Virus record (IMG/VR): IMGVR_UViG_3300033388_001619
Coordinates: 1 to 31,962 of that record
Strand: one strand, 5' to 3'
DNA from: a virus
DNA length: 31,962 nt
Under the pieces are notes generated by a model. It was not told where the DNA came from, did no database searches, and saw nothing but the letters and a program-made list of their open reading frames with translations. This document shows positions 1 through 31,962 of this stretch, one piece after another. Each line of letters starts with the position of its first letter. The first letter of the stretch is position 1. Made by a program: the position numbers and the translations under genes.

Positions 1-49
1 TTTTTCTTCTTATGCTAGTATCCAGCTTTACCAAAACTAGTGCTTACGT

Positions 50-94
50 TTTATTTTATGGTCCGGACATATATGGTTATCCCGGTAAAATAAA
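50..94. repeat. Inverted repeat upstream of the left promoter
   Basis: Arms TTTATTTTA (50-58) and TAAAATAAA (86-94) are perfectly complementary. Inside them CCGG (64-67) can pair with CCGG (82-85), leaving a 4-nt bulge and a loop of about 14 nt. It lies just before the predicted promoter at 97-125. It could be an operator, or the terminator of a gene beyond the left edge. No following U-tract is seen, so a classical intrinsic terminator is not supported. The rest of 1-96 shows nothing else I can name. Confidence 0.4.
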
Positions 95-96
95 GC

Positions 97-125
97 TTTA
101 CAAAGTTATCAAAATATGTTATAGT
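97..125 (+). promoter_or_regulatory. Predicted sigma70-type promoter
   Basis: A -35 box TTTACA (97-102) is separated by exactly 17 nt from a -10 box TATAGT (120-125). Both are close to the TTGACA/TATAAT consensus. The start point would be near 132, about 50 nt before the first gene of the left + strand cassette. It is the best promoter-like sequence noticed in the window. It would let host RNA polymerase transcribe the cassette. Prediction from sequence only. Confidence 0.6.
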
Positions 126-184
126 AATATAAAAAGATATCGAAAGATGAGTATTTTAACATATTAATAAAGATGGAGATACTT

Positions 185-358
185 ATGCCGGTAAAAAAGA
201 GTAAAAAATTAAAAAGAGGAAAGAAAGTAAAAAGAGCACAAGTACTCGCAGAAACCATACTTAAAGTTATTCCTAAAACGGCTAAAGCTGTAAAGGCTCG
301 TAAAGCTAAAATGGCTAAAATGCACAAGACCTTAAGTACCCCAAGAAAGAAAAATTAA
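185..358 (+). CDS. Lys/Arg-rich small basic protein
   Basis: 57 residues, strongly basic throughout (runs such as KKSKKLKRGKKVKR near the N-terminus, then a central hydrophobic stretch VLAETILKVIPK and another Lys/Ala-rich part). An in-frame ATG exists at 173, but GGAG at 175-178 sits 6 nt before the ATG at 185, so 185 is the better start. First gene after the predicted promoter, directly followed by the secreted protein gene. No family recognised. The charge suggests nucleic-acid or membrane binding (inference). A second, unrelated-looking Lys-rich miniprotein lies after the portal gene (9640-9792). Confidence 0.6.
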   Translation: MPVKKSKKLKRGKKVKRAQVLAETILKVIPKTAKAVKARKAKMAKMHKTLSTPRKKN

Positions 359-367
359 AGGAGTGGC

Positions 368-817
368 ATGAAAAAAATACTTTTAGTTTTAGCAATATCA
401 ATTTTGTTTGTATCGAGTGCATGGAGTGCTGATGTTACACTTCAATGGGATGCAAACACCGAACCGGACCTTGCAGGGTATATGGTTTATTATGATATAG
501 ATTCAGGTGTGCCCTATGATGGTTTAACTTCGCTTCAGGGATCTTCGCCGATAATTGTACCCGTAGAAAGTTTATCAGATGCTAATAATCCAGAATTTAC
601 ATTGAACGGTCTTGACGACTTTAAAGATCATTATTTTGCTGTAACGGCGTATGACAATGAAACGCCCGCCCTTGAAAGTGATTATTCTAATGAGGTCGGT
701 TTGGGATATAGAACAGATGGTCCCCCAAATCAACCGGCATTAAGAAAGGCGTTTTGGAAAATTATACAATCTATTTGGAAGAATTTTAGACGTGGACTGC
801 GGGCGGATTGGTCTTAA
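368..817 (+). CDS. Secreted fibronectin type III-like protein
   Basis: 149 residues. Residues 1-20 form a clear Sec signal peptide: MKK, a hydrophobic core ILLVLAISILFV, then SSAWSA before the mature DVTLQW. No lipobox cysteine is seen. Residues 21 to about 115 resemble one fibronectin-III-type beta-sandwich (VTLQWDAN near the start, YMVYY, and a late strand HYFAVTAYDN). The last 25 residues are basic and aromatic (FWKIIQSIWKNFRRGLR), possibly an amphipathic membrane-active helix. The RBS AAAGGAG lies 6 nt before the ATG. Known FN3 domains bind proteins or sugars; a periplasmic or cell-surface role is inferred. A signal peptide is unusual beside virion genes, since virion proteins are normally not exported. 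A host-derived or superinfection-related protein is possible. Confidence 0.6.
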   Translation: MKKILLVLAISILFVSSAWSADVTLQWDANTEPDLAGYMVYYDIDSGVPYDGLTSLQGSSPIIVPVESLSDANNPEFTLNGLDDFKDHYFAVTAYDNETPALESDYSNEVGLGYRTDGPPNQPALRKAFWKIIQSIWKNFRRGLRADWS

Positions 818-836
818 TGTTAATTAAGGGGTAATC

Positions 837-1220
837 ATGGCGCTATTAATTCTTATAGATATAGCAGGGGTTAGGCCAGGGATAAACGAGCTTGATGATA
901 TTGTTTGTGTTGTTGAAGAGGGTCATGTTTTTTCTCCATGGGACCAAGCCCTATTTGATTCTGGAAAAGTTAGAGCCATAAAAAGGAAAGGTACAAAGGC
1001 AGAAGTAAATAAGCAGCGCGATGACGCCACAACCGAGATATCTAAAGTTCTGGTTGATGGTAAAAAAATAGCAGTATATGTTGATTCTGACGAAAAAGTG
1101 AAACTCGTGGAAGATAATCCAAAGCATCCTTTGAGATATGCGAATGGCATTTTTATTGATAAAGTGCCTTTGAGTCCATTAAACAAAACCGAATTCGTGA
1201 CCATAGGGGATATGTTATAA
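837..1220 (+). CDS. Hypothetical protein (127 aa)
   Basis: 127 residues, soluble, mixed charge. The N-terminus MALLILIDIAGVRPG is hydrophobic but too short and interrupted to be a convincing membrane segment. An alternating strand-like pattern around IAVYVDSDEKVKLVED suggests a small alpha/beta or beta fold. A ribosome binding site AAGGGG precedes the ATG by 6 nt. The stop overlaps the start of the next gene by one base (TAATG), so the two are probably translationally coupled. I do not recognise the family. Its place among beta-helix and fibre-like genes hints at a virion or assembly role, but nothing in the protein itself shows this. Confidence 0.6.
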   Translation: MALLILIDIAGVRPGINELDDIVCVVEEGHVFSPWDQALFDSGKVRAIKRKGTKAEVNKQRDDATTEISKVLVDGKKIAVYVDSDEKVKLVEDNPKHPLRYANGIFIDKVPLSPLNKTEFVTIGDML

Positions 1221-2335
1221 TGTCAATTTATGCATTATGCACAAATGACGAATGGACCAACGACATAAACCAAGGGGCTTATGACGGCAATTATACTACC
1301 CCTGAACTTTGGGAAGCTGCACGAAGCGCCGCAGATGCCGCAGATGAGCACTCCATCCTTGAAGTATATGGTCAATATGATCAAGGCGGGGTTTTATTTA
1401 CGATTGATGGTTGGGTTGATAAGGATGCCGGGTTTTATATAGAAATTAGAAACACTGAAGCAGGTGGTGATGGTGTAAGGCATGATGGGAAATTTGACAA
1501 CGCCACTTGCGATGCTTTAATTGATTTTGATTTTAGAAGTCGGGACACAAGGGTTAAAATACATGATCTTTTAATTACTTTAACATCTGGAGCTGGTCGT
1601 CCCATAAAAACAGAATCAAATTCGGCTGAAATATGGGTTTATAACAACGCTATTGTTAATAGGTTTAATGGGCCAGCACAGACTATTGATATAGGTCCGT
1701 CTATAACAAGCGTAGCACATATATACAATAATTTTGTAGTAAGAGACAATCCCTCCGCAGACTCAGTTTATATATTAGATGTCAGTGATGCAGACGTTAC
1801 ATCGTATGTATATGCAAATTCCTTTTATGCTCCTGGTTGTAGGGGGTTTACGTGTGCCCTTGGAACACATGATTTTTTTAACAATATTAATGTATGTATC
1901 GCCGGTGGGCGGGCATACAATGATGGAACTAATGCTAATGTAACTTGTGATTATGAGTTTTACTCTGTTACTACACATGACCCACCAAACGGAACGCATA
2001 ATCATGAGTTTGCCGATGCCGGGGTTACAGCCGGGGGGAATATATTTCTTGATGTAACACCCGGCCAAGAAGATTTGCACCTTGATCCTGATGCCGCACA
2101 TTTCAGCGATATTTTAGCGGGGGGCTGGCCCGATCTTGATACTAATGGTAATCCAAACATCACCGATGATATAGATGGAGATGCAAGGGATGCAAGCACT
2201 CCAGATCCGGGGGCTGATGAGTTTGACGCTGGCGGTGGCCCAGTTGGAGTAGACGTGGCAGGATCTTTGCCAGCTATGTCAGGAGCAGTAACTAGACAAA
2301 AGAGTTTTAATAGATCAATAGGTGGGAACTTATGA
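1220..2335 (+). CDS. Right-handed beta-helix protein, putative appendage
   Basis: 371 residues with the repetitive Asn/Asp/Val pattern of right-handed parallel beta-helix proteins (for example VAHIYNNFVVRDN and TSYVYANSF). Residues about 300-340 hold an Asp-rich stretch (TNGNPNITDDIDGDARD, then PDPGADEFD) like the conserved C-terminal end seen in many beta-helix surface proteins. After a Gly linker the last 20 or so residues read SGAVTRQKSFNR, a motif repeated at the start of the gene at 3179. Beta-helix proteins in phages commonly serve as spikes or glycan-binding/cleaving appendages; no catalytic residues can be assigned here. It overlaps the upstream gene by one base and the next gene by four (ATGA). 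Confidence 0.65.
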   Translation: MSIYALCTNDEWTNDINQGAYDGNYTTPELWEAARSAADAADEHSILEVYGQYDQGGVLFTIDGWVDKDAGFYIEIRNTEAGGDGVRHDGKFDNATCDALIDFDFRSRDTRVKIHDLLITLTSGAGRPIKTESNSAEIWVYNNAIVNRFNGPAQTIDIGPSITSVAHIYNNFVVRDNPSADSVYILDVSDADVTSYVYANSFYAPGCRGFTCALGTHDFFNNINVCIAGGRAYNDGTNANVTCDYEFYSVTTHDPPNGTHNHEFADAGVTAGGNIFLDVTPGQEDLHLDPDAAHFSDILAGGWPDLDTNGNPNITDDIDGDARDASTPDPGADEFDAGGGPVGVDVAGSLPAMSGAVTRQKSFNRSIGGNL

Positions 2336-2640
2336 TTGATTTTATATTTATATTCATATTTATTGTATTTTGGGCAGTTTTTATTTACCTTTTGTTAAAA
2401 CTTATTTGCACAAGCAACTGGTTCAAAACAAGATTTTTTAAATATTACAACCATAAAAATATGCGCGACAAAAACGGCAAGATAATCCCTGATCGTAAGC
2501 GCAGAAAACACAGCGCCATGATACAGGCAAAAATAGACAATGGCGAAATTAAAAAAAGGGAGCCATTATGCAGACAAAGGCAAGCGAAAGGCCGAATATC
2601 AATAGTGAAGAAATCCACGACATTGAAACAAGACGTTTAA
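2332..2640 (+). CDS. Small membrane protein with basic tail
   Basis: 102 residues. Residues about 3-27 are an uninterrupted hydrophobic segment (FIFIFIFIVFWAVFIYLLL), so one N-terminal transmembrane helix is likely. The rest is strongly basic (KNMRDKNGKIIPDRKRRKH) and presumably cytoplasmic. The start overlaps the previous stop by 4 nt (ATGA). The last 24 codons overlap the next gene in another frame, which is unusually long for this window. I do not recognise the family. A single-helix, basic-tail architecture fits several small phage membrane proteins, including some lysis-related ones, but nothing specific supports that here. Confidence 0.55.
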   Translation: MIDFIFIFIFIVFWAVFIYLLLKLICTSNWFKTRFFKYYNHKNMRDKNGKIIPDRKRRKHSAMIQAKIDNGEIKKREPLCRQRQAKGRISIVKKSTTLKQDV

Positions 2641-3176
2641 TTGAATGCGGTGTTTTACCTGTAGGATTAAGCGTTGAGCAAATATTAGAAGGTCTTAAAA
2701 AGACTTGTAAGAAAAATTCATTTGAATTATGGGGGTTCTTGTCCCGTAAGCATACCAGAGCCGGAAAAGTTATAAACAAAGGCTTGGTGTCTTGTCGTCT
2801 TGTTACAACTGCATTTGCAGCTTATTTAGTTGATTCCATGCAAGATTCGGCAGCAAACCCTATGGATGCTTTTACATGGCACGCGGTCGGGACTGATGAT
2901 ACAGCGGAAGATAACACAGATACAACTCTTGGGGCTGAAATCGAAGCCAGGGTGGACGGAACGGATGAAGAAGGCGCAAGCGCCAACATTTATAAATCTG
3001 TTGCGACAATCACTTTCACAGGCACACATGCAGTTGCAGAGCATGCTTTACTTTCTGATGATGGTACACCGGCCGGAACAATGCTGGACAGGTCAGTCTT
3101 CAGCCCTGTTGACAATGTGATTAATCTTGATGAGATAGAATACACATATCAATTAACTGTAACTGCGGAAACTTAA
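2568..3176 (+). CDS. Tail-fibre-associated type structural protein
   Basis: 202 residues. Residues about 70-202 match a pattern I know from phage tail/fibre-associated proteins: WHAVGTDDTAEDNTDTTLGAE, then a charged stretch with R, then KSVATITFTGTHAVAEHALL, LDRSVFSPV and a final YQLTVTAET. This is a compact all-beta domain found next to fibre genes in many phages; its exact function is not known. Residues 1-65 are mostly helical and basic. The start is supported by GGGAG 5 nt upstream, although it puts the first 73 bases inside the preceding gene. It probably belongs to the same appendage set as its beta-helix neighbours. Confidence 0.65.
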   Translation: MQTKASERPNINSEEIHDIETRRLIECGVLPVGLSVEQILEGLKKTCKKNSFELWGFLSRKHTRAGKVINKGLVSCRLVTTAFAAYLVDSMQDSAANPMDAFTWHAVGTDDTAEDNTDTTLGAEIEARVDGTDEEGASANIYKSVATITFTGTHAVAEHALLSDDGTPAGTMLDRSVFSPVDNVINLDEIEYTYQLTVTAET

Positions 3177-3178
3177 AA

Positions 3179-3472
3179 ATGCCATTTGCCGGAGCGGTAA
3201 CAAGACAACGATCATTTAATCGTGGTACTGCAGGAGAGTTAACTTTCTCAAGTGCGATTGGAGAGGGTAAAAGCCTGAAACGTGCAATTGGTGGAATTTT
3301 AACATTTACTGGAAATATCTTGTCTTTTCATTCTTTGCGATCAATGGACGGAGAGCTTACTTTTTCCGGGGCAGTAACAAGAATAAAGAATGGAGTAATT
3401 GATACTGTGGGTGGCGTTTTTACAAATGTTTACACGAACGTTTTTACAAATGTTTTTAAAGATATATTATAA
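3179..3472 (+). CDS. Short beta-repeat protein sharing modules with neighbours
   Basis: 97 residues made of three to four copies of a short repeat of the type G-x-L-T-F-[ST]-G-A-[VI]-T-R/G-x-x-S-[FL]-x-R (GAVTRQRSFNR, SSAIGEGKSLKRAIGG, then DGELTFSGAVTR). The C-terminal 22 residues (GGVFTNVYTNVFTNVFKDIL) are another small repeat, echoed at the end of the gene at 4203. It starts 2 nt after the previous stop, with only a weak GGAAA upstream. Such repeats are common in environmental phage structural proteins; a beta-rich fibre or virion-attachment role is inferred. The first module duplicates the C-terminal end of the 1220-2335 product. Confidence 0.6.
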   Translation: MPFAGAVTRQRSFNRGTAGELTFSSAIGEGKSLKRAIGGILTFTGNILSFHSLRSMDGELTFSGAVTRIKNGVIDTVGGVFTNVYTNVFTNVFKDIL

Positions 3473-3486
3473 ATAAGGAGGTAACT

Positions 3487-3786
3487 GTGTATCAAGAGGA
3501 ATTTAAAGATATCACTGCTCACAATCAGTTTACTAAACCGATGTTTTTAAAAAGCCCCGGTTTAGTAATTATAGATGATACGGATTCTATTTCCGCCACT
3601 ATCACATTATATGGTAGTATTAATAATGGCGTTACGTGGATAGTCATTAAAACTTGGACCGCAGAAACTATAGAATTTATACAGCAAGGAGCCAGAATAC
3701 TATATAAATTAGGGGTTGAGACTGGAGACTTCACATCAGGTACCGCCACAGTAGGGTTAATAGATTCGGGAAATCACAATCGATAA
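3487..3786 (+). CDS. Small beta-rich structural protein
   Basis: 99 residues with a GTG start. The strong site AAGGAGGT (3475-3482) lies 4 nt before the GTG, which supports this start. The sequence alternates hydrophobic and polar residues (SATITLYGSINNGVTWIVIK and later YKLGVETGDFTSGTATVGL), typical of a small jelly-roll or Ig-like virion protein. The closing pattern TSGTATVGLID resembles other small phage decoration or tail proteins. No catalytic motif. Function is inferred from the fold-like pattern and from the neighbours only. Confidence 0.55.
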   Translation: MYQEEFKDITAHNQFTKPMFLKSPGLVIIDDTDSISATITLYGSINNGVTWIVIKTWTAETIEFIQQGARILYKLGVETGDFTSGTATVGLIDSGNHNR

Positions 3787-3815
3787 TATTTTTCTTTTGG
3801 TATAAGGCATAAATC

Positions 3816-4202
3816 ATGGATTGGCATATTTTAATTTTAGGGAAAAGTTACCCGGAAGCCCACAGAGCAAAAGAAGGGGATATTATAGATGTAATGCCAA
3901 TAAATACGCAGCATGGTGAAATACATAAAAAAACATTACTTATTATCCCTGTTTCTGGCTTGACAAGGGTGCAAGCAATGGCACTTAAAGAACCGGGTTT
4001 ATTCATGAAACGAAAGTATAAAATATCTTTAAGTGATGCAACTAAAATTGACAGCATTTCTGAATCAGACATAAGGGATAATGAAAAAGAATATCAGCCT
4101 TTTCTTGATAAGAATATCATTACAGATATTAGCAAGGCCAATATTGTAACAGATAAATCAAATGAAATTGTGAATATGAGTTCAATTGAATTGAGATTGT
4201 AA
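3816..4202 (+). CDS. Hypothetical protein (128 aa)
   Basis: 128 residues, soluble and rather charged, with an alpha/beta N-terminal part (MDWHILILGKSYPEAHRAKE) and a helical, Lys/Asp/Ser-rich C-terminal half. The motif EPGLFMKRKYKISL lies in the middle. The upstream AAGG is a moderate RBS. The stop is immediately followed by the next start (TAAATG), suggesting coupling to the beta-helix gene at 4203. I do not recognise a family. It may be a chaperone or connector for the adjacent appendage protein, but that is only a guess from gene order. Confidence 0.55.
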   Translation: MDWHILILGKSYPEAHRAKEGDIIDVMPINTQHGEIHKKTLLIIPVSGLTRVQAMALKEPGLFMKRKYKISLSDATKIDSISESDIRDNEKEYQPFLDKNIITDISKANIVTDKSNEIVNMSSIELRL

Positions 4203-5159
4203 ATGGCAAGTTCAAGAGTGCTACCCTTAGATTATAACACCTCAACTTTTGGCGGCGTTACAAGAAAGTACCAAAGCCTTCCAGTGTGGGAAGCGGCTAC
4301 AGATAATAATCTTGTCGCAGCTACAAAAGGGGAAGTTCTTGACTGTTATGCTGATTCAGCGAGTTTTGATCAAAAAATAGTCTTTTCGGGGGCTACCACA
4401 AATTCAGATTATTATAGAGTGATCAGAGCCGCAGCAGGACATGAGTGTGGCGGTCTTCCTGGGGCTGGCTTTGTGTTAAACTGTACTGAAGACGGAAGCG
4501 CAAGTTGCTTGAGGATGATAGAATCTTATGCTTGTGTATATGACATTTGCAATATTCACAATGCAAATAATAATAGTACTCGGTTTTGTGCAGATTTAAC
4601 AGATAACATTGGCGGGAGGGTGGTTGGATGTGTATTAAAAGCTCTAAATGCTGGCTCTGGTGCCGGTATGGGTTTATTTTCAAGCCAGGCCATTACTACA
4701 TATGTGGTAAATAATTTAGCCTATGAATGCAAAACAAGAGGAATAAATATAGAAAATGCTAATACAGGATATATTTATAATAACACCATTGTTGACAACG
4801 TGAGTGTTGGGCTTAGGGTGACCGGCACGACTATTGTAGTTAATAATATATACCAAGACAATGATATAAACTTGAGCGGCACACCAACAACAGACACGAC
4901 AAACGTTACAAGCGGGGTTGTTTTTCAAAATGCCGCAGCAGACAACTATTTGCTTGATCCTTCAGATGCAGCAGCACAAGGACAAGGAACAGATCTTTCA
5001 GGTGATGCGAACTACCCTTTTAACGACGATACTCTAGGAAACACAAGGGTCTTACCCTGGACTGTTGGTTTTCATGATTTGGCGGCAGAAGTTTCTAATG
5101 GGTTACTCGGAAATGTATTTGAAAATATATATACAAATATACTTGGAAATGTATTTTAA
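4203..5159 (+). CDS. Cys-rich right-handed beta-helix protein, putative appendage
   Basis: 318 residues. Residues about 60-230 show beta-helix rungs with Asn and Cys at turns (ACVYDICNIHNANNNSTRFC, GRVVGCVLKAL, GYIYNNTIVDN, TIVVNNIYQDN). At least nine cysteines fall in this region, unusual for the window. Residues about 235-295 form a conserved-looking end (YLLDPSDAAAQGQG, then LPWTVGFHDL) of the type that closes environmental beta-helix proteins. The last 20 residues (GNVFENIYTNILGNVF) repeat the C-terminal motif of the gene at 3179. Probably a virion or host-surface appendage; enzymatic activity cannot be assigned. Confidence 0.6.
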   Translation: MASSRVLPLDYNTSTFGGVTRKYQSLPVWEAATDNNLVAATKGEVLDCYADSASFDQKIVFSGATTNSDYYRVIRAAAGHECGGLPGAGFVLNCTEDGSASCLRMIESYACVYDICNIHNANNNSTRFCADLTDNIGGRVVGCVLKALNAGSGAGMGLFSSQAITTYVVNNLAYECKTRGINIENANTGYIYNNTIVDNVSVGLRVTGTTIVVNNIYQDNDINLSGTPTTDTTNVTSGVVFQNAAADNYLLDPSDAAAQGQGTDLSGDANYPFNDDTLGNTRVLPWTVGFHDLAAEVSNGLLGNVFENIYTNILGNVF

Positions 5160-5170
5160 GGAATAAAGCT

Positions 5171-5674
5171 ATGGCAGACACTATTAATTGGGAATTACTT
5201 AAATTTAGATATGAAGTTTTAGGTACATCTTTAGAAGAAATATCTACTTCTACAGGAGTATCGATGACCATTCTTAAGTACACTACTCAAGATTGGAAAA
5301 TGCTTCCTTTGGCAGAGGAAGATTCTTTAGACTTAACTGATATTAAATCTTTAGAGGATGTATTAGAAAAACTAGGAAATAAAACTAGTATACAAACCCG
5401 TGCGTTTTCTATTCTTAAACAAAAATTTTTGGGTCCTAAATATGTTGAATTAGAAACAGTATTATTATATAAAGCTATTGAAATGGCTAATGCTATTGAT
5501 GCTAGTGAGGTTTTAGGAGCTAGAACTTTAAAGACACTATCCGAAATATTAAATAGCTTATTGGAACGGAATCCTTTACTTACAACTGATGTACAGTCTG
5601 AAGGTGGGAGTGAGTCTCATAAATGGGAAGTTACAATAGTGGATGCCAACAAAAGTGGATCAGAGGAATTATGA
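5171..5674 (+). CDS. Putative terminase small subunit (DNA recognition)
   Basis: 167 residues. The N-terminal 45 residues look like a helix-turn-helix of the kind found in small terminases (LKFRYEVLGTSLEEISTSTG, then VSMTILKYTTQDW). Residues about 60-140 are helical, consistent with an oligomerisation region. The C-terminal end HKWEVTIVDAN could be the tail that contacts the large subunit. It lies two genes before TerL, the usual neighbourhood. In the family, this subunit binds the packaging site and feeds DNA to TerL. The stop overlaps the next start (ATGA). The assignment rests mainly on the HTH and position. G+C drops sharply here relative to the preceding cassette. Confidence 0.55.
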   Translation: MADTINWELLKFRYEVLGTSLEEISTSTGVSMTILKYTTQDWKMLPLAEEDSLDLTDIKSLEDVLEKLGNKTSIQTRAFSILKQKFLGPKYVELETVLLYKAIEMANAIDASEVLGARTLKTLSEILNSLLERNPLLTTDVQSEGGSESHKWEVTIVDANKSGSEEL

Positions 5675-6036
5675 GTGAAAAACTGAAGTTAAAAGATCTT
5701 GTGAGTCAAGCCCTTAGAAGCGAGATCGAACCTCTTGTACAAGCGATTAAGGATAGAGAATGTGAGATTAAAATTTGTCCTATATCAGAAGATACTGCTA
5801 AAGAATTAAATCATTTCTTTGATGTAATTACAGATATTGGAGATGGGGATTCTCGTAAAGGTGTAGAAACTATGAGAGATAATAGTAAATTTATACAAGG
5901 TCTATTATCTACTAGAAATAAGATATCAGCTACTGTGTCAGCTTCTATTATAACTATAGTAGTTGCTGCTGTTTTAACTTTAATAGGACTTTCTATTAAA
6001 GAGTCTATGATACACATAGTATCATTAGGTAAATAA
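5671..6036 (+). CDS. C-terminally anchored small membrane protein
   Basis: 121 residues from the ATG at 5671, which is preceded by AGAGGAA and overlaps the previous stop by 4 nt; an upstream in-frame ATG at 5623 has no such site. Residues 1-85 are soluble, charged and largely helical. Residues about 88-109 (TVSASIITIVVAAVLTLIGL) form one transmembrane helix. The short end carries one Lys. This one-helix, tail-anchored shape is seen in several phage lysis-associated membrane proteins (XhlA-like types), and podoviruses often keep the holin beside the terminase genes. A holin or antiholin role is therefore possible but unproven. It stops immediately before the TerL start. Confidence 0.55.
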   Translation: MSEKLKLKDLVSQALRSEIEPLVQAIKDRECEIKICPISEDTAKELNHFFDVITDIGDGDSRKGVETMRDNSKFIQGLLSTRNKISATVSASIITIVVAAVLTLIGLSIKESMIHIVSLGK

Positions 6037-7497
6037 ATGTTAAAATTGCAAGTACCACGAAAATTACGGCCATTTGTAGAAACCAAAAAGCGATATAAAG
6101 TTGCCTATGGTGGTCGTGGTGGTGCAAAGTCTATGACATTTGCAGATATGCTATCGATGAAAGTACAAACTGAAAATGCTTTAGTTGGATGTCTGAGAGA
6201 GTTTCAAAATAGTTTAGATGACAGTGTATTTTCTTTATTAAAAACAGAAATAAGTAGGTTAGAGATTCCAGGATTTAAAAATTATAATAATAAAATTGAT
6301 TATAAAATGGGGTCAGGAGGAGGTTTTAGATTTAGAGGAATTGCAAGATCGATTGATGCAATTAAATCTATGTTTGGGTTTAATTATTTTTGGCTTGAAG
6401 AAGGACAATTTATTTCAGACAAAAGTTTAAAAATATTAACTCCAACACTTAGAGAAGAAGAATCTGAATTGTGGATATCTGGTAATCCTATGAGTAGAAT
6501 GGATCCTTTTTCACAACGTTTTATAGTACCTTATATAGACGAGTTAAATACTAATGGATTTTATGAAGATAACTTACATTATATTGTAAAAATTAATTGG
6601 AGAGATAATCCTTGGTTTCCCGACACTCTTGAACAAGAACGTTTACATGATTATGAAACGCTGCCTAGAGCTTTATATGACCATATATGGGAAGGTGATT
6701 TTAATGACTCAATTGAACATGCTCTAATCAAGGCAGAATGGTTTGATGCGTGTATTGATGCTCATGAAAAACTTGGCTTTAGTCCTATTGGTATTAGAGT
6801 GTCTTCTCATGATCCTTCTGATGAAGGGGTTGATCCTAAAGCCTATGCATTTAGGCATGGTTCTGTTGTTTTAGAAGCTTGTACCAAAGAAACTGGCGAC
6901 GTCAATGAAGGTGGTGATTGGGCAGTTGGTAAAGCTATAACTGATGATGCCGATTTATTTATATGGGATTGTGATGGGCTAGGGATTGGACTCAATAGAC
7001 AAATCAACGATTCCTTTGAAGGAAAGTCAACTCTTTTGGCACAGTATAAAGGATCAGAAACTGTAGATTTTCCTGATAAAGTTTATGAACCCGCAGATAA
7101 AGTTTCTATTCATAAACCTAAAACTAATAAAGAGATATTTAAAAATTGTAGAGCTCAGTACTATTATGAGTTAAGGAATAGAATATATAGAACTTATCAA
7201 GCAGTGATTCATAAGGTATATCAAGATCCAGATACACTAATATCCTTTTCATCTAATATAGCAGAATTAACGCAATTAAGATCTGAACTTTGTAAATTAC
7301 CTATTAAACCTAATACAAATGGTTTATTAGAATTATACACAAAAGATATAATGAAAAGTAAATTTAAATTACCCTCACCAAATTTAGGAGATAGTGTTAA
7401 AATGTTATTTAAAACACCTCCTATACAAAATACAATTGATATAATAATGCCTCAACCTATAAAACCAATGATTAATAAACGCAGACGGGCAGCTTAA
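6037..7497 (+). CDS. terL: Terminase large subunit (packaging ATPase/nuclease)
   Basis: 486 residues, a full-length large terminase. Walker A is GGRGGAKS at residues 25-32. Walker B is FNYFWLEEGQ at 115-124 with E121/E122 as catalytic candidates. The coupling motif ISGNP is at about 147-151. The C-terminal RNase H-like nuclease shows its acidic residues at D259 (SHDPSDEG), D311/D313 (WDCDG) and D452 (GDSVKML). The enzyme pumps DNA into the prohead through the portal and cuts the concatemer. It starts directly after the preceding membrane-protein stop, and the portal follows 9 nt later. The family type (Terminase_3/6-like) fits headful packaging, but the packaging mode cannot be read from the sequence alone. 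Confidence 0.93.
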   Translation: MLKLQVPRKLRPFVETKKRYKVAYGGRGGAKSMTFADMLSMKVQTENALVGCLREFQNSLDDSVFSLLKTEISRLEIPGFKNYNNKIDYKMGSGGGFRFRGIARSIDAIKSMFGFNYFWLEEGQFISDKSLKILTPTLREEESELWISGNPMSRMDPFSQRFIVPYIDELNTNGFYEDNLHYIVKINWRDNPWFPDTLEQERLHDYETLPRALYDHIWEGDFNDSIEHALIKAEWFDACIDAHEKLGFSPIGIRVSSHDPSDEGVDPKAYAFRHGSVVLEACTKETGDVNEGGDWAVGKAITDDADLFIWDCDGLGIGLNRQINDSFEGKSTLLAQYKGSETVDFPDKVYEPADKVSIHKPKTNKEIFKNCRAQYYYELRNRIYRTYQAVIHKVYQDPDTLISFSSNIAELTQLRSELCKLPIKPNTNGLLELYTKDIMKSKFKLPSPNLGDSVKMLFKTPPIQNTIDIIMPQPIKPMINKRRRAA

Positions 7498-7506
7498 GGA
7501 TAAACT

Positions 7507-9630
7507 ATGTCTTTAGATTTAGACGAACTAAAAAAATTACATGATAAAGCATATGTTGCAGCTCAAGTTACTAGAGAAAATGCTTCTGATGATTTAGTTT
7601 TTTATTGGGTCACTCAATGGGATGATAATATACTAAATGAAACGCAGTTAGCTTATCGTGGTGAATTTAATATATTACGAAAAGCTGGTAGGCAAATAAT
7701 GTCAGATTTGTATACTAATCCAATACAAATAGATTTTTATCCTAAAGACGAAAAAAGAAATGACTCATCAGAGTTAATAGATGGTTTATATAGAGCAGAT
7801 GATAATAATAATCAAACACAAGAGTCTTATGATTATGGCAAGCAAGATGCTGTAGTATGTGGATTTGGTGCTTGGGAGTTATATACAGAATATAAGTCAA
7901 TTAGTGGAAATGATAATAAACAAGTAATTAAAAGACGACCAATTCATGAGGCTAATAACGTTGCATTATGTGATCCTAATGCAAAATTAATAGATAAATC
8001 TGACGCAAAATATTGGAGTATTTTAACAGCTTATACTGAGGAGGGTTATAAAGAATTAGTAGAAGAATTAACAGGAGAAGAGCCAGAATCCATGTCTACT
8101 GATTCATTTAAACATCCCCAGCATTCATATGTGTTTCCATGGACTTTAGGTGAAAGTAAAAAGATTTATGTTGTAACTTTTTATCATAAGGAAAAAGTTA
8201 CAGTTAAAGTATTTACTATGAAAGATATATTCGGTGAAACTATGGATATCACCGAAGATAATTTAGAAGAAATAATGGATGACCTTTTAGATGAAGGATG
8301 GACAATAGAAGGTGAGGATGAAGTTGAAAGGTATCAAGTTACTAAATATATAGCATCCGGTCAAGACATATTTTCAGAAGAAGTTATTGTGGGTCAGCAT
8401 ATCCCAGTAGTACCAATTTACGGAGAGCACGCCTGGATTGAAGGAGAAGAACATTATGAAGGTGTCACTAGATTAGCTAAAGATCCACAACGACTTAGAA
8501 ACTTTCAAATGTCTTACCTAGCCGATATAGTATCTCAGTCACCGAGATTAAAACCTATATTCTATCCTGAGCAAATAAAGTCTTTTGAATATATGTATAA
8601 TATAACAGGAATAGATAATAACTTTCCTTATTTATTACAAAATAAAGTAGATCTCAGTGGAATGGATCTTCCTTTGGGACCAGTTGCTACAATGCCTGAA
8701 CAAACTATTCCACAAGCTTTAATAGCTTCTATAGAGTTAACAAAATCAGCTGTAGAAGATGTTGCTAATCCTGGGTTACCACAAGATATAGCTGATCCTG
8801 ATGTATCAGGAAAAGCCATATTAGCTCTGCAAGCAAGATTAGATATGCAATCATTAGTATACCAAAAGAATTTTAAGTATGCAAAGCAATACGACGCTAG
8901 AGTTTATAAATCTATAGCTGCTGAAATTTATGATACTCCAAGACGTGAACGAATCTTACGCCCAGATGGTACAGAAAAATATATAGATGTTAGAAAATCT
9001 GTAATAGATAAAGATACTGGGGATGTAGTTATTATAAATGATATTTTTAATAAAGAATTTGATGTTCTTACAAAAATGGGGCCTGATCATGCAACTCAGA
9101 AAGAGCAGACTATTGATCGATTAGAAAAATTAGCCCAAGGAATAGATGCAACAGATCCTATGAGAAAAATTCTACAACTTAAAATTTTAAAATTAACTGA
9201 TGGAGTTGATTTTGATGATATACGAGATTACGCTAATATGCAATTAGTTACTATGGGAGTACGTAAACCAGAAACTCCTGAAGAACAACAGAAACTAAAA
9301 GAAGCTCAAGAAAAAGCTAAAGAGCCAAGTCCTGAAATGGTATTAGCAAAAGCTGAGGATAAAAAAGGACAAGCTGCTTTACTTAAAGAACAACGTGAAG
9401 GCATATTAATGAATTTTGAAGTTCAGAATGAGCAAGCAAAAAGACAGATAGATGTCTTTGAAGCTCAAACTGATAGAATGGAAGTACAAGTAGATGCTCA
9501 AGAAACTGGAGCAGATATTAATATGAAAAATATAAAAGCTTTTGGAGAGCATTTAGATAATACAGCTAAGGTATACCAATTACCACATTTGAAAAAAATG
9601 GATAAAGAAATTAAACTAGGATTTGGATAA
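7507..9630 (+). CDS. Portal protein, P22 gp1-like
   Basis: 707 residues, close to the about 725 of the P22 portal. The N-terminal part has the expected helical start with YRGEFNILRKAGRQIMSDL. The central clip/wing region includes RLRNFQMSYLADIVSQSPR, typical of the P22-portal family. From about residue 590 the protein becomes a long charged helix (EEQQKLKEAQEKAKE, then EAQTDRMEVQVDAQE), matching the C-terminal barrel seen in P22-like portals. Twelve copies would form the DNA channel at one capsid vertex and bind TerL, then the gp4-like adaptor. The start is after a clear gap from TerL with GGATA upstream. Gene order TerL-portal-scaffold-coat supports the call. Confidence 0.9.
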   Translation: MSLDLDELKKLHDKAYVAAQVTRENASDDLVFYWVTQWDDNILNETQLAYRGEFNILRKAGRQIMSDLYTNPIQIDFYPKDEKRNDSSELIDGLYRADDNNNQTQESYDYGKQDAVVCGFGAWELYTEYKSISGNDNKQVIKRRPIHEANNVALCDPNAKLIDKSDAKYWSILTAYTEEGYKELVEELTGEEPESMSTDSFKHPQHSYVFPWTLGESKKIYVVTFYHKEKVTVKVFTMKDIFGETMDITEDNLEEIMDDLLDEGWTIEGEDEVERYQVTKYIASGQDIFSEEVIVGQHIPVVPIYGEHAWIEGEEHYEGVTRLAKDPQRLRNFQMSYLADIVSQSPRLKPIFYPEQIKSFEYMYNITGIDNNFPYLLQNKVDLSGMDLPLGPVATMPEQTIPQALIASIELTKSAVEDVANPGLPQDIADPDVSGKAILALQARLDMQSLVYQKNFKYAKQYDARVYKSIAAEIYDTPRRERILRPDGTEKYIDVRKSVIDKDTGDVVIINDIFNKEFDVLTKMGPDHATQKEQTIDRLEKLAQGIDATDPMRKILQLKILKLTDGVDFDDIRDYANMQLVTMGVRKPETPEEQQKLKEAQEKAKEPSPEMVLAKAEDKKGQAALLKEQREGILMNFEVQNEQAKRQIDVFEAQTDRMEVQVDAQETGADINMKNIKAFGEHLDNTAKVYQLPHLKKMDKEIKLGFG

Positions 9631-9639
9631 GGAGTTAGT

Positions 9640-9792
9640 ATGCCTAAAAAGAAAAAGAAAGTGATTAAGAAAAAACCAATAAAGAAAAAGAAAAAGAACC
9701 CAAAGAATCCAAAGAAAAGAAAACCGTTAAAAACTTATCCAAATAAAAAGAAAGAATCAATAGCTTATGCTAAAAACGGTATTAAAACCTAA
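9640..9792 (+). CDS. Lys-rich miniprotein between portal and scaffold
   Basis: 50 residues, of which nearly half are Lys (MPKKKKKVIKKKPIKKKKK, then NPKNPKKRKP), ending SIAYAKNGIKT. GGAG (9631-9634) sits 5 nt before the ATG and directly after the portal stop, so translation is well supported despite the small size. The gene lies inside the morphogenesis operon, where P22 has no equivalent that I know of. The composition suggests a DNA-binding or polyanion-binding peptide; it might be packaged in the head or counterbalance the acidic repeat of the following scaffold. These are inferences. Low complexity means homology searches may miss it. Confidence 0.6.
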   Translation: MPKKKKKVIKKKPIKKKKKNPKNPKKRKPLKTYPNKKKESIAYAKNGIKT

Positions 9793-9797
9793 ATCTA

Positions 9798-9813
9798 CCT
9801 ATGGATTCATAGG
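9798..9813 (+). other. Small RNA hairpin before the scaffold gene
   Basis: CCTATG (9798-9803), GATT loop, CATAGG (9808-9813): a perfect 6-bp stem with a 4-nt loop in the 50-nt gap between the Lys-rich miniprotein and the scaffold gene. There is no U-tract, so a terminator is unlikely. It could be an mRNA processing or stabilising element, or chance. Confidence 0.3.
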
Positions 9814-9842
9814 GTTAACCTTATAACAAGGGAAATATTAAC

Positions 9843-10886
9843 ATGCCAAAAGTACAAACATTAGAAGAATTGAAAAAAGAAAATGAAGCTTTAGCACAGC
9901 AGGATGATGACAGTCAGGATGATGACAGTCAGGATGATGACAGTCAGGATGATGACAGTCAGGATGATGACAGTCAGGATGATGACAGTCAGGATGACGT
10001 CAGTCAGGATGATGACAGTCAGGATGATAACAGTCAGGATGATAACAATGTACCTGATTTTATGCAGTCGGATACAAAAGGCGATATGCCTATTGCAGCA
10101 CATATTAAAACTAAGCATAAATTGAAAGGACGTATATCTGATCAGAAAGATGAGATTGCTGACTTAAAAACTGCTATTGCAACTATGCAATCTGCTCAAT
10201 CTACGCAGTATACTAAACCGGAAACTTTAGTTTTACCAAAAGAAGAGGATTACGAAACTAGAGATGAGCATAACGCCGCAGTTGCTGAATATAATACTAA
10301 ACATATGGAGGCTGTACTCAGTTCTCATAATTCACAAAATAGAGCAGAGACTTTTATTAGGGATATCAAAAAGAAAAGAGAAAAGGCTGTCGATGCCCAT
10401 TATGATAGAGCAGGGGAATTAATTGCTGAGAATGGTATTGACCCGGAGTTATATAAAGCATCAGATACTATAGTTAGAGAAGCCATTAATTCTATTATTA
10501 ACGGCAAAGGAAGTGAAGTAACTGATCATATTATATCTATATTAGGTAAAGGATCAGAAAAGGTTGTATTTTATTTAGGCCGCAATAAAGGAGCTTTATC
10601 GGAGTTTAAAAGTTTATTAGCCGAAGATAAAACAGGTCTAAGTGCAGCTATCTTTTTGGGAGGGCATAAACAGAGACTAAATAAAACAACCAAAGGAAAA
10701 CAAAAATCAAATGCTCGTAAGCCGTCTAAAAATATTAAGGGCGATAGCAGTAAAACAAATGCTAATTTATCACGTAAATTTAAAAAGATATATGATACTG
10801 CTCATAAAAGTCAAAATATTCAAGCAGCTTATAATGCTAAAAAGGAAGCTAAAATAGCAGGCATAGATGTAAATGGTTGGATATAA
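9843..10886 (+). CDS. Scaffolding protein, P22 gp8-like, with acidic repeat
   Basis: 347 residues. Residues 20-69 are ten tandem copies of QDDDS or close variants, an extremely acidic low-complexity segment. The remainder is helical: a coiled-coil-like part (KGRISDQKDEIADLKTAIA), a middle part with IDPELYKASDTIVREAINS as in P22-type scaffolds, and a strongly basic C-terminal region (KTTKGKQKSNARKPSKNIKG, then NLSRKFKKIYDTAH). In P22 a basic C-terminal helix-turn-helix binds the coat protein. Scaffold directs prohead assembly and then exits. The position between portal and coat fits exactly. The repeat number is probably variable between relatives. Confidence 0.8.
   Translation: MPKVQTLEELKKENEALAQQDDDSQDDDSQDDDSQDDDSQDDDSQDDDSQDDVSQDDDSQDDNSQDDNNVPDFMQSDTKGDMPIAAHIKTKHKLKGRISDQKDEIADLKTAIATMQSAQSTQYTKPETLVLPKEEDYETRDEHNAAVAEYNTKHMEAVLSSHNSQNRAETFIRDIKKKREKAVDAHYDRAGELIAENGIDPELYKASDTIVREAINSIINGKGSEVTDHIISILGKGSEKVVFYLGRNKGALSEFKSLLAEDKTGLSAAIFLGGHKQRLNKTTKGKQKSNARKPSKNIKGDSSKTNANLSRKFKKIYDTAHKSQNIQAAYNAKKEAKIAGIDVNGWI
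9900..10049 (+). repeat. Ten 15-bp tandem repeats in the scaffold gene
   Basis: Ten direct copies of CAGGATGATGACAGT. The first six (9900-9989) are identical. Unit 7 has GATGACGTC, unit 8 is again perfect, and units 9 and 10 carry GATGATAAC. Each unit encodes QDDDS (or QDDVS, QDDNS, QDDNN). The identity of the 5' units suggests recent slippage expansion, with older divergent units at the 3' end. The repeat also creates long open frames in other registers, which are artefacts. Confidence 0.95.
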
Positions 10887-10912
10887 CTGTTACCGAACAA
10901 TAAAATCGGGAT

Positions 10913-10961
10913 AACCCACATGTTGGTTAAACATGGTCTCCTTAATCAAGGATATTTGATT
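10913..10961 (+). other. Inverted repeats in the scaffold-coat gap
   Basis: The 135-nt gap 10887-11021 before the coat gene contains AACCCACATGTTGGTT (10913-10928), a 16-nt inverted repeat with one mismatched pair, and AATCAA (10944-10949) facing TTGATT (10956-10961) around a 6-nt loop. No poly-U follows either. They could be mRNA structure or binding sites controlling strong coat expression. I found no convincing promoter in the gap. Confidence 0.3.
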
Positions 10962-11021
10962 GTGTACTAAAATGATTGAAACTAAACTTAACTAAAACTA
11001 ATTTTAAAGGGAGATAGAAAA

Positions 11022-12299
11022 ATGGCACTAAGTGCAGGAAAAATAGCAGAGGTAATGTTTGAAAAGTTTAAGGAGACTCATGGAAAACAGACTCAGTTAA
11101 TTGAGTTAACTAATTATCATGAGCCAAATAGTACTACTATGCAAGACGCAAGTAATGTTATTTGGTATCCCGTTCAGCAGCATGCACCGATCATATCAGG
11201 TTGGGACCTTACAGGAGAAGAAACTGGAATAATTGAAGAAACCTATCCAGCGGTTCTTGGGGATCCTAACAATGACTTTGTTAAGATGCGCGCAGATGAC
11301 TTAAGGACTCAAAGGTTTTGGGAACGAAGAGGTACACAGTCTGGTAAACGACAGGCTTCCGAGCTTAATAAAGATATTGCAACTGCAATAGCTACGCAAG
11401 CTACTCTGTTTTATCGTTCCAATGCTACGAGTGGATATGATTTTATTGCACAAGGTCAGGCAATAATGAATGAGAGGCAGGGATATTACGAACAGCCTCA
11501 TTTTATTTTAAATGATCGTACTAACTTAACATTTGGTGAGGACTTAGCAGGTCGTCAGACCCTTCAGGGTCGTCCTGAAGATACATGGAAGACTGGTCAG
11601 ATTGGCACAAATATTGCAGGTTTTAATGTCCACGTAGGTTCTTACCTTCCCAATCTTACTGGTGGGGCTGATCCTGCTGTTACAGTAACAGGTGCTCAAG
11701 CATTTGTACCTTCAGGTGGTACCGTTAATGCTACTACTAAAGTTGTAACAAACGTTGATTATCGTGAAGCAAGTCTTGTTGTTAATGATTCTTCTCTTGT
11801 AACTGTTGGAGATAAATTCCAGCTTGAGAATAGCGCAGTGGCTATTGATGCTATTGGTCTTGAGGATAAAACTAATACTAACCAGCCTATGACATTTACT
11901 GTTATAGAAATTACTGATAGTACTCATATTAAAATTTATCCTAAACCGATTGCAGCAGACCAAGCAGCTATTACCACTCTTGAAGCAGCATATGCAAATA
12001 TCGATACTGCAATACTGAATGCGGCTACTCTTACAAGACTTAATACTGATGCTAGTGCAAAGACTAACTTGTTCTTTGATCAGGCGGCAGTTGAAGTAAT
12101 TGGTGGAAGTATTCCTGCTCAGCTTTTTAAAGAGTACGAGGGTATGAAGGTTATAACTGATACATTGTCGAATGGCCTTCAGTTATACATGGTTTATGAT
12201 GGTAATCTTGTTGATATGACTTTTAGATACAGGATTTTCATATGGTACGGAATTACAATATGTAATCCATCAATGTGTGGAGTTGCAATATCTTATTAA
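11022..12299 (+). CDS. Major capsid (coat) protein, P22 gp5-like
   Basis: 425 residues, versus 430 in P22 coat. Landmarks shared with P22 gp5: MALSAGKIA at the start, NVIWYPVQQHAPI, GWDLTGEETG, NDFVKMRADDLRTQ, the downstream GRPEDTWKTGQIGTNIAGF, and the end RYRIFIWYGITICNP with CGVAIS. Residues about 223-310 (VTVTGAQAFVPSGG through FTVIEITDSTHIKIYPKP) correspond to the inserted I-domain that stabilises P22 coat. The rest is the HK97-type fold. The RBS AAAGGGAG precedes the ATG. Many copies build the icosahedral shell around the scaffold. Flanked by a structured 5' gap and a 3' hairpin, as expected for a highly expressed late gene. Confidence 0.92.
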   Translation: MALSAGKIAEVMFEKFKETHGKQTQLIELTNYHEPNSTTMQDASNVIWYPVQQHAPIISGWDLTGEETGIIEETYPAVLGDPNNDFVKMRADDLRTQRFWERRGTQSGKRQASELNKDIATAIATQATLFYRSNATSGYDFIAQGQAIMNERQGYYEQPHFILNDRTNLTFGEDLAGRQTLQGRPEDTWKTGQIGTNIAGFNVHVGSYLPNLTGGADPAVTVTGAQAFVPSGGTVNATTKVVTNVDYREASLVVNDSSLVTVGDKFQLENSAVAIDAIGLEDKTNTNQPMTFTVIEITDSTHIKIYPKPIAADQAAITTLEAAYANIDTAILNAATLTRLNTDASAKTNLFFDQAAVEVIGGSIPAQLFKEYEGMKVITDTLSNGLQLYMVYDGNLVDMTFRYRIFIWYGITICNPSMCGVAISY

Positions 12300-12314
12300 T
12301 CATTAATTAATCCT

Positions 12315-12336
12315 GGTGGGGAGGAAACTCCCCACC
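12315..12336 (+). other. Strong intergenic hairpin with GAAA loop (copy 1)
   Basis: GGTGGGGAG, GAAA tetraloop, CTCCCCACC: a perfect 9-bp GC-rich stem in the coat 3' gap, just before the AAGGAG of the next gene. There is no U-tract, so it is not a standard intrinsic terminator; it may protect the coat mRNA 3' end or partly attenuate transcription. A near-identical copy is at 12749-12770. Confidence 0.75.
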
Positions 12337-12356
12337 CAGAACAAGGAGAAATAATA

Positions 12357-12737
12357 ATGGCAAAAGCAAATTATTTAGAATTTAGGCATCACTTAAAAAC
12401 AACAGAGTATCCAGAAAGTTCTACCTATACTCAAGTTTTAGCAGCGACAACAGCTATTGTTACACTAGACTATCCGGTCGTTAAGTTAGATTCATCCGCC
12501 GGAGCAGTAACGACTTTGACTCTCCCAGATGGTGAACCTGGTCAGATACTGGTACTTCAGTCGATAGATGCCAATGATATGGACTTGACACCAACAACCG
12601 CTTATGGTTGGTCTGTAATGGCACTTGATGTAATCGGTGATCAAGTCACGCTTTTTTATGTTGATGATACTACTGGTTGGATCATCTTAGGCACCGCGGG
12701 TGTTGATGGTACATCACCGTTATACACTTTCGCATAG
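12357..12737 (+). CDS. Putative capsid decoration-type protein
   Basis: 126 residues. From residue about 28 the sequence is a beta-rich domain (ATTAIVTLDYPVVKLDSSAG, TTLTLPDGEPGQILVLQ, DQVTLFYVDDTTGWIILG) of a type found in small phage structural proteins that bind head or tail surfaces. It follows the coat gene and lies between two near-identical hairpins, implying high coordinated expression. P22 has no gene here, but other phages of this type place decoration proteins in this position. The RBS AAGGAG precedes the ATG by 8 nt. Virion location is inferred; a tail role is the main alternative. Confidence 0.6.
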   Translation: MAKANYLEFRHHLKTTEYPESSTYTQVLAATTAIVTLDYPVVKLDSSAGAVTTLTLPDGEPGQILVLQSIDANDMDLTPTTAYGWSVMALDVIGDQVTLFYVDDTTGWIILGTAGVDGTSPLYTFA

Positions 12738-12748
12738 ACACTTTTCCT

Positions 12749-12770
12749 GATGGGGAGGAAACTCCCCATC
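12749..12770 (+). other. Strong intergenic hairpin with GAAA loop (copy 2)
   Basis: GATGGGGAG, GAAA tetraloop, CTCCCCATC: a perfect 9-bp stem. It matches copy 1 (12315-12336) except for one base pair, G-C in copy 1 and A-T here, with both sides changed. The flanks (CCTG before, CAGAACAAGGAG after) are also the same. It sits between the decoration-type gene and the beta-helix gene. No U-tract. Confidence 0.75.
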
Positions 12771-12789
12771 CAGAACAAGGAGATAAACA

Positions 12790-13755
12790 ATGACTAAAAA
12801 CTTTTTTCATACAGGTTTACAGGTATCAAGAAGTCAGATTAAAACGATGATAGACGGCATGGGGCCTGGAGATCATTATTTTGTTGATTACCGAAATGGT
12901 AGTGATGCCCATGATGGTGAAACATGGGGTAAGGCTTTACGTACTTACAGTGAAGCTATTAGAAGGGTTAAATCAAACAACAACGATGTAATCCACATTG
13001 ATGGAGATAGTGAAGTTGTTGAACTTGCAATGGTAACACTTAGCAAAAGTCGGGTGCACACTATTGGGCATAACGGCGCTCTTGGCCATTACGGCCCAGG
13101 TGCAAGAATCGGTATGGGTGTAACAACTGATACTGACGATGTTGCTTTGTTCAAGAATACAGGTGTCCGTAATACTTTTACTGGAGTTAAGTTTAATAGT
13201 TCTAATACTTTAACTGAATCTCGGTACACAGTATGGGAAACTGGAGAATATGCTAGATATCATAACTGTGAAATTCAGAAACTTACACATCTTGCTGATA
13301 CTGATGCAGCAGATCTTAAACTCACAGGTGATAGCCCACAATTCTATAATTGTATGATTGGAGTTTCTTCACTTACAACTGTAGGTGCGGTTATACGACC
13401 AAATGTCATGGTATTATACATATCATCCAGTCAGAGAACTAGGGATGGACTTTTTGAGAATTGTATTTTTCCAAAGTTTTGTGGCAACGCCGCGGCTCAA
13501 ATGGTGTACGTTAATGGAGCCACAGCTATTGAAAGATGGTTGATTTTTAAAGACTGTATTTTTATCAATTCAACTTTGGCTGCAGCTGATCCTACTCACG
13601 CAGTTGGAGCTAGTGCAGCTCAGACAGCAGGTGTTCTGTTTCTTAAAAATTGTTCTTGTGTACTATGCGATCTTTTAATAGAAGCATCCGTTGGAACTTA
13701 TGTTGACGGTACTAACCCAGTACATAATACTTCTGGTTTAGCTGTAACTGGATAG
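12790..13755 (+). CDS. Beta-helix virion protein of the capsid region
   Basis: 321 residues. The N-terminus GDHYFVDYRNGSDAHDG, with WGKALRTYSEAI following, is the standard opening of right-handed beta-helix proteins in environmental phages. Rungs with Asn/Cys turns follow (RYHNCEIQKL, FYNCMIGVSS, FENCIFPKF, FKDCIFINS, LKNCSCVLCD). It is located between the coat region and the gp4-like adaptor, so it is more likely a head-associated or minor virion protein than a tailspike. No catalytic residues can be assigned. It is preceded by hairpin copy 2 and AAGGAG, and followed by another hairpin. Confidence 0.65.
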   Translation: MTKNFFHTGLQVSRSQIKTMIDGMGPGDHYFVDYRNGSDAHDGETWGKALRTYSEAIRRVKSNNNDVIHIDGDSEVVELAMVTLSKSRVHTIGHNGALGHYGPGARIGMGVTTDTDDVALFKNTGVRNTFTGVKFNSSNTLTESRYTVWETGEYARYHNCEIQKLTHLADTDAADLKLTGDSPQFYNCMIGVSSLTTVGAVIRPNVMVLYISSSQRTRDGLFENCIFPKFCGNAAAQMVYVNGATAIERWLIFKDCIFINSTLAAADPTHAVGASAAQTAGVLFLKNCSCVLCDLLIEASVGTYVDGTNPVHNTSGLAVTG

Positions 13756-13774
13756 TTAATATTAACTCTTAAAC

Positions 13775-13797
13775 TAGGGGGTCTATATGGCCCCCTA
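13775..13797 (+). other. Intergenic hairpin after the capsid-region genes
   Basis: TAGGGGG (13775-13781) pairs with CCCCCTA (13791-13797) around a 9-nt loop. A short TTAT follows, not a true U-tract. It may be a weak terminator or mRNA-stabilising stem closing the capsid sub-operon. Its sequence differs from the two GAAA-loop hairpins upstream. Confidence 0.55.
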
Positions 13798-13814
13798 TTA
13801 TAAAGGAAAAGAAA

Positions 13815-14099
13815 ATGGCAATTGTACTTTATAAAGGTAATGCATTTAAAATTTGTAATGAATTTTCATATCTGCATGAATTAGAGAATGGTTGGGGTTA
13901 TGTAAAAGGGGAAAAACCGGAAGTTACTAAACCGGAAGTTACTAAACCGGAAGTTACTAAACCGAAAACTCCTAAGTCTAAAGCAATGGCATTTGAAGCT
14001 AAACCAAAAGGGGATCCTAAGACAGTAACTCCTGCGTCTAAAACTGACCCTCTTAAAGCAGAATCTAAAGTAACAATATTTAGCAGAGATCCTAAATAA
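13815..14099 (+). CDS. Hypothetical protein with KPEVT repeats
   Basis: 94 residues. The first 32 residues (MAIVLYKGNAFKICNEFSYL then HELENGWGYVKGEK) may be a small fold; the rest is a Lys/Pro/Thr-rich, probably disordered tail. Three exact 15-bp direct repeats (13914-13958) encode KPEVT, followed by KPKTPKSK. It follows a hairpin and has AAGGAAAAG upstream. It lies between the capsid sub-operon and the gp4-like gene. I do not recognise a family. A disordered basic tail next to a small domain would suit an assembly or DNA-contacting protein (inference). Confidence 0.6.
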   Translation: MAIVLYKGNAFKICNEFSYLHELENGWGYVKGEKPEVTKPEVTKPEVTKPKTPKSKAMAFEAKPKGDPKTVTPASKTDPLKAESKVTIFSRDPK

Positions 14100-14110
14100 G
14101 TAGGTGACTT

Positions 14111-14854
14111 ATGACTACAAAAGCAGATATAGTAGCTGGTGCGTATACTCAATTACGTATTTCTGGTATTACTGTAAATCCAGTTGGTAGCGATAATAGT
14201 TTAGCTTTAGATAGGCTAGAAGATATGGCTGCTGAATTTTATGGCCACAATATATGTACTAATTATAATTTTGAAGATGAGCCAGATTTAGGTTCTAACC
14301 ATAATTTAAAAAGACGATTCTGGCTATCTTATAAAGTTATGTTAGCCGCAAATCTATTATCTGATTTTGGTAAGGATGCTACACCATCCTTATTAGCTAA
14401 AATTAAATTTGCTTCATCTTTTCTTAATTCACAGACCGCTGAAGTTAATGAAGTTCAGTATCCGGCTAGGATGCCTATAGGTTCAGGAAATACGTTTAGG
14501 AATACTTATAGAAGATTCTTTTTTCCGACTGCTGAACCCCCAGTCTCTTGTGATACAAAGAAACTAGTTGTAGATGATATAAATGACTATGTTGAGCATT
14601 TTGACGCATATCTAAATCTAGTAGATGATGAAACTATCGCATCTTATACTATAGACGCAGATACCGGTTTAACTATAGTTTCTGATTCTAATACTGATGA
14701 AGATATAAACTATCAAGTACAAGCGGATGGCGGAACGGGATCCGAAGTACAGGCTTTATATCAAATAGTTATAGTAATAACTACAAGTACGGGTAGAAAA
14801 ACAACACGATTAATAAATTTCTCACTAACTACAGTAGAAATAACGGAAGTATAA
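14111..14854 (+). CDS. Tail accessory factor, P22 gp4-like, plus Ig-like domain
   Basis: 247 residues. Residues 1-140 fit P22 gp4 (166 aa): a helical start with ALDRLEDMAAEFYG, a helical middle, and the diagnostic YPARMPIGSGNTFRN before a short FFFP. In P22 twelve gp4 copies bind below the portal and begin head closure. Residues about 146-247 form an extra beta domain (SCDTKKLVVDDINDY, TGLTIVSDSNTD, ALYQIVIVITTSTGRKTTR) of the Ig-like kind seen attached to other phage connector or tail proteins, so this is a domain-fused version. The hub gene follows 2 nt after its stop, with GGAAG near the end as its RBS. Confidence 0.85.
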   Translation: MTTKADIVAGAYTQLRISGITVNPVGSDNSLALDRLEDMAAEFYGHNICTNYNFEDEPDLGSNHNLKRRFWLSYKVMLAANLLSDFGKDATPSLLAKIKFASSFLNSQTAEVNEVQYPARMPIGSGNTFRNTYRRFFFPTAEPPVSCDTKKLVVDDINDYVEHFDAYLNLVDDETIASYTIDADTGLTIVSDSNTDEDINYQVQADGGTGSEVQALYQIVIVITTSTGRKTTRLINFSLTTVEITEV

Positions 14855-14856
14855 CT

Positions 14857-16263
14857 ATGCCAGATACTAAATTAACATTAATAAAAGGCGATGAAACGGA
14901 ATCAAATGTTGATTATCGCGATCAATTACCAGTAAATATGTATGCCGTAGAAAAAGATATACTAAATGCTAAAGGCTATATGTTAACTTATCCTGGACTT
15001 GATTCTTTTGGCACAGTTATAGGGCTAGATAGAGGAGCAATTTATAATGAACGACAAACAAATCATTTTAGAGTATCAGGTATTAAATTTATTGAAATAA
15101 GTACGGGGGGTATCTCTACTACTTTAGGTACTATTTCTGGAACTAAACAAGTAGCATTACCATATAGTTTTAATACTCAAGCAATTATAGCAGATGGTAG
15201 AATGTGGCTATATGGCCCTACTGATGGTTTCGTAGAAATAACAGATTCTGACTTAGGTAATCCAATTGATGGAGTATGGGTAGATGGCTATTATTTTTTA
15301 ACTGATGGAGAATATATTTATCATACAGATATTGACGATGAAACATCGATAGATTCTTTACAATTTTCGACAGCTTTATTTTCTCCAGATCCTACTTTAG
15401 GTGTATCAAAAACACAAGATAATAAAGTAATGGTATGGGGACGATATTCTTTAGAATATTTTGTAAATGTTGCTACAGATGATTTTGCATTTCAAAGAAT
15501 TGAGACTAGAGCGCAAAAAATTGGAATTGTTGCTACTCACGCTAAATGCGAAGCTAAAGGACAGTTTTATATAACAGGAGGAAGGGAAAAAGAAAGTGTG
15601 GCAGTTTATATAATTACAGTAGGTAAAGCAACTAAAATATCAATAAGAGAAGTAGATAAGTTAATTGCTAAATATACTGAACCTGAATTAATTGACATGC
15701 GTATGGAATCTAGAGTTGAGGATGATGTTACATTTATTACTATACATTTACCCGATATTACACTATGCTTTAATGATACTATTTTTAATAAGTTCGGAAA
15801 AGAAGTTGCTTGGTCTATTTTAAAAACAGGAACTAGTACTACTACTTATAGAGGAATAAATGGTATATTTGATAGTAGAATATCTAATTGGATATATGGT
15901 GATAAATTTTCTAATATTATTGGAAAACTAGATAAGTCTATATGTACTCAATACGGAAATAAAATTGAATGGCTTTTATATACTCCTTTTTTAAATATTG
16001 AAACTAAGTCTATTGACTCATTAGAAATAGAAACTATACCAGGTTTTAATATAGTTGATGATGCTACAGTAGCTATATCAGCAACATATAATGGTATAAT
16101 TTATAGTCAAGAACAATGGATTACATATAGTACTATTAATGACTATAGTAAACGATTTATTATACGGCGTTTAGGCTATGTACGAGATTGGATAGGTTTT
16201 AAATTTCGTACAGTCACTTCTTCACGTATGGCTTTTGCTTTATGCAGGGTATTTTATGGCTGA
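14857..16263 (+). CDS. Head-closure/tail hub protein, P22 gp10-like
   Basis: 468 residues, against 472 in P22 gp10 (packaged-DNA stabilisation family). The protein is beta-rich with several propeller-like stretches: LPVNMYAVEKDILNAKGYML at the start, SNTQ-type strands near AIIADGRMWLYGP, VWVDGYYFLTDGEYIYHTD, and VMVWGRYSLEYFVN, which is characteristic of the family. In P22 six copies plug onto gp4 and connect to needle and tailspikes. It overlaps the next start by 8 nt (ATGGCTGA), so translational coupling is likely. Gene order gp4-gp10-needle is exactly that of P22. Confidence 0.88.
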   Translation: MPDTKLTLIKGDETESNVDYRDQLPVNMYAVEKDILNAKGYMLTYPGLDSFGTVIGLDRGAIYNERQTNHFRVSGIKFIEISTGGISTTLGTISGTKQVALPYSFNTQAIIADGRMWLYGPTDGFVEITDSDLGNPIDGVWVDGYYFLTDGEYIYHTDIDDETSIDSLQFSTALFSPDPTLGVSKTQDNKVMVWGRYSLEYFVNVATDDFAFQRIETRAQKIGIVATHAKCEAKGQFYITGGREKESVAVYIITVGKATKISIREVDKLIAKYTEPELIDMRMESRVEDDVTFITIHLPDITLCFNDTIFNKFGKEVAWSILKTGTSTTTYRGINGIFDSRISNWIYGDKFSNIIGKLDKSICTQYGNKIEWLLYTPFLNIETKSIDSLEIETIPGFNIVDDATVAISATYNGIIYSQEQWITYSTINDYSKRFIIRRLGYVRDWIGFKFRTVTSSRMAFALCRVFYG

Positions 16264-18019
16264 TCCAACAACACAATCATTACTTAAAAGTATAATACCT
16301 AGTGCAGTCGAGTTAAAAGATATGACTGACTGGCCAGATGTTCTTGTAGAGGATTATCTAAATTTATTTAGTAGTTTAGTAACATTATCTGATAAGGTAG
16401 ATGTAGAAATTGACCAAAAAATAGAAGAAATAGCTACAGATTTTTCTGACGGATCTATACCTTTCGCAGATAATGGTTTTCTTATAGAAAATAATTCAGA
16501 TTTTAATTGGAATAATACAGATAATAAATTAAATATAATTGGAAATTTATCATTAACTTTATCTAATCCTAATTTAAATGGCTTACAAATAATAGGGGCA
16601 GTAGACCAAGAAGACTTTTTAATTCAATTACGTGATAGTTTGTTAACTGATGTTTATCATGTTTGGGTAACAGGGCATATCAGCAATATTGCCGGTATGA
16701 ATTCTGAAGCAGCTCAATTCGGAACAGGTATGATTCTTCATAATTATGGAGAGTCCGCTCCAGAACACGCAGACATTGTTGGGTCGTATGATCATACAGG
16801 GGGTGCAGAAGAGTCATTGTTCACTAGAACCGCTGGCGCTGTTTTTACTGAATCCGATGCAGATGATAATAAATGGCTAGTTTCTCTTGACTTAGACGGC
16901 AACACCGGAGCAACATGTGAAATAAAAGTTTGGATAGATGCAGATAATGTTATTGTGGAAGGAATGAACTGGACAGATGATCTGGCATCCCAAACATGGG
17001 GGCTGTTTATGCATCCTGTCTATATCTCTGGGGATGGTAACGAATCAGAATTTTCAGCAGGGGCAGCAGGTAAGTTTGAAATACATAGCTATTCATTTAT
17101 AAATCCTTATGTAGCTGAAATTGAACTTGATGCAGCCGCAGATAACGTATCTGGGTTAATAATTAAGGCAGAAGCAAATGGATATAATACTGTTCTTGCT
17201 CAGCAAATAAATTATATATCAGGAGCGTTACAACCAGCTGATGTTGCAGCTAATTTATTAATACAAATAGACGATGCTGAAGCGGTGGATGCAGATATTA
17301 CAACTCAACTTGCTGGTATAGTATGTACAACAACTAATGCGAGTGATGCTACAAAAGATGCAATAGTTGTTTTGCCTGGGTTTACAAGAGCATTAGATGT
17401 TTTTGGCGCTGACTCTGAAGACCCCGGATATGGATATGAAACAACATCTGGAACTTCAGTCGATAGAGTAAATAGTGGCGGAGGTGGCGACGATGCTTTT
17501 ATAAACCCTGCAGTTGATGTAGAATTGTTTGACAGCAATGGAGATGACGCATTATTTGGTAGCGATTCAAAATTTGAAATACTTCAAGTAATTCTTGCAA
17601 TAGGGTCAAGTAAAAACCTTGCCTTTGATTTTTGGTATTCAAAAGCTGGTGGTAATTGGACGGCTCTTGTTATACAAAAAGATAATACTAATGGGTTTTT
17701 AAATAGCGGAAGTATTGTATTTTCTGCTCCAGTAGATTGGACAAAAGATGACGAAGATATTGATGGAAATGCGATTACAGATGCTTATTATATTGCATTA
17801 ACAAGAACATATGCGCCAGCTTTAGCTACTTTACCGACTGAATCTTTTTTCAAAATATTTGCAAGTCAAGCAACTGGAATGTATATTGATGGACAAGGGT
17901 TTTTAAAGCTAAGAAGTTCCGCAGATGCCGATGCCCCAAATGATTCTGTTTACAATTCAACTGATGCCGGAGTTACTGTGCATAAAGATTCCGGTGGAGT
18001 TATTCATGATTTATATTAG
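16256..18019 (+). CDS. Needle-position protein (P22 gp26 slot) with a large distal domain
   Basis: 587 residues from the ATG at 16256, preceded by AGGG at 6-7 nt; an in-frame ATG at 16235 lies inside the gp10-like gene without a better site. It starts MADPTTQSLLKS, similar in kind to P22 gp26 (MADP), and residues 10-65 (VELKDMTDWPDVLVEDYLNL, then VDVEIDQKIEEIATDF) are a short helical attachment segment. The rest (residues about 130-587) is a long beta-rich receptor- or glycan-binding-like region, unlike the coiled coil of gp26. So it probably occupies the tail tip as a needle or fibre. Base composition changes sharply near 16,600, suggesting the distal part was exchanged. Confidence 0.65.
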   Translation: MADPTTQSLLKSIIPSAVELKDMTDWPDVLVEDYLNLFSSLVTLSDKVDVEIDQKIEEIATDFSDGSIPFADNGFLIENNSDFNWNNTDNKLNIIGNLSLTLSNPNLNGLQIIGAVDQEDFLIQLRDSLLTDVYHVWVTGHISNIAGMNSEAAQFGTGMILHNYGESAPEHADIVGSYDHTGGAEESLFTRTAGAVFTESDADDNKWLVSLDLDGNTGATCEIKVWIDADNVIVEGMNWTDDLASQTWGLFMHPVYISGDGNESEFSAGAAGKFEIHSYSFINPYVAEIELDAAADNVSGLIIKAEANGYNTVLAQQINYISGALQPADVAANLLIQIDDAEAVDADITTQLAGIVCTTTNASDATKDAIVVLPGFTRALDVFGADSEDPGYGYETTSGTSVDRVNSGGGGDDAFINPAVDVELFDSNGDDALFGSDSKFEILQVILAIGSSKNLAFDFWYSKAGGNWTALVIQKDNTNGFLNSGSIVFSAPVDWTKDDEDIDGNAITDAYYIALTRTYAPALATLPTESFFKIFASQATGMYIDGQGFLKLRSSADADAPNDSVYNSTDAGVTVHKDSGGVIHDLY

Positions 18020-18027
18020 GAGATAAA

Positions 18028-18198
18028 ATGACAAAGAAAACAGAACCAAAGAAAATTGAACCAAAGAAAATTGAACCAACAAAAGAAGATTATAAAGTAC
18101 TTATTCTTTTGGCACAGACAGCATCAGTACCACTTAATCAAAGTATGAAAACGATGCAAATAATAAATAAAATCATACAATTTCATGAAATAAAGTAA
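18028..18198 (+). CDS. Small protein with EPKKI repeats
   Basis: 56 residues (ATG 18028 to TAA 18198). The RBS AGGAG (18018-18022) overlaps the preceding stop, 5 nt before the ATG. The N-terminus has two copies of IEPKK/EPKKI in a Lys/Pro/Glu-rich stretch; residues 20-56 look helical (DYKVLILLAQTASV, then MQIINKIIQFHEIK). It is followed by a strong AAGGAGG for the next gene. No family recognised. It is translationally linked between the needle-position and ejection-protein genes, so an assembly or virion role is plausible. Confidence 0.6.
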   Translation: MTKKTEPKKIEPKKIEPTKEDYKVLILLAQTASVPLNQSMKTMQIINKIIQFHEIK

Positions 18199-18208
18199 GG
18201 AGGTTATT

Positions 18209-19147
18209 ATGGCACTATATAGAGATTTTGAAGAAGAAGAATACCCGGGTAGAACAAATTTATATACTATTCCTCCGGAAGGTGATTCGTTAGCTACAGG
18301 AGAAAGTTCACCAACTCTTGGAGAAACTGTTAGAAATTCTCCTACCTCTGGCTACGTCTTAATGGCAAATGCAGAGCAAGAAGCTCTTGATTATTTAAAA
18401 GAACGTGAAGCCTTGCCTCAACAATTTAGAGAAGGGGCTTTAACCCAATTAGGCGGACTTTATGGCCTAGAAGGCGGAGAAGGGTCTCAACAGCAATTTA
18501 TAGAGCAAACTATGGCTTCTCCTTTATACCAACAACTTATGGGAGGACAACAAGCTGGAGAAGAATCTATAATGAGACAAGCTTCAGCTACTGGTGGTCT
18601 TAGGTCAGGCAATGTTCAAAGTGCAATGTATGATTATAATGCTCAGTTACAGAATCAAGCTTTACTACAGTCATATAATCAACAGTTAGGCGGACTTCAG
18701 GGTATAGCAGGTATGCCGTCCTATGCTCCTCAAATAGCTCAAGGTATAGCAGGAGTGGGACAGACGTTAGGTCAAGGAGAGATAGCGAATACCCTAAAGA
18801 CTGAGCAAGAGTGGGCAGCTTATCAGCAAGAAAGAGCTGATAAGAAACAAACTGGTATTAATACAGCTCTAGGTGTTGCTGGTTTAGGAATACAAGCCTA
18901 TGGAGCTGGTATGTTCTCAGATAGAAGGTTAAAGAAAAATATTAAAAAGATTGGAAATATAAATGGGTTTAATTGGTATTTATTTGATTGGAATAAATTA
19001 GCAAAGAAAATAGGGCTAACTGGTTCTACACAAGGATGTATGGCTGATGAAGTTTATTATAGTAACCCAGAAGCAGTAACTATTAAGGATAATTTTATGT
19101 ATGTATTTTATGACGCAATAAGAATCCTTAAACCATTGGAGGTGTAG
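18209..19147 (+). CDS. Ejection-protein candidate with S74-type C-terminal domain
   Basis: 312 residues, at the P22 gp14/gp7 position. Residues about 55-210 are Gln/Gly/Ala-rich and helical (GALTQLGGLYGLEGGEG, ATGGLRSGNVQSAMYDYNAQ, QQLGGLQGIAGMPS), a pattern I associate with DNA-transfer proteins of P22-like environmental phages. Residues 237-312 form a Peptidase_S74/intramolecular-chaperone domain: the conserved SDRRLKKNI at 237-245, FNWYLFDWN, GCMADEVYYSNPEAV and the closing YDAIRIL. In the family, this domain trimerises fibres and cleaves itself before the conserved Ser. Finding it on an ejection-type protein rather than a spike is notable. The RBS AAGGAGG is strong. Confidence 0.75.
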   Translation: MALYRDFEEEEYPGRTNLYTIPPEGDSLATGESSPTLGETVRNSPTSGYVLMANAEQEALDYLKEREALPQQFREGALTQLGGLYGLEGGEGSQQQFIEQTMASPLYQQLMGGQQAGEESIMRQASATGGLRSGNVQSAMYDYNAQLQNQALLQSYNQQLGGLQGIAGMPSYAPQIAQGIAGVGQTLGQGEIANTLKTEQEWAAYQQERADKKQTGINTALGVAGLGIQAYGAGMFSDRRLKKNIKKIGNINGFNWYLFDWNKLAKKIGLTGSTQGCMADEVYYSNPEAVTIKDNFMYVFYDAIRILKPLEV

Positions 19148-19148
19148 C

Positions 19149-20735
19149 ATGCCTAATGGATATAATCCCTATTATACAAAGCGAGGACCGGGTTGGGGCC
19201 CAGGTTTATTAGGCTTAGGTGGGCTTTTTGTTGAGGCTACAGAGTCACGAGAAGAAAGAGGAAAAGAAGAAGAATTTGAAGCTTCCAAAGAAGAAGCTAT
19301 AAAAGCTTATCAGTCTAACGACCCTGATTTAATAGCTGAGACCATCCTACAGAATCCACAGATAGGAAAGTCCCTAGGCGAACTGTATGATAAACGTAGA
19401 GAATATTCCAAAGAAGAATACGCATCTTCTTTGGAAGAGTTATTGACTGAACTTGAAACTACAGGTAAAGTAAGTCCTTCTAAACGGCCATCTATATCTG
19501 AAAGATCTATAAGTACTCTACAAGGTGATATTAAATCTCCTTCACGAAAAGTGGATAAAATAGATGTAATTCGCAGCGTACTTAATAAGGATCCTAAAGC
19601 TGGCAAACAGATGCTTCAATACGAGCTTGCTAAAACAGACCCAGCTAAATTCAAAGCGTGGCAGTCAGTGTATGGTAAAGATAAAGCTACTAAATATGCT
19701 CCGAGTAACTTGAAGAAAATGATGAATGAAAAAAATAAGTTAATTGAAGCAGGTGCAGATCCAAAAGGAAAAGAAGTAAAAGCTTTTGATAGATTAATAT
19801 TTGGTAATAAAGAATTTGCTCCAACTGCATTAAAAAAACATATGATTGAGCGCCAACAGTATATAGACGAAACTTATGGTGATAAACCTATGCCGGCAGA
19901 AGGAGATCCTAATATAGACGCTTATGACCAAGAAATCACTGGAATAGATGTAGATGTAGCAAAATTAACTAATGATGAAATAGACGTCATTTCGGGTATT
20001 TATCTTGCAACTGGAAGAATGCCTTCATTAGGCCGGGGTAGAGAAGCTACTAAAGTTAGATTAGATATAATAAAACGTGCTGCTGCTCAGTCTTTAGGAG
20101 GCAATGAATTTTTAAAACCAGGGATGACTCCATCAGAAGCCGCATTAGAAGTGGTTGCTACACAAACAGATACTAAATCAATTGCAGGTGGCATAAATTT
20201 CTTAGAGAAACAAACTGCTTCAATGGGTAGTTTTGTACAGAATTTAGATGAGCAGATAACTAGAGTTTCTGAAATAGCTGAAGATCTTTATTCATCTGAT
20301 GTGAGACTTCTTAATGTTCCTATTAGATTGTTTAGAAGTAAAATTGCTGGTAGTCCTAACCAAGCTAGATACGATTTATATATTACAGAAATTGAGCGTG
20401 AAATTGCTAAATTGTCACAAGGAGCTACACAATCTATTGCTGCTATGTCTGTTGAAGAAGTTAAGAAATGGGAAAAGATTCACGATAAGAATTTAAGTAT
20501 TCCTGATATGTTAGAAGTATTAAAAGAAACAAGAACTGCAGCTAATATGAGACAGAAAAGTGTACTAGACCAATTAAATAGGACAAGAGAAAGAATGCGT
20601 ACTAGGGACTACTCAAATATTAATCGTCAAGATGCTGATCTTCCTTTAGTATCTTCTCAAGCAGAATATAATGTTTTACCCTCAGGAAGTACTTATACAA
20701 ATAAGAATACAGGTAAGCAGGGAAGGAAACCCTAA
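19149..20735 (+). CDS. Putative ejection (internal virion) protein, gp20 position
   Basis: 528 residues. It starts with a Gly-rich hydrophobic stretch (GPGWGPGLLGLGGLFVEA) and continues as a long, charged helical protein. The middle includes TNDEIDVISGIYLATGRMPS and VRLDIIKRAAAQSLGGNEFL, then GINFLEKQTASMGSFVQNLD, typical of phage DNA-transfer proteins. The C-terminal 25 residues (SQAEYNVLPSGSTYTNKNTG) are a short conserved module found at the ends of many phage ejection and virion proteins. In P22, gp7, gp20 and gp16 are ejected to form a DNA channel through the envelope. It begins 1 nt after the previous stop and its stop overlaps the next start by one base. Confidence 0.7.
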   Translation: MPNGYNPYYTKRGPGWGPGLLGLGGLFVEATESREERGKEEEFEASKEEAIKAYQSNDPDLIAETILQNPQIGKSLGELYDKRREYSKEEYASSLEELLTELETTGKVSPSKRPSISERSISTLQGDIKSPSRKVDKIDVIRSVLNKDPKAGKQMLQYELAKTDPAKFKAWQSVYGKDKATKYAPSNLKKMMNEKNKLIEAGADPKGKEVKAFDRLIFGNKEFAPTALKKHMIERQQYIDETYGDKPMPAEGDPNIDAYDQEITGIDVDVAKLTNDEIDVISGIYLATGRMPSLGRGREATKVRLDIIKRAAAQSLGGNEFLKPGMTPSEAALEVVATQTDTKSIAGGINFLEKQTASMGSFVQNLDEQITRVSEIAEDLYSSDVRLLNVPIRLFRSKIAGSPNQARYDLYITEIEREIAKLSQGATQSIAAMSVEEVKKWEKIHDKNLSIPDMLEVLKETRTAANMRQKSVLDQLNRTRERMRTRDYSNINRQDADLPLVSSQAEYNVLPSGSTYTNKNTGKQGRKP

Positions 20736-23700
20736 TGGCTTTTGATGAATTCGGCGGCATAATAGAAGACGGAAAAGAAGTATTATCGGTTGATGCAGAT
20801 ATATTTTCTGATAGTACTATTCTTGACGAACCAAATGTTATGATTCCTAAACAGTTAACTCCTCCTATAACAAAAGAGTCTAGAGGTGCTATGGGTAGCT
20901 GGGGTACCAAAGATGTACAGACAGATGAATTCGGAGGAATAATTGAAACGGATTCTTTTGGTAAAGATACTTCTAATATTAAACAGCTAATATCTCAGTA
21001 TCAACGGCCTATACTCCAAGGTTTAGGAGCTGCAGGAGGTACAATTATTGGTGGCACAGGAGGTTTAGCGGGTGGTCCTGCTGCCCCTATTACTTCTCCT
21101 CTAGGTGCTGTAGCTGGAAGTGCAGGTGGTTTTGCTATAGCAGATCAATTAGCTGATATATTTGATCAAATGCTAGGGGTACGTGAACCTCAGCCTATGA
21201 TGTTAGATTTATTAGATTCAGCTGAAGATTTAGCTATGGGAGCTACATTTGAAATGGGTGGTCAAGCTACAATTCCTGGCGTTAAATTTTTAGGAAAAGG
21301 ACTTAAATATATTCCTGGAGCCGTTCCTCTAGGACAAACTCTTAAGTCTTGGGGTAAAGATTTAATGGGCATAGTACCTAAATCTGCAGAAGGAGTTGAG
21401 AAAAAAGCTGGAGACGTATTAGCTGCGTTAACTCATAAAGGCCCATTGATTGTAAAGAATACAGAAAAAGCAAGAGCTTTAGAGGAAGCTATTCCTGGTC
21501 TTAAATTTAATCTTGCACAACAGACTGGAGATCCAGGAGTAATTAAATTTGCTAAAGTAGCTAATGCTTCAGCGGGTGATATTGCTGTAGCACAAGCAGA
21601 ACAAACTGCATCTAATACTAAAGCAATAAATGACTTTATTAAAAAGACTAAAGGAGCAGGAACTATAGAAGATGTAGTAAAGCCTTTAGCTACTAAAGAA
21701 AAACAAATTGGTGCTATTGCTGAAGGTGCTAAAGAAACTTTAGAACAAGAGACAAGTGCTTTATCTTCTCAAATGACTCCTATAAATATAGATGATACTA
21801 TTAAAGCAGAATTACAAGCAAGTGAAGATTTAATGAGAAAAGAAGCAAGTAGAATGTTTGAAGCAGTTCCGCAGCAAGAACTATCTGCTAAAAAGTTATA
21901 CCAAGATTTTAAAAGTATCCTCAAACCAAAGCATAGAGCAGAAGGTACTGATAAGTTTCCTGCAATATTACGACGGGAATTAACAGAGGCTAAAAAAGCT
22001 AAAACAGATGTTACTAATTTAAAAGAATTACAAGGTTTAAGAAGTGAGATACTAGAAGATCTACGTCAAGCTAAAGAGAAAAACTATCCTAGAAGTTTGC
22101 GAAAAAGGTTATCTCAAAGTGTAGCAGCTATTGATGATTTATTAACAAAAGAGGGCGGGGGAGTTAGTAACCCACAAGCTAAGTTAGACTCTCTCATTAA
22201 ACAAACTCCGTCTAGTAGACTTAGAGACATTTATAAAAATTTAAGAAAAGTAGTTCATCCGGATAGAGTCGAAAAAATAACAAAAGCTGCTACTAAAGGT
22301 CCTGACGGAAAAATCTATACTGGCGCTATTCACGTAGATGCATACATGAAAATACCAAATTGGAAATTATTAAATATGAATAAACTTGACTCAGGTTTTG
22401 TAACTGACTCAGGCAAATATTTAACTAGAGAAGAAGCTAGTATTTTACAAGGCTCTTCAGAAATGCTTGATTTAATTGAAATTGCTGATGGAACACTCAA
22501 ACTACCTGGGCAGTCCTTAGCTGAATTATTAACTAAAACTTCTAAAAGTACTCAAGGGAGTAAAGAGCTTAAGCAAGCTCAGCAGTTCTTTAAGAAGAAT
22601 GTTATTGATAAATATGCTGGTACTTCAGAAGCTTTACTTAAGGGGGACGCTGATGCTTCAAGTTATTTTAAAAGCGGTATTAAAGGCCAGCAAGCGGCTA
22701 AAGAATTTAATCAGGCTCTGGGTGATAATGCTACTGCTAAAGTTGCTTTAAAGCAGCATATCAATCAAGACCTATTAGATAAAGCTTTAGTTCCTAAAAC
22801 CGGAGAACTTACTAAAGCCTCTTTAAATAGGTGGTTAAAGAATAATAAGTATGCTCTTGATGAACTCGGTATGACAAAAGAATATGATAGTATAGTTAAA
22901 GCGCAAACTAAAGCTGATAGTGCTTTAATAGCAAGTAAAGAATTTGAGAAGTCATCTGCCTCACAAATGCTCAACGCAGATATAAATGAAGCTATAACTA
23001 AAGCTTTTGCAAAAGGATCAAAAGAAAAAGCTGCTAAACAATTAATGCAGCATTTTGAAGGAATAAAAAGTGGCTTACCAGATGATCCAAATATACTTTA
23101 TCATACTACTTCAAGTAAATTAAAAGGGAATAAGCCTGATTTTGATGCCTATTATGGTAATAAAGAATGGACAGAAACTTTTGCTATAGATCCAAAGTCT
23201 AAAGAAGTATTAGACTTTGGAGAAAATACTTTTGCTATACGGGCGCCTTCTAATGCTAAGATAAAAGATCTAAAAGATGGCACACAAGACGCTCTAGAAA
23301 TAATGGAAGAAGTTGCTTCTAAAAATCATGTTGATGCCGCTTATTCCAAAAAGATACTTGAAGGAGACGAAATTGCTATACAAGAGTTTTATGAAGACTG
23401 GGCTAATGCTGATCATTTATTAGACGCAGCAAAAAAAAGAGGTTATGAGGGTTTAAAATTTGATAATGAGCATTATTTATCAAAAAGGCTATCTAAAAGA
23501 GCAAAAGCAATACCTACAAAAATTAGTAAAGAAGTTAAGCCAAATAAAAAAGCTATAGCTGGATTACAAAATGCTATGGTTGATAAAGTCGTGTCTGAAG
23601 TTCCTTTGGGAGTGGTTGATGAAGTTACACCATTACTGACTTCTAAAAATATTACTAATAACTTAAAGCAGTATGATCCTGCTTTAAAAGTTGTATTCAA

Positions 23701-24064
23701 AGATAGCCCTGAAAAGATGAAAGCCATGCATATGGTTAGACAAGCAGTTGAAGCTCTAGAAGCAAACCCTACTGTACCAAAAGGAACTGGTATAGAACGT
23801 GCTGAGAATTTAGTAGCTTACTTAGCAAGACATCATGGTTTTTCAAAGAGTGCTATAGCTAATATTGCCGCAGCTACTATTAGCCCGTTAAAAAATTATT
23901 CTAAAGATCAAGTAAATGGGCTAATCAATAGAGCTTTACTTGATCCTGAGTTGGCTTATAGTTTAATATATGCATCTAAAAGTAAACAAGCAACAGCTAT
24001 CCAACCTTTGATGAATTCTCTTAAGTCATTAGGACTAGCTACACAAGGAGGAAATAATGAGTAA
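20735..24064 (+). CDS. Large putative ejected protein, gp16 position, polyvalent-like domains
   Basis: 1109 residues, the longest gene here and far longer than P22 gp16 (609). DEFGGIIE occurs at residues 4-11 and again at 64-71. Residues about 92-150 are Gly/Ala-rich and hydrophobic (GLGAAGGTIIGGTGGLAGG), fit for membrane insertion. Long helical regions follow. Around 515-570, GPDGKIYTGAIHVDAY plus GFVTDSGKYLTREEA match a module I associate with phage polyvalent proteins. Residues about 787-915 resemble an ADP-ribosyltransferase-like fold: LYHTTSS at 788-794, a middle TFAIDPKS, and the end RGYEGLKFDNE with E912. Gene order suggests it travels with DNA into the host. A host-modifying activity is possible but unproven. 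It overlaps the tailspike start by 8 nt. Confidence 0.7.
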   Translation: MAFDEFGGIIEDGKEVLSVDADIFSDSTILDEPNVMIPKQLTPPITKESRGAMGSWGTKDVQTDEFGGIIETDSFGKDTSNIKQLISQYQRPILQGLGAAGGTIIGGTGGLAGGPAAPITSPLGAVAGSAGGFAIADQLADIFDQMLGVREPQPMMLDLLDSAEDLAMGATFEMGGQATIPGVKFLGKGLKYIPGAVPLGQTLKSWGKDLMGIVPKSAEGVEKKAGDVLAALTHKGPLIVKNTEKARALEEAIPGLKFNLAQQTGDPGVIKFAKVANASAGDIAVAQAEQTASNTKAINDFIKKTKGAGTIEDVVKPLATKEKQIGAIAEGAKETLEQETSALSSQMTPINIDDTIKAELQASEDLMRKEASRMFEAVPQQELSAKKLYQDFKSILKPKHRAEGTDKFPAILRRELTEAKKAKTDVTNLKELQGLRSEILEDLRQAKEKNYPRSLRKRLSQSVAAIDDLLTKEGGGVSNPQAKLDSLIKQTPSSRLRDIYKNLRKVVHPDRVEKITKAATKGPDGKIYTGAIHVDAYMKIPNWKLLNMNKLDSGFVTDSGKYLTREEASILQGSSEMLDLIEIADGTLKLPGQSLAELLTKTSKSTQGSKELKQAQQFFKKNVIDKYAGTSEALLKGDADASSYFKSGIKGQQAAKEFNQALGDNATAKVALKQHINQDLLDKALVPKTGELTKASLNRWLKNNKYALDELGMTKEYDSIVKAQTKADSALIASKEFEKSSASQMLNADINEAITKAFAKGSKEKAAKQLMQHFEGIKSGLPDDPNILYHTTSSKLKGNKPDFDAYYGNKEWTETFAIDPKSKEVLDFGENTFAIRAPSNAKIKDLKDGTQDALEIMEEVASKNHVDAAYSKKILEGDEIAIQEFYEDWANADHLLDAAKKRGYEGLKFDNEHYLSKRLSKRAKAIPTKISKEVKPNKKAIAGLQNAMVDKVVSEVPLGVVDEVTPLLTSKNITNNLKQYDPALKVVFKDSPEKMKAMHMVRQAVEALEANPTVPKGTGIERAENLVAYLARHHGFSKSAIANIAAATISPLKNYSKDQVNGLINRALLDPELAYSLIYASKSKQATAIQPLMNSLKSLGLATQGGNNE

Positions 24065-26246
24065 CATAGTTAGACTTGGACCAACATATTTTCCAGCAAC
24101 AGATAAAGGGAAACCAGTATCTAACGGCTCTATATATGTTGGTGAGCCAGACACTGATCCAGAAATAGTAGGTAATCAAAAACAAGTGAGTGCTTTACAA
24201 GAAGATACGACCACCGTAGAAATATCTCAGCCTATTAGTACTAACGCGGGTGGTACCCCTACTTATAACGGCTCACCAGTTACTCTATTAGTAGAGGGAA
24301 GATATTCTCTTAAAGTACTAGATAGTAAGGGCGCTCAAGTTTACTATGTTCCTGATACTCCATTACCTAATGCAGCTACGGCTAGAAAATTCTTATCAGA
24401 TTATGATGGTTCTATGTCAGATGCTATAACAGATATAGGCGTCACAGAAACTACTTTAGTAATAGATGTTCAGCCAGATATTATACAAATTGGAATAACA
24501 TCTCCTGCCACATTAACAATAGACTTATGGGCGCCTTTTTATTTTGAAGATGATGGTAATAATGCTAATTTTAATATATTAGGAACATTTTTAGTAGCAC
24601 CTAAACAATACGCTTTTAATTGGGGCAATGGTATTGGACTTGTAACTTTTGGAATAAATAGTGTTGGTACAGTTTATACTCAATGGTTTGGGGCTATAGC
24701 TGATGGAGTTACAGATGATACAACAGTTATACAGCAAGCTATAGACGCTGCAACTGATACAGTAAGTAAAGTAAAATTAACCGCGGGTACCTATCTTGTA
24801 AGTGATATTGGAACTACTGGTTTTGTACTAACTTTACCAAGCAATTTTACTTTGGAAGGTGAGGGATATAATAATACTACTATACTAATGGACGATAATA
24901 CAGACATCTATGCTATATACGCTACAGGTCAAGATAATATTACAGTAAAAGATTTTAAAATAGATGGAAACAAAGCTAATCAAACAGACAACACCCAAGC
25001 TGATGGTATAAAGTTTTTAGAAGGTTTAAACCTTACGTTTGAGAATTTATGGATTCATGACACTCGAGGTCACGGTATTCATGTCAATAATGGTGCGATT
25101 TTAGACACTGATCAAAAGATGACTATAAAAGGTTGTAGATTTACAGATTGCGGGTGGGCTAGAGATGACACTTATGGCAGCAATCTTGCTATTACTGATG
25201 GTAACGGTGTTACAATATCAGATTTTCATTCTTCTGGAACGGCAAAAGCAGGGCTTAGGTTTTCCGGTAAAAACTATACTATAACAAACTTTGTAATTCA
25301 TGATTGTGGAAACGGCGGCCTTGTTCCTGTTAGTGGTGATTTTAGTGATTCAACAATATCAAACGGTGTTTCATATGATTCGTCAGGGACACACGGCAAC
25401 GAAGACGGCATACATTTCTTAGATATCGAAAGAGTTACAATTTCAAATGTGGTTTGTTATGGGAACAAAGGAGCGGGAATACTACTTGTTAATGGCTGTT
25501 CTGACATTACTATTAATGGTTGTATTCTTTACAATAATGGGCAAAGTGCACAATCTATTACAGCTATTACTGGCCGTGATGGTATCACAATAAAAGATGA
25601 AGGCAACGGAAACGAAAACATAATAATAACCAATTGTATATTTTTAGACAACCAAGGAACGCCAACTCAAGATTATGGAATTTTAGTTCAGGATAATTCT
25701 GATAATATTTTAATTGCAAATAACATGTTTCGAAGTGCTCAAGTATCGGGCCTATATACAGATACAGAGTCAAATACACTTGTTGTTCGAGATAATCAGG
25801 GTTTAAGTGAAATAATAGATGGAACTGTCACTGAAACAGTTACAGGAACAGTTAATAAAACTGATATGTCAACCATAACCATTTCTGCAAATGAAGTTCC
25901 TAAATTTGGAATTATAAAGATTAGAGCTTCAGGAACTTTCTCAGGTGCAAACGATACAAAAACAATTCGCCTTGAAATTGGCTCAGAAGTTCTTGATGGT
26001 ATTTCAGCTGATGCTGGATCAGAAGATAAATGGACTTTAGAAGCTGAGGTTACTATTGTAAATGCTGCAAAAACACAGCAAAGAATTTGGGTAAGAACAT
26101 GGGAAGGAATTGTTATGGATATAAATTCCTTTGACACAGCTACAGAAGATATGACCAGTGATATGATTATAAAAATTACCGGGCAGCTTGCTCATACTGA
26201 CGATTCAATAGTTCAAAGATATTGGGAAGTAACCAGGGTTAAATAA
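24057..26246 (+). CDS. Tailspike with P22-type head-binding domain and beta-helix
   Basis: 729 residues. Residues about 8-105 match the P22 tailspike head-binding domain: LGPTYFPATDKGKPVSNGSI, YVGEPDTDP, NQKQV, VEISQPISTNAGGTPTYNG and YSLKVLDSKGAQVYYV. Residues about 205-590 are a right-handed parallel beta-helix beginning with WFGAIADGVTDDTTVIQQAI, the pectate-lyase-3-like opening of many phage depolymerase spikes. Residues about 600-729 are a separate beta domain that may trimerise or bind sugar. It would attach to the gp10-like hub and recognise or cut host surface polysaccharide; active-site acids cannot be assigned by eye. GGAGG precedes the start. The beta-helix distal half is richer in G+C than the head-binding part. 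Confidence 0.88.
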   Translation: MSNIVRLGPTYFPATDKGKPVSNGSIYVGEPDTDPEIVGNQKQVSALQEDTTTVEISQPISTNAGGTPTYNGSPVTLLVEGRYSLKVLDSKGAQVYYVPDTPLPNAATARKFLSDYDGSMSDAITDIGVTETTLVIDVQPDIIQIGITSPATLTIDLWAPFYFEDDGNNANFNILGTFLVAPKQYAFNWGNGIGLVTFGINSVGTVYTQWFGAIADGVTDDTTVIQQAIDAATDTVSKVKLTAGTYLVSDIGTTGFVLTLPSNFTLEGEGYNNTTILMDDNTDIYAIYATGQDNITVKDFKIDGNKANQTDNTQADGIKFLEGLNLTFENLWIHDTRGHGIHVNNGAILDTDQKMTIKGCRFTDCGWARDDTYGSNLAITDGNGVTISDFHSSGTAKAGLRFSGKNYTITNFVIHDCGNGGLVPVSGDFSDSTISNGVSYDSSGTHGNEDGIHFLDIERVTISNVVCYGNKGAGILLVNGCSDITINGCILYNNGQSAQSITAITGRDGITIKDEGNGNENIIITNCIFLDNQGTPTQDYGILVQDNSDNILIANNMFRSAQVSGLYTDTESNTLVVRDNQGLSEIIDGTVTETVTGTVNKTDMSTITISANEVPKFGIIKIRASGTFSGANDTKTIRLEIGSEVLDGISADAGSEDKWTLEAEVTIVNAAKTQQRIWVRTWEGIVMDINSFDTATEDMTSDMIIKITGQLAHTDDSIVQRYWEVTRVK

Positions 26247-26339
26247 TCAGTAATATTTTAGTGCTTGTAATAGTTTTTCTTGATTAGCATCTTTCATCTT
26301 AAGTACTTTAATGACTCGTTCATCAATCCTTTGTTCCAC
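26247..26339 (-). pseudogene. Out-of-frame C-terminal remnant of the SNF2 helicase
   Basis: Read on the - strand in the frame ending TGA at 26249-26247, the DNA encodes VEQRIDERVIKVLKMKD, then ANQEKLLQALKYY and a stop. This is the characteristic last segment of phage SNF2-type helicases (E-x-R-I-D-E-R-V and a final L-L-x-A-L). It has no start or RBS of its own and lies in a different frame from the intact part of the helicase gene (26294-27400), whose product stops 17 codons into it. It ends 1 nt after the tailspike stop, where an intact helicase gene would be expected to finish. It is best read as the displaced 3' end of that gene after an internal deletion. Confidence 0.75.
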
Positions 26340-27400
26340 TTTCGGATAAGTATATTAGCCTCTTCATTTGAAGTTCTACCCGCTATACAAGGTATCTCTT
26401 TTTTAAAAAACTCTTGTAGCATTATTAGTTCAAATTTAAACTGTATTGGACATAATATTGGTCGCCCTACCGCAGTATCAATCAGCTCTTTTAAAGCTTC
26501 ACACTTTATATTATGTAATGGATAAAATTCTCCTTTGGCAGCGTCTGTATAAACCGCACCTTGTATAAACTGTCGTAGCTTCATAGCGAGTGCTGCAGCA
26601 TTAAATGCAGTAGCTACTGAACCTTGAAACTCTAAAATAAAATCATCTTCAAGATCTTTATATTGCTGCCTTAATTTTTCTGACAATGCCAAAGGAATCT
26701 CATTATAAGTAACTTCAGGCATTTTAAGATGGTCATTAGCATCCAGTCTATAAGTTATCGGTTTTATTAAATCCTTGATTCTTTCGTATGCTCCTTGCCT
26801 TATAGTAGTTTTATACAGTGGTGGTCCGGTATAATTAAAATAAGTTCCCCTAAAACGGTGGTAACTACTGAATAATCGCTGACCTTGATCTAACATATAA
26901 TACTGAGACCATAATTCATAATAGCCATTAGGGGAGGGTGTGGCTGATAGACATAATCTATTTGGTCCCCATAGTGGTATCATCTTTTTGAGTAATTTAA
27001 ATCGCAAAGTGGTAGGCGACTTAATCATAGAAGATTCATCTATTATAAGAGTCCTCTGTTTCCACGTAAGTTTCGATGCTGCCACTTTATTAAAGAACCA
27101 TTTCATACCATCATAATTAAGTAGTATTATATGAGATCTTAATGCTTGTCTAAATAGCCTATCTTTATCAGGACCATGTAGTATAGTATAAGTTAACTCA
27201 GGTGCCCAGTTAACTATCTCATCCGGCCACGTATTGTATATAACCTTTAGTGGTGCAAAGACTATGGCAGGTTTCTTAGTTCGCCTAATAACTTCTAGAG
27301 CGACCGCGGTTTTACCTAGCCCTAAATCCAAAGCAAGAAAGACAGCTTTATTAACTATACTAAACTTTATGGCATTCTTTTGGTATTGATGTAATTGCAT
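26294..27400 (-). CDS. SNF2/DEAD-type helicase, truncated in lobe 2
   Basis: 368 residues. Lobe 1 is intact: QYQ at 5-7, Walker A DLGLGKTA at 25-32, motif Ia FAPLKVIYNTW at 48-58, DEGH-type box IIDES at 119-123, and motif III LSATPSPNG at 151-159. Lobe 2 begins normally (QLRQ-type helix, GRPILCPIQFKFEL, then ANILIRKWNKG near 351-361) but then ends abruptly with LMNESLKYLR. Motifs V and VI, with the arginine finger and the usual R-x-G-Q, are missing; the usual C-terminal tail is present downstream in another frame. An ATPase-dead or dominant product is likely (inference). In phages these proteins act in DNA replication or recombination. It starts right after the small gene at 27401 (TAAATG). 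Confidence 0.8.
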   Translation of the reverse strand: MQLHQYQKNAIKFSIVNKAVFLALDLGLGKTAVALEVIRRTKKPAIVFAPLKVIYNTWPDEIVNWAPELTYTILHGPDKDRLFRQALRSHIILLNYDGMKWFFNKVAASKLTWKQRTLIIDESSMIKSPTTLRFKLLKKMIPLWGPNRLCLSATPSPNGYYELWSQYYMLDQGQRLFSSYHRFRGTYFNYTGPPLYKTTIRQGAYERIKDLIKPITYRLDANDHLKMPEVTYNEIPLALSEKLRQQYKDLEDDFILEFQGSVATAFNAAALAMKLRQFIQGAVYTDAAKGEFYPLHNIKCEALKELIDTAVGRPILCPIQFKFELIMLQEFFKKEIPCIAGRTSNEEANILIRKWNKGLMNESLKYLR

Positions 27401-27550
27401 TTATTCCCACATATATTTATATTTTCTCATTTCTACATAGTCCAAATAGCTCCACATAAAACCTATTTTGTTTAAAAAATATTTTAGATACCTTGGATAT
27501 GTTTTTGGTTTACTGTAATCAACGGATTCCCAAACTATTGGTTTTTCCAT
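27401..27550 (-). CDS. Small aromatic-rich protein (49 aa)
   Basis: Start ATG at 27550, stop TAA at 27403-27401. 49 residues, rich in Tyr, Trp and Lys (MEKPIVWESVDYSKPKTY, then YLKYFLNKIGFMWSYLDY and MRKYKYMWE). A GGGTGG site lies upstream of the start, and the 18-bp repeated element lies just before that. Its stop abuts the helicase start, so the two are probably co-translated. No family recognised. Too short for domain assignment, but the RBS, the spacing and the shared upstream element support that it is a real gene. Confidence 0.6.
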   Translation of the reverse strand: MEKPIVWESVDYSKPKTYPRYLKYFLNKIGFMWSYLDYVEMRKYKYMWE

Positions 27551-27562
27551 ATTATCCACCCT

Positions 27563-27580
27563 TCGTTTAAGTGTCTAAAA
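27563..27580 (-). promoter_or_regulatory. Repeated 18-bp element, copy before the 27550 gene
   Basis: On the - strand TTTTAGACACTTAAACGA is located immediately before the RBS of the gene starting at 27550. The same 18 bases occur at 27895-27912 before the next upstream gene. The identical placement, directly followed by a purine-rich RBS, suggests a transcription or translation control site such as a phage promoter or operator. It does not look like a sigma70 promoter. Confidence 0.5.
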
Positions 27581-27589
27581 AGTACTTTA

Positions 27590-27880
27590 TTAACCGATTT
27601 TTACCATTGCGTCTATTCTAATATCTGAGTTTAAAAACAGAGAAGCCATTTTATTTAATGCTTTAGCATTTTCAAGGCAAGCTTCAGCAGTACGTTCTAA
27701 GGCGTCGGCATTACATTCTATAGCATCGATTTCTCGAACGATTGCTTCTATTGCACTCTTATCGAGTTTTACAGTTGGTCCATTAAAAGTACAGTTTTGT
27801 ATTGTATTTCCTGCTAATTCTTTCTTTGCTTCTTTAACCGCTTTTTCAATGTACTTTTCGGTAGTTGTTTTCTTTTTCAT
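27590..27880 (-). CDS. Helical Lys/Ala-rich protein (96 aa)
   Basis: 96 residues. The N-terminus MKKKTTTEKYIEKAVKEAKK is basic and helical; a central CTFNGPTVKLDKSAIEAIV is followed by a long amphipathic helix with regular Ala and Leu spacing (NADALERTAEACLENAKALN), likely coiled-coil forming. The RBS GAGGAG lies 6 nt before the start, preceded by the 18-bp element. It is the first gene after a 127-bp gap, so it may head its own transcript together with the 27550 gene and the helicase. No family recognised; function unknown. Confidence 0.6.
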   Translation of the reverse strand: MKKKTTTEKYIEKAVKEAKKELAGNTIQNCTFNGPTVKLDKSAIEAIVREIDAIECNADALERTAEACLENAKALNKMASLFLNSDIRIDAMVKIG

Positions 27881-28007
27881 GATTGTCTCCTCTATCGTTT
27901 AAGTGTCTAAAATCGTCTTATATAAAAACGTATAGCTTAGTATAGGCTTAAATATAAAGGACTTTTAAGTTCGTTTAAAGTGTTAGATTGATCCATACGG
28001 GTCCTAA
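27881..28007 (-). promoter_or_regulatory. Intergenic control region of the - strand operon
   Basis: A 127-bp gap, the longest on the - strand. Reading in that direction, an imperfect copy of the repeated element (ATCTAACACTTTAAACGA, near 27990-27973) is followed by a weak sigma70-like pair, TTTAAA with a 17-nt spacer and TATATT, and then by the exact 18-bp element (27912-27895) and the RBS. The region is very AT-rich. It most likely carries a promoter for the 27880 gene, the 27550 gene and the helicase. Confidence 0.4.
27895..27912 (-). promoter_or_regulatory. Repeated 18-bp element, copy before the 27880 gene
   Basis: Exact second copy of TTTTAGACACTTAAACGA, here followed by TAGAGGAGACAATC and the start at 27880. 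The layout (a conserved core followed at once by a G-rich leader) is reminiscent of single-subunit phage RNA polymerase promoters, but no such polymerase gene lies in this window. A repressor or activator site is an equal alternative. Confidence 0.5.
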
Positions 28008-28232
28008 TTATCGTTTAAATAAAAACTTAGGACATTTATTTAAATAACCCAGAACGTCTTTATATAGATATAATTTACACCGGCTAGTTGGTTTTATGTG
28101 GTCAATGAACTCTGTTTTACCGCTTACATGATGGCTTCTTAGATCACGCAGACGTTTAACATCCACGCCTAAAAAAGCTGCAAGTTCATCTTCTGTAATA
28201 TATTCCTCTCGTATTCTTTCAATTGCTGTCAT
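28008..28232 (-). CDS. Helix-turn-helix DNA-binding protein, excisionase-like
   Basis: 74 residues. Residues 11-35 (YITEDELAAFLGVDVKRLRD) form a MerR/excisionase-type winged HTH; the wing and following strand KCKLYLYKDVLGYL-like part (CKLYLYKDVLGYLNK) fit the short HTH_17-type fold. Such proteins bind DNA as regulators, excisionases or accessory factors. The start overlaps the previous stop by one base (TAATG), so it is the last gene of the pol-nuclease-ligase transcript. It may regulate the adjacent intergenic region (inference). No integrase is visible in this window, so excision is not specifically supported. Confidence 0.65.
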   Translation of the reverse strand: MTAIERIREEYITEDELAAFLGVDVKRLRDLRSHHVSGKTEFIDHIKPTSRCKLYLYKDVLGYLNKCPKFLFKR

Positions 28233-28525
28233 TATAATACATCCTTTTTAAGTAAATCGTTATCAAGTAGAACTTGAGTTAAGCTATCACAAAATTGTGA
28301 AAATTCTGTATGATCCATACTAAATAATTGTTTACCTTCTCTTCCTTCATATCTAAAATATAATTGGGCTAAAGTAGCTTCGCATAATTCATGAATAAGA
28401 TCTTCCCAAGGATCTGAAGTTCCAGATGATATGTTTAGAATTTTAGTATGAAAATTAAAAGTAGAACCCCTTTTAAATCTAGTAACTTTCCATTTATGCC
28501 CAAATAATTTAAGGCTTTTAATCAT
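28232..28525 (-). CDS. Small metallopeptidase-like protein (HExxE)
   Basis: 97 residues. The core WEDLIHELCEATL places H45, E46 and E49, with a possible third ligand at H72 in MDHTEF. The pattern, an N-terminal beta-hairpin (KLFGHKWKVTR) followed by LIHELCEA, a His-containing helix and a final FCDSLTQVLLDND, is recurrent in phage early operons and resembles a minimal zincin or ImmA/SprT-like fold. Whether it is a protease or only a metal-binding relic is not known. It overlaps the ligase stop and the HTH start by one base each, so all three genes are translationally coupled. Confidence 0.6.
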   Translation of the reverse strand: MIKSLKLFGHKWKVTRFKRGSTFNFHTKILNISSGTSDPWEDLIHELCEATLAQLYFRYEGREGKQLFSMDHTEFSQFCDSLTQVLLDNDLLKKDVL

Positions 28526-29673
28526 TAGTCTTTATCCTCCCTGAAACCTAAAAATCGAGGATGACGTAAACTGCCCTTATCGGTTTCTTCCATATATAGA
28601 ACTTCAATGGTCTTAAACATAATCTTATCGGGCTTCTGCCAAAAGGAACTTCTTTGGAAATCGCTAAAGCCTCCTCCGACTCTAACTTTATGACCATTGT
28701 ATTCTACAATAACTCCACCTAACCTATTCGTATACTTTCCTTCACCTTCATAGATATCCATAATTCTGAGATCAACACTTAAGACTTCTTTCATCTTCAT
28801 CCAGTCGTAAGATCTTGTACCCTTGTACTGATAGTCAAAAGGTTTAATTACAGACCCTTCATATCCTGCTTTTCTACAAGCTTGATAAAAACGTAATATA
28901 GAATTTTGCCCACTTAACTGCTTATGAATTACTGCTCTTACGTTAAACTTAATAAAATTTAAATCTTCTAGTATAGATAGTCTATCAATGAATCTACCTT
29001 TGTGTTCTGGTAAATCAAATATATGAAATATAGCATTTGGTGTAAAATTGCCATTTCGTATTAGACCAGACCCTTCTTGAAATGACTTACCTTTTACTAT
29101 TAGTTCGCCATCTAGTACGTCTGTAATACTAGAAAGAGATTTCTGAAGTCGCTTTAATCCTTTATAGATATGTCCATTACGAGAATAGAAATTACCATTC
29201 TTATAAATAGTACGAACGCCATCTATTTTAGGTGAACCAAAGCATGGAAATTTAACTCTCTTTGGTTCAAATATCTTAGCAAGCATAACATCATGAGTAG
29301 GTATTAAATTAGGAAACACCTTATTGATAGTCTTTGCCCCCATACCAAACCTAAGATCCTTATTCAGTATCCGTTTGAATAACTCTCCAGACTTAGGAGT
29401 CATGATACTTATATTAGTGTCAACTATACTATCAGCATCAAGTCCACTAAGATTTCTAGACGATAGCATTTCTAATATAGCTAAAGTATTATGCGTAAAT
29501 ACAAATTTACCTAAGCCCATAGCTTTACTAGTTTGATGATACTTAATATAAGGATTATACGCTGCAGCTAAATATTCCTTTATATCAGCTGTCTTAAGCA
29601 TACGCTGTTTTTGATTACCGCTAGCTCTTGCTATGTCTTCTATACGATCAAACGCCATATCACTGTTTATCAT
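28525..29673 (-). CDS. ATP-dependent DNA ligase
   Basis: 382 residues. Nucleotidyltransferase motifs are in order: motif I PKIDGVR at 148-154 with adenylated K149, motif III-like LDGELIVKG followed by IFHIFDL, motif IV YEGSVIKP, and motif V YDWMKMK. The C-terminal OB domain includes DLRIMDIYEGEGKYTNRLGG and ends RHPRFLGFREDK, as in phage ligases. The N-terminal 130 residues are a helical DNA-binding part. It seals nicks during phage replication using ATP. The start at 29673 has AAGGAGG 7 nt upstream and lies 14 nt inside the upstream nuclease gene. All catalytic motifs are present. Confidence 0.92.
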   Translation of the reverse strand: MINSDMAFDRIEDIARASGNQKQRMLKTADIKEYLAAAYNPYIKYHQTSKAMGLGKFVFTHNTLAILEMLSSRNLSGLDADSIVDTNISIMTPKSGELFKRILNKDLRFGMGAKTINKVFPNLIPTHDVMLAKIFEPKRVKFPCFGSPKIDGVRTIYKNGNFYSRNGHIYKGLKRLQKSLSSITDVLDGELIVKGKSFQEGSGLIRNGNFTPNAIFHIFDLPEHKGRFIDRLSILEDLNFIKFNVRAVIHKQLSGQNSILRFYQACRKAGYEGSVIKPFDYQYKGTRSYDWMKMKEVLSVDLRIMDIYEGEGKYTNRLGGVIVEYNGHKVRVGGGFSDFQRSSFWQKPDKIMFKTIEVLYMEETDKGSLRHPRFLGFREDKD

Positions 29674-29956
29674 TTAATTCCTCCTTTAACGTGTTATAGA
29701 GTACATCTACCTTTTCTTTGGTATCGATTATAAGTACCTCATGGCCGAGCGTACGTAAAAGTCCAATTATTAAGTTCTGTAATTTTGTTGGAACTTTACC
29801 GGGAGCCTTACATTCAACAAACACAATCCGTCCTCGCGGGAGACAGCAAAGCCTATCAGGTATAGCCCTATTACTAGGTGATGAAAACTTATAAGCTTTA
29901 CCACCAAGCTTAGCTATCCTCCGCACTAAATACTGTTCTACGTCGCGTTCAAGCAT
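29660..29956 (-). CDS. VRR-NUC domain nuclease
   Basis: 98 residues, essentially a stand-alone VRR-NUC (PD-(D/E)xK) domain. Key residues: E7 in ERDVEQYL, D34 in IPDR, E48 and K50 in GRIVFVECKAPG, and a following Gln in KLQNLI, the classic order. In the family, stand-alone phage versions are thought to act as structure-specific nucleases in recombination or replication, often beside SNF2 helicases and polymerase genes, as here. The RBS AAGGAG lies 8 nt before the ATG. The end overlaps the ligase start by 14 nt. Confidence 0.9.
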   Translation of the reverse strand: MLERDVEQYLVRRIAKLGGKAYKFSSPSNRAIPDRLCCLPRGRIVFVECKAPGKVPTKLQNLIIGLLRTLGHEVLIIDTKEKVDVLYNTLKEELNDKQ

Positions 29957-29960
29957 TCTT

Positions 29961-30179
29961 CTACTCCTTATTTAAATAGTATAATACTTTACCTTTGAGA
30001 CTATTCCATGTTAAGTCATAACAATAGCATATATTTTCTATATAAAAAGAATAGTCTACTTTAAATTCGTTATCAGTAGTATAAACTAAATAACTTTTAT
30101 GTATGTCTACATGTATATTATACTTTTTATATAAAGCTTTAGCCATTCCCGTTAAAGTTACTGGACATTTCTTTTCCAT
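29961..30179 (-). CDS. Hypothetical protein (72 aa)
   Basis: 72 residues, Tyr- and Lys-rich (MEKKCPVTLTGMAKALYKKY, then YSFYIENICYCYDLTWNSLK). The N-terminal part looks helical, the rest possibly beta. AAAAGGAGA is 7-9 nt before the ATG, one of two identical junctions in this operon (see 30187-30202). It lies between the 78-residue unknown and the VRR-NUC gene, with 4 nt to the latter. No family recognised; the early replication operon context is the only hint. Confidence 0.6.
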   Translation of the reverse strand: MEKKCPVTLTGMAKALYKKYNIHVDIHKSYLVYTTDNEFKVDYSFYIENICYCYDLTWNSLKGKVLYYLNKE

Positions 30180-30186
30180 AATTTAT

Positions 30187-30202
30187 TCTCCTTTTACATT
30201 TT
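30187..30202 (-). repeat. 16-bp stop/RBS junction repeat, copy 1
   Basis: AAAATGTAAAAGGAGA on the - strand: it supplies the final Met codon and stop (ATG TAA) of the gene at 30194-30430 and the RBS of the gene starting at 30179. An identical 16-mer is at 30438-30453, where it ends the polymerase gene. Confidence 0.8.
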
Positions 30203-30430
30203 ACCCAATTTAGCATCAATACAAGCCCAATAGTCAAAACCTTGTGGTGTCATACTCCAAACCATTAAACTTATTAACAACTTTGGGTCTTTTTTAATAG
30301 AAGAAAATTCTTCTATTTCTATACCTTCACTTCTTAACTTACTGATACAAGCAATTTCAGTAGTTAACCATTTTGCTGCTTTAGAATCTATTTTACGAAT
30401 TTTCTTAATTAGTTGTTTTATATTTTTCAT
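30194..30430 (-). CDS. Hypothetical helical protein (78 aa)
   Basis: 78 residues. The first 30 residues are a basic amphipathic helix (MKNIKQLIKKIRKIDSKAAK); later EGIEIEEFSSIKKDPK is charged and MVWSMTPQGFDYWACIDAKL closes the protein. It begins after the polymerase stop with AAAAGGAGA upstream. It ends in KM and a stop, exactly as the polymerase does, because both ends lie in the 16-bp repeat. No family recognised. Given its place next to DNA polymerase, a replication accessory role is possible. Confidence 0.6.
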   Translation of the reverse strand: MKNIKQLIKKIRKIDSKAAKWLTTEIACISKLRSEGIEIEEFSSIKKDPKLLISLMVWSMTPQGFDYWACIDAKLGKM

Positions 30431-30437
30431 AATATTA

Positions 30438-30453
30438 TCTCCTTTTACATTTT
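30438..30453 (-). repeat. 16-bp stop/RBS junction repeat, copy 2
   Basis: Second copy of AAAATGTAAAAGGAGA: last codons and stop of the DNA polymerase gene plus the RBS of the 78-residue gene. Two neighbouring gene junctions sharing the same 16 bases suggests that a gene was inserted or duplicated between them by recombination at this sequence, or simply convergence on an AT-rich RBS. Confidence 0.8.
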
Positions 30454-31962
30454 TCTATATCTCTTTTCGATTACTCCATTTGCACTCAATGGAATTCCCT
30501 TAGCCCAATTGCCTACATTACACATTAGTTCAATTACGTGTTCTAAACAGTCATCGTCTTTATCTACTTCTAAAATTGGCTCATCATGTACTGAACCTAT
30601 TATCTTATAACCTGCGTCATCTAAATTATACTTGCCTTCTGTTAGTATATCATTAGATAACCCTTGTACTATATTCTCTATAAATCTTGCTGGTCTTACT
30701 TGTAGCCTCATCCACTTTTTAGTATAAGGATTAATACCCATAGCTTCTACTTCATTACCGTACATTCCTTCTTCTATAGTAGGATCATTATAATAAAGAG
30801 CTCGTCCTGATGGTAAAGTTAACTGTAGCCATCGATTACCATTTCTATCCTTAACTAATTTGAAACTGCATTTACATGTTTCAAAAGATCTTCCTGGAGC
30901 ACTAATAGCATTTACTGCCGCATCTCTACAGCTGTACCAAGAGGAAACTACTTTTCTATACTTCTTTCTATAACCATGTTTAACTGCGTTTATAGCTTCG
31001 TCATCTGACAATACTATTCCTGTTTCTTCTAAGACTTTCTTTTTAAATCCTCGCCATCCTAAGCCGTATCCACAACCAAGTATTAACTGTTTACCTAAAC
31101 GATATTCATCAGTATCTTTACTAATGTTACTATAGTCTTTATTAAACAAGAACGCGGCCATATCAATATACTGACTTAATCCTTCTTTTAGCAAAGCTAA
31201 GGCAACCTGATCATCCGCAACCCAAGCTAAACCGCAATTTTCTATAGAAGTATAGTCAACCATACAGATTCGTTTTCCTTTGGGAGCGCAAATCATTCCT
31301 CGTACTACAGATTTAGCCGCAGTTATAGGGTCATTCTCTATAACACTCATATCCTTAAATGAATCTATTATTGGTTGAGCATCTTTTACACCTGATCTTG
31401 CAAGACTATGTATTTGAAACCCCATGCCTGACCATCTACCAGTATTAGCACCATAATATCTTAAGTTATCATAAACCCTATTATTATATTCTAAGTCTAT
31501 AATCTTTTGATATTTAGCTGTAGACGACATTCCGCCTTCTTGCCTAAGTTGTAATACAAGTCTAGCATCATTTGGTAGAGATGTTTTAGCTAATAACTTT
31601 TCTACTGTAGCTGCTTGAAGATTAGGAGTTATAATACCTTTGTTTCTTAACCACTCAGTAATACGTTTTGCTTGGGTGGCTTTAGTAACTAGCCCATCTG
31701 TCAAACTTGGTAATAACTTATTTTGTTCTTCTTTATAAACATTAGTAAGGCGTGAAATAATTTTAGCTGCATCAATATCTACAGGAACTCCTGTTTGATT
31801 TATCTTACAAGTAAGTTCCCATTTCTTTTGTTCAGCTTCAGATAATTGTGATGCAGGTAAAGCTAAAATCATTTCATCTAAAGTATCCACATCTCTTTTA
31901 CAATACTCATGCATCTCCATAAGATCTGAATGAGTATAAATAAATGGTGGACAACAAATTAA
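30445..31962 (-). CDS. Family A DNA polymerase (partial, N-terminus beyond window)
   Basis: At least 505 residues; the frame stays open to the right edge, so the ATG at 31920 is internal. Near the edge DLMEMHEYCKRDVDTL is the Exo III motif of the 3'-5' proofreading exonuclease; the rest of that domain is outside. Then come the thumb and TGRWSGMGFQIHSLAR, motif A VDYTSIENCGLAW (catalytic Asp about 31257), motif B RLGKQLILGCGYGLGW (about 31100), and motif C VHDEP (His about 30588). It is therefore a catalytically complete Pol I-type replicative polymerase of the kind found in many podoviruses and temperate phages. It heads the - strand module seen here, followed by two small genes, VRR-NUC and ligase. 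Confidence 0.93.
   Translation of the reverse strand, partial: LICCPPFIYTHSDLMEMHEYCKRDVDTLDEMILALPASQLSEAEQKKWELTCKINQTGVPVDIDAAKIISRLTNVYKEEQNKLLPSLTDGLVTKATQAKRITEWLRNKGIITPNLQAATVEKLLAKTSLPNDARLVLQLRQEGGMSSTAKYQKIIDLEYNNRVYDNLRYYGANTGRWSGMGFQIHSLARSGVKDAQPIIDSFKDMSVIENDPITAAKSVVRGMICAPKGKRICMVDYTSIENCGLAWVADDQVALALLKEGLSQYIDMAAFLFNKDYSNISKDTDEYRLGKQLILGCGYGLGWRGFKKKVLEETGIVLSDDEAINAVKHGYRKKYRKVVSSWYSCRDAAVNAISAPGRSFETCKCSFKLVKDRNGNRWLQLTLPSGRALYYNDPTIEEGMYGNEVEAMGINPYTKKWMRLQVRPARFIENIVQGLSNDILTEGKYNLDDAGYKIIGSVHDEPILEVDKDDDCLEHVIELMCNVGNWAKGIPLSANGVIEKRYRKM

Follow-up and report, generated by a model that had tools for sequence, protein, structure and literature searches.

Among described systems, the gene analysed here is closest to the SNF2-type helicases of the phrog_62 family, intact copies of which (on contigs L012, L013, L014, L095, L103 and L108) are homologous to all 358 residues of its main frame and to a 26-residue tail behind it. 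Compared with these intact copies, the gene lacks 63–64 codons, which include motifs V and VI, and carries its tail out of frame. The best solved-structure match of a profile built from its clade was the catalytic core of Sulfolobus solfataricus SNF2/Rad54 (PDB 1z63; E 2e-27), by sequence the same two-lobe motor, which keeps the half of lobe 2 bearing motifs V and VI, whereas the protein described here has lost that half. The locus also resembles the ordinary deletion pseudogenes that illegitimate recombination leaves, with their single short deletion, broken frame and downstream remnant, except that its join has no identifiable exact repeat.

Results

The DNA studied, called the window throughout, is a virus record of 31,962 bases, a fragment whose portal, terminase and tailspike are P22-like. 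The record ends inside a gene for a family A DNA polymerase (30445..31962, minus strand; Pfam DNA_pol_A, E 1.6e-9); residues 133 onward of the relatives' polymerases align to the window edge, and about 133 N-terminal residues lie beyond it. On the minus strand the polymerase is followed by a small VRR-NUC-like nuclease, an ATP-dependent DNA ligase, small genes and the helicase, the gene order also seen in syntenic contigs that carry an intact phrog_62 helicase. The ligase (28525..29673, minus strand) is intact, matches phrog_114 (E 2.4e-99) and is syntenic in relatives. The nuclease gene (29660..29956, minus strand), also intact, shares 40–72% identity with its counterparts in syntenic relatives and had no match in the Pfam search; its name rests on sequence resemblance and gene position, and in Croceibacter phage P2559Y a VRR-NUC gene precedes the helicase. 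A gene for a tailspike-like protein with a P22 head-binding domain and a beta-helix (24057..26246, plus strand; Pfam Head_binding, E 3.1e-19; Beta_helix, E 5.6e-24) converges tail to tail with the helicase gene, its stop codon abutting that of the helicase tail, and the same convergent arrangement is present in L002 and L097. Elsewhere in the window, an ORF at 9843-10886 (plus strand), flanked by the portal gene and a gene at 11022-12299, has an acidic low-complexity stretch (9891-10050) in which some ten nearly perfect tandem repeats encode SQDDD.

The helicase ORF runs from 27400 to 26294 on the minus strand (368 codons) and its product ends in NILIRKWNKG-LMNESLKYLR-stop. Its first 358 codons (26327..27400, minus strand) read as a normal helicase as far as IRKWNKG, comprising motifs I, Ia, II and III and the beginning of the second RecA lobe (Pfam SNF2-rel_dom, E 5.3e-20; phrog_62, E 3.2e-90, profile positions 695–1050). 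We found no other lesion in the gene. Translation of the next segment (26294..26326, minus strand) gives the ten out-of-frame codons LMNESLKYLR and a premature stop. The family's C-terminal tail, IDERVIKVLKMKDANQEKLLQALKYY with its own stop, lies directly downstream at 26247..26327 on the minus strand; with the body in frame -3 and the tail pattern T[IV]DExV...LL.ALK in frame -2, the tail cannot be read in continuation of the body. This orphaned tail (IDERVIKVL...LLQALKYY) is 63% identical to residues 423–446 of the L002 helicase by tblastn, aligns with the L108 tail at 70% identity in a tblastn search (E<=1e-5), has 19 of 26 residues identical to that tail in direct comparison, and ends where the family ends. 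The account given by the sequence-only reading, of a normal helicase followed by ten unrelated residues and a stop, with the family tail immediately behind in another frame, was thus confirmed.

The remaining protein keeps Walker A (LGLGKT, within LDLGLGKT) and the DEx-box (DESS, within IIDESS). Motif V (GxxxNLQ) and motif VI (RLxRQGQ, with the catalytic arginines) were found neither in the protein nor anywhere in the window, and the Pfam domain Helicase_C, present in a relative, is absent from it. The earlier statement that the ATP-binding motifs survive and the arginine-finger region is gone therefore stands. A sensitive tblastn search did not find the missing segment elsewhere in the window. 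Approximately 19 window genes have matches in relatives, and of these only the helicase falls into two frames; this speaks against a sequence that is error-prone throughout.

The nature of the loss was evident from intact relatives. When the 447-residue helicase of the syntenic contig L002 was compared with the window by tblastn, residues 2–358 matched frame -3 and residues 423–446 matched frame -2, the two pieces meeting at base 26327. A search with the clade alignment defined a clade of ten members (L101–L109 and L111), including two contigs of 41–43 kb; all ten are complete, several were shown to be syntenic, and the nine measured are 51–67% identical to the window helicase. From the glycine of WNxG to the first residue of [IV]DE there are 64 codons in eight of the nine members measured and 63 in L108, and alignment to 1z63 places motifs V (GxxxNLQ) and VI (GRLxRQGQ) inside this segment. 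In the window these two landmarks share one base. Alignment to the relatives places the join at 26326..26329 (minus strand), where the left flank ends with GG(A) of the glycine codon and the right flank starts with (A)TT of IDERV. The loss amounts to 193 nt, or 190 on the L108 spacing, a frame-breaking length in either case; both figures are derived from the relatives' spacing rather than from the ancestor's own bases. Aligning the gene to complete phage SNF2 helicases, a check proposed together with an estimate of 60–80 missing residues, thus gave a gap of 63–64 codons that falls within that range. Relative to every relative found, the helicase gene is broken by a deletion, as the sequence-only reading held for motifs V and VI.

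We also looked for relatives in which a shorter, in-frame form is conserved, and found none: besides the ten intact clade members, there are 80 family loci whose matches stop no more than two residues short of the C-terminus. When viral contigs, a set that may leave out records very close to the window, were scanned for the exact DNA of the tail and of the left flank, no near-identical copy appeared, intact or deleted; a nucleotide search of a phage collection gave no match; and a search of genome contigs with the clade alignment gave no confirmed prophage relative. The larger relatives searched carry one SNF2 gene each.

Several variants of the helicase itself came to light in these comparisons. 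The helicase of L100 (contig 3300005613_003457, 14919-16313) has a 17-residue in-frame insertion at about residues 113–130, shortly before DESS, which other clade members in the alignment do not have. A PHROGs family of unknown function, phrog_11354 (116 positions), matches only the C-terminal part of the gene (residues 346–446 of the L012 helicase), and the existence of this separate family suggests that split or fragmented copies of the helicase gene occur in other phages. The alignments of several Salmonella-phage members start no earlier than residue 47, and the annotation of one describes it as an intein-containing helicase precursor, so this family may have an insertion hotspot around Walker A.

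Two family members (L042:1564 and L060:1570) have an in-frame stop in their Walker A loop, which reads DMGLG-stop-GKT. A scan for GAYATGGGNYTNGGNTGAGGNAARAC returned 36 viral contigs, in every case within an SNF2 helicase of the phrog_62 family. When any codon was allowed at the same place there were 44 cases, 36 with TGA, six with TAA and two with sense codons, and the two sense-codon proteins are not SNF2 helicases by translation. All 42 helicases with the two-codon insertion (L148–L189; for example L150:1575-1600 and L152:6378-6403, both minus strand) thus have a stop there, and the any-codon scan showed no SNF2 helicase with a sense codon at this position. In the 38 of these 42 contigs that are long enough, the downstream frame runs for 418–470 codons to the next stop. 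The stop-carrying helicases differ down to 44% identity; the 42 cases are not all independent, since some contigs are near-identical, and the 36 TGA cases represent 29 distinct contexts. That two different stops occur, always flanked by glycine, and that a hop would yield the canonical DMGLGKT suggests a candidate programmed in-frame stop hop from glycine codon to glycine codon, with readthrough of the stop as the alternative. According to a 2016 review, no natural in-frame stop hopping was known (PMC5009743). This side observation may merit more attention than the helicase deletion itself.

The sequence-only reading had taken the loss for a deletion between two short direct repeats of the bases at the join, on the ground that these bases encode both the end of RKWNKG and, as VEQR, the start of the family tail. 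We consider a deletion between two exact copies of this word, GTGGAACAAAGG, very improbable. The word occurs once in the window (26328-26339, minus strand) and fits the left flank exactly, where it encodes W-N-K-G; family columns at these positions show W in 65 of 65 members, N in 63 and G in 59, so that the join bases belong to the left flank. VEQR is their out-of-frame reading. Enumeration of all codings of K-W-N-K-G showed that the neighbouring frame can read only [V/M]-E-[Q/stop]-[R/G]; the left flank therefore dictates the VEQR before IDERV, which says nothing for a second repeat copy. Nor is VEQR how family tails begin. Directly ahead of the I/V of [IV]DE, 60 of 65 family members and all ten clade members have T and none has R, and two positions ahead none of the 65 has Q; the four residues preceding [IV]DE in the clade's ten members are MKDT, MKNT, MEDT, MEGT or IEDT. 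The last bases of the word, AGG, could come from the right flank only if the codon for this near-invariant T had been one for R. Two frames fitting one word are thus weak evidence for a repeat when the codons of one motif force the letters of the other.

Exact-repeat deletion would also lead one to expect GTGGAACAAAGGATTGATG in the right flank of a close intact relative. The right flanks of intact relatives, which stand in here for the direct ancestor, read ATGAAAGATACC, ATGGAAGATACT, ATGGAGGGAACA and the like; a second copy of GTGGAACAAAGG was sought in them and not found. Base-for-base comparison of these flanks with the window's left flank up to the join gave a suffix match of 0 in all seven relatives tested, and in intact relatives the longest exact repeats close to the ends of the segment measure 5–7 nt and are almost all out of register. 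A 7-nt repeat, GGAACAA (Gly-Thr as GGA-ACA, as in L108), was rejected, as deletion through it would give GGAACAATTGATG and the window has GGAACAAAGGATTGATG. A weaker point in favour of some role of homology is the right flank of L106, L107 and L111, which in register reads ATGGAAGAT and has TGGAA in common with the left flank, six bases off the join; the right flanks of L106 and L111 match the window word at 7 of 12 bases, a level that only 1.4–1.9% of the registers tested reach (7–22% for the other relatives). Judging from the family columns, exact homology at the join is probably 0–2 nt, made up of the A common to GGA and ATT and perhaps one G. Of the earlier interpretation, the loss of motifs V and VI with a tail left out of frame stood, and the 12-bp repeat as its cause did not; slippage on a short imperfect match such as TGGAA is possible.

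Discussion

The gene is probably an ordinary phage helicase gene that recently lost 193 nt in one illegitimate deletion (190 nt from an L108-like ancestor), although this join is known from one assembled contig. It is rather unlikely that the virus's helicase is intact and that a chimeric read or an amplification template switch joined the flanks in the library or assembly. Such an artefact would be in keeping with a single assembled record, with the lack of other decay in the gene and with ten intact clade relatives, among which a null allele would be unusual. Against it, no other conserved gene of the window is broken, and the 0–2 nt apparently shared across the join are far below the usual assembly k-mer. 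An overlap this short is too little for an assembler alone, so at least one read or template must already have contained the join; this points to a real variant or to an amplification chimera. Weighing these points, we hold a real deletion to be about twice as probable as an artefact.

The idea that the short form is functional, as a one-lobe ATP- and DNA-binding protein that regulates or competes with a host or rival helicase, seems to us more remote still than the exact-repeat deletion. The 358 undamaged codons would suit it, and RecA-like domain 1 of an SNF2 protein alone can bind ligands (PMC6019379), but no relative found has this form, the protein ends in ten frame-shifted residues, and the unused tail is still recognisable. 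Because the tail can still be recognised and nothing else in the gene is damaged, the lesion appears to be young, or to have arisen in the library.

The gene is an ordinary phrog_62 SNF2-type helicase that stands with the polymerase, the VRR-NUC-like nuclease and the ligase in the replication module of a P22-like phage. Comparison with relatives shows the loss, its size, its place and the change of frame; under the deletion that we prefer, a single event would have taken out the 64 codons that bear motifs V and VI, leaving the last 26 codons out of frame. The join would have been made with at most 0–2 nt of exact homology, perhaps aided by a nearby imperfect TGGAA-like match.

With its nucleotide- and DNA-binding motifs and without motifs V and VI, the product should bind ATP and is predicted not to hydrolyse it; on the loss of these motifs, ATPase and translocase activity is likewise predicted to be absent (PMC6019379). 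Rescue by frameshifting or bypass was rejected, as the joined frames would still miss motifs V and VI. The product is most likely dead and the gene a null allele, and annotating it as an active helicase should be avoided. The finding, a null allele of a common phage helicase seen in a single record, has little reach beyond its genome. Since only one SNF2 gene is present in each of the larger relatives searched, the phage, if the lesion is real, either manages without this helicase or has a substitute outside the fragment recorded here. A deletion both real and fixed would suggest that some P22-like phages can dispense with this SNF2 helicase.
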